DNA of 64,000 nucleotides from Saccharothrix australiensis (GTDB lineage: Bacteria; Actinomycetota; Actinomycetes; Mycobacteriales; Pseudonocardiaceae). Under the pieces are notes generated by a model. It saw only the letters and a list, made by a program, of their open reading frames with translations, was not told the DNA's origin and made no database searches. This document shows, in pieces, positions 1-64,000 of the stretch. Positions within the stretch are counted from its first letter, which is position 1; each line of letters opens with the position of its first letter. The DNA lies in contig NZ_RBXO01000001.1 in NCBI RefSeq assembly GCF_003634935.1, positions 1,054,001 through 1,118,000 of the forward strand. The letters run 5' to 3'. Made by a program: the position numbers and the translations under genes.

Positions 1-14
1 GCGACGTCGTGCCG

Positions 15-69
15 ACCGGGCTCGGCGCCACCCCGAACCGGTGCCGACGGCGGCCGTACCGAGCCCGGT
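15..69. other. Inverted repeat near window start
   Basis: Eleven-base arms (ACCGGGCTCGG at 15-25 and its complement at 59-69) enclose a 33-base loop that holds further complementary bases. It may be the terminator of a gene lying left of the window. I see no coding region in bases 1-225. Confidence 0.4.
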
Positions 70-156
70 GCGGGGCCTGCCGCGGCGCACGCTGGCGTCA
101 CGTCCGCGTTCCTGAGAACACGCCATGAGTTTCCGCGCGGCTATGGCGGGACGAGG

Positions 157-185
157 TTGACCTAACTTACGCTGCCGTAAGTTAC
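157..185 (+). promoter_or_regulatory. Desaturase promoter with palindromic operator
   Basis: TTGACC at 157-162 resembles a -35 box and TAAGTT at 178-183 a -10 box. A perfect palindrome, TAACTTACG at 163-171 and its complement at 176-184 around a 4-base spacer, fills the space between them. Such a site is typical of TetR-family operators that block RNA polymerase. The TetR gene just downstream of the desaturase is the obvious candidate regulator, but that link is an inference. Confidence 0.65.
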
Positions 186-225
186 GGTTCCGTAGGTAGC
201 CCCCGAACAACCAAGAGGTACACGT

Positions 226-1182
226 ATGACCAGCACCCTGGAGAGCAGGCCCACACCGCCCGGTCCGGACAAAGGACCGAAGCCGCTGACCGACGGCCGG
301 CGCGGCCACGTGGAGCAATTGGGCGTCTACGTGTTCGTCATCGTGCCGTTCCTGGCGCTGATCGCGGCGGTGCCGTTCGCCTGGGGCTGGGGGCTGGGCT
401 GGCTGGACGTGGCGCTGTTCGTCGCCTTCTACTACCTGTCCGGCCTGGGCGTGACCATCGGCTACCACCGGTACTTCACGCACGGCTCGTTCAAGGCCAA
501 CCGGGCGCTCAAGATCGCGCTCGCCATCGCGGGCAGCATGGCGCTCCAGGGCCCGGTGATCGTCTGGGTCGCCGACCACCGCCGCCACCACGCGTTCTCC
601 GACCGCGAGGGCGACCCGCACTCGCCGTGGCTGTTCGGCTCCGGCCCCGTCGCCCTGGCCAAGGGCTTCTGGCACGCCCACATGGGCTGGCTGTTCGAGC
701 GGGACAAGACCAACGCGCAGCGGTTCGCGCCCGACCTGCTGGCCGACGAGGACCTCGTCAAGGTCGACAAGCTGTTCTGGCTGTGGACCACGATCAGCCT
801 GCTCGCGCCCGCCGCGCTGGGCGGCCTGATCACCATGTCGTGGGCGGGCGCGCTGTCCGCGTTCTTCTGGGCGGGCCTGGTGCGCGTCGCCTTCCTGCAC
901 CACGTCACCTGGTCGGTCAACTCGATCTGCCACATGGTCGGCGACCGCCCGTTCGCGGCGCGCGACCGCTCCGCCAACGTGTGGGCGCTGGCGATCCTGT
1001 CGTTCGGCGAGTCGTGGCACAACCTGCACCACGCCGACCCGACCTGCGCGCGGCACGGCGTGAAGCGCGGCCAGATCGACACCTCCGCGCGGTTGATCTG
1101 GCTGTTCGAGAAGCTCGGCTGGGCGCGCGACGTGCGCTGGCCCAACGCGCAGCGCCTCGCCCGGATCAGCGCGAAGAAGTAG
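226..1182 (+). CDS. Acyl-CoA (delta-9 type) fatty acid desaturase
   Basis: This 318-aa membrane desaturase would insert a cis double bond into saturated acyl chains at the cytoplasmic membrane, using O2 and electrons from a redoxin/reductase pair that is not in this window. All three histidine boxes that bind the di-iron centre are present: HRYFTH at 81-86, HRRHH at 118-122 and HNLHH at 265-269. Long hydrophobic stretches lie at about 33-75 and 186-220. The ATG follows AAGAGG at 213-218. The length fits the short bacterial acyl-CoA desaturases. Double-bond position and substrate cannot be read from the sequence. A palindromic operator overlaps the promoter, and a TetR gene follows after a strong hairpin, suggesting repression relieved by an acyl ligand. 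Confidence 0.93.
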   Translation: MTSTLESRPTPPGPDKGPKPLTDGRRGHVEQLGVYVFVIVPFLALIAAVPFAWGWGLGWLDVALFVAFYYLSGLGVTIGYHRYFTHGSFKANRALKIALAIAGSMALQGPVIVWVADHRRHHAFSDREGDPHSPWLFGSGPVALAKGFWHAHMGWLFERDKTNAQRFAPDLLADEDLVKVDKLFWLWTTISLLAPAALGGLITMSWAGALSAFFWAGLVRVAFLHHVTWSVNSICHMVGDRPFAARDRSANVWALAILSFGESWHNLHHADPTCARHGVKRGQIDTSARLIWLFEKLGWARDVRWPNAQRLARISAKK

Positions 1183-1188
1183 CCCTTG

Positions 1189-1225
1189 ACCCGCCCCTCG
1201 CCCACTCGGCGAGGGGCGGGTGTTT
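1189..1225 (+). terminator. Intrinsic terminator after the desaturase
   Basis: Fourteen-base perfect arms (1189-1202 and 1208-1221) with a 5-base loop are followed by GTTT. The hairpin starts 7 bases after the desaturase stop. It covers the GTG at 1220, which argues against that codon being the start of the following TetR gene. Confidence 0.8.
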
Positions 1226-1237
1226 AGGGTGACCGGG

Positions 1238-1882
1238 ATGGCGGGACGACGGCGCGCGGGCGACACCCCGGTCCCGCGCGTGCGGATGACCGGGAAGGAA
1301 CGGCGCGAGCAGCTGCTGGACGTCGCTCGGGCGCTGTTCGCGGAGAAGGGTTTCGAGGTCACCTCGATCGAGGAGATCGCGCACCGGGCCGGTGTGTCCA
1401 AGCCCGTGGTCTACGAGCACTTCGGCGGCAAGGAAGGCATCTACGCGGTCGTGGTGGACCGCGAGATGCAGCACCTGATGGACCACATCGTCAACGCCCT
1501 GTCCGGCGGGCACCCGCGCGAACTGCTGGAGCAGGCCGCGTGCGCGCTGCTGGACTACATCGAGGGTTCGACGGACGGGTTCCGGATCCTCGTGCGCGAC
1601 TCGCCGGTGGCCTCGTCGACCGGCACGTTCTCGTCGCTGCTCAACGACATCGCGTCGCAGGTCGAGTCGATCCTGGGCCTGCACTTCTCGCGGCAGGGCT
1701 ACGACCGCAAGCTCGCGGCGCTCTACAGCCAGGCGCTGGTGGGCATGGTCGCGCTGACCGGCCAGTGGTGGCTGGAGGTGCGCAAGCCGAAGAAGGACGA
1801 GGTCGCCGCGCACCTGGTGAACCTGGCCTGGAAGGGCTTGTCCCACATGGACCACAAGCCCCGCCTGCGCACCCGCGGCTGA
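1238..1882 (+). CDS. TetR/AcrR-family transcriptional regulator
   Basis: A 214-aa regulator with the usual layout: an N-terminal helix-turn-helix at about residues 25-65 (TSIEEIAHRAGVSKPVVYEHF region) and an all-helical ligand-binding part to the C-terminus. I chose the ATG at 1238, preceded by AGGGTGA, because the in-frame GTG at 1220 lies inside the desaturase terminator stem. The gene is co-directional with the desaturase and 55 bases downstream of it. The palindrome in the desaturase promoter is the likely operator, so control of membrane lipid unsaturation is inferred. The ligand is unknown. The last codons lie in a hairpin shared with the convergent neighbour. Confidence 0.88.
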   Translation: MAGRRRAGDTPVPRVRMTGKERREQLLDVARALFAEKGFEVTSIEEIAHRAGVSKPVVYEHFGGKEGIYAVVVDREMQHLMDHIVNALSGGHPRELLEQAACALLDYIEGSTDGFRILVRDSPVASSTGTFSSLLNDIASQVESILGLHFSRQGYDRKLAALYSQALVGMVALTGQWWLEVRKPKKDEVAAHLVNLAWKGLSHMDHKPRLRTRG

Positions 1883-1900
1883 GCGTGCTCAGCCGCGGGT
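1871..1900. terminator. Bidirectional terminator spanning both stop codons
   Basis: A perfect hairpin with 14-base arms (1871-1884 and 1887-1900) and a 2-base loop contains the stop codons of both convergent genes (1880-1882 and 1889-1891). As a result both proteins end in Thr-Arg-Gly. Confidence 0.75.
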
Positions 1901-2980
1901 CACCTTGAGCACCTTGTCGTCGGCGCCGTTGGACGTGGTCAGGTAGAGGGCGTTGTCCGGTCCGAGCGCCGCGCCCCGCAGCCGCCCGTGCGTGCCGTCG
2001 AGCTGCTCCGGCACCGACACGGAGTGCACACCGCCCTCCGCCGTGACGGTGAACAGCAGCACCTTCGCGCCCTTGAGCGCGGTGACGGCCAGGACGCCGT
2101 TCAGGTCGCCCCACTCCTCGCCTTCGAGGAAGACCGCGTCGCAGACGGCCTCGGTCGGGCTGCCGGACGACCACACCGCGGGCACGGCGTCCGGGAAGCG
2201 CCCCAGGTCGGTCATGGGCACGTCCTCGTCGTAGTGGTCGACCGTGCCGCCCCGCGACGGGTCCCACCCGTAGTTGGCGCCGGGCTTGAGGACGTTCACC
2301 TCGTCGTCCACGTCGGGGCCGTGCTCGGCGGTGAGCACCAGCCCGTCCGAGCGGACCGCGATGCCCTGGACGTTGCGGTGGCCGCGGGTCAGCACGCCGC
2401 CCTCGCCGGTCGCGAGGTCGAGTTCGAGCACCTTGCCGCCGAGGCTGCCGCGGTCCTGGGCGACCTCCGGCCGGGCCGTGTCGCCGGTGCCGACGAGCAG
2501 CTTGCCGTTCGCGGCCAGGGCGAGCCGGCAGCCCGAGTGCCGCCCGCTCGGGTTGGCCGGGAGCCCGCCCCGGAGCGGGTCCCGCACGCGCGCGGCCTCC
2601 GCGCCGGTCAGCTCCCAGGTCACCAGCCGCACGTCCCGCGCGGTGTTGTGGCACGTGGTGAAGCGCCGGGTGCTCGCGAAGTCCGGGTGCACCACCAGGC
2701 CCATCAGCCCGCCCTCGCCGCGCGCCACGACGTCGCCGAGGTCGGCCCGCACCTCGGTCCGGCGGCCCCGGTCGACCAGCGCGAGCCGGCCCGGCCGCTC
2801 GGTGACCAGCAGCCGCCCGTCGGGCAGGAAGCCGACCTCCCAGGGGTGCGTCAGCCCGGTCGCGACCACCTCGACCCGGATCGCGCCCGGCGGACCGGCG
2901 TCGGGCGCGGTGCCGCCGGACGGGGCGTTCGAGCAGGCGGTGAGCAGCAACACGGCGGCGAACCCGACAACCCGGCGCAT
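1889..2980 (-). CDS. Glucose/sorbosone dehydrogenase-family lipoprotein (PQQ-type)
   Basis: A 363-aa beta-propeller protein of the soluble aldose/sorbosone dehydrogenase family, which oxidises sugars with PQQ outside the membrane. The N-terminus is a lipoprotein signal with lipobox LTAC ending at Cys16, so it should be anchored on the outer face of the cytoplasmic membrane. Family segments visible are THPWEVGFLPDGRLLVTERPG near the start, EGGLMGLVVHPDF, and NYGWDPSRGG later. It is the paralogue of the secreted enzyme at 47340-48356, which sits beside a PQQ operon, so PQQ dependence is plausible. Some family members do not bind PQQ. Substrate unknown. The gene converges on the TetR gene. Confidence 0.87.
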   Translation of the reverse strand: MRRVVGFAAVLLLTACSNAPSGGTAPDAGPPGAIRVEVVATGLTHPWEVGFLPDGRLLVTERPGRLALVDRGRRTEVRADLGDVVARGEGGLMGLVVHPDFASTRRFTTCHNTARDVRLVTWELTGAEAARVRDPLRGGLPANPSGRHSGCRLALAANGKLLVGTGDTARPEVAQDRGSLGGKVLELDLATGEGGVLTRGHRNVQGIAVRSDGLVLTAEHGPDVDDEVNVLKPGANYGWDPSRGGTVDHYDEDVPMTDLGRFPDAVPAVWSSGSPTEAVCDAVFLEGEEWGDLNGVLAVTALKGAKVLLFTVTAEGGVHSVSVPEQLDGTHGRLRGAALGPDNALYLTTSNGADDKVLKVTRG

Positions 2981-3212
2981 CCACCCAGGATGCCAAGCCC
3001 GGCGGGGGCGCGTGCCCCCGCCGGCCCGGCCGTTCGAGTGGCCTCCGGGGTCGCCGCCCGCGCTCCGCCCCCGACGCGGGGCGTCCCGGTCGAGCGGCTA
3101 ATCCGCGCGCGGACCACCGGGGGGTGCCCGTAGGCTGGTGGCCGAGCACCCCTTCCGGTGGGCACAGGTCCCAGGCAGGGGTCTGTCGTCGTTGCCTCCG
3201 GGAGCCACTCAA

Positions 3213-6200
3213 ATGCCCCAGCCCGGCCCGCTTTCCGGCCTGCTGACCGCCGTCCTGTCCGATAAAGCGCTCAGCGCCCTCGTCGACTCCCTCGGCGTGC
3301 CGTCGCTGGAGCTGGAGGGCGCGCCCGCCGCGCGGCCACTGGTCGCCGCCGCCCTGGCGCGCGAGACACCCGTGCTGGCCGTCACCGCCACCGGGCGGGA
3401 GGCGGACGAGCTGACCAACGTGCTGTGCGACCTCATCGGCCACGACGCGGTGGCGATCTTCCCCAGCTGGGAGACGCTGCCGCACGAGCGCCTGTCGCCG
3501 CGCGCCGACACGGTGGGCGCCCGGCTCCAGGTGCTGCGCCGGCTGCGGCACCCCGGCGACAACCCGCTGCGGGTCGTCGTGGCGACCGTGCGCAGCCTCA
3601 TCCAGCCGATGGCGCCCGGCCTCGGCGACCTCGTGCCGGTCGACCTGGAGGTCGGCGGCGAGCACGACTTCGAGCAGCTGCTCACCCACCTCGCCCAGCT
3701 CGCCTACGTCCGCGTGGACATGGTGGAGAAGCGCGGCGAGTTCGCCGTCCGGGGCGGCATCCTCGACGTCTTCCCGCCCACGGCCGAGCACCCGCTGCGG
3801 GTCGAGTTCTGGGGCGACGAGGTCAGCGAGATCCGGCCGTTCTCGGTGGCCGACCAGCGGTCGCTGCCCCGCGAGGTGAGCGGGTTCACCGCGCCGCCGT
3901 GCCGGGAGCTGCTGCTCACCGACCGGGTGAAGGAGCGGGCCGCCGAGCTGGCCGTCGCGCACGAGTCGGACGCCCAGCTCGCCGAGATGCTGGAGAAGAT
4001 CGCGAGCGGCATCCCGTCCGAGGGCATGGAGGCGCTGATCCCGGCGCTGTGCGAGGGCGAGCTGCAACTGCTCACCGACGTCGTCCCGGACGGCACGCAC
4101 GTCGTCCTCAACGACCCCGAGAAGATCCGCGCCCGCGCCCACGACCTCGTGCGCACCGGCCAGGAGTTCCTGGAGGCGTCCTGGATGGCGGCGGCCGGCG
4201 GCGGCAAGGCGCCCATCGACCTCGGCGCGTCCGCCTACCGCAGCCTGGCCGACGTGGCGGACGCCGCCAGGGCCAAGGGCCGCCCGTGGTGGACGCTGAG
4301 CCAGTTGACCACCGAGGACTCCGACGTCGTGCGGCTGGAGTTCCAGCGCGTCGAGGCTTACCAGGGCGACATCGACCGGGCGTTCGCCGACCTGCGCGCG
4401 CACACCGCCGCCGGCGGCACGGCGGTCCTGGTGGTGCCCGGCGCGGGCACGGCGCAACGGGCCGTCGAGCAGCTGGCGGAGTCCGAGGTGCCCGCCGTGC
4501 CGGCCGAGACCCTGGTCGAACCGCCCCGCGCGGGCGCGGTCACGGTGGTGCGGGGCGCGCTGGAGGACGGGTTCGCGCTGCCGGACCTCGCGCTCGTGGT
4601 GCTCACCGAGACCGACCTGACCGGCGGGCGCGGCGGGACGTCCACGAAGGACATGCGCCGGATGCCGTCGCGCCGCCGCAACGCGGTGGACCCGCTGGCG
4701 CTGCGGCCCGGCGACTTCGTCGTGCACGAGCAGCACGGCATCGGCAAGTACGTCGAGATGGCGCAGCGCACCACCAAGGACACCACCGGCTCCACCACGA
4801 CCCGCGAGTACCTGGTGCTGGAGTACGCCTCGTCCAAGCGCGGCCAGCCCGGCGACCGGCTGTTCGTGCCGACCGACCAGCTCGACGAGGTGTCGCGGTA
4901 CGTCGGCGGCGAGCTGCCCACGCTGAACCGGCTCGGCGGCAGCGACTGGAAGAACACCAAGGCCAAGGCGCGCAAGGCGGTCAAGCAGATCGCGGCCGAG
5001 CTGGTGCAGCTCTACGCCGCCCGCCAGGCCGCGCCCGGCCACGCGTTCGCGCCGGACACCCCGTGGCAGCGCGAGCTGGAGGACGCCTTCCCGTTCACCG
5101 AGACCGTCGACCAGATGGCGGCGATCGACGAGGTGAAGGCCGACATGGAGCGCACGGTCCCGATGGACCGGGTGATCTGCGGCGACGTCGGCTACGGCAA
5201 GACGGAGATCGCCGTGCGCGCCGCGTTCAAGGCGGTGCAGGACGGCAAGCAGGTCGTGGTGCTGGTGCCGACGACCCTGCTCGCCCAGCAGCACCTGAAC
5301 ACCTTCCAGGAGCGGATGCGGGCGTTCCCGGTCAACGTCAAGGGCCTGTCCCGGTTCACCGACCCGGCGGAGGCCGAGCAGGTCGTCGCCGGTCTCGCCG
5401 ACGGCGAGGTCGACGTCGTCATCGGCACGCACCGGCTGCTACAGAAGGGCCTGCGCTACAAGGACCTCGGCCTGGTGATCGTGGACGAGGAGCAGCGGTT
5501 CGGCGTCGAGCACAAGGAGCACATCAAGGCGCTGCGCACGCACGTCGACGTGCTCACCATGTCCGCGACGCCCATCCCGCGCACGCTGGAGATGTCGCTC
5601 GCGGGCATCCGGGAGATGTCCACGATCCTCACCCCGCCCGAGGAGCGGCACCCGATCCTGACCTACGTCGGCGCGTACGACGACAAGCAGGTCGCCGCGG
5701 CCATCCGCCGCGAGCTGCTGCGCGACGGCCAGGTGTTCTACGTGCACAACCGGGTGTCGACCATCGAGAAGGCCGCCCGCCGCATCCGCGAGCTGGTGCC
5801 GGAGGCCCGCGTGGTCACCGCGCACGGCCAGATGAACGAGGACAAGCTGGAGAAGATCATCCAGGGCTTCTGGGAACGCGAGTACGACGTGCTGGTGTGC
5901 ACGACGATCGTCGAGACCGGCCTGGACATCTCCAACGCCAACACGCTCATCGTGGAGCGCGGCGACCTGCTCGGGCTGTCCCAGCTGCACCAGCTGCGCG
6001 GTCGGGTCGGCCGGGGCCGCGAACGCGGCTACGCCTACTTCCTGTACCCGCCGGAGTCCCCGCTGACCGAGACCGCGCACGACCGGCTCGCCACCATCGC
6101 GCAGAACACCGAGCTGGGCGCGGGCATGGCGGTCGCGATGAAGGACCTGGAGATCCGGGGCGCGGGCAACATCCTCGGCGCGGAGCAGTCCGGGCACATC

Positions 6201-6791
6201 GCGGGCGTCGGGTTCGACCTGTACGTCCGGCTGGTCGGCGAGGCCGTGGAGGCGTTCCGGCGGCACGCGGGCGCGGAGGCCGAGGGCGAGGAGGAGCTGG
6301 CCGAGGTCCGCGTCGACCTGCCGGTGGACGCGCACATCCCGCACGACTACGTGCCCGGCGAGCGGCTGCGGCTGGAGGCGTACCGGAAGATCGCGGCGGC
6401 GGGCGACGAGGCGGCGCTGCGCGCGGTGTGGGACGAGCTGAAGGACCGCTACGGCACCCCGCCGCTGCCGGTGGAGCGGCTGCTCGCGGTCGCCCGGTTC
6501 CGCCAGACCTGCCGGGCGCACGGCGTGACGGAGGTGGCGGTCCAGGGCCAGGTCATCCGGTTCGCGCCGCTGGAGCTGAAGGACTCCCAGCTGGTGCGGC
6601 TGCGCCGGCTGCACCCGAAGGCCGTCCACAAGCCCGCCACCCGGACGGTCTCCGTGCCGAGGCCGACGGAGGGAGCGGCCGGCGGCCGAATGGGCGCACC
6701 CCAGCTCCGCGACCAGGAACTGCTGGACTGGTGCGCGCGGTTCCTCGAATCCTTGGCGGGTACTCCCGTGAGCAGCGTCACGGGTTCGTGA
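3213..6791 (+). CDS. mfd: Transcription-repair coupling factor Mfd
   Basis: An 1192-aa ATP-dependent DNA translocase that removes RNA polymerase stalled at lesions and recruits UvrA. The order of parts matches the family: UvrB-homologous N-terminal region, an RNA-polymerase interaction domain beginning [18 protein letters not shown] (about 496-513), helicase motif [10 protein letters not shown] (657-665), DEEQ (758-761), [10 protein letters not shown], and a GRVGRGRE motif before the C-terminal regulatory domain. I use ATG 3213, with GGGAG at 3200-3204 eight bases upstream, rather than an in-frame GTG at 3138. It is followed at 13 bases by a lipoprotein gene and then mazG, as in other actinomycetes. 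Confidence 0.96.
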
Positions 6792-6804
6792 GAGGCTAGC
6801 TCCC

Positions 6805-7740
6805 GTGAGGACTGTGCAGAGGCGCTTCACCCTGGTCGGCGCGGCCGTCGCACTGCTGGTGGCGGGCTGCGGCGCCGGCCCGAGCCAGGTCGGCTCGGCC
6901 GCGATCGTCGGTGACACCGTGATCCCGCTGGAGCGGGTCCAGCAGCGGCTGGACACCGTGCTGAAGAAGGAGCCCGAGGCCCGGAAGCTGCACGAGCAGC
7001 GCAAGCTCGACCAGGTGTCCCGCCAGCTCGTGACCCTGGGCGTGCAGCACGAGCTGATCGAGCGGGCGGCGCTCCGCGAGGGCGTCACCGTGTCCGAGGA
7101 GGCGGTGTCGGAGTCCGTGGAGAACGCGGGCGGCGCCGAGGTGGCCTCGCAGAACACGGTCTACGACGCGGCGACGTTCCGCGAGCGGGCCAAGGACCAG
7201 CTCCTGCTGGTCGAGCTGGCGCGCAAGTACGTGGACCGGATGGAAGTCACGTTCGACTACTTCTTCACCAAGGACAACGCCGACGCCGTCGAGAAGGCCA
7301 AGCAGGTCGCGGCCGACCCGGCGAAGATGGCCGAGTACGTCCGCTCCGGCCCGCAGGGCCCGGAGGGGCAGCAACTGGCCAAGGTCGGGCAGAAGGTCAG
7401 CTCCGCGGACTCGCCGCAGGCGGCCGGCTCGCCGCTGTTCGGCGTGGAGCCGGGCACCGTGGTGGCGTTCCCGCCGGACCCCGGCAGCGCGCAGTGGATC
7501 GTGGCGCACGTGACGGCCCGCGACGACGACAAGAAGAGCAGCGGCGAGTCGTCCACCGAGCAGCTGACGCCCCAGCTGCTGGAGCAGATCGGCCTGCGCC
7601 TGGTGCAGCGGCTCGCCGGCGAGCCGGAGATCCGCGTGAACCCGCGCTACGGCGTGTGGGACTCGACGGCGATCGCGCTGGCCGCGAGCGACAAGGAGCT
7701 GTCGGGCTTCCAGGCGCTCGTCCGCGAGCCCAGGCAGTGA
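6805..7740 (+). CDS. SurA-N/peptidyl-prolyl isomerase-like lipoprotein
   Basis: A 311-aa lipoprotein with a signal peptide and lipobox ending at Cys22 (LVAGC). The body is rich in charged helices, with a pattern typical of SurA-type chaperone N-domains: a short strand (AAIVGDTVIPLERV) followed by helices around 40-160. A classical parvulin catalytic domain is not obvious, so chaperone or scaffold activity is as likely as isomerase activity. It starts with GTG 13 bases after mfd and ends 10 bases before mazG, so the three are probably co-transcribed. It would act on proteins outside the membrane. Confidence 0.78.
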   Translation: MRTVQRRFTLVGAAVALLVAGCGAGPSQVGSAAIVGDTVIPLERVQQRLDTVLKKEPEARKLHEQRKLDQVSRQLVTLGVQHELIERAALREGVTVSEEAVSESVENAGGAEVASQNTVYDAATFRERAKDQLLLVELARKYVDRMEVTFDYFFTKDNADAVEKAKQVAADPAKMAEYVRSGPQGPEGQQLAKVGQKVSSADSPQAAGSPLFGVEPGTVVAFPPDPGSAQWIVAHVTARDDDKKSSGESSTEQLTPQLLEQIGLRLVQRLAGEPEIRVNPRYGVWDSTAIALAASDKELSGFQALVREPRQ

Positions 7741-7750
7741 CCGGTACCCC

Positions 7751-8680
7751 GTGACGAACACCGTCGTACTGCTCGGCTCCCGCCACGACCCGGTGCTGCC
7801 CGCCGCCGCGCTGCCCGCCCTGCGGGCCGCGGCGGCGGTGTTCGCCTCGGACGACCTGGACCAGGAGTACTGGGTCGCCCTGGGCACGACACCCGTGACC
7901 GAGGTGGACGGCCCGGTCGTCTACCTGACCACCGATTTGGACGAGCCCTACGCCCGTGAGCTGGTGGCGGGCGGCGCGGCCGTGGTGCGCACCCCGCCGG
8001 GCACCGCGCTGGTCGGCGCGGTGTCGGTGATGGACCGCCTGCGGTCGCCCGGCGGGTGCCCGTGGGACGCCGAGCAGGACCACAAGTCGCTGCGCCAGTA
8101 CCTGGTGGAGGAGACCTACGAGCTGCTGGAGGCGATCGAGGACGGCGACCGGGCCGCGCTGCGCGAGGAGCTGGGCGACGTGCTGCTCCAGGTGCTGTTC
8201 CACGCGCGGATCGCGGCCGAGCACGCCGAGCCGTTCGGCATCGACGAGGTGGCGGGCGACCTGGTCCGCAAGCTCGTCGGCAGGCACCCCCACGTGTTCG
8301 GGGGCGACGACCCGGCGGTCCGCGACGCGACCACCCAGCAGCACCGCTGGGAGGAGCTGAAGCAGGTCGAGAAGCAGCGCGAGTCCAGCGTGGACGGTGT
8401 GGCGACCGGGCAGCCGGCGGTGGCGCTGGCCGGGAAGCTGGCGCAGCGGACGGCCCGCGCCGGGCTCCCGGTGGACCTGCTGCCCGAGGGCGACGACACC
8501 GGTGCGACGCTGTTCGCGGTGGCGGCGCTGGCGAAGCTGGCCGGTGAGGACCCGGAGGGCGAGCTGCGGGCGGTGGCGCGGGCGTTCGAGTCGCGGGTGA
8601 GGGCGGCGGAGCGGGCGGCACGGGCGGCCGGTGTGACGTCGTTGACGGCCGAGGACTGGCGCGCCTATTGGCCCGCGTGA
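7751..8680 (+). CDS. mazG: Nucleoside triphosphate pyrophosphohydrolase MazG
   Basis: A 309-aa protein that hydrolyses (d)NTPs to monophosphates and pyrophosphate, sanitising the nucleotide pool. The MazG fold is visible at about 95-210: GGCPWDAEQDHKSL, then the metal-binding EETYELLEAIE helix and ELGDVLLQVLFHARIA with its acidic residues. About 90 N-terminal residues precede the domain. The GTG start is 10 bases after the previous stop, continuing the mfd operon. Its 3' end overlaps the 3' end of a convergent 69-aa gene by 16 bases. Confidence 0.93.
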   Translation: MTNTVVLLGSRHDPVLPAAALPALRAAAAVFASDDLDQEYWVALGTTPVTEVDGPVVYLTTDLDEPYARELVAGGAAVVRTPPGTALVGAVSVMDRLRSPGGCPWDAEQDHKSLRQYLVEETYELLEAIEDGDRAALREELGDVLLQVLFHARIAAEHAEPFGIDEVAGDLVRKLVGRHPHVFGGDDPAVRDATTQQHRWEELKQVEKQRESSVDGVATGQPAVALAGKLAQRTARAGLPVDLLPEGDDTGATLFAVAALAKLAGEDPEGELRAVARAFESRVRAAERAARAAGVTSLTAEDWRAYWPA

Positions 8681-8874
8681 GCGGCCTCGAAGGCTTGCAG
8701 GGCCTCGGACACCTTGTCCACGAGGCGGCGCAGCGCCTCGGGCGTGCCGACGATCTCGAACTCCGGCAGGTTGCCGATCGCGAGCACGACGTCCTGCGGG
8801 TCGAGGCTCCACTCGATCTTGGTGTCCCGCAGGACGCGTGCCCAGAACTGCATCTCCGTGGTCGGCTTGCGCAT
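8665..8874 (-). CDS. Uncharacterised 69-aa protein
   Basis: I do not recognise this family. The gene has an ATG preceded on its strand by GAGAGGAG six bases upstream, and strong GC3 bias, so it looks real. The product has no cysteine, signal peptide or membrane segment. It begins MRKPTTEMQFWARVLRDTK, contains a central IGNLPEFEIVGTPEALRRLV segment and ends in a helix. It is divergent from the XRE regulator at 8965, across a 90-bp AT-richer spacer, and its 3' end overlaps mazG. The arrangement suggests a gene controlled by that regulator. Confidence 0.65.
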   Translation of the reverse strand: MRKPTTEMQFWARVLRDTKIEWSLDPQDVVLAIGNLPEFEIVGTPEALRRLVDKVSEALQAFEAAHAGQ

Positions 8875-8964
8875 GTCCACTCCTCTCGAAATTCCTGAGA
8901 TAACCTTGGCAAGGACTAAGAATTCTCGATAGTCCACGTTTGGGTGAAGCCCTAGGCTGGCGGC
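8875..8964. promoter_or_regulatory. Divergent promoter region with palindrome
   Basis: The 90-bp spacer between the 69-aa gene and the XRE gene is clearly AT-richer than its surroundings. It holds an 11-base palindrome (CCTTGGCAAGG, 8904-8914) and an AGAATTCT palindrome at 8919-8926. These are candidate operators for the XRE protein. No -10/-35 pair is certain. Confidence 0.45.
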
Positions 8965-9807
8965 ATGGAGAGCAACGCGCGGGCGCGGACCCTCGGCGCG
9001 GAGTTGCGGGACCTGCGCAAGGCCAAGCGCGTGCGCATGATCCAGCTGGAGCAGCAGGTCGGGATCAGCAAGAGCATGCTCAGCCGCATCGAGCGCGGTG
9101 AGCGCCTGGCGGGTGAGACCGAGGTGGCCACGATCCTCGGCGCGCTGGGCGTGGTGGGTTCGAAGCGGCGTGAGCTGCTGGCGCTGGCGCGGGAGGCGGC
9201 CCGGTCGAACTGGCTGGCCACCGGTTCCGGTCTGCCGCAACAGCTCAAGGCGTTGATCGAGTACGAGCGGGTGTCGGTTTCCATCACCGATGTCGCGTCG
9301 TTGCTCGTTCCGGGCCTGCTCCAAACGCCCGACTACATCCGCGCGATCATGACCGAGGGCGGCCTTCCGCACGCCGAAGCCGAGGAGCGCCTTCGCCTCC
9401 GACTGGAGCGCCAGAAGGTGCTCACCCGCGAGAACCCGGTGCGGTACCTCGCGGTCATCGACGAGTTCGTCCTGCGCCGGCCGGTCGGCGGTCGGTCGGT
9501 GATGGCGGCCCAAGCACGTCACCTGCTCGCGCTGGCCGAGCTGGAGAACGTGACCATCCGAGTGGTCCCTGGGGATCGCGGTTGGCACTCGGGCCTCTAC
9601 GGGTCCTTCGAGATGTTGGAGACGGTGCGGACCAGTCCGGTGGTGCACCTCGAACACCTGCGCTCAAGTCTGTTGCTCGACAAGCTCCAGGACGTGCAGG
9701 CTTATGTCGACATGAAGCCCACGTTGTTGGCCGCGACGGCCAACGCCGAGGACTCCACGGCCTTGATCCGGAAGTGTGCTGAGCGCCTGGAAGGGCAGGA
9801 GACGTGA
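8965..9807 (+). CDS. XRE-family regulator with DUF5753 domain
   Basis: A 280-aa DNA-binding protein. The helix-turn-helix occupies about residues 10-60 (LRDLRKAKRVRMIQLEQQVG, then SKSMLSRIERGER). The rest (about 90-270) matches the DUF5753 domain found with such HTHs in actinomycetes (LVPGLLQTPDYIRAI; RRPVGG). These genes are typically followed by a DUF397 gene, as here with a 4-base GTGA overlap. Family members act in development and antibiotic regulation and have been compared to toxin-antitoxin modules. The exact role here is unknown. The divergent 69-aa gene is a plausible target. Confidence 0.9.
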   Translation: MESNARARTLGAELRDLRKAKRVRMIQLEQQVGISKSMLSRIERGERLAGETEVATILGALGVVGSKRRELLALAREAARSNWLATGSGLPQQLKALIEYERVSVSITDVASLLVPGLLQTPDYIRAIMTEGGLPHAEAEERLRLRLERQKVLTRENPVRYLAVIDEFVLRRPVGGRSVMAAQARHLLALAELENVTIRVVPGDRGWHSGLYGSFEMLETVRTSPVVHLEHLRSSLLLDKLQDVQAYVDMKPTLLAATANAEDSTALIRKCAERLEGQET

Positions 9808-9974
9808 CGACCTGGCGGAAGTCCAGCCGCAGCACGACCGAGACGAACTGCGTCGAGGTCGCCCACTTGAGGGAGCGGGTCGCGGTGCGTGACTCGAAGA
9901 ATCGGACCGGGGCGGTGCTGGTTTTCCCGGCTTCGTCCGCCCGGAGTTTCCTCCGCCTGCTTGGGCGGGCTTGA
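9804..9974 (+). CDS. DUF397 small protein
   Basis: A 56-aa protein starting at GTG 9804, inside the stop of the XRE gene. It shows the diagnostic DUF397 pattern: WRKSSRST near the N-terminus, NCVEVA, then VAVRDSKNRTGAVLVF and a final SFL. DUF397 proteins are small partners of XRE/DUF5753 regulators. Their biochemical role is not settled. Translational coupling through the overlap implies a fixed ratio of the two proteins. Confidence 0.88.
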   Translation: MTTWRKSSRSTTETNCVEVAHLRERVAVRDSKNRTGAVLVFPASSARSFLRLLGRA

Positions 9975-10010
9975 TCCCCGGCGGCACCCCGGCGCGCTAA
10001 CGTCGATCAC

Positions 10011-13000
10011 GTGACGGAACCCGCCTACCTTCGTTTCCCCCACCTGCACGGCGACCTGGTCACCTTCGTGGCCGAGGACGACGTGTGGCTGGCTCCCCTC
10101 GCCGGCGGCCGGGCCTGGCGGGTGACCGCCGACCAGGCGCCCGTGTCGTCGCCCCGGTTCGACCCGTCCGGCACGCGGCTGGCCTGGGCCAGTCGCCGCG
10201 ACGGCGCCCCCGAGGTGCACCTCGCGCCCGTCGCCGGTGGCGAGGCCACCCGCCTCACCCACTGGGGCAGCGTGACGACCGGCGTGCGCGGGTGGACCCG
10301 GCAGGGCGAGGTCGTGGCCACCACGTCCGCGGGCGAGGCGACCCGGACGCGGCGGTGGGCCTACGCGCTGCCCGTGGACGGCGGGCCGCCGCGCCGGCTG
10401 CCCTACGGCTGGGTCGGCGACGTCGACCACGGGCCGTCCGGCGAGGTCGTCGTGACCTCGATGTACGGCAAGGACCCGGCCTACTGGAAGCGGTACCGGG
10501 GCGGCTCGGCGGGTCGCCTGTGGGTCGACCTGACCGGTGACGGCGAGTTCACCCGCATCCTGCCCGAGCTGACCTCGTCGCTGCACGCGCCGATGTGGGT
10601 GGGCGGGCGGCTGGCGTTCCTGTCCGACCACGACGGTGTCGGCAGCGTCTACTCCGTGCTGCCCGACGGGTCCGACCTGCGCCGCCACACCGAGCAGGAG
10701 TTCTACGCCCGGTGCGCGACCACGGACGGTGAGCGGGTCGTCTACCAGCTCGCGGGCGACCTGTGGCTGCTCGACGGCCTGGACGCCGCGCCGCGCAAGC
10801 TCGACATCTCCCTCGGCGGACCGCGCACCGCCACCCGCCCGCAGCCGGTCCCGTCGCGTCCCGACGACTTCCACCCGGACAAGACCGGCCGCGCCAGCGT
10901 GGTCGAGGTGCGCGGCACGGTGCACTGGGTGACCCACCGTGACGGTCCCGTGCGAGCTTTGGCCGAGCAGCCCGGCGTCCGGGCCCGCCTGCCGCGCGTG
11001 GTCGGCGACGGCGTGGTCTGGGTGACCGACGCCGACGGCGAGGAGGGGCTGGAGTTCGCGCCGGTCGGCGGGGTCGAGCCGGGCAACGCCCCGCGCCGCG
11101 TCGCGGTCGGCAAGCTCGGGCGGGTGCTGGAGCTGGAGGTCGCGCCGGACGGCAGGCGGCTGGCCGTCGCCACGCACGACGGGCGGCTCCTGCTGGTCGA
11201 GGTCGAGTCCGGCGAGGTGCGCGAGGTGCTGCGGGGCGCGAACCCCCACGTGTCCGACCTGGTCTTCTCACCCGACTCGAACTGGCTGGCGTGGTCCCAC
11301 CCCGGACCGGGCCCGTTGCGGCACATCAGGATGACGAACACGACCGACCTGTCCGTGGTGGACGTGACGCCGCTGCGGTTCGCGGACTTCGCGCCGACGT
11401 TCACCGAGGACGGCCGGTACCTGGCGTTCCTGTCGGTCCGCACGTTCGACCCGGTGTACGACGCGCACGTGTTCGACCTGTCGTTCCCGACCGGCTGCCG
11501 CCCGTTCCTGCTGCCGCTGGCGGCGACGACGCCCTCGCCGTTCGACCCGCTGCGACTGGGCCGCCCGGTCGGCGACGACGACAAGGACAAGGACAAGGAG
11601 AAGGAGCACGACGAGAACCCGATCACCGTCGTCGACCTGGACGGCCTGGCCGACCGGCTGGTGCCGGTGCCGGTCGCGGCGTCGGGCTACTCGGCGCTGG
11701 TCGCCGCCAAGGGCGGGTTGCTGTGGCTGCGGAGCCCGTTGCGCGGTGTCCTCGGCGACACCCTGCCGACGCCGTCGGCGCGGGCGCCGCGGTCGGTGCT
11801 GGAGCGGTTCGACCTCGCGAAGTCGCGGACGGACGTGCTGGTGGACGGGCTGGACGCGTTCGCGGTGACCGGCGACGGGCAGCGGATCGTCGTGCTGGAC
11901 GGCGCGGACCTGCGGGTCGTGCCGTCGGACCGGAAGGTCGACGCGGACGACCAGGACTCGATCGACGTCGACCTGTCCCGCGTGCGGGTCGTGGTGGACC
12001 GGGCCGCCGAGTGGCGGCAGTCCTACGCCGAGGCGGGCCGGCTGATGCGGGACCTGTTCTGGCGCACCGACATGGGCGGGGTGGACTGGGCCGGCGTGCT
12101 GGACCGCTACCGGCCGCTGGTGGACCGGCTGGGCAGCTACTCCGACCTGGTGGACCTGCTGTGGGAGGTGCAGGGCGAGCTGGGCACGTCCCACGCGTAC
12201 GTGATGCCGCGCGGCGGCCCGTACGGGCGCAAGGTCGGCCTGCTCGGTGCGGACCTGGAGCGGGACGAGTCGGGCGCGTGGCGGGTCACGCGGGTGATCC
12301 CCGGCGAGACGTCCGACCCGGCGGCCCGGTCGCCGCTGGCCGCGCCCGGCGTCGCGGTGCGCGCGGGCGACGCGGTCCTCGCCGTCGACGGCCGGGTGGT
12401 CGACCCGCTGACCGGGCCCGCGCCGCTGCTGGTCGGCACGGCGGGCAAGCCGGTGGAGCTGACCGTGCGGCCGGGTGGCGGCGGCGAGCCGCGCCGGGTC
12501 GTGGTCGTGCCGCTGGCGGACGACGAGCCGCTGCGCTACCACGCGTGGGTGGCGGACCGGCGGGCGCGGACGCACGAGCTGTCCGAGGGGCGCGTCGGCT
12601 ACCTGCACGTGCCGGACATGATGGGTGCGGGCTGGGCGCAGCTGCACCGCGACCTGCGGGTGGAGCTGGCGCGCGAGGCCGTCGTGCTGGACGTGCGGGA
12701 GAACGGCGGCGGGCACACGTCGCAGCTGGTGGTGGAGAAGCTGGCGCGCAAGATCATCGGCTGGTCGGTGGCGCGCGGCTACACGACGTCCGAGAGCTAC
12801 CCGGCGGACGCGCCGCGCGGGCCGGTGGTGGCGATCGCGGACGAGTTCGCGGGGTCCGACGGCGACATCGTGAACGTGGCCATCAAGGAGCTGGGCATCG
12901 GTCCGGTGGTCGGCGTGCGGACGTGGGGCGGCGTGATCGGGATCGACATGCAGTTCGACCTGGTCGACGGGACGGTGGTCACGCAGCCCCGGTACGCGTC

Positions 13001-13187
13001 CTGGTTCGCCGGGCACGGGTGGGGCGTGGAGAACCACGGCGTCGACCCGGACGTCGAGGTGGTGATGACGCCGCAGGACCGCGTGGCGGGCCGCGACCCG
13101 CAGTTGGACACGGCGGTGCGGCTGGCGCTGGAGGCGTTGGAGACGCGGCCGGCGGCCGTGCCGCCGGAGCTGCCGCCGCTGGCCTGA
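10011..13187 (+). CDS. Tricorn protease homologue (S41 family)
   Basis: A 1058-aa cytosolic peptidase that would degrade oligopeptides released by the proteasome or other proteases. The N-terminal half is two beta-propellers made of WD-like blades. A short lysine/acid run (DDDKDKDKEKEHDE, about 523-537) links them. A helical core, a PDZ domain and the S41 catalytic domain follow. Catalytic landmarks are GTSHAYV (His of the triad), GSDGDIVN (nucleophilic Ser) and ENHGVDPD near the C-terminus. Length matches the family. It stands alone, GTG start, with a strong terminator behind it. No proteasome gene is in the window. Confidence 0.93.
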   Translation: MTEPAYLRFPHLHGDLVTFVAEDDVWLAPLAGGRAWRVTADQAPVSSPRFDPSGTRLAWASRRDGAPEVHLAPVAGGEATRLTHWGSVTTGVRGWTRQGEVVATTSAGEATRTRRWAYALPVDGGPPRRLPYGWVGDVDHGPSGEVVVTSMYGKDPAYWKRYRGGSAGRLWVDLTGDGEFTRILPELTSSLHAPMWVGGRLAFLSDHDGVGSVYSVLPDGSDLRRHTEQEFYARCATTDGERVVYQLAGDLWLLDGLDAAPRKLDISLGGPRTATRPQPVPSRPDDFHPDKTGRASVVEVRGTVHWVTHRDGPVRALAEQPGVRARLPRVVGDGVVWVTDADGEEGLEFAPVGGVEPGNAPRRVAVGKLGRVLELEVAPDGRRLAVATHDGRLLLVEVESGEVREVLRGANPHVSDLVFSPDSNWLAWSHPGPGPLRHIRMTNTTDLSVVDVTPLRFADFAPTFTEDGRYLAFLSVRTFDPVYDAHVFDLSFPTGCRPFLLPLAATTPSPFDPLRLGRPVGDDDKDKDKEKEHDENPITVVDLDGLADRLVPVPVAASGYSALVAAKGGLLWLRSPLRGVLGDTLPTPSARAPRSVLERFDLAKSRTDVLVDGLDAFAVTGDGQRIVVLDGADLRVVPSDRKVDADDQDSIDVDLSRVRVVVDRAAEWRQSYAEAGRLMRDLFWRTDMGGVDWAGVLDRYRPLVDRLGSYSDLVDLLWEVQGELGTSHAYVMPRGGPYGRKVGLLGADLERDESGAWRVTRVIPGETSDPAARSPLAAPGVAVRAGDAVLAVDGRVVDPLTGPAPLLVGTAGKPVELTVRPGGGGEPRRVVVVPLADDEPLRYHAWVADRRARTHELSEGRVGYLHVPDMMGAGWAQLHRDLRVELAREAVVLDVRENGGGHTSQLVVEKLARKIIGWSVARGYTTSESYPADAPRGPVVAIADEFAGSDGDIVNVAIKELGIGPVVGVRTWGGVIGIDMQFDLVDGTVVTQPRYASWFAGHGWGVENHGVDPDVEVVMTPQDRVAGRDPQLDTAVRLALEALETRPAAVPPELPPLA

Positions 13188-13194
13188 CGGGGCG

Positions 13195-13246
13195 CCGTGA
13201 CCGCGCACCGGGTGGGCGCTCGACCCTCTCGGGTGCGCGGTCACGG
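13195..13246 (+). terminator. Terminator after the tricorn gene
   Basis: Fifteen-base perfect arms (13195-13209 and 13232-13246) with a 22-base loop begin 8 bases after the tricorn stop. There is no U-run, as is common in actinomycete terminators. Confidence 0.7.
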
Positions 13247-13253
13247 TTGACGG

Positions 13254-13314
13254 CGACCGTTGCCACTGCGACCGGAGCCACTGCGACCGTTGCCACCGTG
13301 GACCGGAGCCGCTG
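13254..13314. repeat. 15-bp tandem repeat, four degenerate copies
   Basis: Four consecutive units of about 15 bp resemble CGACCGTTGCCACTG; alternate copies differ at GTT versus GGA. The array lies between the tricorn terminator and the next gene. No function is evident. Confidence 0.6.
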
Positions 13315-13404
13315 TGGCCCGCTGACCAGCGGCTTCGTCTGGTGCGTCCGGGTGCGTCGCCCTGTTCCGCCCGGGTACGTCCGAATTGCACGTAGCCTGG
13401 GGCC

Positions 13405-14247
13405 GTGGTCGTCCCACCGCCCCCCAAAACGACACCCCGCCCGCCGGCGCGCGGTCGCGTCGGCAACCTCGTCGGCCGGCTGGCGCTGGTCGCGCTCCTG
13501 CTCGCCGTCGTGGCAGGCGGCGCGTGGGCGTTGGGCGTGCTCAACCGCCGTGCCGCGCTGACCGCGGACGACCCGCCGTTCCCCGTGCCGTTCCAGGAGG
13601 TCGAGCCGGGCTCGGCGGCGCCGGGCACGGCGGGCGAGGTGCCGCCCCGGGCGTCGCCGGGAGGCGAGATCGCCGCCGCCGAGCCGCTGACCGCGTGGGC
13701 GGCGGACGTGTCGAGCAAGACCGACATCCCGGCCCGCGCCCTGCGGGCGTACGCGATCGCCGAGCTGGTGACGCGGTCGACGCAGCCGGGGTGCCGCGTG
13801 TCGTGGGCGACGCTGGCCGGCATCGGGCGCGTCGAGTCGCACCACGGCACCATCGGCGGCCGGAAGCTGGGCGAGGACGGGCGGCCGTCCAAGCCGATCA
13901 TCGGCATCCCGCTGGACGGCGGCCCCGGCGTGAAGGCGATCCCGGACACCGACGGCGGCGCCCTCGACGGCGACCGGACGTGGGACCGGGCCGTGGGCCC
14001 GATGCAGTTCATCCCGACGACGTGGGCGCGCTACGCGACCAGGGCGAACGGCGACGGCAACCCGCCGGACCCGCAGAACGTCGACGACGCGGCCCTGGCC
14101 GCCGCCCGCTACCTGTGCTCGTCCGGCGGCGACCTGGGCACCGGTCAGGGCTGGTGGGCGGCGGTGATGGCGTACAACAACTCGGTGGAGTACGGCCGGA
14201 ACGTGTTCAGCGGGGCGGACGCCTTCGCGCGCGCTGTGGTGAATTGA
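13405..14247 (+). CDS. Membrane-anchored lytic transglycosylase
   Basis: A 280-aa peptidoglycan-cleaving enzyme. One transmembrane segment at about 22-46 follows a short basic N-terminus, so the catalytic domain is extracytoplasmic. The transglycosylase fold is clear: ATLAGIGRVES with probable catalytic Glu144, VGPMQFIPTTWARY at 197-210, and AYNNSVEY at 256-263. It lies between mazG and eno, where mycobacteria carry the lipoprotein gene lpqU, so it is probably the positional counterpart. It is a paralogue of the larger enzyme at 19704-21107 but lacks the Thr-rich tail. Start GTG. Confidence 0.9.
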   Translation: MVVPPPPKTTPRPPARGRVGNLVGRLALVALLLAVVAGGAWALGVLNRRAALTADDPPFPVPFQEVEPGSAAPGTAGEVPPRASPGGEIAAAEPLTAWAADVSSKTDIPARALRAYAIAELVTRSTQPGCRVSWATLAGIGRVESHHGTIGGRKLGEDGRPSKPIIGIPLDGGPGVKAIPDTDGGALDGDRTWDRAVGPMQFIPTTWARYATRANGDGNPPDPQNVDDAALAAARYLCSSGGDLGTGQGWWAAVMAYNNSVEYGRNVFSGADAFARAVVN

Positions 14248-14280
14248 CCTGTGTCGGCGGGGAGCGGGGGAAGAGCTGGA

Positions 14281-14335
14281 GCGGGGCGGGAGCGGGGCGG
14301 GAGCGGGGCGGGAGCGGGGCGGGAGCGGGGCGGGA
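14281..14335. repeat. 11-bp G-rich tandem repeat, five copies
   Basis: Five perfect copies of GCGGGGCGGGA stand immediately before the first dispersed palindromic element. The G-runs could form G-quadruplexes on the plus strand. Confidence 0.85.
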
Positions 14336-14341
14336 TCGGGC

Positions 14342-14501
14342 GGGAGCGGTTGGGCAGGGCGTAGAGCTGTGTTTGATTTGCCGCTCCTCCGTCGCGGCGG
14401 CTCGGCCGCCCTGTGGTCGGGTCGTCGCGCCTGATTTCCCGCCGATCTAAAAGCGTGATCGGCGGGAAATGAGGCGCGACAACCCGACGGCGGCCTCGCG
14501 G
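14342..14501 (+). repeat. Dispersed palindromic element, copy 1
   Basis: About 160 bp shared with four other places in the window. The core is an inverted repeat with 23-base arms (14425-14447 and 14457-14479, one mismatch) around a 9-base loop; pairing continues outwards to 14416 and 14488. An inner GGCGGC/GCCGCC hairpin precedes it. It lies between two convergent genes, 94 bases after a stop codon. Confidence 0.9.
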
Positions 14502-14504
14502 TGC

Positions 14505-14576
14505 CGGGGCGGGGCGGGGCGGGCAGGGCGGGGCGGGGCGGGGCGGGGCGGGGGAGCGGGTGGGGGCGCGGGGGCG
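14505..14576. repeat. GGGGC microsatellite tract
   Basis: About 70 bp of near-continuous GGGGC units follow copy 1 of the dispersed element and run up to the stop codon of the TPR gene on the minus strand. The tract has very strong G/C strand asymmetry and quadruplex potential. Confidence 0.85.
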
Positions 14577-14577
14577 G

Positions 14578-14955
14578 TCAGTTTCCGCGTTCTACGGCTA
14601 TGCGGGCGCTTACCTCGCCCAGCGCTTCCTGGTACTCGGGGGTCGGGTTCATCGCCGCCGCCATCCGCAGTTGGGCCAGTGCCTCGGGCAGGCGGCTCTG
14701 CCGTTGCAGGGTCCGGCCCAGGGCGAACCGGGCGTAGTAGTCGCTCGGGTCCAGCTCCAGCACCTTGCGGAACGCCTCCTCGGCTCTCTTCAGCTGCGCC
14801 GAACCGAGGTAGGCGCGGCCCGCCAGCAGTTGGACGCTCGGCTCGTCCGGCGCCGCGTCGAGCACGACTCGCAGCTCGCGCAGCGCCTCCAGCGGGCGGC
14901 GGTCCGCGAGCAGCGCCTCGGCTCGGCGGAACGCCTCGAAGGTGCTGTCCGTCAT
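14578..14955 (-). CDS. Tetratricopeptide-repeat protein
   Basis: A 125-aa protein made of about three TPR units. Alternating helices show the A8-G-Y11-A20-P32 pattern, for example AYLGSAQLKRAEEAFRKVLE followed by LDPSDYYARFALGRTL. No signal peptide or membrane segment is seen. TPR proteins mediate protein-protein contacts; the partner here is unknown. It starts 36 bases downstream of the hydrolase gene on the same strand, so the two are probably co-transcribed. Confidence 0.85.
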   Translation of the reverse strand: MTDSTFEAFRRAEALLADRRPLEALRELRVVLDAAPDEPSVQLLAGRAYLGSAQLKRAEEAFRKVLELDPSDYYARFALGRTLQRQSRLPEALAQLRMAAAMNPTPEYQEALGEVSARIAVERGN

Positions 14956-14991
14956 GGTCCGATCAACGCTACCGGCGCGCCCGGTAGTCCA

Positions 14992-15726
14992 TCAGCAGCC
15001 GACCGGATGACGGGACGCGTCCCACTCCGTGACCAACCGCTCCAGCACCGGCCTGATCGACTCGGGTTGCTCCACGTGGGCGTTGTGCCCGACCCCGGCC
15101 AGCACCATTCCACCCGGTGTCGCGGCGAGCAGGTCGCCGGGCGGGCACAGCGGGTCGGTCTCGCCGGTGGCCAGGAGCACCGGCGCGCGGGACGCCGCCA
15201 GCAGGCCCGCCACGTCCGGCGCGCCCACCCCGAACGCCGCCGGGTCCAGCGCCGCGCGCCACCCGCCCGGCGTCTCCGCCACGCCGTGCGCGAGCGGCAC
15301 GCCGGCCAGCCGGGCGGCCCAGCCGGCGGCCTCGTCCGGCGTGGGGAAGACCTTCGCGGGCCGACCGGCGACCGCCCGCGCCCGCGCCAGCTCGTCCGCC
15401 GACCACCGCAGCTTGACGCCCACGCCCGCCACCGCCGCGACCTCCACCGCGAACCAGCCGCTGGCCAGCGCCAACGCCACCGCACCGCCCAGCGAGTGGC
15501 CCAGCACCGCCACCGGTCCGGGCGGCACGACCGCCGCGACCGCCGCCGCGAACGAGCCGAACGAGTAGCGCTCCAGCGGCGTCGACCGGCCGTGGCCGGG
15601 CAGGTCGACCGCCAGCCACGAGCCCGGCCAGTGCGGCGTCACGCCCCGCCACACCTCGGCCGTCGCGCCCAGGCCGTGCAGGAGGACCAGGAGCGGTCCG
15701 GAACCACCGCGCTCCACGTGGATCAC
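14992..15726 (-). CDS. Alpha/beta-hydrolase
   Basis: A 244-aa esterase/hydrolase-fold enzyme with a complete catalytic triad: nucleophile Ser78 in GHSLGG (76-81), acid Asp191 in GETDPLC and His214 in GVGHNAHVEQP. The oxyanion region LLHGLGA is near residue 16. It resembles small cytosolic hydrolases of the pimelyl-ester or enol-lactone type; the substrate cannot be assigned. The GTG start has GGGAGGA about 8 bases upstream. That Shine-Dalgarno lies directly against the ATG of the divergent P450 gene, so the two start codons are only 14 bases apart. Confidence 0.88.
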   Translation of the reverse strand: MIHVERGGSGPLLVLLHGLGATAEVWRGVTPHWPGSWLAVDLPGHGRSTPLERYSFGSFAAAVAAVVPPGPVAVLGHSLGGAVALALASGWFAVEVAAVAGVGVKLRWSADELARARAVAGRPAKVFPTPDEAAGWAARLAGVPLAHGVAETPGGWRAALDPAAFGVGAPDVAGLLAASRAPVLLATGETDPLCPPGDLLAATPGGMVLAGVGHNAHVEQPESIRPVLERLVTEWDASRHPVGC

Positions 15727-15740
15727 GCCAGAATCCTCCC

Positions 15741-16985
15741 ATGCCCAGTGACGTCGAGGTCATCGTCGACCCGGACACCTACACCCGCGGCGTGCCGCAC
15801 GACGCGCTCACCCGGTTGCGGGACGCCGGCGTGGTCCGCGCGGGCGGTTTCGTGGGCGTGTTCCGGCACGCCGACGTGCGGACCGTCCTCCGCCGCCCGC
15901 AGGTGTTCTCCTCCTGGCTGGGCGGCACCCAGCTCCGCGACCCGGCCACGCCGGGTGACCTGGCCTACGTGCGGCGGATGATGCTCAACACCGACCCGCC
16001 CGAGCACACCCGCCTGCGCGGCCTGCTGACCAAGGCGTTCACCCCGCGCGCCGTCGCGGCGCTGGAGGCGAGGATCGCGCGCTGGGCCCGCGAGCTGGTC
16101 GCGCCGCTGGCCGACGGCGAGCCGAGGGACTTCACCGCGCTCGCGGCCGACCTGCCGCTGCGCACGCTGGCCGAGGTGTTCGGCGTGCCGCACCGCGACC
16201 GGGCGCTGATGTACGACTGGAGCAACCGCGTGATCGGCTACCAGGACGCCGACTACGCGCACAGCTCCAGCGACACCACCGGCATGTCGGAGATGGCGCT
16301 GCGGGCGCTGGCGCTGCGGCCCGACCCGCAGCCCGACCCGAGGGCGCGCGGCGGGATGCCCGACCTCTACGCCTACGCGCACGCGCTGGGCGAGCTGAAG
16401 CGCCGCGAGCCGGGCGACGACGTGATGAGCAACCTCATGCGCCACGACGTGGCCGTGGAGGAGTTCGAAACGCTGTTCTGGCTGTTCTCCGTCGCCGGCA
16501 ACGAGACCGTCCGCAACGGCATCCCCGGCGGCCTGATCGCCCTCCTGCGGCACCCCGACCAGTACGCCCTGCTCAAGCGGGACCGCGCCCTGCTGCCGGG
16601 CGCGGTGGAGGAGATGCTGCGCTGGTGGACGCCGGTCATGCACTTCCGGCGCACGGCGGCGGCGGACACCGAGCTGGCCGGCGCGGGGATCCGGCGGGGC
16701 GAGAAGGTGGTCGTCTGGTTCAGCTCGGCAAACCGCGACGAGCGCGTGTTCACCGAACCGCACCGGTTCGACGTCACCCGCGCCGCCGGCGAGCACCTGT
16801 CGTTCGGGCACGGGCCGCACTTCTGCCTCGGCGCGCACCTCGCCCGCGTCCAGCTGCGGGCGCTGTTCGACGCCGTGCTCGACCTGCCCGGCCCGCTGGT
16901 GCCCGCGGGCGGGCCGACCAGGCTCCGGTCGAACTTCCAGAACGGGGTCAAGAGCCTGCCGGTGCGCCACCAACTACGCTCGTGA
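15741..16985 (+). CDS. Cytochrome P450
   Basis: A 414-aa soluble P450 monooxygenase. The heme motif FGHGPHFCLG gives Cys362 as thiolate ligand, the K-helix ExxR is Glu291-Arg294, and the I-helix motif is AGNET (252-256). The I-helix has Asn-Glu where many P450s have Asp-Thr or Glu-Thr. The B/C region MMLNTDPPEHTRLRGLL is typical of actinobacterial P450s acting on terpenoid or steroid-like substrates, but the substrate is not determined. No ferredoxin is adjacent. No Shine-Dalgarno precedes the ATG; CAGAAT at 15729-15734, six bases upstream, suggests a leaderless transcript. Confidence 0.95.
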   Translation: MPSDVEVIVDPDTYTRGVPHDALTRLRDAGVVRAGGFVGVFRHADVRTVLRRPQVFSSWLGGTQLRDPATPGDLAYVRRMMLNTDPPEHTRLRGLLTKAFTPRAVAALEARIARWARELVAPLADGEPRDFTALAADLPLRTLAEVFGVPHRDRALMYDWSNRVIGYQDADYAHSSSDTTGMSEMALRALALRPDPQPDPRARGGMPDLYAYAHALGELKRREPGDDVMSNLMRHDVAVEEFETLFWLFSVAGNETVRNGIPGGLIALLRHPDQYALLKRDRALLPGAVEEMLRWWTPVMHFRRTAAADTELAGAGIRRGEKVVVWFSSANRDERVFTEPHRFDVTRAAGEHLSFGHGPHFCLGAHLARVQLRALFDAVLDLPGPLVPAGGPTRLRSNFQNGVKSLPVRHQLRS

Positions 16986-16991
16986 CCGTAG

Positions 16992-18304
<1,313 letters not shown>

Positions 18305-18305
<1 letters not shown>

Positions 18306-19105
18306 TGGCGGATCGGGAACGGGGCTCCCGGCGCGGCAAGCCCGCGTCGGGGGCCCGCCCGGACCGCTCCGGGCGCACGGGCCGTTCCGGGCGTGCGTCC
18401 GACACCGGCCGCGGCGGCTCGGCGGGCGGTCGCGCCGGCGGGTCCGGCTCGGCCGGTGGTCGGTCGGGTGGCGCGGGCTCGTCGGGGGGTCGCGCCGGCT
18501 CGTCCGGCGCCGGCTCGTCCGGTGGCCGGGGCCGGGGCGGCGACGCCAAGGCGGGCGGCACGGGGCGGCTGGGCCGGTTCGGCCGGGCGGGCGGCGAGCG
18601 CGCGGCCGGCACGCGGCGGGGCGCGAGGTCGGCGCGGCTCGCCGAGCAGGCGCGGGCGACGCAGGCCGCGCGGGCGGCGAGGGCCGCCCGGCCCCAGTCG
18701 AAGGCCCGGTCGCGGGAAGGCACCGGCGGCGCGTTCGGCATGACCGGCACGCGGCGCGCGGCGCTGCTGGCGATGGTGGTGTGCGCGTTGGCGCTGACCA
18801 TCGCCGTGCCGCTCCAGACCTACCTGGCCCAGCGCGAGGAGCTGCGCGAGGTCAACGCCTCGCAGGAGACGCTGCGCGCCGAGGTCGGGCAGCTGGAGCG
18901 GCGCAAGGGCGAACTGGCCGACCCCGCGCACCTGGAGGCGGAGGCGCGTCGGCGGCTGCACTACGTGCGGCCCGGCGAGACGCCCTACGTGGTGCAACTG
19001 CCGGGTGACGCGGAACGGGGACCGGACGAGGAGCGGCCGGCGGCGACGCCGGCGGCGGACAAGGCGTGGTACGAGCAGTTGTGGGATTCGGTGGCGGCAC
19101 GATGA
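18305..19105 (+). CDS. FtsB/DivIC-like septum formation initiator
   Basis: A 266-aa bitopic division protein. A single transmembrane segment at about 157-175 (ALLAMVVCALALTIAVPLQ) is followed by a coiled coil (REELREVNASQETLRAEVGQ) and a short extracytoplasmic tail, the classic FtsB/DivIC layout. FtsB forms a complex with FtsL and FtsQ in the divisome. Unusually, the first 140 residues are a low-complexity tract of Gly, Ser, Arg and Ala. Position directly after eno and before DUF501 matches mycobacterial synteny. ATG overlaps the eno stop. Confidence 0.9.
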
Positions 19106-19593
19106 CGGTGAGCGAGGACGACCGGGCGGTCGTCGCCGAGCAGCTGGGCCGCGCGCCCCGCGGCATGCGGGCGGTGGCGGCGAGGTGCCCCAGCGGGCAC
19201 CCGGCGGTCGTGCAGACCAGCCCGAGGCTGGAGGACGGCACGCCGTTCCCGACCCTGTACTACCTGACCTGCCCCCGGCTCAACTCGTTCGTCAGCAGGC
19301 TCGAAGGGGCCGGCCTGATGAAGGAGATGACGGATCGGCTGGCGGAGGATGAACAGTTGGCGCTGCGCTACCGCCGGGCGCACGAGTCGTACTTGGCTGA
19401 GCGGGACGCGATCGAACCGCTGGGCACGCAGGTCACCGCGGGTGGGATGCCGAACCGCGTGAAGTGCCTGCACGTGCACGTGGCGCACGCGCTCGCCGTC
19501 GGACCGGGCGTCAACCCGTTCGGCGACGAGGCCCTGGAGCTGCTCGCGCAGTGGTGGCCCAGCGGCGAGTGCGCGTCAAAGGTGAACGACTGA
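19102..19593 (+). CDS. DUF501 protein
   Basis: A 164-aa conserved protein of unknown biochemical role, found after the eno-ftsB pair in actinobacteria. Diagnostic parts are GRAPRGMRAVAARCPSGHPAV, FPTLYYLTCPRLNSFVSRLE and NRVKCLHVHVAHALAVGPG, rich in conserved Cys and His that may bind metal. No signal peptide. I chose ATG 19102 because it overlaps the ftsB stop (ATGA), rather than the in-frame GTG at 19066. Confidence 0.92.
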   Translation: MTVSEDDRAVVAEQLGRAPRGMRAVAARCPSGHPAVVQTSPRLEDGTPFPTLYYLTCPRLNSFVSRLEGAGLMKEMTDRLAEDEQLALRYRRAHESYLAERDAIEPLGTQVTAGGMPNRVKCLHVHVAHALAVGPGVNPFGDEALELLAQWWPSGECASKVND

Positions 19594-19703
19594 CCGCAGG
19601 GGCAGGTCCGCGGGCAGGGAACCGCCCACGACCGTGACACGGCCCGCCGGATCGGGCAGGCTGGTCCGGGGGCCGAAGCCGGATGCGCCGAGGAGTGGAG
19701 TTC

Positions 19704-21107
19704 GTGGCTGTGCCGAAGCGACGTGGACGCAAGCGCAAGGCGACGCGGCGGCCGACGCTGTCCCCTCGGCAGTGGGGGCTGGCGGCGACGGCGACGTGCG
19801 CCATGCTCGTGCCCACCCTCCTGCACACGACCGGGGGCATCGACTGGGTCAACGTCTCGGGCCACTCGGACCTCCCGGCGTTCCCGCCGGGCGCGGGCGA
19901 CGTGCTGGGCACGCTCGCGCTGCGGGACTCGGGCGGCCTGGGCGTGTCCGGGCGGCTGCCGGAGACCGACGAGCTGAGCGCGGGGCTGCTCGCCGAAGCC
20001 GACGACCCGTCGGAGTTCGGTGACGACCTGCCGCCCTTCGAGGGCGTCGACGGCGACCTCGTCGCCGGTCAGCTCGGCATTCCGGGCGTGATGCTGGACG
20101 CGTACATGAAGGCCGCCGACCGGTTGGCCACGACCACGCCGGGCTGCAACCTGCACTGGTCGCTGCTGGCGGGCATCGGGCGGATCGAGTCCGGGCACGC
20201 GCACGGCGGTCGGGTGGACGCCAAGGGCAACACGGTGAACCCGATCCTGGGCCCAGTGCTCAACGGCGGTCCGGGCATCGCGGCGATCCGCGACACCGAC
20301 GGCGGCCGGTTCGACCGCGACACCGCGTGGGACCGCGCGGTGGGCCCGATGCAGTTCATCCCGTCCACGTGGGCCGGGTACGCGGCGGACGGCAACGGCG
20401 ACGGCGAGGCCAACCCGAACAACATCTACGACGCGACCGTGGGCGCGGGCAACTACCTGTGCGCCAACAGCGCGGACCTGTCCGACCCGACGCAGCGGGC
20501 CAGGGCGGTGTTCCGCTACAACCAGTCCGAGGAGTACGTGCGAACGGTCCTGTTCTGGGCCGACGCGTACGCCGACGGGGTGACGCCGCTGCCCGGTCTG
20601 ACCGGTTCGGACGACGACTTCGCGCCGGTGGACGACGAGCGGCCCCCGGGCGGCACGACGCCGCCCGACCACGGTTCGGGCACCACGCCGCCCGGCAACG
20701 GGTCCGCGACGTCGGCCCCTTCCACCACGACCTCGGGGCCGACGACCACGACGACGCCGGGGTCCACCCGGACGACGGTCACGTGGCAGCCGACGACGTC
20801 GTCCAAGCCCACCACGACGACCACGACCACGACGACGACCACGACCACCACCACGACTACGACCACGACGACGCCGCCCTGCCCCACGACGACCACGACG
20901 ACGACCACCACGACGCCGACGACGACGCCGACGACGACGCCGCCCACGACCACGTCCGTGCCGTCGCCGTGCAGCGAGCCGGTCACGACCTCCGGGGCGG
21001 GCACCACGCCGGCGCAGACCCCGGCCCTGACCTCGGCGCGGCCCACGTCGGGCGGTTCCCTGCCGGCGACCGTCACGCAGGCCACGTCGTCGATGAAGCC
21101 CGTCTAG
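19704..21107 (+). CDS. Lytic transglycosylase with Thr/Pro-rich tail
   Basis: A 467-aa exported cell-wall enzyme. An uncleaved or cleaved signal segment at about 24-42 follows a very basic N-terminus. The catalytic domain (about 125-295) contains LLAGIGRIES with probable catalytic Glu162, VGPMQFIPSTWAGY and FRYNQSEEY. From about residue 305 the chain turns into a long Thr/Pro low-complexity tail that probably spans or binds the wall and may be O-mannosylated. I use GTG 19704, eight bases after AGGAG (19691-19695), not ATG 19683. It is a paralogue of the gene at 13405. Confidence 0.88.
   Translation: MAVPKRRGRKRKATRRPTLSPRQWGLAATATCAMLVPTLLHTTGGIDWVNVSGHSDLPAFPPGAGDVLGTLALRDSGGLGVSGRLPETDELSAGLLAEADDPSEFGDDLPPFEGVDGDLVAGQLGIPGVMLDAYMKAADRLATTTPGCNLHWSLLAGIGRIESGHAHGGRVDAKGNTVNPILGPVLNGGPGIAAIRDTDGGRFDRDTAWDRAVGPMQFIPSTWAGYAADGNGDGEANPNNIYDATVGAGNYLCANSADLSDPTQRARAVFRYNQSEEYVRTVLFWADAYADGVTPLPGLTGSDDDFAPVDDERPPGGTTPPDHGSGTTPPGNGSATSAPSTTTSGPTTTTTPGSTRTTVTWQPTTSSKPTTTTTTTTTTTTTTTTTTTTTPPCPTTTTTTTTTTPTTTPTTTPPTTTSVPSPCSEPVTTSGAGTTPAQTPALTSARPTSGGSLPATVTQATSSMKPV
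20740..20960. repeat. Threonine-codon microsatellite
   Basis: Runs of ACG and ACC triplets encode up to 18 consecutive threonines in the tail of the transglycosylase. The tract is prone to slippage, so tail length may vary between strains. Confidence 0.85.
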
Positions 21108-21400
21108 CGGCGACGTCCGACCGTCGGCGCGAGCGGGTGGCTACCCGACGCGGGTCAAGGTGCTCGTCCGGCCGCGCTGTGGTGGCCCTTGCATCACGAC
21201 TCCTCGCCGCCGAGACCTCCACCGGGGTCGGGCCGCCCGCGGCGGTCGTCCGCCGGATCGACCTGCCGCCCGACCGCCGTCGTCGCACCGCGCGGCCCCT
21301 CCGGTACCGCCCCGGCGGCGGCCCTTCCGTCCCCGCCCCGGTCCGGCCGGCGTAGCTTCTCCCGCGGCGGCACCGTGCCGCCGGGTACGGGAGGGACGTC
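21108..21400. other. Intergenic region without recognisable genes
   Basis: The 293 bases between the transglycosylase and ppx genes hold no convincing reading frame or strong hairpin. The ppx promoter presumably lies here; ACGGGAGGGA just before ATG 21401 is its ribosome binding site. Confidence 0.5.
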
Positions 21401-22351
21401 ATGGCGCGCGTGGCCGCGATCGACTGCGGGACGAACTCGATCCGCCTGCTGGTGGCGGACGTGACCGCGTCCGACGACGGTGCGCGGTGGCTGCGGGACG
21501 TCCACCGGGAGATGCGCGTCGTGCGGCTGGGCGAAGGGGTGGACGCGACGGGCGTGCTGAGCCCCGAGGCGCTGGCCCGGACCCGCGCGGCGCTCGTCGA
21601 CTACACCAACGTCCTGCGGCGCAAGGGGACCGAGCGCGTGCGCATGGTCGCCACCTCGGCCACCCGCGACGCCGCGAACCGCGCCGAGTTCTTCGACATG
21701 ACCCGCGAGGTGCTGGGCGTCGAGGCGGAGGTGATCTCCGGCGACGAGGAGGCCCGGCTGTCGTTCACCGGCGCGGTGGCCGACCTGGACGCGGCGGACG
21801 GCCCGTTCCTGGTCTCCGACGTGGGCGGCGGGTCGACGGAGCTGGTGCTGGGCTCCTGGGACGGCGTGCGCGGCTCGGTGGAGGCCGCGCGGTCGGTCGA
21901 CATCGGGTGCGTGCGGCTGACCGAGCGCTGCCTGCGGAGCGACCCGCCCACGGCCGCCGAGGTCGCCGACGCCGTCGCCGTCGCGTCCGAGGTGCTGGCG
22001 GAGGCGTTCGCGGCGGTGCCGACGGCCAAGGCGAACACGTGGATCGGCGTCGCGGGCACCGTGACGACGCTCGCCGCGCTGGCCCGCGACCTCCCGACGT
22101 ACGACCCGGCGGAGATCCACCTGGCGCGGGTGGGCGTCGACCGCATCCGCGAGATCACCGAGCGGCTGCTCACCATGAGTCACGACGAGCGGGCGGCACT
22201 GGGGTCGATGCACCCCGGACGGGTGGACATCATCAACGGTGGTGCACTCGTCGTGCGCACACTGGCGGAGCACCTGGCGTCGCACGGGATCACCGAACTG
22301 GTCGCGAGCGAGCACGACATCCTCGACGGCATCGCCTTCGCGCTGAGCTGA
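21401..22351 (+). CDS. ppx: Exopolyphosphatase/GppA-family phosphatase
   Basis: A 316-aa phosphatase of the ASKHA fold acting on polyphosphate or (p)ppGpp. Motifs are the N-terminal phosphate loop AAIDCGTNSIRLLVADV (5-21), EVISGDEEARLSF, and SDVGGGSTELVLGSW. The length equals the short mycobacterial Ppx1/Ppx2 proteins that lack a C-terminal HD domain. Its position after DUF501 and a transglycosylase follows the mycobacterial order. Choice between polyphosphate and pppGpp as main substrate cannot be made from sequence. Confidence 0.93.
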   Translation: MARVAAIDCGTNSIRLLVADVTASDDGARWLRDVHREMRVVRLGEGVDATGVLSPEALARTRAALVDYTNVLRRKGTERVRMVATSATRDAANRAEFFDMTREVLGVEAEVISGDEEARLSFTGAVADLDAADGPFLVSDVGGGSTELVLGSWDGVRGSVEAARSVDIGCVRLTERCLRSDPPTAAEVADAVAVASEVLAEAFAAVPTAKANTWIGVAGTVTTLAALARDLPTYDPAEIHLARVGVDRIREITERLLTMSHDERAALGSMHPGRVDIINGGALVVRTLAEHLASHGITELVASEHDILDGIAFALS

Positions 22352-22545
22352 GCCGCTGGTCAGAGCGGTTCCTCGGCGGCTCATGAGGCCGGCCACGCCC
22401 CCATTCGAATGTCAACTGGGATTGTTCGTGACGATGTTGTGACCGCATCACCCATGTGGCGTGCACCACTGCCCGGTTAGCGTCCTCGACACGCTGTGGA
22501 GGCGGTCGACTCTGCTCGGTCACGCCCGGACAGGTGGGAGGACGC

Positions 22546-24171
22546 ATGTCACGTGCATTGTTAGTGCCGGCAGCCGTCGCGGTGGCCCTGGTCGCCGCCG
22601 GCTGCGGGACACCGGAGACCTCGACGGGTGCGAACACCGAGGCCGGCATCAGCATCTTCAACACCGAGCCGGAGAACCCGCTCGTGCCGGGCAACACCAC
22701 CGAGGTCGGCGGCAGCCACGTGTTGGACCCGATGTTCACCGGCCTGGTGGAGTACCGCAGCGAGGACGCGCAGCCGGTGAACGCGATGGCCGAGTCGATC
22801 CAGACCGACGACTCGAAGCTGTTCACCGTGAAGATCAAGAAGGGCTGGACGTTCCACGACGGCAGCCCCGTGACGGCGAAGAGCTTCGTCGACGCCTGGA
22901 ACTGGACCGCCTATGGCCCGAACGCCACGCAGGGCGCGTCCTTCTTCTCCCAGATCGAGGGCTACCAGGACGTCAACCCGAAGGACCCGGACGGCGCGGA
23001 CGGCCCGCAGCAGGCCCCGGCGCCCACCGCGGACAAGCTGTCCGGCCTGAAGGTCGTGGACGAGCACACGTTCACCATCACGCTGTCCGAGCCGTTCGCG
23101 GTGTTCCCGGTCACCGTCGGGTACGAGGTGTTCGCGCCGCTGCCGGAGGCGTTCTTCAAGGACCGGCAGGCGTTCGAGGCCCACCCCATCGGCAACGGCC
23201 CGTTCAAGTTCGTCTCGCGCACGGTCGGCACGGACATCAAGCTGACCCGGTTCGACGACTACAAGGGCGAGGACAAGCCGAAGTTCAAGGACCTCACGCT
23301 GAAGATCTACCAGAGCCGCGAGTCGGCCTACGCCGACCTCGTGGCGAACAACCTGGACTTCATGGAGGAGCTGCCGCCCAACGCCCTGGCCGGCAAGAAG
23401 TACGAGACCGACCTCGGCGACCGGGTGGTGTCGCGGGAGACGCTGAACAACCAGACGATCGCGTTCCCCTTCTACACCAAGCCCTACGACAACGCGTCGC
23501 TGCGGCGCGCGATCTCCATGTCGATCAACCGCGAGGAGATCACCCAGCGGATCTACGAGGGCTCCCGCAAGCCCGCCGACGGCTGGGTGCACCCGCTGAT
23601 GAAGGGCTACCGGGCCGGGCAGTGCGGGCAGCACTGCGAGTACAACCCGGAGAAGGCCAAGGAGGAGTTCGCGAAGTCCGGCTACACCGGTGAGATCGTC
23701 CTGCTGTCCAACACCGACGGCGGGCACCAGGAGTGGGCCGAGGCGGTCGCGAACAGCATCAAGAACACCCTCGGCGTCGAGGCGCGGTTCGTGCCGTCGA
23801 CCAGCTTCGGCGAGTTCCGGCAGAAGGTGAACGCGCACGAGATGACCGGCATGTACCGGTCGGGCTGGATCGCCGACTACCCGTCGATCGAGAACTGGCT
23901 GACGCCGCTGTTCCGCACCGGCGCGTCGTCCAACGACGGCCTCTACAGCAACCCGGCGTTCGACGCGAAGCTCGCCGAGGCGGACAAGGCGCCCAGCGAG
24001 GCCGAGGCGATCAAGCTCTACCTGGAGGCCGAGCGGATGCTGGCCGACGACATGCCGTCGATCCCGCTGTGGACGCAGAACACCATCGCGGGCAAGTCGA
24101 ACCGGCTGAAGGTCGCGAACCTCCACCCGTTCCGCAAGCTGGACCTGGACTCGGTCGAGGTAGTGGCCTAG
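22546..24171 (+). CDS. Oligopeptide ABC transporter binding lipoprotein (TTA codon)
   Basis: A 541-aa family-5 extracellular solute-binding protein for di- or oligopeptides. It has a lipoprotein signal with lipobox AAGC at about residue 21 and family features such as FTVKIKKGWTFHDGSPVTAKS and PSIENWLTPLFRTGA. ATG 22546 has GGGAGG at 22536-22541. The sixth codon (22561-22563) is TTA, extremely rare in such genomes and a mark of tRNA-UAA (bldA) control in Streptomyces, where the BldK oligopeptide importer governs development. It is the first gene of a five-gene importer. A 173-bp palindromic element separates it from the permease genes and may set its expression higher. Confidence 0.93.
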   Translation: MSRALLVPAAVAVALVAAGCGTPETSTGANTEAGISIFNTEPENPLVPGNTTEVGGSHVLDPMFTGLVEYRSEDAQPVNAMAESIQTDDSKLFTVKIKKGWTFHDGSPVTAKSFVDAWNWTAYGPNATQGASFFSQIEGYQDVNPKDPDGADGPQQAPAPTADKLSGLKVVDEHTFTITLSEPFAVFPVTVGYEVFAPLPEAFFKDRQAFEAHPIGNGPFKFVSRTVGTDIKLTRFDDYKGEDKPKFKDLTLKIYQSRESAYADLVANNLDFMEELPPNALAGKKYETDLGDRVVSRETLNNQTIAFPFYTKPYDNASLRRAISMSINREEITQRIYEGSRKPADGWVHPLMKGYRAGQCGQHCEYNPEKAKEEFAKSGYTGEIVLLSNTDGGHQEWAEAVANSIKNTLGVEARFVPSTSFGEFRQKVNAHEMTGMYRSGWIADYPSIENWLTPLFRTGASSNDGLYSNPAFDAKLAEADKAPSEAEAIKLYLEAERMLADDMPSIPLWTQNTIAGKSNRLKVANLHPFRKLDLDSVEVVA

Positions 24172-24206
24172 CGGGTGCCGCTCACGCGCCGCGAGGCCGC
24201 GTCTGG

Positions 24207-24379
24207 GCGGGAGCGGTTGGGCAGGGCGTAGAGCTGTGTTGAATTTGCCGCTCCTCCGTCGCGGCGGCTCGGCCGCCACTGTGGTCGGGCCATCGCGCCT
24301 CATTTCCCGCCGATCCAAAAGCGTGATCGGCGGGAAATGAGGCGCGACAACCCGACGGCGGCCTCGCGCGGCGCGAGGT
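24207..24379 (+). repeat. Dispersed palindromic element, copy 2
   Basis: Same element and orientation as copy 1. The core arms (24293-24315 and 24325-24347) are perfectly complementary over 23 bases with a 9-base loop. It begins 36 bases after the binding-protein stop and ends 65 bases before the permease start, so it is inside the transporter operon, a position favouring partial termination or 3'-end protection. Confidence 0.92.
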
Positions 24380-24443
24380 CGGGAGCGAGGGGCTCAGGGG
24401 TGTGGTGTGGCCGGGTGTGCGGGAGTGAGTTAGGGAGCTGGCG

Positions 24444-25367
24444 GTGGGCCGCTATGTGCTGCGGAGGCTGTTGCAGATGGTCCCGGTGTTCCTCGGGACC
24501 ACGTTCCTGATCTACGCGTTGGTGTGGGCGGTGCCGGGCGACCCGTTCGAGGGCAAGTGCGGTGAGCGGGACTGCCCGCAGGCGTACATCTCCGCGATGC
24601 GGGACAAGTTCAACCTCGACGACCCGTTGCCGGTCCAGTACGCCAAGTACCTGGGCAACCTGCTGCAGGGCGACTTCGGGCTGACCTCGTCGGGGCTCCA
24701 GGTGGGCGAGCGCATCGCGGCCACGTTCCCCGTCACGCTGCGCCTGGCGCTGGTGGCGCTGCTGGTCGAGGCCGTCATCGGCATCACGGCCGGCGTGGTG
24801 AGCGGGCTGCGGAACCGGGGCTTCCTGGACAGCCTCGTGCTGGTGTCGACGCTGTTCCTGATCTCGGTGCCGGTGTTCGTCACCGGGTACGTGGTGCAGC
24901 TGGTGTTCGGCCTGCAACTCGGGCTGATCTCGCCGACCGTGACCTCGCCGACGTTCGGCAACCTGATCGTGCCCGGTTTCGTGCTGGCCTCGCTGTCGAT
25001 GGCCTACGTGGCCCGGCTCTCCCGCGCCAGCATCGCCGAGAACCGGCGGGCCGACTACGTGCGGACCGCGCTGGCCAAGGGGTTGTCGACCAGGCGGGTG
25101 GTGGGCGTGCACCTGCTGCGCAACTCGCTGATACCCGTGATCACGTTCCTGGGCACCGACCTCGGCACGTTCCTCGGCGGCGCGATCGTCACCGAGGGCA
25201 TCTTCAACGTGCCCGGCGTGGGCGGGCTGGTGTTCCGCTCGATCCTGACCAAGGACGGCGCGATGGTGACCGGCGTGGTCACCGTCCTGGTGCTGGTCTA
25301 CCTGTTGATGACGCTGCTGGTGGACCTGCTCTACGCCGTACTCGATCCGAGGATTCGCTATGACTGA
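24444..25367 (+). CDS. Oligopeptide ABC transporter permease (DppB/OppB type)
   Basis: A 307-aa inner-membrane permease with six predicted transmembrane segments. It opens MGRYVLRRLLQMVPVFLGTT, the usual family N-terminus. The EAA loop that contacts the ATPase is at about 195-215 (YVRTALAKGLSTRRVVGVHL). It starts with GTG 272 bases after the binding-protein gene, and its end overlaps the next permease by 8 bases. It would pair with the following gene to form the channel. Confidence 0.94.
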   Translation: MGRYVLRRLLQMVPVFLGTTFLIYALVWAVPGDPFEGKCGERDCPQAYISAMRDKFNLDDPLPVQYAKYLGNLLQGDFGLTSSGLQVGERIAATFPVTLRLALVALLVEAVIGITAGVVSGLRNRGFLDSLVLVSTLFLISVPVFVTGYVVQLVFGLQLGLISPTVTSPTFGNLIVPGFVLASLSMAYVARLSRASIAENRRADYVRTALAKGLSTRRVVGVHLLRNSLIPVITFLGTDLGTFLGGAIVTEGIFNVPGVGGLVFRSILTKDGAMVTGVVTVLVLVYLLMTLLVDLLYAVLDPRIRYD

Positions 25368-26259
25368 ACAGATCACCGTGCTGACGCCGGACAAGCCACG
25401 CGGCCTGTTCGGGGACGCGTGGCACACCCTGCGGTCACGGCCGCTGTTCTGGGTGTCCACGTCGCTGATCCTGCTGGTGGTGCTGATGGCGCTGTTCCCG
25501 GCGCTGTTCACGTCCGGTGACCCGACCGCGGCGCAGCTCTCGCGCAGCCGGCTCCCGCCGTCGTCCCAGGCGTGGTTCGGCTACGACAACCAGGGTTACG
25601 ACATCTACACGCGGGTCATCCACGGCGCGCGGGCGTCCATCGTGGTCGGTGTGCTGGCCACGGCGGGCGCGGTGCTGGTGGGCGCGTCGATCGGCATCCT
25701 GGCCGGGTACCACGGCGGGTGGCTGGACGCGGTGGTGTCGCGGGTCGCGGACGTGTTCGTCGGCGTGCCGTTCGTGCTCGGCGCGATCGTGATCCTGACG
25801 ACGCTCAACGCGGGCGGCGACGCCGGGCCGGTCCGGATCGTGGCGCAGGTGGTGCTGTCGCTCACGGTGCTGTCGTGGCCGGTGTCGATGCGGATCATGC
25901 GGTCCACCGCGGTCGCGGCCAAGCACCAGGACTACGTGAAGGCGGCGCGGGCGCTGGGCGCGTCGCCGGCGCGGATCATCTTCAAGCACATGCTGCCCAA
26001 CTGCCTCGCGCCCGTGCTGGTGTACTCGACGATCGCGCTGGGCGCGTTCATCGGGGCCGAGGCGACGCTGTCCTACCTGGGTATCGGGTTGCGGCAGCCG
26101 GTGGTGTCGTGGGGCGTGATGATCAACAGCGCCAAGGACTACCTGCGGGTCGCGCCGCACGCCCTGCTGTTCCCGGCGGGTTTCCTGACCGCCACGGTGC
26201 TGGCGTTCGTGATGCTGGGCGACGCGGTGCGTGAAGCCCTCGACCCGAAACTGCGGTAG
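25360..26259 (+). CDS. Oligopeptide ABC transporter permease (DppC/OppC type)
   Basis: A 299-aa permease with an N-terminal OppC-type segment (about 20-55), then the binding-protein-dependent transport domain with about six membrane helices. The EAA motif lies near 190-210 (YVKAARALGASPARIIFKHM). ATG 25360 overlaps the previous gene by 8 bases, and the TAG stop is only 10 bases before the next start, so translation is coupled along the operon. Confidence 0.94.
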   Translation: MTEQITVLTPDKPRGLFGDAWHTLRSRPLFWVSTSLILLVVLMALFPALFTSGDPTAAQLSRSRLPPSSQAWFGYDNQGYDIYTRVIHGARASIVVGVLATAGAVLVGASIGILAGYHGGWLDAVVSRVADVFVGVPFVLGAIVILTTLNAGGDAGPVRIVAQVVLSLTVLSWPVSMRIMRSTAVAAKHQDYVKAARALGASPARIIFKHMLPNCLAPVLVYSTIALGAFIGAEATLSYLGIGLRQPVVSWGVMINSAKDYLRVAPHALLFPAGFLTATVLAFVMLGDAVREALDPKLR

Positions 26260-26269
26260 GAGGCCGGTG

Positions 26270-27242
26270 GTGACGGCGTTGCTGGAGGTGGAGGACCTGC
26301 ATGTCGAGTTCCGCACGCGGGACGGCGTCGCACGGGTCCTCAACGGCGTGGGCTACCACGTCGACGCGGGGGAGACCCTGGCCGTGCTGGGCGAGTCCGG
26401 GTCGGGCAAGAGCGTGACCGCGCAGGCGGTGATGGGCATCCTGGACTCGCCGCCCGCGCACGTCACGCGTGGCTCGGTGCGGTTCCGCGGCGAGGACCTG
26501 CTGACGGCGGACGCGAACCGGCGGCGGGAGGTGCGCGGCGAGGGCATCGCGATGATCTTCCAGGACGCGCTGTCCGCGTTGAACCCGGTGTTCACCGTGG
26601 GGTTCCAGATCGAGGAGCAGCTGCGGCTGCGGCGCGGCCTGAGCCGGGCCGACGCGCGGGCGCGGGCGGTCGAGCTGCTGGACCTGGTGCGGATACCCCA
26701 CGCGCGGCGGCGGGTGCGCGACTACCCGCACCAGTTCTCGGGTGGGATGCGGCAGCGGGCGATGATCGCGATGTCGCTCGCGCTGGACCCCGACGTGCTG
26801 ATCGCGGACGAGCCGACGACCGCGCTGGACGTCACGGTGCAGGCGCAGATCATGGACCTGCTGGCGGAGATCCAGCGGGAACGGCGCATGGGCCTGGTGC
26901 TCATCACCCACGACCTGGGCGTGGTCGCGGAGGTGGCGGACCGGATCGTCGTCATGTACGCGGGGCGGATCGTCGAGGAGGCCGACGCGCACTCGCTGTT
27001 CCACGCGCCCGGCCACCCGTACACGGCGGCGCTGATGAGGTCGCTGCCGCGCCTGGACGCCAAGGGCTCGGCGCTGGACACGATCAAGGGCCTGCCGCCG
27101 AGCCTGCTGAGCATCCCGCCGGGCTGCCCGTTCCACCCGCGCTGCCCGCGCGCCGAGGACGTGTGCTCGGTGGAGGTGCCGCCGCGGGAGCGGCTGGGGC
27201 TCGGTCGGACCAGCGCGTGCCACTTCGCGGCGGAGGTGCTCC

Positions 27243-27250
<8 letters not shown>
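26270..27250 (+). CDS. Oligopeptide ABC transporter ATP-binding protein (DppD/OppD type)
   Basis: A 326-aa ATPase that powers peptide import. Walker A is GESGSGKS, the signature is [13 protein letters not shown], and Walker B is [13 protein letters not shown]; the C-terminal oligopeptide-type extension with clustered cysteines ([19 protein letters not shown]) is present, a feature of iron-sulfur-binding DppD/OppD tails. I chose GTG 26270, with AGGAGG at 26258-26263, over upstream frames. Confidence 0.94.
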
Positions 27251-28235
<985 letters not shown>

Positions 28236-28252
28236 CGCGAGGAGGTGACCGG

Positions 28253-28651
28253 GTGACCGACCGCGCCGCGCTCCACGCCGCCGCGCGTTCCGGTGACGCC
28301 GACGCGATGGTCGAGCTGGCCCTGCTGCTGGCGGCCCGACCCGACGACGGGGGCGGGTCGGCGGACGAGGTCGAGCGCTGGCTCGGGCACGCGGCGCGGA
28401 CCGGTCACGTCCGGGGCGTCGCCGAGTACGGCGCCTTCCTGTGGCACGTCCGGAAGTCCGGTGAGGCGGCGCTGCCGTGGCTGCGGCGGGCGGCGGAGGC
28501 GGGCGAGGTCGGCGCGATGGCCGTGCTGGGCGACGTGCACGACTTCCTCGGTGACACCGAGGCCGCGAAGCGCTGGTACGCCGCGGCGGCCGAGCGCGGC
28601 GACGAGGCCGCGGCGGACAGCCTGGCCGCGCTGGACCGGCTGACCGGCTGA
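28253..28651 (+). CDS. Sel1/TPR-like repeat protein
   Basis: A 132-aa helical repeat protein. Three or four units carry the Sel1-like pattern of Ala/Gly-rich helices (GDADAMVELALLL; GHVRGVAEYGAFL; GEVGAMAVLGDVHDFLGDTE; RWYAAAAERGDEAAADSLA). Such proteins are adaptors; the partner is unknown. GTG 28253 has AGGAGG at 28240-28245 and is 17 bases after the transporter operon, so it is probably its last gene. A terminator follows. Confidence 0.82.
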   Translation: MTDRAALHAAARSGDADAMVELALLLAARPDDGGGSADEVERWLGHAARTGHVRGVAEYGAFLWHVRKSGEAALPWLRRAAEAGEVGAMAVLGDVHDFLGDTEAAKRWYAAAAERGDEAAADSLAALDRLTG

Positions 28652-28788
28652 CGTGCTCGGCGGCCGTCGAGTCCGCTCCGGCGTTCGACCGCGGTCGAGT
28701 TCGTTCCGCCGCTCGGCGGTACTTTGTCCACTGTGGACGATTCAACGCGTCCCGCGCGGCCCGATCCGCATCCACGCCGGACGAGCGG

Positions 28789-28813
28789 CACGCGCCCCGC
28801 ACGGGGGCGCGTG
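28789..28813 (+). terminator. Terminator of the peptide-transporter operon
   Basis: Ten-base perfect arms (28789-28798 and 28804-28813) with a 5-base loop are followed by TCGCTTT. It stands 138 bases after the Sel1-like gene. Confidence 0.6.
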
Positions 28814-28831
28814 TCGCTTTGGTAACCGGCT

Positions 28832-28852
28832 AACCGTTGCGGCTCAACGGTT
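28832..28852. terminator. Hairpin over the peptidase stop codon
   Basis: AACCGTTG at 28832-28839 and its complement at 28845-28852 form a short hairpin straddling the stop codon of the minus-strand peptidase (28844-28846). It could terminate that gene. Confidence 0.45.
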
Positions 28853-30322
28853 CGACGCGGACTGCACGAAGGCCGCGAGGTCCTTCGACTGCTGCACCCG
28901 CGACGGCTCGTGGACGTACATCATGTGCCCGGCGGGGTAGTAGGCCGCTTCGACGTTGTCGTGCAGCTCCGCCGGGATCGCCAGGTGCGCCACCACGTGC
29001 TCGGCCGCGTAGTACGGCGTCGCGCCGTCGTAGTGCCCGTACGCGATGTGCACCTTGAGGTCCGGGTTCGCCCGCATCGCCGCCGCCAACCGGTTCGCCA
29101 CGGTGACGTGCGACCCCTCGAACTCCTTGTACGACCAGGGGTGCACGTTCCGGGTCAGGATCTCGTACGGCAGGTCGTTCCGGTAGTCCAGTTCCGCCCG
29201 CAGGTAGTGGTTCAGCGCGGCCGTGTACGGGCCGAGGATCGCCGAGTACGACGGGTCCTCGCTGAACAGCTCGCGGCCGTAGTCGACGTCCGCGCCGGTG
29301 AACCGGGAGTCCAACCGCCCCACGACCTTGCGCTGCGACCGCAGCACCTCGGTGAAGAACCGCACGTGCTCCACGCGCAGGTTCACGCGGTCCACGTAGT
29401 CCTCGGACAGCCCGGTCAGCGCCGCGTACCGCGACACGACCGAGGCGCGCTCCTCCTCCGTGAGCCGGTGTCCGCGCGCGAGCGCCCACGGGTAGTCGCG
29501 GGACGCGAACTCCTCGGCCTCGGCCAGCACCTCCTCCAACGGCCGCGAGCCGTGCAGGCCGTGGTAGTGCGCGATCGCCGCATAGGTGGGCAGGAACAGC
29601 GAGTACGGCAGGTCGTTCCCCTCGCTGAAGTCCAGCGTCGCGAAGTCCAGCACCGACGAGATGAGCATCAACCCGTTGAGGTACATGCCGTAGCGGGTCT
29701 GGAGGTGCTCGGCCAGCGCCGCCGCGCGGGTCGTGCCGTACGACTCGCCCGCGAGGAACTTCGGCGACAGCCACCGGCCGTTGCGCGAGGTCCACAGCCG
29801 GATCACCTCGCCGACCGACTCCAGGTCGCCCTGGAAGCCGTGGAACTCGCCCGGCTTCTCGCCCTTGGCGGCGCGGGAGTAGCCGGTGGAGACGGGGTCG
29901 ATGAACACCAGGTCGCTGTGCGCCAGCAGCGTCTCCGGGTTGTCCACCAGGTCGTAGGGCGGCGGCACGAGGTCGCCCACGTCGCCGGACACCACGCGGC
30001 GCGGTCCGAGCAGCCCCAGGTGCAGCCACACGCTCGACGAGCCGGGCCCGCCGTTGAACGCGAACGTCACCGGCCGCTTGGCCGCGTCCGCGCCGTCCAG
30101 GGTGTACGCGGTGAGGAAGACCTCCGCCTTGGCCAGGTGCCCGTCGAACTTGCCGTCGGTCAGCACCTCCCTGCGCAGCACCACCCGACCGGTGGTCGTC
30201 GTGTAGTTCAGCTTGCGGCGCTTGACGGTGATGCTGTGCTGGGTGGTGACGAGGTCGTCGGTGGGGGCGTCCTTGCCGGTCGCCTCGGCGGTCCGCTCGT
30301 CCCCGGTGTCGGTTTCGGTCAT
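28844..30322 (-). CDS. S10-family serine carboxypeptidase-like protein
   Basis: A 492-aa alpha/beta-hydrolase peptidase. The family signature is clear: FNGGPGSSS at 89-97, nucleophile Ser194 in GESYGTTRA, Asp432 in GHYDGATPY and His466 in YYPAGHMMY. S10 enzymes remove C-terminal residues from peptides or act as acyltransferases. There is no signal peptide, so this bacterial member is probably cytoplasmic. It lies next to the peptide importer but on the other strand, which fits use of imported peptides without proving it. It is divergent from the glycosylase gene, 29 bases apart. Confidence 0.92.
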   Translation of the reverse strand: MTETDTGDERTAEATGKDAPTDDLVTTQHSITVKRRKLNYTTTTGRVVLRREVLTDGKFDGHLAKAEVFLTAYTLDGADAAKRPVTFAFNGGPGSSSVWLHLGLLGPRRVVSGDVGDLVPPPYDLVDNPETLLAHSDLVFIDPVSTGYSRAAKGEKPGEFHGFQGDLESVGEVIRLWTSRNGRWLSPKFLAGESYGTTRAAALAEHLQTRYGMYLNGLMLISSVLDFATLDFSEGNDLPYSLFLPTYAAIAHYHGLHGSRPLEEVLAEAEEFASRDYPWALARGHRLTEEERASVVSRYAALTGLSEDYVDRVNLRVEHVRFFTEVLRSQRKVVGRLDSRFTGADVDYGRELFSEDPSYSAILGPYTAALNHYLRAELDYRNDLPYEILTRNVHPWSYKEFEGSHVTVANRLAAAMRANPDLKVHIAYGHYDGATPYYAAEHVVAHLAIPAELHDNVEAAYYPAGHMMYVHEPSRVQQSKDLAAFVQSASNR

Positions 30323-30351
30323 GGTCGAACTCTACGTATGGGCGGAGGGAC

Positions 30352-31059
30352 GTGCGCACGCTTCACGACCTGGACCTGCGGGTCACCTCGTGCCGGGCTT
30401 GCCCGCGGCTGGTGGCGTGGCGGGAGGAGGTGGCGAGGGTCAAGCGGGCGGCGTTCGCCGACGAGGAGTACTGGGCGCGCCCGGTGCCGGGGTTCGGCCC
30501 GCCGGACGCCCGGCTGGCGCTGGTCGGCCTGGCACCGGCCGCGCACGGCGGCAACCGCACCGGCCGCATGTTCACCGGTGACCCGTCGGGCGACTTCCTG
30601 TACGCGGCGCTGCACGCCGTCGGCCTGGCGTCCCAGCCGACCTCGGTGCGCGCGGGCGACGGGCTGGAGCTGTACGGCACGCGCATCACCGCGCCGGTCA
30701 AGTGCGCGCCGCCGGAGAACAAGCCGACGGCGCAGGAGCGGGACACCTGCCGGCCATGGCTGATCGGCGAGCTGGAGCTGCTGCGGCCGACGCTGCGCGC
30801 CGTCGTGGTGCTGGGCGGTTTCGGCTGGCAGGCGCTGCTGCCGGTGCTGGCGGCCTGCTGGCGGGTGCCGAGGCCCGCGCCGAAGTTCGGCCACGGCGTG
30901 GCGGTCGAGCTGCCCGCGCTGGACGACGGACCGCCGCTGACCCTGTTCGGGACGTACCACGTGAGCCCGCACAACACCTACACCGGGCGGCTCACCCCGG
31001 AGATGCTGCGGGACGTGCTGCGCCGGGCCGCCCGGACGGCCGGTCTGCCGGTGGGCTGA
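30352..31059 (+). CDS. Uracil-DNA glycosylase, family 5 (UdgB-like)
   Basis: A 235-aa base-excision repair enzyme. Four cysteines suited to a 4Fe-4S cluster are present: C14 and C17 in CRAC, C118 in VKCAPPENK and C133 in DTCRPW. Motif A GLAPAAHGGNRTG (59-71) has Ala where family-4 enzymes have Glu, the mark of family 5, which removes uracil, hypoxanthine and other damaged bases. Motif B is HVSPHNTYTGRLT (203-215). GTG start. A GC-rich hairpin (31060-31083) follows the stop. Confidence 0.93.
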   Translation: MRTLHDLDLRVTSCRACPRLVAWREEVARVKRAAFADEEYWARPVPGFGPPDARLALVGLAPAAHGGNRTGRMFTGDPSGDFLYAALHAVGLASQPTSVRAGDGLELYGTRITAPVKCAPPENKPTAQERDTCRPWLIGELELLRPTLRAVVVLGGFGWQALLPVLAACWRVPRPAPKFGHGVAVELPALDDGPPLTLFGTYHVSPHNTYTGRLTPEMLRDVLRRAARTAGLPVG

Positions 31060-31211
31060 GGCCCGCGCCCACCGCCGCGGGCCCCGGATCACCAGCCGCG
31101 GAGCGCGGGCCGGAGCACCGCACCGCTCGCGCCCGCACCCCGCGTCCGGTGGCGTGCCGGGTTACCGCAAAGAGCGGGCATCGCGCCCGCCGACCGGGCA
31201 TCCTTGCCGGT

Positions 31212-31880
31212 ATGAGACCCCGGCTCGCGCTCGCACTGCTGGCGGGCGCGGCGCTCGTCGTGGTCGCCGTCGCGGCGAACGGGGCGTCGCCGGTGCCCTA
31301 CGAGGCGCGCGACGCGGCCGACGACGCGCCACCGCCCGCCCCGCAGGCGACCTCCACGCCCGTCGACACCTCGGTGGACGGCTCGGCCGTGGGAGGTTCG
31401 CTGGTCGTGGTGCTCATCGTGCTGGGCGTGATGGCGTTGATCGTGTTCCTCGGCCTGTTCACCACGCTGCGGCTGCCGAAGCGGCGGCGGCGCGGCGCCG
31501 GGATGGCCGTCGACGCGGCCGACGCCGAGCACCAGGCCGCGCCCGCCGCGCTGGTGCTGGGCGCGCGACGGGCCCTGGCCGGGATCGAGGCCCGCACGGC
31601 CGGACCGCCGCGCGACGCCGTGGTGTCCGCGTGGCTGACGCTGGAGGAGGCCGCGGCGGACAGCGGCGCGGCCCGCGCGCCGCACGAGACGCCGACGGAG
31701 TTCACCGGAGCCCTGCTGGCCCGCCACCGCGTGGACGCCACCGCGACCGCCGAGCTGCGCTCGGTCTACCAGCGTGCCCGGTTCGGCGTCGCCGACGTCA
31801 CCGACGACGACGCGCGGACCGCGCGGGACGCCCTCCGGCGCATCGTGCACGACCTCGCGCCGGTCCGGGGCGCGCGGTGA
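31212..31880 (+). CDS. DUF4129-type membrane protein
   Basis: A 222-aa protein with an N-terminal signal/anchor (2-23), a Pro/Thr-rich linker, a second transmembrane segment at about 60-85 followed by a basic stop-transfer stretch, and a cytoplasmic C-terminal region (about 125-220) with the DUF4129 pattern (AWLTLEEAA; ETPTEFTGALLARH; LRSVYQRARFG). DUF4129 proteins occur with MoxR/DUF58 genes and with transglutaminase-like proteins. It is the first gene of a compact operon; its end overlaps the next start by 4 bases. Confidence 0.82.
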   Translation: MRPRLALALLAGAALVVVAVAANGASPVPYEARDAADDAPPPAPQATSTPVDTSVDGSAVGGSLVVVLIVLGVMALIVFLGLFTTLRLPKRRRRGAGMAVDAADAEHQAAPAALVLGARRALAGIEARTAGPPRDAVVSAWLTLEEAAADSGAARAPHETPTEFTGALLARHRVDATATAELRSVYQRARFGVADVTDDDARTARDALRRIVHDLAPVRGAR

Positions 31881-32365
31881 AGGCCGCACCGGACGACCAC
31901 CTGAAGCCGCTGCTGGGCGTGGGCGGCACGGTCGCGGCCGGCGTGCTCGCGGGCGTCGCCACCGGGTTCACCGCGTACCGCGCCGGCGCGCCCGTCCACT
32001 GGGCGGCGCTGATCGCGCTGCCCGTCCTCGCGCTGGCGGTGCTCGTCGCGCGCCTGCCGCGCGCCACGGACGTCCTGTGGTCGCCGCCGCTGCGGCACTT
32101 CTCGTCGGCCACGTCGCCGCAGGCGAGCGCCCTCGCCGGCCGGCTCGCGGAAGCCGCGGTCGACCAGGACCGCTTCACCACCCGCGTCCAGCCCCGGCTG
32201 CGCAGGCTGGCGGAGGCGCGGCTGCGGCAGCGGCACGGCGTGCCCGACGCGGACGACCCGCGTGCCGCCGCGCTCCTCGGACCCGAACTGCACCGGCTGG
32301 TCACCGATCCGGCCGCGCCCCTGCCCGACCCGCGCAAGCTGACCGAGCTGTTGGAGAACCTGTGA
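31877..32365 (+). CDS. Small membrane protein of the MoxR/DUF58 operon
   Basis: A 162-aa protein with two hydrophobic segments at about 14-30 and 41-60 and a charged, helical C-terminal half. I do not recognise a named family. It starts with a GTG that overlaps the preceding stop and ends overlapping the MoxR start, so it is part of the operon, presumably a component of the same membrane-associated system. Confidence 0.8.
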   Translation: MKAAPDDHLKPLLGVGGTVAAGVLAGVATGFTAYRAGAPVHWAALIALPVLALAVLVARLPRATDVLWSPPLRHFSSATSPQASALAGRLAEAAVDQDRFTTRVQPRLRRLAEARLRQRHGVPDADDPRAAALLGPELHRLVTDPAAPLPDPRKLTELLENL

Positions 32366-33321
32366 CGCCCGCAACCCGCATCGGCGCCGAGGGCGAGTCC
32401 GTCCTGGCCGCCGTCGGCACCGTCGTCGTCGGACGGCAGCGCTCGCTGCGACTGGCCCTGGCGGCGATCCTCGCCGGCGGCCACGTGCTGCTGGAGGACG
32501 TGCCCGGACTCGGCAAGACGCTGATGGCGCGCTCGCTCGCGCAGGCGCTGAGCCTGGACTTCAAGCGCCTGCAGTGCACACCGGACCTGCTGCCCGCCGA
32601 CGTCACCGGCTCCTTCATCTACGACCCGGCCTCGCGGGAGTTCGACTTCCGCGCCGGTCCGGTGTTCACCGGGCTGCTGCTGGCCGACGAGATCAACCGG
32701 ACGCCGCCCAAGACGCAGTCCGCGCTGCTGGAGGCCATGCAGGAGCGGCAGGTCACGGTGGAGGGGCGGACGTTCCCGCTGCCCCGGCCGTTCCACGTGC
32801 TGGCCACCGCGAACCCCGTCGAGTACGAGGGCACCTACCCGCTGCCGGAGGCGCAGCTCGACCGGTTCCTGCTGCGGGTGGACATCGGCTACCCGCCGGT
32901 GGAGGACGAGGTCGAGGTGCTGCGGCGCAGGCTCGCGCGGCAGCGGGAGGAGGCGGCGGTCGAACCGGTGCTCGCCGCCGACGGGCTGCTCGCCCTCCAG
33001 CAGGGCGTCGAGCAGGTGGCCGTGGACGACGACGTCCTGCGGTACTGCGTCGACCTCGCCGCGTCGACGCGGTCGCACCCGGCGGTGGAGGTCGGCGCGT
33101 CGCCGCGCGGCGCGCAGGCCCTCGTCCTGGTCGGGCGGGCGCTGGCGGTGCTCGACGGGCGCGACTTCGTGCTGCCCGAGGACGTCAAGGAGTGCGCGGT
33201 GCCCGCGCTGGCGCACCGCCTGACGCTGCGCCCCGAGACGTGGACGTCCGGCACGACCGGCGTGGAGGTCGTGACCGAGCTGCTGGGCCGGGTGCCGGGC
33301 CCGGCGGGCGCGAGGTCGTGA
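32362..33321 (+). CDS. MoxR-family AAA+ ATPase
   Basis: A 319-aa ATPase. Walker A is EDVPGLGKT (about 50-58), Walker B LLADEINR (about 110-117), and the sensor region ATANPVEYEGTYPLPEAQLDRF is the MoxR hallmark. MoxR ATPases act as chaperones that mature or assemble partner complexes, generally together with DUF58 and VWA-domain proteins, as encoded next door. GTG start overlaps the previous stop by 4 bases. Confidence 0.95.
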   Translation: MTPATRIGAEGESVLAAVGTVVVGRQRSLRLALAAILAGGHVLLEDVPGLGKTLMARSLAQALSLDFKRLQCTPDLLPADVTGSFIYDPASREFDFRAGPVFTGLLLADEINRTPPKTQSALLEAMQERQVTVEGRTFPLPRPFHVLATANPVEYEGTYPLPEAQLDRFLLRVDIGYPPVEDEVEVLRRRLARQREEAAVEPVLAADGLLALQQGVEQVAVDDDVLRYCVDLAASTRSHPAVEVGASPRGAQALVLVGRALAVLDGRDFVLPEDVKECAVPALAHRLTLRPETWTSGTTGVEVVTELLGRVPGPAGARS

Positions 33322-34640
33322 ACCGGGGCCTGCGCCTCCGGGAGGCCCTGACCGGTGGGCGCGGCGCGCACTGGCACCCGACGGACGCGCTGGTGCGCGG
33401 TGCGGCGCTGGGCGTCGGCCTGGTGGTGTCCGGCGGCCTGCTCCACCGGGTGGAGCTGGTGCTGTTCGGCGCGCCGCTGCTGATCTCCACCCTGGTCGCC
33501 CTGGCGACGGCCGTCGGCGGCACACCGCGGGTGCGGGTGCGCGGCCTGCCCCGGACCGGGGAGGTCGGCGCGGCGAAGTCCGTCGTGGAGGTCGATCCGG
33601 GCGTCGGCGCCGAGGTCCTGGCGCTGCGGCTGCCCGTCGACCGGCCGGGTCCGGGGCCGGTGCACCTGCTGCCCGCGTCGCTGCGGGAGGTCGAGGTCGT
33701 GCTGCGCCGCGACGCGTGGGGCGAGGGCGTCGACCTGCGCCCGGACCACCTGGTCGCCGGGCCGGACGCGCTGCTCGTGCACGGTCCGGTGACGGCGGCC
33801 GAGAGCGGTCGCGTCATCCTGCCGCCGGTGCACCAGCTGCCCGCCGGCCTGCTGCCCGCGCGGGCCAGGGGCCTGGTCGGCGCGCACCGGGCGTGGCGGC
33901 CGGGTGATTCGGCGGAGCTGCGCGACATCCGGGCGTTCCAGCCGGGCGACCGGCTGCGCCGGGTCGACTGGCGGGTGTCGCTGCGGGCGGGGAACCTGCA
34001 CGTCCGCGAGCACCACGCCGAGGCCGACGCGGACGTGGTGCTGGCCCTGGACACCCGGTTCGACGTCGGCCGGGAGGTCGGCGAGTGGTCGGTGGCGACC
34101 CACGAGACGACCACGCGGCCCGACGGCACGCTGGACCTGGCGGTGCGGGCGGCGGCGTCGCTGGCGGCCGGGTACCTGCGGCAGGGCGACCGGGTGGGGC
34201 TGGTCGACCTCGGCCGGCCGCAGCTGGGCGTGCGGGCGGGCGCCGGGCGGCGGCAGTTGCTGCGGCTGCGCAACCAGCTCGTGGTGTGCGCGCGGGCGGC
34301 GGGGTGGGCGCAGCGGCCCGTGCTGCGGGCCGAGCAGGTGCCGCACGGTGCGCTCGTCGTGGTCCTGTCGCCGTTCCTCGACGCGGCCGTGGCCGAACTC
34401 GCGGTGCACGCGGCGCGGCGGGGGAACGTCGTGCTGGCGGTCGACGTGCTGCCCGAAGGGTTGGTGCCGGACGAGGAGACGCCGTGGGGCGCGGCCGTGG
34501 TGCGGCTGCTGGCGCTGGAGCACGAGGTGCGGTTGGAGGCGATGCGGCGGCACGGGGTGGCGGTCGTGACGTGGGACGCGCGGGCGGCGGCGATCTCGGG
34601 CGTGCTGCGCGAGGCGGCCCGACCGGGGCGGCGGCGGTGA
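33318..34640 (+). CDS. DUF58-domain membrane protein
   Basis: A 440-aa partner of MoxR ATPases. Two transmembrane segments lie near the N-terminus (about 30-70). The DUF58 core is recognisable by HRAWRPGDSAELRDIRAFQP and DRLRRVDWRVSLRAGNLHVR, followed by a VWA-like start ADADVVLALDTRFD where Asp residues could bind metal. It overlaps the MoxR gene by 4 bases. The pair may act in envelope assembly or stress, but targets are unknown. Confidence 0.92.
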   Translation: MNRGLRLREALTGGRGAHWHPTDALVRGAALGVGLVVSGGLLHRVELVLFGAPLLISTLVALATAVGGTPRVRVRGLPRTGEVGAAKSVVEVDPGVGAEVLALRLPVDRPGPGPVHLLPASLREVEVVLRRDAWGEGVDLRPDHLVAGPDALLVHGPVTAAESGRVILPPVHQLPAGLLPARARGLVGAHRAWRPGDSAELRDIRAFQPGDRLRRVDWRVSLRAGNLHVREHHAEADADVVLALDTRFDVGREVGEWSVATHETTTRPDGTLDLAVRAAASLAAGYLRQGDRVGLVDLGRPQLGVRAGAGRRQLLRLRNQLVVCARAAGWAQRPVLRAEQVPHGALVVVLSPFLDAAVAELAVHAARRGNVVLAVDVLPEGLVPDEETPWGAAVVRLLALEHEVRLEAMRRHGVAVVTWDARAAAISGVLREAARPGRRR

Positions 34641-35578
34641 AGCGGGCGGTGGCGCGGGTGTCGTGTGCGGTGACGTGGGTGGCGCGGGTGGCGACGTCGT
34701 GGGTGGCGGTCCGGTCGAGGCGTCCGGTGGTGGAGCGCCTGTGCGCGGTCCGGCAGGCGGCTCCCGGCGCGGGCGGCATGCCGCCGGTGGAACGGCCCGC
34801 GGGAACCGATTTGAATCGGAACTTTGCTGTCTTGGAATGGCGGCCGGCGGGGATTGTCGGTGGTGTGGCGGAGAATGAGCCCCAGGGGCGCTTCCCGCGG
34901 ATTTGTCGGTGGCCCCTGGAAGAATGGAGATCGGGGGCTGCTCAGCACGGGTCAAGAGCTGTTCGGCATGGCGCGCCGAACGCCGAGCCGGCCGCGGTGA
35001 CCGCCCCGAACTCGGAAAACACCCGGCACAGCCCGTTGGAGTCGCCCCGCCGAGCCTTCCCTGGAACTGCCCGCGACCGCGCACCGCGAGTGGTTGGGTG
35101 CTTTTCCCGCCCGATCGAGTGCCGATCCGGGACCGCTCGGAACGGCATCGCGACCGCTCCGAACGGCACGGCAGCAGGCCCGGCCCACGCCGCAGCCGCC
35201 TCGAACGGCGCGGCAGCAGCCCGCGACCGCGTGGCGATCACGCCCAACAGCCCGGCCGCCGTCCCGAAAGACGCGGCAGCGGTCCGGAATCGCGCGGCAG
35301 TGGCCCGAACCCGCGCGGCAGCCGCCCCGACCCGCGCGGCGGACGTCCCGGATCGCGCGGCAGCAGCCCCGACCCGCGCGGCAGCCGTCGCGACTCGCGC
35401 GGCAGCAGCCCCGACCCGCATGGCAGCCGTCCCGACCCGCACGGCGGCCGTCCCGGATCGCGCGGCAGCCGCCGGTGACAGCCCGGCAGCGGGCCCGACC
35501 CGTGTGGCAGCCGCGCGCCACAAGGCCGGACACCGCTCGCCCGCCACCGGGCCCGTGCGGGACGAGGAGGGCGCATGA
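34637..35578 (+). CDS. Doubtful Ala/Arg-rich reading frame over a tandem repeat
   Basis: A 313-codon frame whose GTG overlaps the DUF58 stop (GTGA) and whose stop overlaps the next ATG (ATGA), exactly like the real genes on both sides. Against it, codons from about 34790 to 35090 have low GC3 and look non-coding. The second half is a 21-bp tandem repeat that is open in most frames on both strands. If translated, the C-terminal half would be heptads such as APTRAAA. I treat it as possible only. Confidence 0.3.
   Translation: MKRAVARVSCAVTWVARVATSWVAVRSRRPVVERLCAVRQAAPGAGGMPPVERPAGTDLNRNFAVLEWRPAGIVGGVAENEPQGRFPRICRWPLEEWRSGAAQHGSRAVRHGAPNAEPAAVTAPNSENTRHSPLESPRRAFPGTARDRAPRVVGCFSRPIECRSGTARNGIATAPNGTAAGPAHAAAASNGAAAARDRVAITPNSPAAVPKDAAAVRNRAAVARTRAAAAPTRAADVPDRAAAAPTRAAAVATRAAAAPTRMAAVPTRTAAVPDRAAAAGDSPAAGPTRVAAARHKAGHRSPATGPVRDEEGA
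35130..35525. repeat. 21-bp tandem repeat array (about 18 degenerate units)
   Basis: Units resemble ACCCGCGCGGCAGCCGCCCC plus G, with divergence increasing toward the left end. Because 21 is a multiple of three and units lack stops, the array stays open in most reading frames. It sits between the DUF58 gene and the following membrane-protein gene. Confidence 0.85.
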
Positions 35579-36084
35579 CCGCCGTCGAACCGGGCCGGGG
35601 CCGGCCCGGCTGGGTGCTGCGCGCCGCGATCGCCGTCGTCGGCCTCGCCGTCACCGCCGTCCTGCACCTCGAAGGCGTCACGCTCGCCCCGCTGGCGCTC
35701 TACGTCGCCCTGGTCGGCGTCAGCGCCGCCATCCCCGCCTCCGCCGCCGTGGCGCTGCTCATCGCCTACCCGCCGGTGGCCCTGGTCTTCGTCGGCGGCC
35801 ACCCGCTCCGCCCCGGCGTGCTGGCCCTGGTCGTGCTCCTCCACCTGCTGCACGTCCTGTGCGCGTACGCCGCCCTCATCCCGGTCCGCTCCCGCCTCCA
35901 CCTGAGCGCGCTGCGCCGCCCGGCGCTCCGCTTCCTCGCGGTGCAGGCCGGCGTCCTCCTTCTGGCCGCCGTGGTGCTGCTCCTGCCGGACGGGCGGACG
36001 AGCGCGGTGGTGGAGGTGATCGGCCTGCTGTGCGCGGTCGGGTTGGTCGCCGGCGCGGTCGTCCTGCTGCGGCGCGGCGGCTGA
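35575..36084 (+). CDS. Membrane protein of the MoxR/DUF58 operon
   Basis: A 169-aa integral membrane protein with about five hydrophobic segments (20-36, 38-58, 60-82, 88-103, 122-140, with a final one near 148-165) and short basic loops. I do not recognise a family. The ATG follows GAGGAGG and overlaps the stop of the preceding frame. A hairpin follows, so it is probably the last gene of the operon that begins at 31212. Confidence 0.8.
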   Translation: MTAVEPGRGRPGWVLRAAIAVVGLAVTAVLHLEGVTLAPLALYVALVGVSAAIPASAAVALLIAYPPVALVFVGGHPLRPGVLALVVLLHLLHVLCAYAALIPVRSRLHLSALRRPALRFLAVQAGVLLLAAVVLLLPDGRTSAVVEVIGLLCAVGLVAGAVVLLRRGG

Positions 36085-36098
36085 GGACCGGGGCCGGA

Positions 36099-36120
36099 AC
36101 GCTCAGCGCGAGCTGAGCGT
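36099..36120 (+). terminator. Hairpin at the end of the MoxR/DUF58 operon
   Basis: Perfect 9-base arms (ACGCTCAGC at 36099-36107 and its complement at 36112-36120) with a GCGA tetraloop lie 14 bases after the stop codon. Confidence 0.6.
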
Positions 36121-36266
36121 CTGGATCGTTTCTCTCAGCGCGTACGTCCTCTACCGCACTCGCGGCGCTGGTCACGGACCTGCGTGTCCCGCATCACCCG
36201 GCGACCGTGGTCACAACGGGCCTTGCGAACCCGTCGGAAACGACCTCGCGGTGCGACCATAGACGT

Positions 36267-37592
36267 ATGGCTGCTGTGAAGTCGCAACCCACACGGATCG
36301 TGATTGTCGGCGGTGGGTACGTCGGCATGTACACCGCGCTGGGATTGCAGAAGAAGCTGCGTTCCGGTGAGGCGTCGGTCACGGTCATCGACCCACAGCC
36401 CCACATGACCTACCAGCCGTTCCTCCCCGAGGCGGCGGCCGGTTCCATCGAACCGCGCCACGTCGTCGTGCCGCTGCGCAAGGTCCTCAAGCGCTGCCAC
36501 GTCGTCACCGGCCGCGCGACGAAGATCGAGCACGCCCGCAAGGCCGTGACGGTCGAGCTGGCCGACGGCCACGTCGCCGAGTACGAGTACGACGTGCTCG
36601 TGTCGGCCCTGGGCGCGATCTCGCGGACCCTGCCGATCCCCGGCCTGCCCGAGGTCGGCATCGGCATGAAGACCATCGGCGAGGCGATCTACCTGCGCAA
36701 CCACGTGTTGTCGCGGCTCGACCAGGCCGCCAGCACCGTCGACCCGGAGCTGCGCCGCCGCCTGCTGAGCTTCGTCGTCATCGGCGGCGGCTTCGCGGGC
36801 ATCGAGACGCTGGCCGAGCTGGAGGACATGGCGCGCTACGCGCTGCGCTACTACGAGGGCCTCAAGCAGGAGGACATGAACTGGGTGCTGGTCGAGGCCA
36901 CCAACCGGATCATGCCGGAGGTGAGCGCCCGGCTCGGCGTCTACACGGTCGAGCAGCTCGAAAAGCGCGGCATCAAGTGCTACCTCGACACGCGCGTCAA
37001 GTCGATGGAGGGCGGCCACGTCGTCCTCGACGACGGCACCGAGTTCGACTCGGACACCATCATCTGGACGGCCGGCATGAAGGCCAACCCGATGCTGCGC
37101 AACACCGACCTCCCGCTGGACCCCCGCGGCCGGGTGCAGTGCACCGCCGCCATGCAGGTCGTCGGCCTGCCGGGCGTGTGGGCGGCGGGCGACTGCTCGG
37201 CGGTGCCCGACCTGTCGCGCACCGAGGAGGACCCGACGGCGACCTGCGTGCCGAACGCGCAGCACGCGATCCGGCAGTCGAAGCTGCTGGCGAAGAACAT
37301 CGTGGCCAGCCTGCGCGGCAAGGAGCCGAAGGACTACTTCCACAAGTACCTCGGCTCGGTGGCCGGCCTCGGCCTCTACAAGGGCGTCGCGGACGTGTTC
37401 GGGCTGCGCTTCAAGGGCGTCGTCGCCTGGTTCATGCACCGCAGCTACCACGTGATGTTCATGCCCACGGTGAACCGGAAGTTCCGGGTGTTCGTGGACT
37501 GGACGCAGGCCCTGTTCTCGGGCCGCGAGGTGGTCGCCCTCGGCCAGATCCACGAGCCGAAGGCGGAGTTCGACCGGGCGACGAAGAGCTGA
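36267..37592 (+). CDS. ndh: Type II NADH dehydrogenase (NDH-2)
   Basis: A 441-aa flavoprotein that passes electrons from NADH to menaquinone without pumping protons, on the inner face of the membrane. Two Rossmann dinucleotide motifs are visible: GGGYVG (15-20) for FAD and GGGFAGIE (173-180) for NADH. MTYQPFLPEAAAG and a VWAAGDCSAVPD segment are typical. The C-terminal part carries amphipathic and hydrophobic stretches for membrane attachment. I chose ATG 36267 over a GTG at 36207; no clear Shine-Dalgarno precedes it. It could share the quinone pool with the window's sugar dehydrogenases, which is inference. Confidence 0.94.
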   Translation: MAAVKSQPTRIVIVGGGYVGMYTALGLQKKLRSGEASVTVIDPQPHMTYQPFLPEAAAGSIEPRHVVVPLRKVLKRCHVVTGRATKIEHARKAVTVELADGHVAEYEYDVLVSALGAISRTLPIPGLPEVGIGMKTIGEAIYLRNHVLSRLDQAASTVDPELRRRLLSFVVIGGGFAGIETLAELEDMARYALRYYEGLKQEDMNWVLVEATNRIMPEVSARLGVYTVEQLEKRGIKCYLDTRVKSMEGGHVVLDDGTEFDSDTIIWTAGMKANPMLRNTDLPLDPRGRVQCTAAMQVVGLPGVWAAGDCSAVPDLSRTEEDPTATCVPNAQHAIRQSKLLAKNIVASLRGKEPKDYFHKYLGSVAGLGLYKGVADVFGLRFKGVVAWFMHRSYHVMFMPTVNRKFRVFVDWTQALFSGREVVALGQIHEPKAEFDRATKS

Positions 37593-37696
37593 CCGGCCGC
37601 CCGTCCGCTGCCCCGTTCGGTGGCAGCGGATGGGCACCCGTCTGGCTTAGTGCGGGAACTTGAGCCCCCAAAGAGAGTAATGGGCAGCGCGTCACC

Positions 37697-37771
37697 TTGA
37701 CATTGCGTAACGTGAACCCGAGACTACGACTGGCGCGCCACCAAAAGTGTGACGCGCCAGTGGGGAGAGAG
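37697..37771 (+). promoter_or_regulatory. Promoter and leader hairpin of the peptide/ATP-grasp operon
   Basis: TTGACA at 37697-37702 is a perfect -35 box, with GAGACT at 37720-37725 (17-base spacing) as a weaker -10. Immediately downstream, ACTGGCGCG (37729-37737) and its complement (37753-37761) form a hairpin in the leader, ending at the purine-rich ribosome binding site GGGGAGAGAGG (37762-37772). The hairpin is well placed to control translation or to act as an operator. Confidence 0.6.
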
Positions 37772-37781
37772 GTGACCCGCG

Positions 37782-37904
37782 ATGTCGCTTGAGGAGCTGG
37801 CCGCACAGCTTCGCCGCGGTGAGATCGAGGACCGTGCCCTGACGGAGTACGCCGCCGAGTACGCCACGGCCGAGCAGCTGTTCCGAAGCAAGAAAGACGA
37901 CTGA
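37782..37904 (+). CDS. 40-aa peptide, candidate precursor for the ATP-grasp enzyme
   Basis: A small gene with ATG at 37782, a leader hairpin and a purine-rich ribosome binding site, ending 2 bases before the ATP-grasp gene. The product is acidic and helix-forming: it starts MSLEELAAQLRRGEI, has a central TEYAAEY and ends FRSKKDD. It contains eight Glu/Asp in the first 30 residues, and Thr, Ser and Lys side chains in the last 20 that could be linked to carboxylates. No Cys, no signal peptide. Position and size match a RiPP precursor for the ATP-grasp ligase, which is an inference; it might instead be a small regulatory subunit of it. Confidence 0.7.
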   Translation: MSLEELAAQLRRGEIEDRALTEYAAEYATAEQLFRSKKDD

Positions 37905-37906
37905 GC

Positions 37907-39025
37907 ATGGCCGCTTCCGGGTGGGGGAGCGCGCCGGTTCCCCCGCCCGAGGCCGCCCGGCCGGTCCGCCCGACCCCGCTGCTGCTCCAGGGTCAGGACT
38001 ACTTCTTCCGGTCACCCGTCAAGAACCTGGACTTCCAGGAGCACGTCCACCGCCACGACCTGGTCGACGAGGGCGACGGCAGCCCCGTCCCCTGCGTGCT
38101 GGTCCTCGCCCGCGCCGCCGACATGGAGATGAACGCGCTCTCCATCGCCCTGGCCGAGCGCGGCATCCGGATGGCCCGCGTCGACGCCGACCGCTGCGTC
38201 GACCTGCCCCTCACCGTCTACACCGACGCGCCCCTGCTCGAACTCGACCGCTGGCTGCTGCGCCCGCTGCTGGTGTGGCGCCGCCACTTCGAGCTGTCCG
38301 CGCTCCAGGTCGAACCGGGCACGCTGGCCGGCGCGTACGCCGTGGACCAGTGGGGATCGGTCGCGAACTGGCTCTCCACGCGCGCCGACTGGGCGCACGT
38401 CAACCCCGCCCGCGCGAGCGCGCACCTCGACCGGCTGACCCAGTTGTCGGACGCGTCGGCGTTCGGCCTGGCGGTGCCGCGCACGATGGTGACCACCCGA
38501 CCGGGGCGCACCCGGCCCGGTGGCGCCCGGTGCATCGTCAAGACCGCCGGGCGGCACCTGCTGGAGCCGCGCCCCGGCGTGCAGCACGGGCTGTTCCCGC
38601 GACCCCTGGAGACCAGCCGCTCCGGTGACGTCCCGGAGCCCGCGCCGGTCATCGTGCAGGAGTACGTGCCCTCGGACACCGAGCTCCGGGTGTTCGTGGT
38701 GGGCGAGCGCACCCTGGCGTTCCAGGTCGACAAGCTCGACCCGGCGCAGCTGTGGGTGGACCCCGAGGCGGTCCGGGTCACGCCGGTCGACGTGCCGCCC
38801 CGCCTGGCGGACCGCCTGCTGGCCCTGGCGCGGCACTGGCGGTTGCAGGTCGCGGCGTTCGACCTGCTCGTCGCGGGCGGTGACCACGTGTTCCTGGAGG
38901 TCAACGTCAACTGCGACTGGCGTTGGTTCGAGCACCGGGCGGAGGACGAGCGGGTGTCCGACGCCGTGCACGAGTGGGTGGCGGCGCGCTTCAAGGAGCT
39001 TCTCCGTGCGGGTAAAGGTCGCTGA
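37907..39025 (+). CDS. ATP-grasp ligase, RiPP maturase-like
   Basis: A 372-aa protein resembling the ATP-grasp peptide maturases (MvdD/TgmB group) that form ester or amide links between side chains of a precursor peptide. Parts in order: an unusual 60-residue N-terminal extension; a pre-ATP-grasp domain (VLVLARAADMEMNALSIALA, about 64-160); the connector DWAHVNPARA ... RLTQLSDASAFGLAVPRTMVTT (161-197); the ATP-grasp domain with Lys212 in CIVKTAG, IVQEYVP, and metal-binding Asp319 and Glu331-x-Asn333 in FLEVNVN. It begins 2 bases after the 40-codon gene. No transporter or peptidase follows, so a third component would be elsewhere. A peptide-independent ligase is the alternative. Confidence 0.85.
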   Translation: MAASGWGSAPVPPPEAARPVRPTPLLLQGQDYFFRSPVKNLDFQEHVHRHDLVDEGDGSPVPCVLVLARAADMEMNALSIALAERGIRMARVDADRCVDLPLTVYTDAPLLELDRWLLRPLLVWRRHFELSALQVEPGTLAGAYAVDQWGSVANWLSTRADWAHVNPARASAHLDRLTQLSDASAFGLAVPRTMVTTRPGRTRPGGARCIVKTAGRHLLEPRPGVQHGLFPRPLETSRSGDVPEPAPVIVQEYVPSDTELRVFVVGERTLAFQVDKLDPAQLWVDPEAVRVTPVDVPPRLADRLLALARHWRLQVAAFDLLVAGGDHVFLEVNVNCDWRWFEHRAEDERVSDAVHEWVAARFKELLRAGKGR

Positions 39026-39377
39026 GCACGCGGCACGGCGCCACGAGGGCGGTGTCGCGGTGCCGGGTGGCGGACGCCGCCGCGCGCGTGGCACGCCCGC
39101 GCCACCCCGGTCCGGCGGCACCGGACGGGTGGGGGAGACCGGTCCGGTCGATGCACGGCCCCACCCGTCCGGGATTGCCCCGCGCACGCACCGTGGCGGT
39201 GGTCCGGCCCGCGTCGTCGCGGCCGGCGGGCATCGTGCCCGATCACGGCCATGCCCGGATGCGCGAATCGTCGTGGGCCATCCGTCGCAATGCGCAAATC
39301 TGGTTGCTGCCACTCCGCTTTCTGGTACCTACTTCACCGCATCATTGCGGGGAGAACTCGGAGAACACACTTCCCGC

Positions 39378-39393
39378 TGTGATCTCTATCACG
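39378..39393. promoter_or_regulatory. CRP/FNR-like palindrome
   Basis: TGTGATCTCTATCACG matches the CRP-type pattern TGTGA-N6-TCACA with one mismatch. Actinobacterial CRP/GlxR regulators use similar sites. The nearest downstream gene is the tRNA, 131 bases away, so its target is unclear. Confidence 0.4.
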
Positions 39394-39429
39394 AAGTGGT
39401 ACTCACGTTGTGCTCGGTTGGTCCATTAC

Positions 39430-39460
39430 CTCAATGAGCGCAATAGCGGATCTCATTGAG
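39430..39460. repeat. 9-base inverted repeat upstream of the tRNA
   Basis: CTCAATGAG (39430-39438) and CTCATTGAG (39452-39460) are perfect complements separated by 13 bases; each arm is itself almost a palindrome. It ends 64 bases before the tRNA. It may be an operator or a terminator of unknown transcript. Confidence 0.6.
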
Positions 39461-39524
39461 CCGTGCGGGGGACTTGTGACGAACCGGCCCCACGAACGCT
39501 CGGTAACGGCTTAGGCTCCACGCT

Positions 39525-39598
39525 GCCCCCGTAGCCCAATCGGTAGAGGCAGGCTCCTTAAAAGAGTCACAGTACGGGTTCGAATCCCGTCGGGGGCA
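39525..39598 (+). tRNA. Atypical tRNA, anticodon UAA, short variable loop
   Basis: A 74-base cloverleaf: 7-bp acceptor (GCCCCCG with CGGGGGC), a Leu-type D arm (3-bp stem GCC/GGC and loop with AATCGGTAGA), a 5-bp anticodon stem with one G-U pair, loop CTTAAAA giving anticodon UAA, a 5-base variable loop ACAGT, and a standard T arm (ACGGG, TTCGAAT, CCCGT). Base 73 is A; CCA is not encoded. UAA reads the Leu codon TTA, but tRNA-Leu normally has a long class II variable arm, missing here. It could be a special TTA reader, a tRNA of altered identity, or a decayed gene. Confidence 0.8.
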
Positions 39599-39937
39599 CG
39601 TCAGCCGCAACCTTCGTCGTCACTCGACTGTCGGGTGATCACGATCGGGTGGTGTAGTGCGCGCACGGAGCCCACTTGCGAAGGCTCGTCACATTACTGC
39701 GGCCCGGTTCTGTCAATGCTCCGATGGGGCTGTCTTCCGCGCGGGACCGGTAGCGCACGACGACGGGCCGAACACCGGTCATCGCGATCCCGGCCGTGCG
39801 CCCATCGTGCCGGCGCGGTACGGCGGGCGGATATCGCGCCCCGACCCGCCGAACGGCCCGTGCAACGCCGAACGGCGGGGCCCGGTGACATCCCGCGGGC
39901 TCCCGCCGTTCGCCGTCGCACGAGGCGTCCCACGCCG
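39599..39937. other. Intergenic region after the tRNA
   Basis: About 340 bases between the tRNA and the end of the DUF885 gene. I see no gene, strong terminator or attachment-site duplication of the tRNA 3' end. Confidence 0.5.
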
Positions 39938-41569
39938 TCACCCCCGGGCGGCCACCCAGGCCCGCACGACGTCGTCCAGCACCGCCAGCGGCAGCGGCCC
40001 GCCGCCGAGCACCACGTCGTGGAACGCCCGGATGTCGAACCGGTCGCCCAGCGCGCGCTCCGCCTCGGCCCGCATCCGCTGGATCTCCAACCGCCCCACC
40101 ATGTACGCGAGGGCCTGGCCCGGCGCGGCGATGTACCGGTCGACCTCGGACTCGATCTCCACCTGCGCCAGCGGCGTGTTCTCCCGCAGGTACGCGACGG
40201 CCTGCTCGCGGCTCCAGCCGTGCGCGTGCAGCCCGGTGTCCACCACCAGCCGCCCGGCGCGCATCGAGTCCATCGCCACCATGCCCAGCCGCGCCACGTC
40301 GTCGGAGTACAGGCCCATCTCGTCGGCCAGCCGCTCGCAGTACAGGCCCCAGCCCTCCAGGTACCCGGTGACGGTCGCGACGCGGCGCAGCATCGGCAGC
40401 CCGGTCAGCTCCTGCGCCAGCACGATCTGGAAGTGGTGCCCCGGCACGGCCTCGTGGAACGCGATCGCCTCCGCCTGGTACCGGAAGCGCTCCTCCACGC
40501 GGTGCGTGTTGGCGTAGTAGGTGCCCGGCCGCGCGCCGTTCATCGACGGCGGCGCGTAGTAGGCCGTCGGCGCGCCCGGCGCGTCCACGGCGGGCACCGG
40601 CTCCACCTCGCACCGCTTCGCGGGCAAGCGCCCGAACCAGCGCGGGGCGACCTCCTCGGCCCGCGCCACGGCCTCGCGCGCGGCGGAGATCAGCTCGTCC
40701 TCGGACTTCCAGCGCAGCGCCGGGTCGGTGCGCATCCGCTCGAAGACCTCGGCGGTGTCGCGCGTGCCGAAGACCCGCTCGCCCAGCTCGGCGTACTCCT
40801 CGGCGAGCCGGGCCATGATCTCCAGGCCGGTGCGGTGCAGCTCCTCGGGCGTCCGGTCCGTGGTGGTCTGGACGCGCGCCAGGCGCGCGTAGACGGCGTC
40901 CCCGCCGGGCAGGTGGCACAGGCCCACCCGGTCCGCGGGACGGCCGACGAGGCCCGCGACGGCCTCGCGGTACGCGGCGAACGCGGGCCGCACCTCCTCG
41001 GCGATCAGCCGGTCGCGCTCGGCGGTGAACGCCGCGCCGCCCGACGGCCGGGCGAACGGGTCCTCGTCGGCCGCGAGGTACCGGTCCAGGTAGGCGACGC
41101 ACGCGTCCAGCAGGTGCTGGACGGGCGTGCGGCCGGCGGCGGAGCCGGCGACGTGCCGCTCGGCGACCGTGCGCAGGAACCGCGGGATCGCGGCCAGCCG
41201 GGACAGGTAGTCGCGCTCCTGGTCCTCGCCCGTGATCACCGTCATCGGCAGCGTCGACAGCAGCTCGCCGGCAGGCGCGAAGAAGGAGTCGGTGATGGTG
41301 TGCTCGACGGCCCGCGCGTCGAGCAGGTCGAGCGTCGACTCCGCCTGCTGGACGATCACCGCGCGGGTCACGGGGTCGTCGTCGTCCGGCAGCGCCTTGG
41401 CGCGCTCGGCGATCGACCGCGCGGCGGCCCGCGCCGATTCCTCGGCCGCCTCGCCGTGGTCGGCGAGGAGGTGGTCGTAACCGGGCAGCCCGAATACCGT
41501 CGCGCCCAGCGGCGCCAGCCGGGACATGAGGTCGAGCAGTTCATCGGCGAGCGCTGCCGTGGTGTCCAT
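39938..41569 (-). CDS. DUF885-family putative metallopeptidase
   Basis: A 543-aa, mostly helical protein of the DUF885 family, which resembles M32/M2-type zinc carboxypeptidases. The zinc-binding motif is FHEAVPGHH (371-379), with a downstream YLEGWGLYCERLADEMG region characteristic of the family. No signal peptide. Substrate unknown; peptide or dipeptide hydrolysis is likely. It is transcribed alone, with a distinctly AT-rich upstream stretch (41605-41635) that probably holds its promoter. Confidence 0.9.
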   Translation of the reverse strand: MDTTAALADELLDLMSRLAPLGATVFGLPGYDHLLADHGEAAEESARAAARSIAERAKALPDDDDPVTRAVIVQQAESTLDLLDARAVEHTITDSFFAPAGELLSTLPMTVITGEDQERDYLSRLAAIPRFLRTVAERHVAGSAAGRTPVQHLLDACVAYLDRYLAADEDPFARPSGGAAFTAERDRLIAEEVRPAFAAYREAVAGLVGRPADRVGLCHLPGGDAVYARLARVQTTTDRTPEELHRTGLEIMARLAEEYAELGERVFGTRDTAEVFERMRTDPALRWKSEDELISAAREAVARAEEVAPRWFGRLPAKRCEVEPVPAVDAPGAPTAYYAPPSMNGARPGTYYANTHRVEERFRYQAEAIAFHEAVPGHHFQIVLAQELTGLPMLRRVATVTGYLEGWGLYCERLADEMGLYSDDVARLGMVAMDSMRAGRLVVDTGLHAHGWSREQAVAYLRENTPLAQVEIESEVDRYIAAPGQALAYMVGRLEIQRMRAEAERALGDRFDIRAFHDVVLGGGPLPLAVLDDVVRAWVAARG

Positions 41570-41626
41570 CCGGGTACTCCCGTGCGTCGGTGCGGAGAAG
41601 GAAACGGTACTTAGCCTAAATAACGA

Positions 41627-42274
41627 TTACAGCCGGTCCAAATAGGCCAGCACCGCCAGCACGCGCCGGTTGTCGTCCTCCGACAACGGCAGCCCCAGCT
41701 TCCCGAAGATGTTCGCGGTGTGCTTGCCCACGGCTTTCTCGGTGATGAACAGCCGGGCGGCGATCGCGCCGTTCGACCGGCCCTCGGCCATCAGCGCCAG
41801 CACCTCCCGCTCGCGCGGCGTCAACGTCGCCAGCGGCCGGTCCCGCCCGCTGCGCGCCAGGAGCTGCGTGATCACCTCGGGGTCCATCGCCGTGCCGCCC
41901 GCCGCGACCCGCCGGATCGCGTCCACGAACTGCCGGACGTCCGACACGCGGTCCTTCAGCAGGTAGCCGACGCCACCGCCCCGGTCGGACAGCAGCTCGC
42001 GGGCGTAGAGCTGCTCGACGTACTGCGAGAGCACCAGCACCGGCAGCCCCGGTACCCGCTTGCGCGCGTCGATGGCCGCCCGCAGGCCCTCGTCGGTGAA
42101 CGTCGGCGGCAGCCGCACGTCCACCACCGCCACGTCCGGCCGGTGGTCGACCAGCGCCTTGAGCAGCGCGGGACCGGTGTCGACCGCTTCCACGACGTCG
42201 AAGTCGTAGGCGCGGAGCAGCCGGATCAGCCCGTCCCGGAGCAGGACGAGGTCTTCACCGAGGACGACTCGCAC
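41627..42274 (-). CDS. NarL/LuxR-type response regulator
   Basis: A 215-aa two-component regulator. The receiver domain has the acidic pocket (Glu7-Asp8), phospho-acceptor Asp52 in VVDVRLPP and the conserved Lys in LLKDR. The LuxR-type HTH occupies about 148-205 (LTPREREVLALMAEGRSNGA and TEKAVGKHTANIFGKLG). It lies downstream of the histidine kinase on the same strand, separated by 265 bases that contain copy 3 of the dispersed palindromic element. The regulon is unknown; the adjacent PQQ operon is a candidate. Confidence 0.93.
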   Translation of the reverse strand: MRVVLGEDLVLLRDGLIRLLRAYDFDVVEAVDTGPALLKALVDHRPDVAVVDVRLPPTFTDEGLRAAIDARKRVPGLPVLVLSQYVEQLYARELLSDRGGGVGYLLKDRVSDVRQFVDAIRRVAAGGTAMDPEVITQLLARSGRDRPLATLTPREREVLALMAEGRSNGAIAARLFITEKAVGKHTANIFGKLGLPLSEDDNRRVLAVLAYLDRL

Positions 42275-42452
42275 GGCATCTCCATGATCGCGGTGGGCCC
42301 GTCCCTCGGGCCACGCCGCCGAGTCTGCCGGCGGCCGCCACCGCTTTCCGGCGAACCGCCCACCCGACCCGCTACCACCGCAACCACTCCACCGGGCAGC
42401 TCCCGGCGGTCCGCTCCCCCTCGCCCTCTCCTGTCACCCTGCTCGCGCTCGG

Positions 42453-42584
42453 CACCGCGAGGCCGCGTCGGTGGTTCACGGCGCGTCTCCCGCCGATCAC
42501 GCTTCTCGATCGGCGGGAGACGCCCCGCGAGCCGCCGACTCAAGGGCGGCCGAGCCGCCCGACGGAGTCGGCCAGATCAGACAC
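42453..42584 (-). repeat. Dispersed palindromic element, copy 3 (diverged, inverted)
   Basis: Arms GCGTCTCCCGCCGATC (42483-42498) and its complement (42508-42523) enclose a 9-base loop that is the reverse complement of the loop type in copies 1, 2 and 5. The flanks (GCGAGGCCGCG; GGGCGGCCGAGCCGCC; ATCAGACAC) match copy 4. It overlaps the last codons and the stop of the histidine kinase gene, which ends at 42540. Confidence 0.8.
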
Positions 42585-43817
42585 GGGCAGCTCCACCGTC
42601 ACGATGGTCGGCCCGCCCAGCGGGCTCGCGATGCCGAGCGTCCCGTCGAACGCGGTGAGCCGCCGCTCGATGCCGCGCAACCCGCCTCCCTCGGTGGCCT
42701 CCGCCCCGCCGTGCCCGTTGTCGCCGATCATCAGCCCGAGCCTGCCGTCCTCGTGCCGCACCCGCACCCAGGCGCTGGTCGCGCCGCTGTGCTTGGCCAC
42801 GTTCGTCAGCGCCTCCGCCACCGCGAAGTACGCCGCCGACTCGACCGGGGCCTCCGGCCGGCCGGCCAGCACCACGTCCACCTCGACCGGCAGCGGGTGG
42901 GCCAGCGCCAACGCCCGCAGCGCGCCCTCCAGGCCCCGGTCGGCCAGCACCGGCGGGTGGATGCCACGCACCAGGTCGCGCAGCTCCGACAGCGCCTGCG
43001 ACGACGACTGCCGCGCCTCGGCCAGCAGGTCGCGCGCCGCGTCCGGGTCGCGGGCCAGCAGCTCCTCCGCCATGCCCAGGCTCATGCCCAGCGCCACCAG
43101 CCTCGCCTGCGCGCCGTCGTGCAGGTCGCGCTCGATCCGGCGCAGCTCCGCGGCCTGCGCGTCGACCGTGTCGGCCCGCGAGTCGGCCAGCACCCGCACC
43201 CGGTCGGCCAGCGCGGTGTGCGCGCTCGGCGCGAGCAGCCACCGCACGAACGACGCGTGCACCCGCACGATCCGGGGCGTCGCCCACCACGCGACCAGCA
43301 GGTACAGCAGGCCCAGCAGCGGCGCGACCACGAAGTTGCCCGGCGTGTCCACGTCGATGCCGCTGAACTCGACGGAGTCCGCGCCCAGCGCCCACAGCAC
43401 CGGCGTGACGACCCCGAACGCGCCGCCCAGCCACAGGGCGAGCGGCAGCACGCCGCACACCACGCCGACGACCGCGTTCAGCGGCAGGAACGCCAGGTCC
43501 CGCCACGTCGCCGGGTCGGTCGCGATGGTCCGCACCCGCGTCATCGGGCCCCGGTTGGCGGGCAGCCGGTAGGGCGCCGCGATCTCCTCGCCCAGCACGC
43601 CGCCCGCCCACCGGCGGTGCACCGCCAGGTACCGGCGGGCCAGCGCGGTGATCAGCAGCAGCAGCGGCACGCCGATCGTCACCAGGATCAGCGGGTAGGC
43701 GTACAGCTGGAGCGGGATCAGGGGCAGGCCCAGCACGCACAGCGGTACCCGCGCGAGGGCCAGCGCGGCGGTCCGCAGCCGGCTCGCCGCGCCGCGCACG
43801 AGGTCGTGGTCCGTCAT
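42540..43817 (-). CDS. Sensor histidine kinase (NarL-partner type)
   Basis: A 425-aa membrane kinase. Four to five transmembrane segments span about 20-60 and 108-180. The HisKA_3 dimerisation helix RRIERDLHDGAQARLVALGM carries His233. The ATPase domain has EALTNVAKHSG (N box) and GLMIGDNGHGG (G box). ATG 43817. It is 53 bases downstream of pqqB, so it could be transcribed with the PQQ operon. The C-terminal residues GRLGRP and the stop codon fall inside copy 3 of the dispersed element, so the repeat seems to have supplied the gene's end. Confidence 0.9.
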   Translation of the reverse strand: MTDHDLVRGAASRLRTAALALARVPLCVLGLPLIPLQLYAYPLILVTIGVPLLLLITALARRYLAVHRRWAGGVLGEEIAAPYRLPANRGPMTRVRTIATDPATWRDLAFLPLNAVVGVVCGVLPLALWLGGAFGVVTPVLWALGADSVEFSGIDVDTPGNFVVAPLLGLLYLLVAWWATPRIVRVHASFVRWLLAPSAHTALADRVRVLADSRADTVDAQAAELRRIERDLHDGAQARLVALGMSLGMAEELLARDPDAARDLLAEARQSSSQALSELRDLVRGIHPPVLADRGLEGALRALALAHPLPVEVDVVLAGRPEAPVESAAYFAVAEALTNVAKHSGATSAWVRVRHEDGRLGLMIGDNGHGGAEATEGGGLRGIERRLTAFDGTLGIASPLGGPTIVTVELPVSDLADSVGRLGRP

Positions 43818-43870
43818 GCCGGTGATTCTCGCGGTCCGCCGCGCCGGAGGCAGTGGGTCCAAGCCCCCGA

Positions 43871-44746
43871 TCAGACGTCGAGCGAAGCCCCGTCCGGCAG
43901 CACCTCCACGCCCGCCTCCCGCAACTTGGCCCGCTCCTCGGAGTCCGGGTCGAGCACCGGGTTGGTGTTGTTGAGGTGCGTGTAGATCCGCCGCACGTGG
44001 GGGTGCCTGCGCAGCTCCGGCAGGCTGTGGGTGATCGGCAGGTGGCCCATCGCGGACTGCCCGCCCGCCCGGCCGGTGGCCGCGCCCATCTCCGACGGCG
44101 CGTAGAACGTGCCGTCCAGCAGCACCACGTCGGCCTCCGCGACCAGGTCGTCGAACCCCAGCGGCCACGCGGCCAGGCACGGCGCGTACAGCACGATCCC
44201 GCCGGTCCGCGGGTCGAACAGCCGGTAGGCCACCACCCAGTGCCCCTCGACCGGCGACTCGTCCGCGTACCGCGGGCGCTTGCCGCTGATCGGGAACGCC
44301 GTCACCTCCAGGCCGCCGGACAGCGGGAACGTCTGCTCCGGCTCGACCTGCCGCCACGTCCACTCGGCGTACTTGTCCAGCACCACCCGCGTCCGCGCCA
44401 GCGCGTGCAGGACGGTCGCCGGCGCGTGCACCCGCAGCCCGGCCGCGCCGCGCAACGTCAGCAGCCCCAGCGTGTGGTCGACCTCGGCGTCGGTGAGCAG
44501 CACGCCGCGCACCGGCGTGTCCCGCGGCCCCGGTCCGGGGTCGAGCCACGGCGTCGCGGTGAGCTGGGTCCGGATGTCCGGCGAGGCGTTGAGCAGCCAC
44601 CAGTGCACCCCGTCGCCGCTGACCGCCAGGCAGTCCTGGGTGCGCGCGGGCAGCTGACCGGCCCGCACCTTCCCGCACGGCCCGCACGCGCAGTTCCACT
44701 GCGGCACGCCGCCGCCGGCGGCCGTCCCGAGCAGCACGACCCTCAC
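43871..44746 (-). CDS. pqqB: PQQ biosynthesis protein PqqB
   Basis: A 291-aa metallo-beta-lactamase-fold protein. PqqB is thought to act as an iron-dependent hydroxylase of the Glu-Tyr dipeptide intermediate in PQQ synthesis. The family N-terminus is present: GTAAGGGVPQWNCACGPC at residues 7-24 with zinc-binding Cys19, Cys21 and Cys24. A late THLNNTNP motif supplies further ligands. The start is a GTG overlapping the pqqE stop by 4 bases. It is the last pqq gene of the operon. Confidence 0.95.
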   Translation of the reverse strand: MRVVLLGTAAGGGVPQWNCACGPCGKVRAGQLPARTQDCLAVSGDGVHWWLLNASPDIRTQLTATPWLDPGPGPRDTPVRGVLLTDAEVDHTLGLLTLRGAAGLRVHAPATVLHALARTRVVLDKYAEWTWRQVEPEQTFPLSGGLEVTAFPISGKRPRYADESPVEGHWVVAYRLFDPRTGGIVLYAPCLAAWPLGFDDLVAEADVVLLDGTFYAPSEMGAATGRAGGQSAMGHLPITHSLPELRRHPHVRRIYTHLNNTNPVLDPDSEERAKLREAGVEVLPDGASLDV

Positions 44747-45810
44747 CGCCCCACCCCCCGCATCGCCACCGGCACGGGTCCGGTCTCCGCCGCCAGGATC
44801 CGGTCCACCAGCTCCCGCCGCGGCGACAGCGAGCACACCGGGTCGGTGTTCGCCGCGTCGCCGGTGAGCTGGAACGCCTGGCAGCGGCAGCCGCCGAAGT
44901 CGACCTCCTTGCGCGGGCACGACCGGCACGGCTCGCGCATCCAGTCCACCCCCCGGAACGCGTTGAACGACCGGGAGTCGAACCAGATCCCGCCCAGCGG
45001 CCGGTCCCGCACGTTCTCCACGCCCAGGCCCTCGATCACCGTCGCGGCCGGGCACGGCAGCACGTCGCCGTTCGGCGCGACGGTCAGCTGCCGCGCGCCC
45101 CACCCGTACATGCAGGGCTTGGGGTGCGCCTCGTGGTAGTCCGCGATCACGTAGACGATCTCCATCCGCGACCGCTCCCGCGCCGCGGCCACCACCTCGT
45201 CCGCCCGCCGGAGCTGGTCCCGCGTCGGCAGCAGCGCCGCGCGGTTGCGCAGCGCCCAGCCGTAGTACTGGGTGTTGGCCAGTTCCAACCGGTCCGCGCC
45301 CATCCGCTCGGCGAGCGCGATGATCCCGCCCACGTGGTCCAGGTTCAACCGGTGCAGGACGACGTTGACCGTCAGCGGCAGCCCGGCCTCGCGGACCACC
45401 CGCGCCGCGGTCAGCTTCGGCCCGAACGCCTTCACCCCGGCGATGCGGTCCGCGTCGCCGGGTTCCGCGTCCTGCACGGACAGCTGCACGTGGTCGACGC
45501 CCCGCGCGCGCAGGTCCGCCATCCGCTCGGCGGTCAACCCCAGCCCGCTGGTCACCAGGTTCACGTACGCGCCCAGCCCGCTCGCGTGCGCGACCAGCTC
45601 GGGCAGGTCCCGGCGCGCCAGCGGCTCCCCGCCCGACAGGTGGAACTGGAGCACGCCCAGCTCGCGCGCCTGGTCGAACACCGAGCACCACTCGTCGGTG
45701 CGCAGCTCGGCGTCGCGCCGGACCAGCTCCAGCGGGTTCGAGCAGTACCCGCACCGCAGCGGGCAGCGGTGCGTCAGCTCGGCGAGCAGCCCGAACGGCG
45801 CCTCAGCCAT
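44743..45810 (-). CDS. pqqE: PqqA peptide cyclase PqqE (radical SAM)
   Basis: A 355-aa radical-SAM/SPASM enzyme that makes the carbon-carbon bond between Glu and Tyr of PqqA, the first committed step of PQQ synthesis. The radical-SAM cluster is bound by Cys16, Cys20 and Cys23 (CPLRCGYC). The C-terminal SPASM region has the auxiliary-cluster cysteines around CRSCPRKEVDFGGCRC (295-310) and Cys326. SGGEPL at 59-64 is the SAM-binding GGE motif. It overlaps pqqD by 8 bases and pqqB by 4. Confidence 0.96.
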   Translation of the reverse strand: MAEAPFGLLAELTHRCPLRCGYCSNPLELVRRDAELRTDEWCSVFDQARELGVLQFHLSGGEPLARRDLPELVAHASGLGAYVNLVTSGLGLTAERMADLRARGVDHVQLSVQDAEPGDADRIAGVKAFGPKLTAARVVREAGLPLTVNVVLHRLNLDHVGGIIALAERMGADRLELANTQYYGWALRNRAALLPTRDQLRRADEVVAAARERSRMEIVYVIADYHEAHPKPCMYGWGARQLTVAPNGDVLPCPAATVIEGLGVENVRDRPLGGIWFDSRSFNAFRGVDWMREPCRSCPRKEVDFGGCRCQAFQLTGDAANTDPVCSLSPRRELVDRILAAETGPVPVAMRGVGR

Positions 45811-46072
45811 CGGTCTCGACCACCCTGCGCGCGGCCAGCCTGGTCACCAGGTCGGCGACGTCCTCCGGGAGCACGCCGTCGAACCGCTCGCCCAGCCGCG
45901 CGGCGATGTCGGCGATCGTCCGGTGGCCGTCGCACAGCCCGACGACCGCGGCCGCTGTCTCGTTGAGCACCAGCACGCCCTCCGGGAAGAGCACCACGTG
46001 GCTGTCCCTGGTCCGGTCGTAGGAGGTCTTCACACCCTTGCCCAGCCGGGGTGTGGCGGCGAGATTGGTCAT
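45803..46072 (-). CDS. pqqD: PQQ peptide chaperone PqqD
   Basis: An 89-aa RiPP-recognition-element protein that binds PqqA and presents it to PqqE. It has the PqqD pattern: LVLNETAAAVVGLCDG and a C-terminal helix LPEDVADLVTRLAARRVVE. It is separate from PqqC, unlike in species with a PqqCD fusion. ATG overlaps the pqqC stop by 4 bases and its end overlaps the pqqE start by 8, giving tight coupling. Confidence 0.95.
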   Translation of the reverse strand: MTNLAATPRLGKGVKTSYDRTRDSHVVLFPEGVLVLNETAAAVVGLCDGHRTIADIAARLGERFDGVLPEDVADLVTRLAARRVVETDG

Positions 46073-46761
46073 GATCGCCCCGAGTGGTAGTCGACGGCGT
46101 CGAGGATCGCCCGCAGCACGTCGCATTTGAACGCCAGCGCGGCCACCGCCGCGTCCTGCTGCTCGCGCGTGGCGCAGTTGCGCACCACGAGGTCCAAAGT
46201 GGACTTGCCCTCGCCCTCGATCACCTTCAGCCGCGTGGTGAAGTAGGTGAAGCCCTCTTCGGCGATCCAGGGGTACCGCGCCCGCATGTCCGCCAACCGC
46301 CGCGTCATCAGGCCGCGCGAGAACATCTCGGTGAGCCCCGAGGCCACCGCCTCCACCCAGGGCCTGTTGCGGGCGAAGTTCACGTAGGCGTCCACGGCGA
46401 ACCTGGTGCCGGGCAGCACGTGCCGCTCGTCCAGGACCTCCTCCCTGGTCAGCCCGAGGGATTCGGCCATCCGCAACCAGTTCTCCGCGCCGCCCTCGCC
46501 GGCGCGCTCGCCGTCGTGCCACACGATCCGCTCCCGCCACACCCGTCGGACGTCGGGGTCGGGGCAGTTCGCCAGGATGGCGGCGTCCTTGCGCGGTATG
46601 CAGCGCTGGTAGTACCACCGGTTCGCCGCCCACAGCTGGAGCTCGTCCTTGGACAGCGTCCCGGCGTGCAGGCGGAGGTGGAACGGGTGGGTGTCCCAGT
46701 AGCGGGCGGACAGCGCCCGCAGCCGGGCGGTGAACTCCTCGTCGGGTAACAGCTCGGACAT
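46069..46761 (-). CDS. pqqC: Pyrroloquinoline-quinone synthase PqqC
   Basis: A 230-aa cofactor-free oxidase that carries out the final ring closure and oxidation to PQQ. It is all helical; conserved stretches are RYWDTHPFH (20-28), WAANRWYYQRCIPRKDA (44-60), WHDGERAGEGGAENWLR (81-97) and FSRGLMTRRLADM. ATG 46761 is preceded on its strand by AGGGAGG. It comes second in the operon, 262 bases after pqqA, behind a strong hairpin. Confidence 0.95.
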   Translation of the reverse strand: MSELLPDEEFTARLRALSARYWDTHPFHLRLHAGTLSKDELQLWAANRWYYQRCIPRKDAAILANCPDPDVRRVWRERIVWHDGERAGEGGAENWLRMAESLGLTREEVLDERHVLPGTRFAVDAYVNFARNRPWVEAVASGLTEMFSRGLMTRRLADMRARYPWIAEEGFTYFTTRLKVIEGEGKSTLDLVVRNCATREQQDAAVAALAFKCDVLRAILDAVDYHSGRS

Positions 46762-46979
46762 TCGCGCCTCCCTGGATTCCCGGCTCCGGCGGTGCACCGC
46801 CCACCCACCCGGCCGACGACTGCCGCGCCGACCGACCGCGCGCCGGCGGCGCGGACCACTCGCGCCACGCGCCACCGCGGACCACCCGCGCCGCACGGCG
46901 ACGGCGCGGCGATCGGTGGCGGCGCGGCGATCGGCGTGCGGGCACCGCGCCGTCGCACGGGATCGCGGCGGACGGCGGC

Positions 46980-47011
46980 GTCGTGACTCCGGGCCGTGCC
47001 GGAGCCACGAC
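46980..47011 (-). terminator. Attenuator-like hairpin between pqqA and pqqC
   Basis: Thirteen-base arms (46980-46992 and 46999-47011; 12 Watson-Crick pairs and one G-U on the minus-strand RNA) with a 6-base loop begin 12 bases after the pqqA stop. No U-run. It probably limits read-through so that the peptide precursor mRNA exceeds that of the enzymes. Confidence 0.65.
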
Positions 47012-47023
47012 GGTGGGCGGGAC

Positions 47024-47125
47024 TCAGCCGCGCGCGGCGTACGCGGTGACTTCCATCGGGGTGTCGATGTCCCGGAAGTCCGGCTTGACCCAGGTGGGCT
47101 TCTGCGTCGTCTTCTCGGCTGGCAT
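47024..47125 (-). CDS. pqqA: PQQ precursor peptide PqqA
   Basis: A 33-aa ribosomal peptide from which the PQQ skeleton is cut. The essential Glu-x3-Tyr core is EVTAY, preceded by the conserved Trp and Pro of the leader (PTWVKPDFRDI) and followed by a short AARG tail. ATG 47125 has GAGGAG (47134-47139 on the plus strand as CTCCTC) eight bases upstream. The first gene of the PQQ operon, divergent from the sugar dehydrogenase at 47340. Confidence 0.95.
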   Translation of the reverse strand: MPAEKTTQKPTWVKPDFRDIDTPMEVTAYAARG

Positions 47126-47154
47126 GTCGCTGACTCCTCGGACTGTCGTGTCTT

Positions 47155-47182
47155 CCGTGGGTCGGCGGCGGAATACCCACGG
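47155..47182. promoter_or_regulatory. Inverted repeat in the pqqA/dehydrogenase intergenic region
   Basis: CCGTGGGT (47155-47162) and its complement (47175-47182) lie 30 bases upstream of pqqA, within the 214-bp region between divergent genes. It could be an operator or a leader hairpin. The AT-richer stretch at 47205-47250 is the likely promoter area for one or both genes. Confidence 0.45.
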
Positions 47183-47339
47183 TAGAGCGTTCGGGGTGGA
47201 CGCGCTAGATCGTCAAGAAACCTCACCAATTGAGAAGTGGTCTGTCCTCCGATGAATGTTGCCGCTCCACCCGGGGTGTGGTTGCATCGGAGCAGCCGCC
47301 GTTCCGCCGCCGTCACAGTGCGGACAACGAGGAGCGCAC

Positions 47340-48356
47340 ATGCGTGCTCGTGCAAGCGCGGTTCTGGCTCTGGCGCTGGTGGGTGCGACCGTCGTGGCAC
47401 CGGCCCAAGCCGAACCGTCGGCGCTCGCTGTACGGACGCTCGCCACCGGCCAGGACGTCCCGTGGGACATCGCATTCCTGCCGGACGGCAGCGGCATCTA
47501 CACCGAGCGAGACACCAGGCAGATCAAGAAGCTCACCGGCTCGACGGTCACCGTCCTGCACACCGTGACCGAGGCGGTGCCCGCCGGCGAAGGCGGCCTG
47601 ATGGGCATCGCCGTGTCACCCGACTTCGCCAAGGACAACACCGTCTACATCCACTACACCGCCGCCTCCGACAACCGGATCGCCAAGCTCCGCCTCGGCG
47701 GGACGCCGGAACCGATCGTCACGGGCATACCCAAGAACCGCTTCCACAACGGCGGCGGGCTGGAGTTCGGCCCCGACGGCTACCTCTGGGCGACCACCGG
47801 CGACGCGGGCAACAGCGCCAACGCCCAGAACCTCAACACCCTGGCGGGGAAGGTCCTGCGCTTCACCACGACCGGCGCGCCCGCGCCGGACAACCCGTTC
47901 AACAGCCGCGTCTACTCCTACGGGCACCGCAACTCCGAGGGCATCACGTGGGCCAACGGACGCGCCTACGCGACGGAGTTCGGCAACAACCGGACGGACG
48001 AGCTGAACTGGATCCAGCCCGGCAAGAACTACGGCTGGCCGACGTGCGAAGGCCCGTGCAACGACAACCGGTACGTCAACCCCGTGAAGTCCTGGTCGAA
48101 CCGCGAGGCCGGCCCCACCGGCATCGCCTTCTACAAGAACGCCCTCTACATCGGCGCGGTGGCCGGCCGGCGGGTCTGGAAGATCCCGGTGACCGGTACC
48201 GAGCTGGGCACCCCGCAGTCCGTCTTCACCGGCTACGGCCGAGTGCGCTCGGTCGCGTCGGCCCCGGACGGCACGCTGTGGCTGGGCACGTCCAACCAGG
48301 ACGGCCGAGGCACCCCGGCCGCGACCGACGACCGAATCCTCAGCACCGACGGCTAA
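47340..48356 (+). CDS. Secreted PQQ-type sugar (glucose/sorbosone) dehydrogenase
   Basis: A 338-aa exported six-bladed propeller. A Sec signal peptide with AQA cleavage near residue 25 and no lipobox means the enzyme is released, unlike its lipoprotein paralogue at 1889-2980. Family segments: DVPWDIAFLPDGSGIYTERD, EGGLMGIAVSPDF, FHNGGGLEFGPDGYLWATTG, and NYGWPTCEGPC. ATG 47340 has GAGGAG at 47329-47334. Divergence from the PQQ operon strongly suggests that PQQ is its cofactor. The substrate is probably an aldose but is not determined. Confidence 0.93.
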   Translation: MRARASAVLALALVGATVVAPAQAEPSALAVRTLATGQDVPWDIAFLPDGSGIYTERDTRQIKKLTGSTVTVLHTVTEAVPAGEGGLMGIAVSPDFAKDNTVYIHYTAASDNRIAKLRLGGTPEPIVTGIPKNRFHNGGGLEFGPDGYLWATTGDAGNSANAQNLNTLAGKVLRFTTTGAPAPDNPFNSRVYSYGHRNSEGITWANGRAYATEFGNNRTDELNWIQPGKNYGWPTCEGPCNDNRYVNPVKSWSNREAGPTGIAFYKNALYIGAVAGRRVWKIPVTGTELGTPQSVFTGYGRVRSVASAPDGTLWLGTSNQDGRGTPAATDDRILSTDG

Positions 48357-48377
48357 CAACCCCCGGGGGAGCACGAC

Positions 48378-48412
48378 CGGCCCCAGGCGGCGCGAGAGCA
48401 CGCCTGGGGCCG
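48378..48412 (+). terminator. Terminator after the secreted dehydrogenase
   Basis: Perfect 12-base arms (CGGCCCCAGGCG at 48378-48389 and its complement at 48401-48412) with an 11-base loop lie 22 bases after the stop. Confidence 0.7.
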
Positions 48413-48512
48413 CGCCCGACCACCCCGCCCCCCCTTGGAACACCAGGCCCCCAGCGTCAGACCATCCCGCACCGACCTCCACCCCTGCTCGCGCCGCGCA
48501 GACTCCTGGTCT

Positions 48513-48938
48513 CGTGTTCTCCCCGTATGGCCTGCCCGGAGGGCGACCACGCTTGTTGGCAGGGCGCAAGCACGCTTCACCGCTTGCGCCCTGCCAACAA
48601 GCGTGGTGGTCTTTAGACAGGTCATGCGGGGAAAACACGACGCCTTCAAGTTTTTCCTCCCCGGAGGTCTGCCCAGCGGCGAGCGTCCATCTTTAAGCTT
48701 TGACCCGCTAAAACCGAAGAACTTCCGCGCGGAAGGCGCCCGCACAAGCTTTAAAAGAAGGCGCTCGCCGCTGGGCAGACCTCCGGGGGAGAAAAACAAA
48801 AGCCGAGGCGTCGTGTTCTCCCCGTATGGCCTGTCAAAGACCACCACAGTCGGTCAGGGGGCGCAAGCGGTGAAGCGTGCTTGCGCCCCCTGACCGACTG
48901 TGGTTGCCCTGCGGGCAGGCCATACGGGGAGAACACGA
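48513..48938. repeat. 426-bp nested composite inverted repeat
   Basis: The ends CTCGTGTTCTCCCCGTATGG and its complement define one large palindrome. Inside are three hairpins: left, 25-base perfect arms (48546-48570, 48583-48607); right, 25-base perfect arms (48843-48867, 48880-48904); middle, about 36-base arms near 48650-48687 and 48760-48797. The 12-base loops of the left and right hairpins are reverse complements of each other. The GTGTTCTCCCCGTATGGCCTG motif occurs four times, twice in each direction, one copy decayed. It lies between two convergent genes. No transposase is present. Confidence 0.93.
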
Positions 48939-49014
48939 GGCCAGAGGTCTGTGCGGGGGCGTACGGCCTGGTGGGCGGGTGTCTGTGTCGGGGTGTGCGC
49001 CGCCTGGACGTCGG

Positions 49015-50226
49015 TCAGTTGCGGGCCGGTGGGATTCGGCGCAGTTGTTCCAGTACGGCGGGGTCCTGGAGTTGCATCCACTGGATGACTTCGGTGTAGG
49101 TGGCGCAGATCGTTTCCTCCTGTACGCACACCTCTTCCATGAATCGTTCCACGGCCTGGCTGAAGGCTCCGCCCGCCCAGTCGTTGAAGTGGTTGCCGAT
49201 GACCATCGGCGCGCGGTTCCCGTTGAGGGCCGACTGGTACACCGACCGGTACGTGTCGAGCACGATCTGGGTGTATTCGCCGGGAGGTCCGGGGTCCTCC
49301 TTGGCGCCGTTGAGCGCGTACCAGAGGTTGAAGTCCATCATGACGACGCGCTTCCCGAGCGCGGGTACGCGGACCTCGGGCATGGGGAACTCCCAGATGC
49401 CGTCCTTGACCGAGGGCCAGGAGACGCCGAGGCTCACTTGGCTCGTGTCGTACACCAGCCCGTGCCCGCGCATGGAGGGGAACGCCTGCCCCCAGTCGCC
49501 CTCCAGGCACGGGGTGCGCCCGCCGCGCACGGTCGCCGGGTCCAGTCGGAAGCCCTGCGTGCGGGCCTTCTCCAGGATCGCGAAGAACTGGTCGAGTTCG
49601 CGGTCCCACTCGGCGGTGCTCCAGCGGCCGACGTTCGGCTCGTCGCCCTGGCAGTAGTGGCCGTTGTAGTGGGTGCCGATCTCGTGTCCGGCGGCGAGCG
49701 CGTCGTTCAGGTACGCGATGCGCGTGGCGACCTCCTCGCGGGTGCCGCCGAAGCCGATGGACGAGTAGCCGCGGCGGTGGCCGGGGCCGGTGTAGGTGGC
49801 GGCGTCGGCGTCGGGGATGAGGTAGACGCCGGACAGCAGGCCGGTGACGTGCGCGTTGACGCGCTTGGCCAACGGCATCACGCGGTCCCAGTGCGCCTTG
49901 GACGCCGCGCCGTCGAAGGAGAACAGGACGAACTGCGGCGGCTTCTCGCCCGGTCGCAGCTTCCGCATCCACCCGGGCGCGGCGGTGGCCGGCGGGACGG
50001 TGGGCGTCGGGCCGCCGGGCGAGGTGGAGACCCTGGGTGCTATCGGCAACGGCGAGGCGAGTTGTTCCGCCGATTCCCCCGGCCGTGGTTCGCGTGCGCC
50101 GAGCACCGCCAACACCACCAGGGTGAGTGCCAACGCGGTTGCCGTGGTGACCCAACCCCAACGCTTCACAACCGGAAGACGACTCGGCGTGGTCAAAGGT
50201 TGCCTTTGTGCAACCGATTGTTGCAT
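49015..50226 (-). CDS. Polysaccharide deacetylase-like membrane-anchored protein
   Basis: A 403-aa protein with one N-terminal transmembrane anchor (about 24-43), a Pro/Thr linker and an extracytoplasmic NodB-like barrel. The first NodB motif is altered to FSFDGA (102-107, Asp105), lacking the usual double Asp, whereas the metal-binding HEIGTHYNGH segment (181-190) is intact. Catalysis is therefore not certain. Cell-wall or exopolysaccharide deacetylation is the family role. The start is uncertain: ATG 50226 lacks a Shine-Dalgarno; a GTG at 50169 is an alternative just before the membrane segment. Confidence 0.8.
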   Translation of the reverse strand: MQQSVAQRQPLTTPSRLPVVKRWGWVTTATALALTLVVLAVLGAREPRPGESAEQLASPLPIAPRVSTSPGGPTPTVPPATAAPGWMRKLRPGEKPPQFVLFSFDGAASKAHWDRVMPLAKRVNAHVTGLLSGVYLIPDADAATYTGPGHRRGYSSIGFGGTREEVATRIAYLNDALAAGHEIGTHYNGHYCQGDEPNVGRWSTAEWDRELDQFFAILEKARTQGFRLDPATVRGGRTPCLEGDWGQAFPSMRGHGLVYDTSQVSLGVSWPSVKDGIWEFPMPEVRVPALGKRVVMMDFNLWYALNGAKEDPGPPGEYTQIVLDTYRSVYQSALNGNRAPMVIGNHFNDWAGGAFSQAVERFMEEVCVQEETICATYTEVIQWMQLQDPAVLEQLRRIPPARN

Positions 50227-50600
50227 TAAGGAGGCACGTGGTGGCCGGGGGTGACAGGGCGGTGAGGGAAGGGGTGGGCGAGCGGAAATGGGTATGCGCT
50301 TCGTCTCCCCGGACGCGGCGTTCCCCAGGGCAGGACCTCGCCGGGCCGGGCGGACCGGGTGGAGCGAGCCGGGCGGGGCACGGTGGCTGCCGGACGGGTG
50401 GCTGCCGGGCGCGGCGGGGCGCCGGGCGGGGTGGGGGGGACGGGATGGGGCGGACGGGGCGCGGTGGGCACCGGGCGTGGGTGGGGCGGGGCCGTGGTGC
50501 GTGGTGCGGTGGTGCGTGGTGCGGTGGTGCGTAGTGCGGCGGGGCCGTGGAGCGGAGTACGAGGGGCGGGGTGCGGAGTGCGAGGTGCGGTGGGGCGCGG
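50227..50600. other. G-rich intergenic region
   Basis: Between the deacetylase-like gene and the sortase gene. Very GC-rich with strong G bias on the plus strand from about 50340 on; it contains a 15-bp tandem repeat. I see no gene. TAAGGAGG at 50227-50234 on the plus strand is not followed by a sensible start. Confidence 0.5.
50494..50538. repeat. 15-bp tandem repeat, three copies
   Basis: Three consecutive copies of GTGGTGCGTGGTGCG, the last with one change, in the G-rich spacer downstream of the sortase gene. Confidence 0.85.
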
Positions 50601-51314
50601 TCACGCCACCGGTTCGGCCACCACCACCCGGTTCTCCTCGTACCCGGTGTCACCGCCCACCCACCGGCCGCCGCACGTCACCAGCACCAGCCGGTGGTTC
50701 CCGCGCGGCCCGAACAGCTCCACCGCGCGCTGCGGCAGCTCCTCCTTGCGGACCGTCACGACCTGGCTGGTCCGGAAGCGGAACGCCTTCCCCGCCTTGT
50801 CGACCACGGTCACGTCGCGCCCCACCGAGGCGCGCCACAACTCGTCGAAGGGCCCGGTGACGCCCTTCCAGTTCACGTGGCCGGCCAGCACCGTCGCGCC
50901 CTCGGCCGCACCCAGGTCGACGCCCCACCAGGTGGCCTCGCCGACGCCCTCAGGCACCGGCAGCACGCCGTCCGCCGTGACCTCCTCGCGCACCAGCGTC
51001 GCCACACCGCCCGCGGGCAGCCGCACCGTGCCGGGCTGCTGCGCGGCCGGCGGGTCGGGCCGGTCGGGCGGGGGCGGGGCCGGCGGTGGAGGGGCCGCGG
51101 GCGTGGTGGGGTTCGCCGGCGGGATCGCGCCCGCGGGCAGCCCGGCCAGGTCGACGCCACGCCCGGACCTCATGCTGTCACCCAACGGGTGGGGGACCAC
51201 CGCATCACCTGGTCGTGGTGCGCCGGCGACCACCTCGTCACGGACGGGCGCGACCGCCAGCGCGGCGGCGACGAGCGCACCCGTCACCACCGCGCCGGTC
51301 AGCAACGCCTTCAC
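50601..51314 (-). CDS. Sortase (class F/E-like)
   Basis: A 237-aa exported transpeptidase. An N-terminal anchor (4-22) is followed by a Pro-rich linker (65-95) and the sortase barrel. The catalytic residues are His147 in LAGHVNWKG, Cys214 in VTCGG and Arg229 in ENRVVV. The compact barrel and the position resemble actinobacterial class F enzymes. The GTG start overlaps the stop of the surface-protein gene by 4 bases, so the two are co-expressed and likely functional partners. Confidence 0.9.
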   Translation of the reverse strand: MKALLTGAVVTGALVAAALAVAPVRDEVVAGAPRPGDAVVPHPLGDSMRSGRGVDLAGLPAGAIPPANPTTPAAPPPPAPPPPDRPDPPAAQQPGTVRLPAGGVATLVREEVTADGVLPVPEGVGEATWWGVDLGAAEGATVLAGHVNWKGVTGPFDELWRASVGRDVTVVDKAGKAFRFRTSQVVTVRKEELPQRAVELFGPRGNHRLVLVTCGGRWVGGDTGYEENRVVVAEPVA

Positions 51315-52714
51315 GAGCGGGCGGCCACCGCGCGCCGCGCGACGTGACCCAGCAGCACCGCGCCCACCAGCACGGCCCCGCCGAACCCGAGCAGCGCGCC
51401 GGTGCTCACCGCGGTGGTGGTGGCGGCCTTCGCCACGACGCCCGCGCCGTCCGAACCGGCCGGGATGGTGATCGGCACGATCGGCTTGTTCGGCTTGTTG
51501 GTCAGCGCCAGGGCCAGCGTCTGCGCCGGCTCGACCTTCCCGCACGCCTTGGGCGGCGCGTTCGGGTCGAAGTGCTCCTCGTAGCCCTTCGCCGCGGCGA
51601 CCTCGACCAGGCACACCTCCTGCGGCGTCCGCAGGTCGGGCACGGTGAGCGAGCCGTCCTCGCCGGTCTGGAGCACGATCGGCTTGCCGTCCGGGCCGGT
51701 GAGCGGCTGGTCGTCCTGCCGCACCGCGGGCTGCACGCCGTCCGCGCCGGTCACCCGCAGCGCCACGCCCGTGATCGGCTTGCCCGTCTCGGTGTCGGAC
51801 TTGCCGACCTTCACCGCACCGGGCTGGGTCCGGGCGACGGCCGACGCCTCCGCGACGAGCTTCTTCTCGCCGCCGGTCGTCACGATCCGCTGCATGTCGA
51901 CGTTCGCCGGCACGTGGACGATCGGCTTGTCCGCCGGGCTGTCCAGCCGCACCTTGACCGTCGGCTTCACCCCCGTCGGCACGACCGCCACCGACAGCGG
52001 CTTGCCGTCGGCGGGCGTCCGCAGCTCGACGGTGCTCTTGCCGTCCTCCAGCGTCGCCTGGTCCAGCTCCACGGTCACCGGCACGTCGCCGACCAGCGCG
52101 CCGTCGGCCTTGGCGATGTCCACCGTCCAGGCGCCCGGCGAGCCGACGAGCTGCTCCTTCGCCGGCGCCGTGACCTTCGCCGTCCACGGGCCGCGGTTGG
52201 CCTCCGCGTCGGCGCGCAGCCGGCCGACCGCCTCCTGCGCCGAGGCGGGCAGGCGGTCGAAGTGGAACTTCTCGTCGTAGGCGATGTGGCGGAAGTCGCT
52301 GTCCGGGTCCAGCGAGATCTTGCCGTGCGGGAACGCCGTCCACGAGTGCAGCAGGTGCGCGAGCGCCGCAGCCTCGTCGGGCGTCGGGTCGGTCGTGTGG
52401 CGCAGCAGCAGGTAGGAGATGTTCGCGGCGACATCCGGCGCGAGCGGTTCGCCCGCCTTCGTCCGCAGCTCGTCGCGGTCCTTGTACGCCTCGGTGCTGT
52501 CCGGCGCGAGCAGCGAGTACTGGACGCACCACACGTGTTTGCCCTGCCAGCGGTAGGAGCCGAGCCAGTCGGTGCTGCTCGTCTTGTACCGGTAGCCCTG
52601 GGCGGGGGTCTGGTAGCCGATGCCCTCCTCGACCTGCGCCTGGGACGTCGCGGGAAGGGCGAGCAAGCCCACACCGGCCGCGAGCACCGCGCCGGCGAGT
52701 CGTGTCCAAGCCAT
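51311..52714 (-). CDS. SpaA-like/thioester-domain-like surface protein
   Basis: A 467-aa cell-surface protein. It has a Sec signal peptide (AQA near 27), an N-terminal domain with WCVQYSLLAPD and a region resembling thioester (TQXA) domains but without the usual TQxA motif, then prealbumin/SpaA-like repeats (VKVGKSDTETGKPITGVALR) and a C-terminal transmembrane segment with a basic tail. I find no LPxTG or LAxTG motif before the membrane segment; IPAGS is the closest. The sortase gene is coupled to its stop. It may be an adhesin or pilin-like protein. Confidence 0.82.
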   Translation of the reverse strand: MAWTRLAGAVLAAGVGLLALPATSQAQVEEGIGYQTPAQGYRYKTSSTDWLGSYRWQGKHVWCVQYSLLAPDSTEAYKDRDELRTKAGEPLAPDVAANISYLLLRHTTDPTPDEAAALAHLLHSWTAFPHGKISLDPDSDFRHIAYDEKFHFDRLPASAQEAVGRLRADAEANRGPWTAKVTAPAKEQLVGSPGAWTVDIAKADGALVGDVPVTVELDQATLEDGKSTVELRTPADGKPLSVAVVPTGVKPTVKVRLDSPADKPIVHVPANVDMQRIVTTGGEKKLVAEASAVARTQPGAVKVGKSDTETGKPITGVALRVTGADGVQPAVRQDDQPLTGPDGKPIVLQTGEDGSLTVPDLRTPQEVCLVEVAAAKGYEEHFDPNAPPKACGKVEPAQTLALALTNKPNKPIVPITIPAGSDGAGVVAKAATTTAVSTGALLGFGGAVLVGAVLLGHVARRAVAARS

Positions 52715-52900
52715 GTTTGAACCTGGCCCCTCGGGTGCACGCTCGGCGTGCGTCGGTCCGGACGAACTGCCGGGGGAGAGCCTTACGGGTCGTCACCCTT
52801 CGCGACAATCCTCCAGCGGAGTGGGAAGAACGACTACGCTCCGCAGCGCGGGGTGTGGATTCGAGATCGACAGCCCGAGTAAAGTCGCTTTTACCCGACG

Positions 52901-52926
52901 GGAACCGATCGACTCGTGTGGTCGTT
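52901..52926 (+). promoter_or_regulatory. SigE-type (ECF) promoter
   Basis: GGAACC at 52901-52906 and CGTT at 52923-52926 are 16 bases apart. This matches the mycobacterial SigE consensus GGGAACC-N15-16-CGTT, used in envelope stress. It is 40 bases upstream of the Bax-inhibitor gene start. Confidence 0.6.
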
Positions 52927-52965
52927 GAACCCCGTGACGGCGTCAAAACGCCACAGGAGGACGAG

Positions 52966-53766
52966 GTGCGTACCACCAGCAACCCCGCGTTCCGCAACCT
53001 GCCGACCGGCGGCGGTTACGGGAGCTACGCAGGATTCGGCCAGCAGTACGAGGCACAGCAGTACGGCGGCTACCAGGGTGCTCCGCCGACCACCGGCGAG
53101 CGCCCCATCACGATCGACGACGTGGTCACCAAGACCGCGATCACCCTGGCCACGACCCTGGTCGTGGGGCTCGTCTCGGCGTGGCTGGCGTTGACCGGCC
53201 AGGTTCCGGTGTACGGCCTGCTGCTGCCGGGCCTGATCGTCGGCCTCGTGGTGTCCCTGATCATCATCTTCAAGCGCACCCCGAGCGCCCCGCTGGTCAT
53301 GACCTACGCGGTGGCGGAGGGCGTGTTCCTCGGCGCGATCACCGCCGTGTTCGAGGCCAAGTTCCCCGGCATCGCGTGGCAGGCGATCCTCGGCACGTTC
53401 GGCGTGTTCGGCGCGATGCTCGTGGTGTACAAGACGGGTGCGATCCGCGTCACCCCGCGCCTCACCAAGTGGATCATCGGCGCGACCGTCGGTGTGGCCG
53501 TGCTCATGCTCGGCAACCTGCTGCTCGGCCTGTTCGGCGTGAACTCCGGGCTGCGTGACGGCGGCGCGCTCGCCATCGTGTTCAGCCTCGTGGTGATCGG
53601 CATCGCGGCGTTCAACTTCCTGCTCGACTTCGAGTCGGCGAACGAGATGATCCGCTCGGGCGTGCCGGCCAAGTGGGCGTGGTGGGCCGCGTTCGGGTTG
53701 ATGACCACCCTGGTGTGGCTGTACCTGGAGATCCTGCGCCTGCTGTCGTACTTGCAGCGGGACTAG
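52966..53766 (+). CDS. Bax inhibitor-1/YccA-family membrane protein
   Basis: A 266-aa integral membrane protein with seven hydrophobic segments between about 55 and 260. It has a Gly/Tyr/Gln-rich N-terminal tail (GGGYGSYAGFGQQYEAQQYG). The BI-1 family includes proton-sensitive calcium leak channels, and bacterial members modulate membrane protein quality control. GTG 52966 is preceded by AGGAGG at 52955-52960. An ECF-type promoter sits just upstream and a strong terminator just downstream, so it is probably a monocistronic stress-induced gene. Confidence 0.92.
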   Translation: MRTTSNPAFRNLPTGGGYGSYAGFGQQYEAQQYGGYQGAPPTTGERPITIDDVVTKTAITLATTLVVGLVSAWLALTGQVPVYGLLLPGLIVGLVVSLIIIFKRTPSAPLVMTYAVAEGVFLGAITAVFEAKFPGIAWQAILGTFGVFGAMLVVYKTGAIRVTPRLTKWIIGATVGVAVLMLGNLLLGLFGVNSGLRDGGALAIVFSLVVIGIAAFNFLLDFESANEMIRSGVPAKWAWWAAFGLMTTLVWLYLEILRLLSYLQRD

Positions 53767-53776
53767 TACTGCGCGT

Positions 53777-53817
53777 GGGAAGGGCGTCCGGCTTGGGCCG
53801 GGCGCCCTTTCCCTTTT
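53777..53817 (+). terminator. Intrinsic terminator with U-run
   Basis: A 16- to 17-base GC-rich stem (53777-53792 with 53797-53813) and a short loop are followed by TTTT, 10 bases after the Bax-inhibitor stop. Confidence 0.85.
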
Positions 53818-53972
53818 GCGTCGGTGCGGAGTTCGAGTCGGAGATCAAGGGCGCCCTCGCCGGACGGGCCGGCCGCCGAGGACGGGGGCACTGCTCCAAG
53901 CTTCGCCTGGAGCAGTGCGTCGGCGGGTGAGGCGTGCGCGTGGCGCGGTGCCCTGGGGGCCGGGCGAGTGTC

Positions 53973-54020
53973 GCGTCAGGGCGTCAGGGCGTCAGGGCGT
54001 CAGGGCGTCAGGGCGTCAAG
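53973..54020. repeat. 8-bp tandem repeat, six copies
   Basis: Six consecutive copies of GCGTCAGG, the last one GCGTCAAG, 24 bases before the stop of the minus-strand thiolase gene. A likely variable-number repeat with no evident function. Confidence 0.9.
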
Positions 54021-54043
54021 GGGCTGGTGACTGGTGAACCGGG

Positions 54044-55264
54044 TCAGCTGAGGCGTTCGATGATCATGGCCATGCCCTGGCCGCCGCCCACGCACATGGT
54101 TTCCAGGCCGAACTGCTTGTCGTGGAACTGGAGCGAGTTGATGAGCGTCGTGGTGATGCGGGCGCCGGTCATGCCGAAGGGGTGGCCCACGGCGATCGCG
54201 CCGCCGTTGACGTTGAGGCGGTCCAGGTCGATGCCCAGGTCCTGGTAGGACGGGATCACCTGTGCGGCGAACGCCTCGTTGATCTCCACCAGGTCGATGT
54301 CGCCGATCGACAGGCCGGCCAGGGCCAGGGCGCGACGCGACGCCTCGACCGGGCCCAGGCCCATGATCTCGGGGGACAGGGCGGAGACGCCGGTCGACAC
54401 GATGCGCGCCAGCGGTGTGATGCCCAACTCCTTCGCCTTGGTGTCGCTCATGACCACCAGGGCCGCCGCGCCGTCGTTCAGGGGGCAGCAGTTACCCGCC
54501 GTGACGCGCCCGTCGGGGCGGAAGACGGGCTTGAGGGCCGACACCCCCTCGTAGGTGACGCCGGGCCGCGGGCCGTCGTCGGTCGACACGACCGTTCCGT
54601 CCGGGAGGGTGACGGGGGTGATCTCGCGGGCCCAGAAGCCGTTCGCGATGGCCTTCTCGGCCAGGTTCTGCGAGCGGACGCCGAAGTGGTCCATCTCCTC
54701 GCGGCTCACGCCCTTCGCCAGGGCCAGGTTCTCCGCCGTCTGGCCCATCGCGATGTAGATGTCGGGCACGTCGCCGCGCGTGCGCGGGTCCACCCACTCG
54801 GTCGCGCCCTGCTCGGCCCTGGCCGCCGTGCGCGCCTCCGCGTCGGCGAACGCCGGGTTGTGGGTGTTCGGCCAGCTGTCCGAGCTGCCGCGCGCGAAGC
54901 TGGACACGACCTCGACGCCGGCGCTGATGAACACGTCGCCCTCGCCCGCCTTGATGGCGTGCAGCGCCATCCGGGTCGTCTGCACGCTGGACGCGCAGTA
55001 CCGGGTGACGGTGGTGCCGGGCAGGGTGTCGTGCCCCGCGAGGACCGACACCACGCGGCCCATGTTGAAGCCCTGCTCGCCGCCCGGCAGGCCGCAGCCC
55101 AGCATCAGGTCGTCGATGTCGGCCGGGTCGAGCTGCGGCACCTTCGCCAGGGCCGCGCGCACGACCTGCACGGCCAGGTCGTCGGCTCGGACGTCCTTCA
55201 GCGAGCCCTTGCCCGCGCGCCCGATGGGCGACCGGGCTGCGGAAACGATCACGGCCTCAGGCAT
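54044..55264 (-). CDS. Acetyl-CoA C-acyltransferase (thiolase, FadA type)
   Basis: A 406-aa thiolase that cleaves 3-ketoacyl-CoA in beta-oxidation or condenses acetyl-CoA units. The nucleophile is Cys90 in [17 protein letters not shown] and [16 protein letters not shown] supply the histidines, and [10 protein letters not shown] near the C-terminus the second cysteine. ATG 55264 has AAGGAG seven bases upstream. Its place next to cystathionine beta-synthase matches fadA3 in mycobacteria. Confidence 0.96.
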
Positions 55265-55531
55265 TGTGGAACTCCTTCGTTTCGCCGCAACGGTGCGTCG
55301 TACCCTAGTTAACGCCTGTTCAGCCCGGCCATGCGCCGTGACGCACGACGCCGTCGGCCGGCACCCCTGCGGGACCCGGCGCCGGGGCCTCGTGGCGCGA
55401 GGGCTGCCACCCCTGTCCGGACAATCGCCCACCAGGACGCGCGGGTGACGGCCATCCGCACGTGACCCGCCGGACGGGTTGGAGCAAGTACGCTCTGGCG
55501 GAGTCGTCTCGCGCGGTGGGAGGGACCTTCG

Positions 55532-56902
55532 GTGGAGTACGTCGAGAGCGTCGTGGACCTGGTGGGCAACACGCCCCTCGTGAAGCTGAACGCGGTGGCC
55601 GAGGGGCTCCGGCCGCTCGTCCTGGCCAAGGTCGAGTACCTCAACCCCGGCGGCAGCGTGAAGGACCGCATCGCGCTCCGCATGGTGGAGGCGGCAGAGC
55701 GCTCCGGCGAGCTGAAGCCCGGCGGCACGATCGTGGAGCCCACCTCCGGCAACACCGGTGTCGGCCTGGCGCTGGTGGCCCAGCGCAAGGGCTACCGGTG
55801 CGTCTTCGTCTGCCCGGACAAGGTCAGCGTGGACAAGCGCAACGTGCTCAAGGCGTACGGGGCCGAGGTGGTGGTGTGCCCGACGGCCGTGCCGCCGGAG
55901 CACCCCGACTCCTACTACAACGTGTCCGACCGGCTGGTCGCCGAGATCCCCGGCGCGTGGAAGCCCAACCAGTACGCCAACCCGGAGAACCCGGCCAGCC
56001 ACTACCACGGCACCGGCCCCGAGCTGTGGCGGCAGACCGAGGGCCGCATCACCCACTTCGTGGCGGGCGTCGGCACCGGCGGCACCATCTCGGGCACCGG
56101 CCGGTACCTCAAGGAGGTGTCCGGCGGCCGGGTCCGGGTCATCGGCGCGGACCCGGAGGGTTCCGTGTACTCCGGTGGCAGCGGGCGGCCGTACCTCGTG
56201 GAGGGCGTCGGCGAGGACTTCTGGCCGGACGCCTACGACCGGGACGTGTGCGACGAGATCGTCGCCGTGAGCGACAAGGACTCGTTCGACCTCACCCGCC
56301 GGCTCGCCCGCGAGGAGGGCCTGCTCGTCGGCGGCTCGTGCGGGATGGCCGCCGCGGCGGCGCTGCGGATCGCGGAGCGGTGCGGCCCGGACGACGTCGT
56401 GGTGGTGCTGCTGCCCGACGGCGGGCGCGGCTACCTGTCGAGCGTGTTCAACGACAAGTGGATGGCGCAGTACGGCTTCCTGTCGCCGGACACGTCCGGC
56501 GCGACGGTCGGGGACGTGTTGCGGCGCAAGGACGGCACGATGCCGGACCTGGTGCACGGGCATCCCAACGAGACGGTCGCCGAGGCGGTCGCGATCATGC
56601 GCGAGTACGGCGTGTCCCAGATGCCGGTGGTCAACGCGGAACCGCCGGTGATGGCCGCCGAGGTCTCCGGCGCGGTCAACGAGCGCGACCTGCTCGACGC
56701 GTTGTTCACCGGCAAGGCCAAGCTCACCGACCGGCTCGACGCGCACATGTCGCTAAAGCTGCCGACCATCGGTTCCGGCGAGTCGATCACCGCCGCGATG
56801 CAGGCACTGTCCTCAGCGGACGGTGCCCTGGTGCTGGACGACGGCAAGCCGGCGGGCGTCGTCACCCGTCAGGACATCCTGGGTTTCCTCGCCGGGCGTT
56901 GA
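55532..56902 (+). CDS. cbs: Cystathionine beta-synthase
   Basis: A 456-aa PLP enzyme that condenses serine (or activated serine) with homocysteine, the first step of reverse transsulfuration. The fold-type II core carries the PLP lysine Lys44 in GGSVKDR, the substrate loop TSGNTGVGLAL and the phosphate-binding GVGTGGTISGTGRY. A pair of CBS domains (about 335-456) forms the C-terminal regulatory part. GTG start. With the metB gene 1.7 kb downstream it gives methionine-cysteine interconversion; the order is the mycobacterial one. Confidence 0.95.
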   Translation: MEYVESVVDLVGNTPLVKLNAVAEGLRPLVLAKVEYLNPGGSVKDRIALRMVEAAERSGELKPGGTIVEPTSGNTGVGLALVAQRKGYRCVFVCPDKVSVDKRNVLKAYGAEVVVCPTAVPPEHPDSYYNVSDRLVAEIPGAWKPNQYANPENPASHYHGTGPELWRQTEGRITHFVAGVGTGGTISGTGRYLKEVSGGRVRVIGADPEGSVYSGGSGRPYLVEGVGEDFWPDAYDRDVCDEIVAVSDKDSFDLTRRLAREEGLLVGGSCGMAAAAALRIAERCGPDDVVVVLLPDGGRGYLSSVFNDKWMAQYGFLSPDTSGATVGDVLRRKDGTMPDLVHGHPNETVAEAVAIMREYGVSQMPVVNAEPPVMAAEVSGAVNERDLLDALFTGKAKLTDRLDAHMSLKLPTIGSGESITAAMQALSSADGALVLDDGKPAGVVTRQDILGFLAGR

Positions 56903-57007
56903 TCCCGACACATTGTCCGGTTGCCGGCCGGTGATCGGGCACCATCCGCTAGCGTTGGCCACCGACTTATCCGCCTACGGCCCACGCCAAGGGGGTTGGA
57001 AACTCCG

Positions 57008-58177
57008 ATGAACGCTCCGCAGCCGCCAGAGAACCAGCAGTTCGGCGGCCAATACCAGCAGGAGCAGGGGCAGGGCGCCCAGCCCCCGAACGCCGACGCG
57101 ACCCAGGTCGTGCCGAGCGGTGGGCAGGCGCCCGCGTTCCCCCCGCCGGAGGCGACCCAGGTCGTGCCCTCCGGCCAGCCGCAGGCGGCGAACCCGGACG
57201 CGACGCAGGTCGTGCCGCCCAGCGCGACGCAGCAGCAGACGCAGGCGTACGGCCAGCAGCCGCCGTCGGGCGGTTTCCCGGCGCAGCAGCAGCCCCAGTC
57301 GGGCGGTTTCCCCGGCCAGCCGCAGGTCGGCGGCTACCCCGGTCAGCAGCCGCCCGCGTACGGGCAGCCCCAGCAGCCGGGCCAGTACGGCCAGCCGCCG
57401 CAGCCGCCCGCGTACGGGCAGCAGCCGCAGGCGAACCCGTACGCCCAGGCTCCGCAGCAGCCGTACGGCCAGCCGCAGGCGAACCCGTACGCGCAGTCGA
57501 ACCCGTACGGCCAGCCCGCGCAGCAGGGGTGGGGCGGTCAGCCCGGCTACGGCCGGCCCGCCTTCGCCGCGCCCGCGGGCGGCTACGCCGAGTGGGGCTC
57601 GCGCGCGATGGGCGCCCTGATCGACTACGTCGCGCCCGGCGTGATCGTGGGCATCCTGGTGTTGATCGGCACGCTGGCGGGCGACCCGACGCTCGCGCTG
57701 GTGCTCAGCGGCGTGGGTTACCTGGCGCTGCTGGGCTGGCTGATCTACAACGCGTGGTACCTCGCGGGCACCACCGGCCAGTCGTACGGCAAGAAGATGG
57801 CCAAGGTCAAGCTGATCAAGGAGGAGACCGGGCAGCCGATCGGGTTCGGCAACGCGTTCGTCCGGCACCTCTGCCACACCGTCGACTCGCTGCCCTGCTG
57901 GGTGGGCTGGTTCGCGCCGCTGTGGGACGCCAAGAAGCAGACCTGGGCGGACAAGATCCTCGGCACCGTCGTGGTGAACGCACCCGACACGGGCGCGCCC
58001 GGCGGCTACCCCGGCCAGCAGCCGAACCCCTACGCGCAGCAGCCGCAGCCCGGCTACGGCCAGCCCCAGTCCAACCCCTACGGCCAGCCGCAGTCCACCC
58101 CGTACGGTCAGCCGCAGCAGCCGCAGAACCCCTACGGCCAGCCGCAACAGCCACCCCAGCAACCCCCGCAGTGGTGA
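57008..58177 (+). CDS. Proline/glutamine-rich RDD-family membrane protein (Pra-like)
   Basis: A 389-aa protein. Residues 1-195 are low complexity, rich in Pro, Gln, Gly and Tyr, with three copies of a DATQVVPSG-like unit at the start and many YGQPQ units. The RDD domain (about 198-325) follows with three hydrophobic segments, beginning YAEWGSRAMGALIDYV and including YGKKMAKVKLIKEETG. A second YGQPQ-rich tail ends the protein. The match in layout and position (between cbs and metB) is the mycobacterial proline-rich antigen. Function unknown. ATG 57008. Confidence 0.9.
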   Translation: MNAPQPPENQQFGGQYQQEQGQGAQPPNADATQVVPSGGQAPAFPPPEATQVVPSGQPQAANPDATQVVPPSATQQQTQAYGQQPPSGGFPAQQQPQSGGFPGQPQVGGYPGQQPPAYGQPQQPGQYGQPPQPPAYGQQPQANPYAQAPQQPYGQPQANPYAQSNPYGQPAQQGWGGQPGYGRPAFAAPAGGYAEWGSRAMGALIDYVAPGVIVGILVLIGTLAGDPTLALVLSGVGYLALLGWLIYNAWYLAGTTGQSYGKKMAKVKLIKEETGQPIGFGNAFVRHLCHTVDSLPCWVGWFAPLWDAKKQTWADKILGTVVVNAPDTGAPGGYPGQQPNPYAQQPQPGYGQPQSNPYGQPQSTPYGQPQQPQNPYGQPQQPPQQPPQW

Positions 58178-58217
58178 CCCGACCAAGTCGCCGCCTTCAC
58201 CCCCTACCTGTTCCCGC

Positions 58218-58560
58218 GCCGCGCGAGGCCGCCGTCGGGCCATCGCGCCTCATTTCCCGCCGATCACGCTTTTAGATCGGCGGGAAATCAGGCGCGATGG
58301 CCCGACCACAGGGCGGCCGAGCCGCCGTCTGCGAAGCAGCGGCAATCAGACACAGCGGGAAATCAGGCGCGATGGCCCGACCACAGGGCGGCCGAGCCGC
58401 CGTCTGCGAAGCAGCGGCAATCAGACACAGCGGAAAATCAGGCGTGACGGCCCGACCACAGGGCGGCCGAGCCGCCGAGGCGAAGCCGAGGCAAATTGGA
58501 CACAGCTCTAGTCACTGTCTCACCGCTCCCGCTTCTGTTCTTCTCTGGTCTCTTTTGCTC
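58218..58560 (-). repeat. Dispersed palindromic element, copy 4 (inverted, expanded)
   Basis: The core palindrome has 32-base arms (58234-58265 and 58275-58306, one mismatch) around a 9-base loop. It is in the opposite orientation to copies 1, 2 and 5. The part beyond the palindrome is triplicated (58282-58506), and a pyrimidine-rich flank to about 58560 matches, in reverse complement, the purine-rich left flank of copy 5 over 26 bases. It lies between the RDD gene and metB. Confidence 0.9.
58282..58506. repeat. 75-bp tandem repeat, three copies
   Basis: Units start at 58282, 58357 and 58432. The first two are nearly identical; the third is diverged in its last 25 bases. Each includes GGGCGGCCGAGCCGCC, a hairpin, and ends in ACACAGC. 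The array is a local expansion of one arm and flank of the dispersed element. Confidence 0.92.
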
Positions 58561-58634
58561 TCCTCGCTCTCCTCCGCTCGCTCTCTCGCCTCTACCCCGC
58601 CTCCCACATACCGGCACTCGAACACCAACCCCCG

Positions 58635-58640
58635 TAAACT
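58635..58640 (+). promoter_or_regulatory. -10 box for leaderless metB transcript
   Basis: TAAACT is a good -10 box ending 6 bases before ATG 58647, so transcription would start at or next to the A of the start codon. No Shine-Dalgarno is present between them. The -35 region is not recognisable. Confidence 0.55.
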
Positions 58641-58646
58641 CTCACC

Positions 58647-59798
58647 ATGACGGACACCGGCCACTACGGTTTCGCGACCAGGGCTATCCACGCCGGACAG
58701 GAGCCCGACCCGACGACGGGCTCGGTCATCGTGCCCATCCACGCCACCTCCACCTACGCCCAGGACGGCGTGGGCGGGCTGCGCGGCGGGTTCGAGTACT
58801 CGCGGACCGGCAACCCCACCCGCGCGGCGCTGGAGGAGTGCCTGGCCGCGCTCGAAGGCGGGCGGCACGGCCGCGCGTTCTCCTCGGGCATGGGCGCGAC
58901 CGACGCGGCGCTGCGGGCCCTGTGCCGCCCCGGTGACCACGTGCTCATCCCGAACGACGCCTACGGCGGCACGTTCCGCCTGATCGACAAGGTCTTCCGC
59001 CACTGGGGCGTCGAGCACACGCCGGTCCCGCTGTCGGACGTGGACGCGGTGCGCGCCGCGATCCGGCCGAACACCAAGGTGATCTGGATCGAGACCCCCA
59101 CGAACCCGCTGCTGAACATCGCCGACATCGCCCTGCTCGCGCAGGTGGCGCACTCGGCGGGCGCGCGGCTCGTCGTGGACAACACGTTCGCCTCGCCCTA
59201 CCTCCAGAGCCCGCTGTCGCTGGGCGCGGACGTCGTGCTGCACTCCACGACCAAGTACGTGGGCGGCCACTCCGACGTGATCGGTGGCGCGCTGGTCACC
59301 TCGGACGACGAGCTGGACGCCGCGTTCGGGTTCCTCCAGAACGGAGCGGGCGCGGTGCCCGGCCCGTTCGACGCGTGGCTGACGCTGCGCGGCATCAAGA
59401 CGCTCGAACTGCGCATGGAGAAGCACTCGGACAACGCCGAGCTGGTCGCGGACGCCCTGCTGCGCCACCCGCGCGTGACGTCCGTGCTCTACCCCGGCCT
59501 GCCCGACCACCCCGGCCACGAGGTGGCGGCCAAGCAGATGCGCCGGTTCGGCGGCATGATCTCGTTCACCGTCGAGGGCGGCGAGGAGGCGGCGCTGCGG
59601 GTCTGCTCCCGCACCCGGCTGTTCACCCTCGCGGAGTCGCTGGGCGGCGTGGAGTCGCTGATCGAGCACCCCGGTCGGATGACCCACGCCAGCACGGCAG
59701 GCTCGCTGCTCCAGGTGCCGTCCGACCTCGTCCGCGTCTCGGTCGGCATCGAGTCCGGTGACGACCTGGTCGCCGACCTGGTGCAGGCCCTGGGCTGA
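58647..59798 (+). CDS. metB: Cystathionine gamma-synthase
   Basis: A 383-aa PLP enzyme of the Cys/Met metabolism family, forming cystathionine from an O-acylhomoserine and cysteine. Features: FATRAIHAGQEPDPTTGSV at the start, EYSRTGNPTR, SSGMGAT, and the PLP lysine Lys203 in HSTTKYVGGHSD. A cystathionine gamma-lyase activity is possible as families overlap, but the order cbs-RDD-metB-greA supports metB. It lacks a Shine-Dalgarno and is probably read from a leaderless mRNA. A hairpin follows. Confidence 0.95.
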   Translation: MTDTGHYGFATRAIHAGQEPDPTTGSVIVPIHATSTYAQDGVGGLRGGFEYSRTGNPTRAALEECLAALEGGRHGRAFSSGMGATDAALRALCRPGDHVLIPNDAYGGTFRLIDKVFRHWGVEHTPVPLSDVDAVRAAIRPNTKVIWIETPTNPLLNIADIALLAQVAHSAGARLVVDNTFASPYLQSPLSLGADVVLHSTTKYVGGHSDVIGGALVTSDDELDAAFGFLQNGAGAVPGPFDAWLTLRGIKTLELRMEKHSDNAELVADALLRHPRVTSVLYPGLPDHPGHEVAAKQMRRFGGMISFTVEGGEEAALRVCSRTRLFTLAESLGGVESLIEHPGRMTHASTAGSLLQVPSDLVRVSVGIESGDDLVADLVQALG

Positions 59799-59812
59799 CG
59801 TCCGCGCCGCCA

Positions 59813-59839
59813 GCCGCGCCGGGCCCGCCCCGGCGCGGC
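59813..59839. terminator. Hairpin between metB and the DUF2277 gene
   Basis: Perfect 11-base arms (59813-59823 and 59829-59839) with a 5-base loop between two convergent genes; it can serve both directions. Confidence 0.65.
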
Positions 59840-59847
59840 CCGGCAGG

Positions 59848-60117
59848 CTAGCGCCCGTAGCGGACGGCGGCGCGCTCCCTGGCCTTCGCGGCCTCCACCT
59901 CGCGGTCGCGCGGCGGGGCCTTGGTCACGAGCGAGTCCAGCAGGACCCTGGTGGCCTCGGCCACCGCCTCCACGGCGGCGTCGAACGCCTCCCGGTTGGC
60001 CGCGGACGGGTGGGTCGACCCGCTGACCTTGCGGACGTACTGCACCGCCGCCGCGCGGATCTCGTCCTCGCCGGCGGGCGGCTCGAAGTTGTGGAGCACC
60101 CGGATGTTTCGGCACAT
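59848..60117 (-). CDS. DUF2277 protein
   Basis: An 89-aa protein with the family start MCRNIRVLHNFEPPAGEDEI and a helical C-terminal part. I use ATG 60117, which gives the conserved Met-Cys-Arg-Asn N-terminus, rather than an upstream ATG at 60135. DUF2277 proteins are small cytosolic proteins of unknown role. It lies in an insertion between metB and greA. Confidence 0.88.
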   Translation of the reverse strand: MCRNIRVLHNFEPPAGEDEIRAAAVQYVRKVSGSTHPSAANREAFDAAVEAVAEATRVLLDSLVTKAPPRDREVEAAKARERAAVRYGR

Positions 60118-60153
60118 GCACCCACTATCGCCCATGCGGGCGGGCGACGGGCG

Positions 60154-60384
60154 TCAGGGCCGCACGTCGTACTGCGGGTTGTCCACCTTCGGCACGGCGG
60201 GCAGGTCGCGACCGTCGACGCAGCCGCCGACGAACTCGACCACGCCGTCCCGTTCCACGAAGCGGCCCGTCTCGGCGCAGCCCGCGTGGGCCACGGTGAA
60301 GAACGCCGCCCCGGTCAACGCCACGGCCGTGGCCACCGCCCCGACGAGCGGGACCACCGCGGTGGCCCGTCGCGCGAGCGCCAT
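60154..60384 (-). CDS. Small exported or membrane-anchored protein
   Basis: A 76-aa protein with an N-terminal hydrophobic segment (about 9-31) that looks like a signal anchor, then a short domain with two cysteines (AGCAETGRF and GGCVDGRDLP) that could form a disulfide outside the membrane. I do not recognise a family. ATG 60384 has GGGAGG five bases upstream. It is downstream of hpd on the same strand, behind a terminator. Confidence 0.75.
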   Translation of the reverse strand: MALARRATAVVPLVGAVATAVALTGAAFFTVAHAGCAETGRFVERDGVVEFVGGCVDGRDLPAVPKVDNPQYDVRP

Positions 60385-60480
60385 GCCACCTCCCAGGTGA
60401 ATGCTGCGTGAGGAATCCCGCCTTCGAGCGTACCGGTCCGGAGGGCCGCGGAGAGCACCATCGGCGGCCTTCGACGCCGA

Positions 60481-60512
60481 AGGGCCGGCCCGGATCGCTC
60501 CGGGCCGGCCCT
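60481..60512 (-). terminator. Terminator after hpd
   Basis: Perfect 14-base GC arms (60481-60494 and 60499-60512) with a 4-base loop, 15 bases after the hpd stop. Confidence 0.75.
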
Positions 60513-60527
60513 CGACGGTCGTGACGC

Positions 60528-61712
<1,185 letters not shown>

Positions 61713-61744
61713 TCACAGCATGTGTCGGGGTGGGCAGGGTGAGC

Positions 61745-61779
61745 AACAGTCTCTGTTTCGGTTGGGCAGGTTGTACAGT
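61745..61779. promoter_or_regulatory. Lrp-type operator and leaderless promoter
   Basis: A 13-base palindrome (AACAG-TCT-CTGTT, 61745-61757) lies where the -35 of the regulator gene should be, and TACAGT (61774-61779) is a -10 box ending 5 bases before ATG 61785. It is in the spacer shared with divergent hpd, so the regulator could control both. Confidence 0.55.
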
Positions 61780-61784
61780 GATCT

Positions 61785-62279
61785 ATGGCTTCCGAGGGAC
61801 AAACTGAACACTCTGACCAGAGCATCGACAGCTTGGACGCCCGGCTGCTCCTGCTGCTCACCGACGAACCGCGCCTCGGCGTGCTGGAGTGCTCGCGCCG
61901 GCTGGGCGTGGCGCGGGGCACCGTCCAGGCGCGGCTGGACCGGCTGGTGGCGCGCGGCGTGCTCACCGGCTTCCCGCCCGCGCTGGACCTGGCGGCGATG
62001 GGGTACGGGCTGACCGCGTTCGCCGTGCTGGAGATCGCGCAGGGGCGGCGGCAGGAGGTCTCCGAGGGGCTCGCCGCGATCAACCAGGTGTGCGAGGTGC
62101 ACGCCACGACCGGTCAGGGTGACCTGTTCGTGCGCATGGTCGCCCGCTCGAACGACGACCTCCAGCACGTCATCGACGCGATCGTGGACGTGCCGGGCGT
62201 GCAGCGGCTCTCCACGTCGATCGCCCTGTCCACACCTGTTCCGCCGCGGGTGCGGCCGTTGTTGGAACGGTGGGTTTGA
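61785..62279 (+). CDS. Lrp/AsnC-family transcriptional regulator
   Basis: A 164-aa regulator. The winged HTH is at about 15-62 (LDARLLLLLTDEPRLGVLEC followed by RGTVQARLDRLVARGVL), the RAM ligand-binding domain at about 72-150 (VCEVHATTGQGDLFVRMVAR). Divergent from hpd, it probably senses an aromatic amino acid or keto acid and controls hpd and itself; that is inference from position and from a palindrome in the shared spacer. No Shine-Dalgarno; a leaderless mRNA is likely. Confidence 0.94.
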   Translation: MASEGQTEHSDQSIDSLDARLLLLLTDEPRLGVLECSRRLGVARGTVQARLDRLVARGVLTGFPPALDLAAMGYGLTAFAVLEIAQGRRQEVSEGLAAINQVCEVHATTGQGDLFVRMVARSNDDLQHVIDAIVDVPGVQRLSTSIALSTPVPPRVRPLLERWV

Positions 62280-62337
62280 GGGGTGTGGCGGGTGGGGCGG
62301 GTGGGGCGGGTGGGGAGCTGGGGGGAGCTAGGAGAGC

Positions 62338-62520
62338 TAGGGAAGAACAGAAGCGGGAGCGGTGAGAAAGGGGTAGAGCTGTGTTTGATTTGCCGCTCCT
62401 CCGTCGCGGCGGCTCGGCCGCCCTGTGGTCGGGCCGTCGCGCCTGATTTCCCGCCGATCGAAAAGCGTGATCGGCGGGAAATGAGGCGCGACACCCCGAC
62501 GGCGGCCTCGCGCGGCGCGG
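62338..62520 (+). repeat. Dispersed palindromic element, copy 5
   Basis: Same orientation as copies 1 and 2. Core arms 62437-62459 and 62469-62491 (23 bases, one mismatch), 9-base loop. The left flank GAAGAACAGAAGCGGGAGCG is shared with copy 4 in reverse complement. It is 59 bases after the Lrp gene, between convergent genes, preceded by GTGGGGCGG repeats. The bases between 62520 and 62678 hold only G-rich sequence. Confidence 0.9.
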
Positions 62521-62678
62521 GAGCGAGTGGAGGGGTGAGGGCGGCGACTTGGTCGCGCGGTGGTGGCCGGGTGTGAGAGTCCGCTTGGTCGTGCGGGACT
62601 GGGCGGGTGTGGGGGGTGGGCCTGGAGGTGGGGTAGCGGGGGCGGCGAGGTGGTAGGGGGTGGCGAGGTGGCGGGGGT

Positions 62679-62730
62679 GGACAGCGGGAGGGGCGGCCAC
62701 CTTGGTTGGTGGCCGCCCCTCCCGCTGTCC
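62679..62730 (-). terminator. Strong terminator after greA
   Basis: Perfect 23-base arms (62679-62701 and 62708-62730) with a TTGGTT loop, 6 bases after the greA stop on the minus strand. Confidence 0.85.
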
Positions 62731-62736
62731 GTGGGA

Positions 62737-63225
62737 TCAGCCCGCGTACGGCACGGCCTTGATCAGGGTCACCTTCATGGTGCTGCCGTTGGGCAGTTCG
62801 TACTCGCGCGTCTCGCCGTCCTTCGCGCCGTTGAGCGCCTTGCCCAGCGGGGACGAGGGGGAGTAGACCTCCAGCGAGCCGTGCGCGCCCTCTTCGCGCG
62901 TCGCCAGCAGGAACTCCTCGGTCTCGTCGTCACCTTCGTAACGCACCGTGAGCACCATGCCGGGGGCGGCCACACCGGCCACGGTGGGCGCCTCGCCGAC
63001 CTTGGCGACCCGCAGCAGCTCCTGGAGCTGGCGGATGCGGGCCTCCTGCTTGCCCTGCTCCTCGCGGGCCGCGTGGTACCCGCCGTTCTCGCGGAGGTCG
63101 CCCTCTTCCCGGCGCGCGTTGATCTCCGCAGCAATGACCGGGCGATTCTCGATCATCTCGTCCAGCTCTCCCTTGAGCCGGTCGTAGGCCTCCTGGGTCA
63201 GCCAGGTCACCTCAGTGTCGCTCAC
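62737..63225 (-). CDS. greA: Transcription elongation factor GreA
   Basis: A 162-aa factor that rescues backtracked RNA polymerase by stimulating transcript cleavage. The N-terminal coiled coil (about 10-80) carries the functional tip [20 protein letters not shown] with the acidic pair, and the C-terminal FKBP-like domain ends [14 protein letters not shown] and a final strand. I use GTG 63225, nine bases after GAGGAG; a GTG six bases upstream is possible. Order greA-DUF4307-mca is the mycobacterial one. Confidence 0.95.
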
Positions 63226-63298
63226 GGTCACCAACTCCTCGTCTTGCTCCGGCCCACGGCGTGGGCTGGCAGTTCCCGGACGCACGCGCCCGGAACGG

Positions 63299-63325
63299 AA
63301 AAACACGGCCCGCGCCGGGGCCGTG
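63299..63325 (-). terminator. Intrinsic terminator upstream of greA
   Basis: On the minus strand an 8-bp GC stem (arms 63304-63311 and 63318-63325) is followed directly by TTTTT (63299-63303). It either ends the DUF4307 transcript or acts as an attenuator in the greA leader. Confidence 0.7.
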
Positions 63326-63416
63326 CTGAAAGGCCAGAGTAACACGTTCACAACGGTCAGCTACGTGGATTTGTTCCCGGAACGGCCGTTAAACCCGCAG
63401 ATCACCCGCTTGGCCG

Positions 63417-63827
63417 CTAGCTCGTGGACAGATAAGCCGGGACCTGGTAGGAGCAGCCGAACACCTCGCCGGTGACCGGCGGCTTCGACGTGCGGAGCAC
63501 CGTCGAGTGGCGGGCCGTGGCGGGACCGGGCGGCACGAGCACCTCGCGGCGCCCCGCCTCGTCGCCGTCGTCGGAGCGCGCTCGCACGATGCACACGACG
63601 GCCTGGTCCGGGGTCTCGCGGACCACCTCGAAGGTGATCTCCACGGACCGCTCGTCCGTGACCGCGAACGCGGTCTGCTTGGCCTCCACCGGCTGGGTGC
63701 CGAGGTTGCGGTAGCCGACCCACGCGACCACCGCGCCGACCAGCACCGCAATCACGGGGAGTGACCACCTGGCCCAGCGGGGCAGGAGACGTCGCGGGGT
63801 GCCGTACCGACCCTCGGGCAGTGCCAC
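63417..63827 (-). CDS. DUF4307 membrane protein
   Basis: A 136-aa protein with one transmembrane segment at about 20-42 and an extracytoplasmic beta-rich domain, the DUF4307 layout (GYRNLGTQPVEAKQTAFAVT; SVEITFEVVRETPDQAVVCI). Function unknown. It sits between greA and mca, as in mycobacteria. The GTG start at 63827 gives a typical family N-terminus (MALPEGRYG); a longer form cannot be excluded. Confidence 0.86.
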   Translation of the reverse strand: MALPEGRYGTPRRLLPRWARWSLPVIAVLVGAVVAWVGYRNLGTQPVEAKQTAFAVTDERSVEITFEVVRETPDQAVVCIVRARSDDGDEAGRREVLVPPGPATARHSTVLRTSKPPVTGEVFGCSYQVPAYLSTS

Positions 63828-63939
63828 TTGCCGACGCCTTCCTGCCCGTGGGGAACAATGACCCTCGACCACCACGTTGAAGTGTCGCAGGGGCCGCGGG
63901 GGCTCTGTTCGGCAGGGGCCAAGGAGGACCACCACCGTC

Positions 63940-64000
63940 ATGGTTGAGAAGCTGCGCTTGATGGCGGTGCACGCGCATCCCGACGACGAGTCCAGCAAGG
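63940..64000 (+). CDS. mca: Mycothiol S-conjugate amidase Mca (5' end only)
   Basis: The first 20 codons, running off the window. The N-terminus contains LMAVHAHPDDESSK, the zinc-binding signature of the Mca/MshB family (His-Pro-Asp-Asp-Glu). Mca cleaves mycothiol conjugates for detoxification, consistent with an actinomycete. AGGAGG at 63922-63927 is 12 bases upstream. Divergent from DUF4307. MshB is the alternative, but the greA-DUF4307 neighbourhood favours Mca. Confidence 0.85.
   Translation, partial: MVEKLRLMAVHAHPDDESSK

Follow-up and report, generated by a model that had tools for sequence, protein, structure and literature searches.

A 40-codon gene lies immediately upstream of a gene coding for an ATP-grasp ligase in Saccharothrix australiensis, and we asked whether the two genes form a peptide-modifying system, which other genes belong to it and what the ligase may do to the peptide. 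The question was addressed on a stretch of 64,000 nucleotides (the window) and on the corresponding loci of related genomes.

Organization of the genes and of the 5' leader

Analysis of the window indicated that both genes are present as the initial annotation had described them, namely a 40-codon gene with its own leader that ends 2 bases before the ligase gene. The peptide gene (37782-37904, + strand) starts with ATG and codes for a putative modified peptide or precursor of 40 aa, MSLEELAAQLRRGEIEDRALTEYAAEYATAEQLFRSKKDD, and the ligase gene (37907-39025, +) codes for a protein of 372 aa.

On alignment, most of the leaders of 83 carriers were found to share three elements across genera, namely a TTGACA box, a box resembling GAGACT at a distance of 17 nt and a Shine-Dalgarno-like run; in the leader of locus L128 both boxes are absent from the stretch shown. 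The promoter-like element of the window spans 37697-37725 (+), position 37697 being the first base of the TTGACA box (37697-37702), which is followed after 17 nt by GAGACT (37720-37725), and the Shine-Dalgarno-like sequence GGGGAGAGAGG is located at 37762-37772 (+) ahead of the peptide ATG. As a scan with a generic sigma-70 consensus gave no site at the locus, the element is termed promoter-like from its conservation only. Between the two lies a putative sequence element recognised in the leader alignment, an imperfect inverted repeat or conserved CACC(TGAA)-type segment (37730-37760, +). An RNA element in the leader was rejected, since the RNAalifold consensus over 56 distinct leaders was 0.0 and column shuffles were equally zero.

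Structural affiliation of the ligase

No Pfam match was obtained for the ligase, and the NCBIfam models TIGR04187, TIGR04185 and TIGR04184 matched it far below their cut-offs (TIGR04187, 91 bits versus 350). Sequence searches of the PDB starting from the ligase reached MdnB, CdnC, AMdnB, MdnC, PsnB and PruB, and a family profile that included distant members matched graspetide synthetases with a best E value of 5e-29 (AMdnB). The AlphaFold model (mean pLDDT 76) consists of a disordered stretch followed by a pre-ATP-grasp and an ATP-grasp part. A Foldseek search with this model retrieved MdnC, PruB, PsnB, AMdnB and CdnC at E values from 2e-19 (MdnC) to 1e-15; MdnC with its precursor, PruB and PsnB ranked first, and RimK came after the graspetide enzymes. 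The ligase thus has a graspetide-synthetase fold, and the fold and profile matches to these five enzymes bear out the resemblance to graspetide maturases that had been proposed initially.

The pre-ATP-grasp domain comprises approximately residues 61-140 (38087-38326, +), with limits read off the model, and the ATP-grasp domain approximately residues 160-370 (38384-39016, +). Residues R261, D319, E331 and N333 were invariant and K212 nearly so among 33 aligned sequences, and we assume for them the roles that the ATP-grasp fold assigns. The extra N-terminus of 60 residues noted in the initial annotation is not supported as a special domain: residues 1-45 (37907-38041, +) are predicted to be disordered (pLDDT < 50). 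The conserved motif PLLLQGQDY...LDFQE starts at residue 24. In three genomes of the Actinosynnema type (L023, L024 and L025) a far longer stretch rich in Pro and Ala takes its place, in L024 with AQGPI repeats, and the ligase frame is open from directly behind the peptide stop.

Distribution and inheritance of the peptide-ligase pair

The first search, covering 60 relatives, yielded 30 loci with a close ligase (L001-L030), which were found in all 25 genomes of the genus (our own included) and in five of 11 others of the family. The peptide preceded the ligase in 29 of the 29 loci with a full ligase (L001-L029), and the 30th, L030, begins within the ligase gene. Scanning GTDB genomes with a pattern yielded 75 loci, 69 of which were close (L066-L134). 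Co-conservation had been fixed beforehand as the refutation test of the initial annotation; the peptide was found upstream of the ligase in all 69 close named loci, with ndh before the peptide in each. The close loci are labelled Pseudonocardiaceae in 68 cases, the exception being L134, labelled Nocardia. This record (Nocardia sp. NRRL S-836) groups with Lentzea on the NDH-2 tree and is possibly a mislabelled strain.

The remaining six of the 75 loci are a contig fragment (L135) and five distant ligases (L136-L140), and no such peptide was seen with the distant ligases. The record of L135 is named Melainabacteria and carries a Pseudonocardiaceae-type ligase, so that the bin is possibly contaminated. 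The ligase of L136 (Sphaerimonospora) lies beside what appear by eye to be a YcaO gene and an ABC transporter. An order-level sample of 397 genomes contained 25 with a match at E <= 1e-25, our own among them, and 24 of the 25 belong to the same family.

The NDH-2 tree of 92 rows required four changes in the presence of the unit, and the path distances of ligase and NDH-2 were correlated (r 0.93 over 900 pairs sampled from 70 rows), which together argue for mostly vertical inheritance.

Boundaries of the unit

The gene to the left is ndh, coding for a type II NADH dehydrogenase (36207-37592, +; Pfam Pyr_redox_2, with NDH2_C just under the cut-off), and to the right lies a tRNA-Leu(UAA) gene (39525-39599, +; ARAGORN), which reads the rare TTA codon (bldA-type). 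The tRNA gene was located just behind the unit in 68 of the 69 named carriers, and the 69th, L091, ends first. Members of the family that lack the unit carry tRNA-Leu(UAA) within about 400 bp after ndh in 22 of 22 cases examined (L162, L165, L168 and L199-L217), on hand-picked stretches of which the 20th in the second batch of 20 proved to be a carrier; in L217 the tRNA is on the other strand. Since ndh and tRNA-Leu adjoin in all 22 unit-less relatives, ndh is a positional neighbour, and a functional link to NDH-2 is not the simplest reading. These boundaries, overlooked in the initial annotation, confine the unit to the peptide, the ligase and, in some loci, a SagB gene.

There is no room for export, immunity, protease or small-molecule biosynthesis genes between ndh and tRNA-Leu. 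The earlier remark that no transporter or protease is adjacent agrees with this, and it would be compatible with an action inside the cell. Anti-phage defence was rejected, as no PADLOC match at E <= 0.01 was obtained for peptide, ligase or SagB, and so was a phage origin, PHROG giving only a weak S6 ligase-like match, for the ligase.

Further along the window, a PQQ biosynthesis-like cluster (43874-48353, -) codes for a lactamase-fold PqqB-like protein, a radical SAM/SPASM protein and a PqqD domain, with a glucose/sorbosone dehydrogenase (47256-48353) beside it; by eye, similar genes were seen in L104 and L128 within about 1.2 kb behind the ligase unit. PqqA precursors carry an E-x3-Y motif. 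This motif is not conserved in the peptide alignment, and a PqqA-like precursor for the nearby cluster was rejected by eye. A Peptidase_S10 serine carboxypeptidase-like protein (28847-30322, -), syntenic in L032, L033 and L034, and a DUF885 protein (39941-41569, -) are also encoded near the unit, and either could in principle process the peptide.

A SagB gene and its decay in the window

The unit has a third gene, which had been overlooked and which is decayed in the window. In 23 of the 25 loci of the same genus an intact open frame overlaps the end of the ligase gene and codes for a SagB-type dehydrogenase (TIGR03605, 115-123 bits versus a cut-off of 78.4; Pfam nitroreductase). Over all SagBs scored the range was 115-125 bits for TIGR03605, and TIGR04511 gave 162-175 bits against a cut-off of 240. 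In the window two ends of this gene remain and the middle is lost or unrecognisable. The remnant of the 5' end (39006-39062, +), which overlaps the ligase end, was 82% identical at the DNA level, over 57 nt, to the intact SagB gene found in L066, and the remnant of the 3' end (39243-39437, +) showed 76% DNA identity over 195 nt to positions 877-1071 of the same SagB. A search of the genome revealed no other intact SagB, the sole match being one of 33% inside a 2502-aa open frame. Pfam analysis of three SagBs over their first ~100 residues revealed no RiPP recognition element, and the SagB model was poor (pLDDT 55).

SagB was found in 23 of the 69 close named loci and was not detected in the other 46, belonging to Lentzea, Kutzneria, Gandjariella, Allokutzneria, Crossiella and Saccharopolyspora together with L128 and L134; the count of 46 includes L091, which ends soon after the ligase. 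Among carriers, the presence of SagB changed five times on the NDH-2 tree and six times on the ligase tree; its history is most simply one of repeated loss, and the change counts alone cannot separate gain from loss.

Selection on the peptide and its C-terminal tail

Within Saccharothrix, Lentzea and Saccharopolyspora the peptide gave pooled dN/dS values of 0.11-0.21 and the ligase values of 0.06-0.21, after pairs of unequal length had been dropped (ligase pairs left, 177 of 253 in Lentzea and 11 of 28 in Saccharopolyspora). Both genes are therefore under purifying selection, in groups with and without SagB. These low values and the co-occurrence in 29/29 and 69/69 loci place the peptide-ligase pair beyond chance. 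The peptide of the window differs from those of four near relatives by four to five non-synonymous differences each, with dN/dS values of 0.13-0.53 on few sites; the value of 0.53, on very few sites, is that against L069. In view of these changes, some relaxation on the window peptide may have followed the loss of SagB. In Lentzea (L079-L097 and other loci) the synonymous differences amounted to pS 0.075 in the peptide gene versus 0.36 in the ligase gene, which suggests an extra constraint on the DNA or RNA of the peptide gene. A genome search gave no second paralogue of the peptide besides the copy in the window.

The peptides of 87 loci, some species counted twice, were aligned and represent 47 distinct peptides. 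The alignment revealed a feature that had been overlooked, a near-invariant KKDx at the C-terminus, encoded in the window as KKDD by the codons at 37890-37901 (+). K(-3) and D(-2) were invariant in all 47 distinct peptides, K(-4) was present in 46 and replaced by R in one, and the last residue was D in 45, S in one and N in one. The peptides of the close loci terminate exactly in KKDD, once in RKDD. Two forms, RSKKDD and RKKDD, are distinguished by a single residue directly ahead of the tail, and the tail is thus tied to the stop codon. Elsewhere in the peptide, L6 and A7 were invariant and position 17 was D or E in 47 of 47.

The peptide is net acidic by composition, as the initial annotation had stated. 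The cross-linking through Thr or Ser near the C-terminus that it had envisaged found no counterpart in the alignment: no Cys, Ser or Thr is conserved in the 47 KKDx peptides, and the conserved tail consists of Lys, Lys, Asp and Asp. Of the Glu/Asp and Ser/Thr/Lys pattern that it had proposed to look for, the Lys and Asp of the tail are conserved and Thr and Ser are not.

Related units in distant actinobacteria

A phylum sample of 396 genomes gave four matches, our own and G594, G505 and G820. In G594 and G505, which belong to another class, the ligases are 34% and 32% identical to that of the window, and peptides of 50 and 49 aa (starts inferred) end in KKDS and KKDN, respectively. The order is peptide, ligase and an overlapping SagB, the SagB of G594 running off the contig end. 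Neither such a peptide nor SagB was present in the stretch examined around the related ligase of G820, which counts against the mechanism proposed below. The ligase of G820 (L171/L174) lies beside an apparent PGM1-like gene, a label that we assigned by eye.

A class sample of 345 genomes gave 16 matches (own included), and SagB was found in one of 19 further loci examined, G1116. The family of G1116 matched in 34 of 200 genomes, and among 20 loci fetched SagB adjoins the ligase in three. Another family matched in 14 of 200 genomes, and none of 10 loci from it showed a SagB. The peptide tails in the three loci with SagB were KKDN (G1285, locus L240, with the order peptide, ligase, SagB), CKGCHGG (G1116) and CNKTHC (G1212); in loci without SagB the upstream peptides were screened with filters only. 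The three-gene order therefore recurs in distant relatives with tails of two kinds, and KKDx is not universal.

Comparison with described systems

The ligase shares with the graspetide synthetases (MdnC/MdnA, PsnB, CdnC and PruB) the pre-ATP-grasp and ATP-grasp fold and the conserved residues. As in graspetide systems, where the precursor gene adjoins the synthetase, a small precursor-like gene is found here, directly upstream and co-conserved in 69/69 loci. In contrast to graspetides, the peptide has no Thr/Ser-rich repeated core and lacks spaced Thr/Ser/Lys donors and Asp/Glu acceptors, in line with the initial remark on missing core repeats; its tail is nearly fixed across genera, export genes are not linked and the ligase falls below all NCBIfam cut-offs. 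Graspetide leaders carry the motif PFFARFL. Neither a conserved Pro-based leader motif (PFFARFL-like, Phhx(1,2)h) nor a GG site was seen by eye in the peptide alignment, and PLADF-like strings occur in the peptides of some genera only. Because neither the core pattern nor the leader motif was found, the unit is not filed as a graspetide system.

With regard to SagB/ThcOx-type peptide dehydrogenases, the SagB of the unit passes the cut-off of TIGR03605 and not that of TIGR04511. Thiazole/oxazole RiPPs combine SagB with YcaO and a Cys/Ser/Thr core, whereas here there is no room for YcaO between ndh and tRNA-Leu and no such core. RimK and LysX are ligases that join a carboxylate to an amino acid or a small amine; they share the ATP-grasp fold, and a reaction at a fixed C-terminus is conceivable, but the ligase of the unit is nearer to graspetide synthetases. 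The carrier LysW has a C-terminal Glu in an EDWGE tail. Compared with LysW/AmCP, the peptide has neither this tail nor conserved cysteines, ending instead in KKD[DNS], and the flanks are ndh and tRNA-Leu instead of linked amino-acid biosynthesis genes.

The account of branch 6 ATP-grasps in Makarova et al. 2022 (PMC8939145) describes two precursor clusters, 367 and 1115, that are distant relatives of each other; their peptides are small and conserved, lack GG or Phhx(1,2)h motifs and are mostly accompanied by a SagB-like nitroreductase, and it suggests that the products possibly lie outside the graspetide class. The KKDx peptides, matched by description to this account, are probably these clusters; the distinct class considered in the initial annotation is thus plausible, but its peptides have probably already been predicted as precursors. 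Relative to that account, the KKDx tail, the ndh/tRNA-Leu locus, the repeated loss of SagB and the vertical inheritance appear to be additions of the present analysis. In the scheme of Carter et al. 2026 (PMC13097080) the numbered groups of graspetides run up to 43; the group account names no SagB, although oxidoreductases and dehydrogenases are referred to, as less frequent, with a supplementary figure. A search of the open PMC literature gave no description of the KKDx tail.

What the ligase may do to the peptide

From the sequences we infer that the peptide is a substrate of the ligase, and the site, chemistry and role of its modification are proposed on the same footing. We give about an even chance to a compact peptide-modification unit in which the ligase would form an amide or isopeptide bond at the KKDx tail, the product being oxidised by SagB in the loci that retain it. 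The ligase would recognise the N-terminal part of the peptide, LxELAxxxRxGE.xD, as its leader, with the KKDx tail at the C-terminus as the reaction site. The ligase would phosphorylate a carboxylate of the tail and couple it to an amine, the most likely product being a Lys-Asp/Glu isopeptide within the peptide and a less likely one an outside amine added to the tail; SagB, where present, would act on this product afterwards. Since peptide and ligase are kept under selection in SagB-less lineages, the ligase step would be the core function. The usual azoline-to-azole step of SagB is unlikely, because the unit has no YcaO and the KKDx peptides have no conserved Cys, Ser or Thr, and in the two Cys/His-tailed units SagB may have a different role. 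Some features of the peptide alignment count against a modification at the tail as proposed: the only invariant tail positions, K(-3) and D(-2), are adjacent residues, Ala replaces the acid of the EY column in L056 (with Glu one residue earlier) and in L060, and in Lentzea the nearby acid at position 22 is Gln. The Cys/His tails of two SagB-bearing units, the low NCBIfam scores of the ligase, the missing graspetide leader motif and the 46 of 69 named carriers in which SagB was not detected count against the proposal as well.

A tail that stays at the extreme C-terminus despite upstream indels, on a peptide whose strong conservation and vertical descent resemble those of a cofactor precursor, would also be expected if the ligase activated a carboxylate of KKDx, either that of the C-terminus or that of the Asp side chain, and coupled it to an amino acid or a small amine, the peptide serving as a tag or carrier and the small molecule being oxidised later by SagB. 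RimK, as the next structural family behind the graspetide synthetases, points the same way. We consider this possible but unlikely, as the nearest relatives in sequence and structure are side-chain cross-linking enzymes, small-molecule biosynthesis genes do not fit between ndh and tRNA-Leu and the last residue varies among D, N and S.

Vertical inheritance, a near-frozen core and the lack of export genes point to a product that stays in the cell and not to an antibiotic that is released. Such a product might be a vertically inherited peptide-derived cofactor or amine carrier, the KKDx C-terminus of which would be charged or cyclised by the ATP-grasp enzyme and oxidised by SagB, a rather doubtful proposal in this specific form. 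It is distinctly unlikely that the peptide is an ordinary graspetide-type RiPP that acts outside the cell after cleavage and export by enzymes from other loci: the ligase fold and the precursor-ligase order would allow it, and some groups in the account of PMC13097080 consist of synthetase and precursor only, but the tail is nearly constant between species, unlike in typical competition peptides, a repeated donor/acceptor motif is absent and the boundaries exclude linked export or immunity genes. That the peptide instead assists the ligase, as a small partner protein or a regulatory subunit, the true substrate lying elsewhere, is very improbable, because a tail fixed to the C-terminus and the other tails of related units look like a core and not like an interface, even though partner proteins of graspetide synthetases are described in PMC13097080 and conservation spans the whole peptide and not the tail alone.

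The locus thus represents a putative minimal peptide-modifying unit of two or three genes, the peptide tail of which is near-constant over much of the family and recurs in distant actinobacteria, in contrast to many known peptide products of ATP-grasp enzymes, which are variable and leave the cell. If the proposed modification at the tail is true, it would mean a new kind of chemistry at the C-terminus of a peptide and a SagB-type role without azoline formation, and possibly a peptide-derived intracellular factor.
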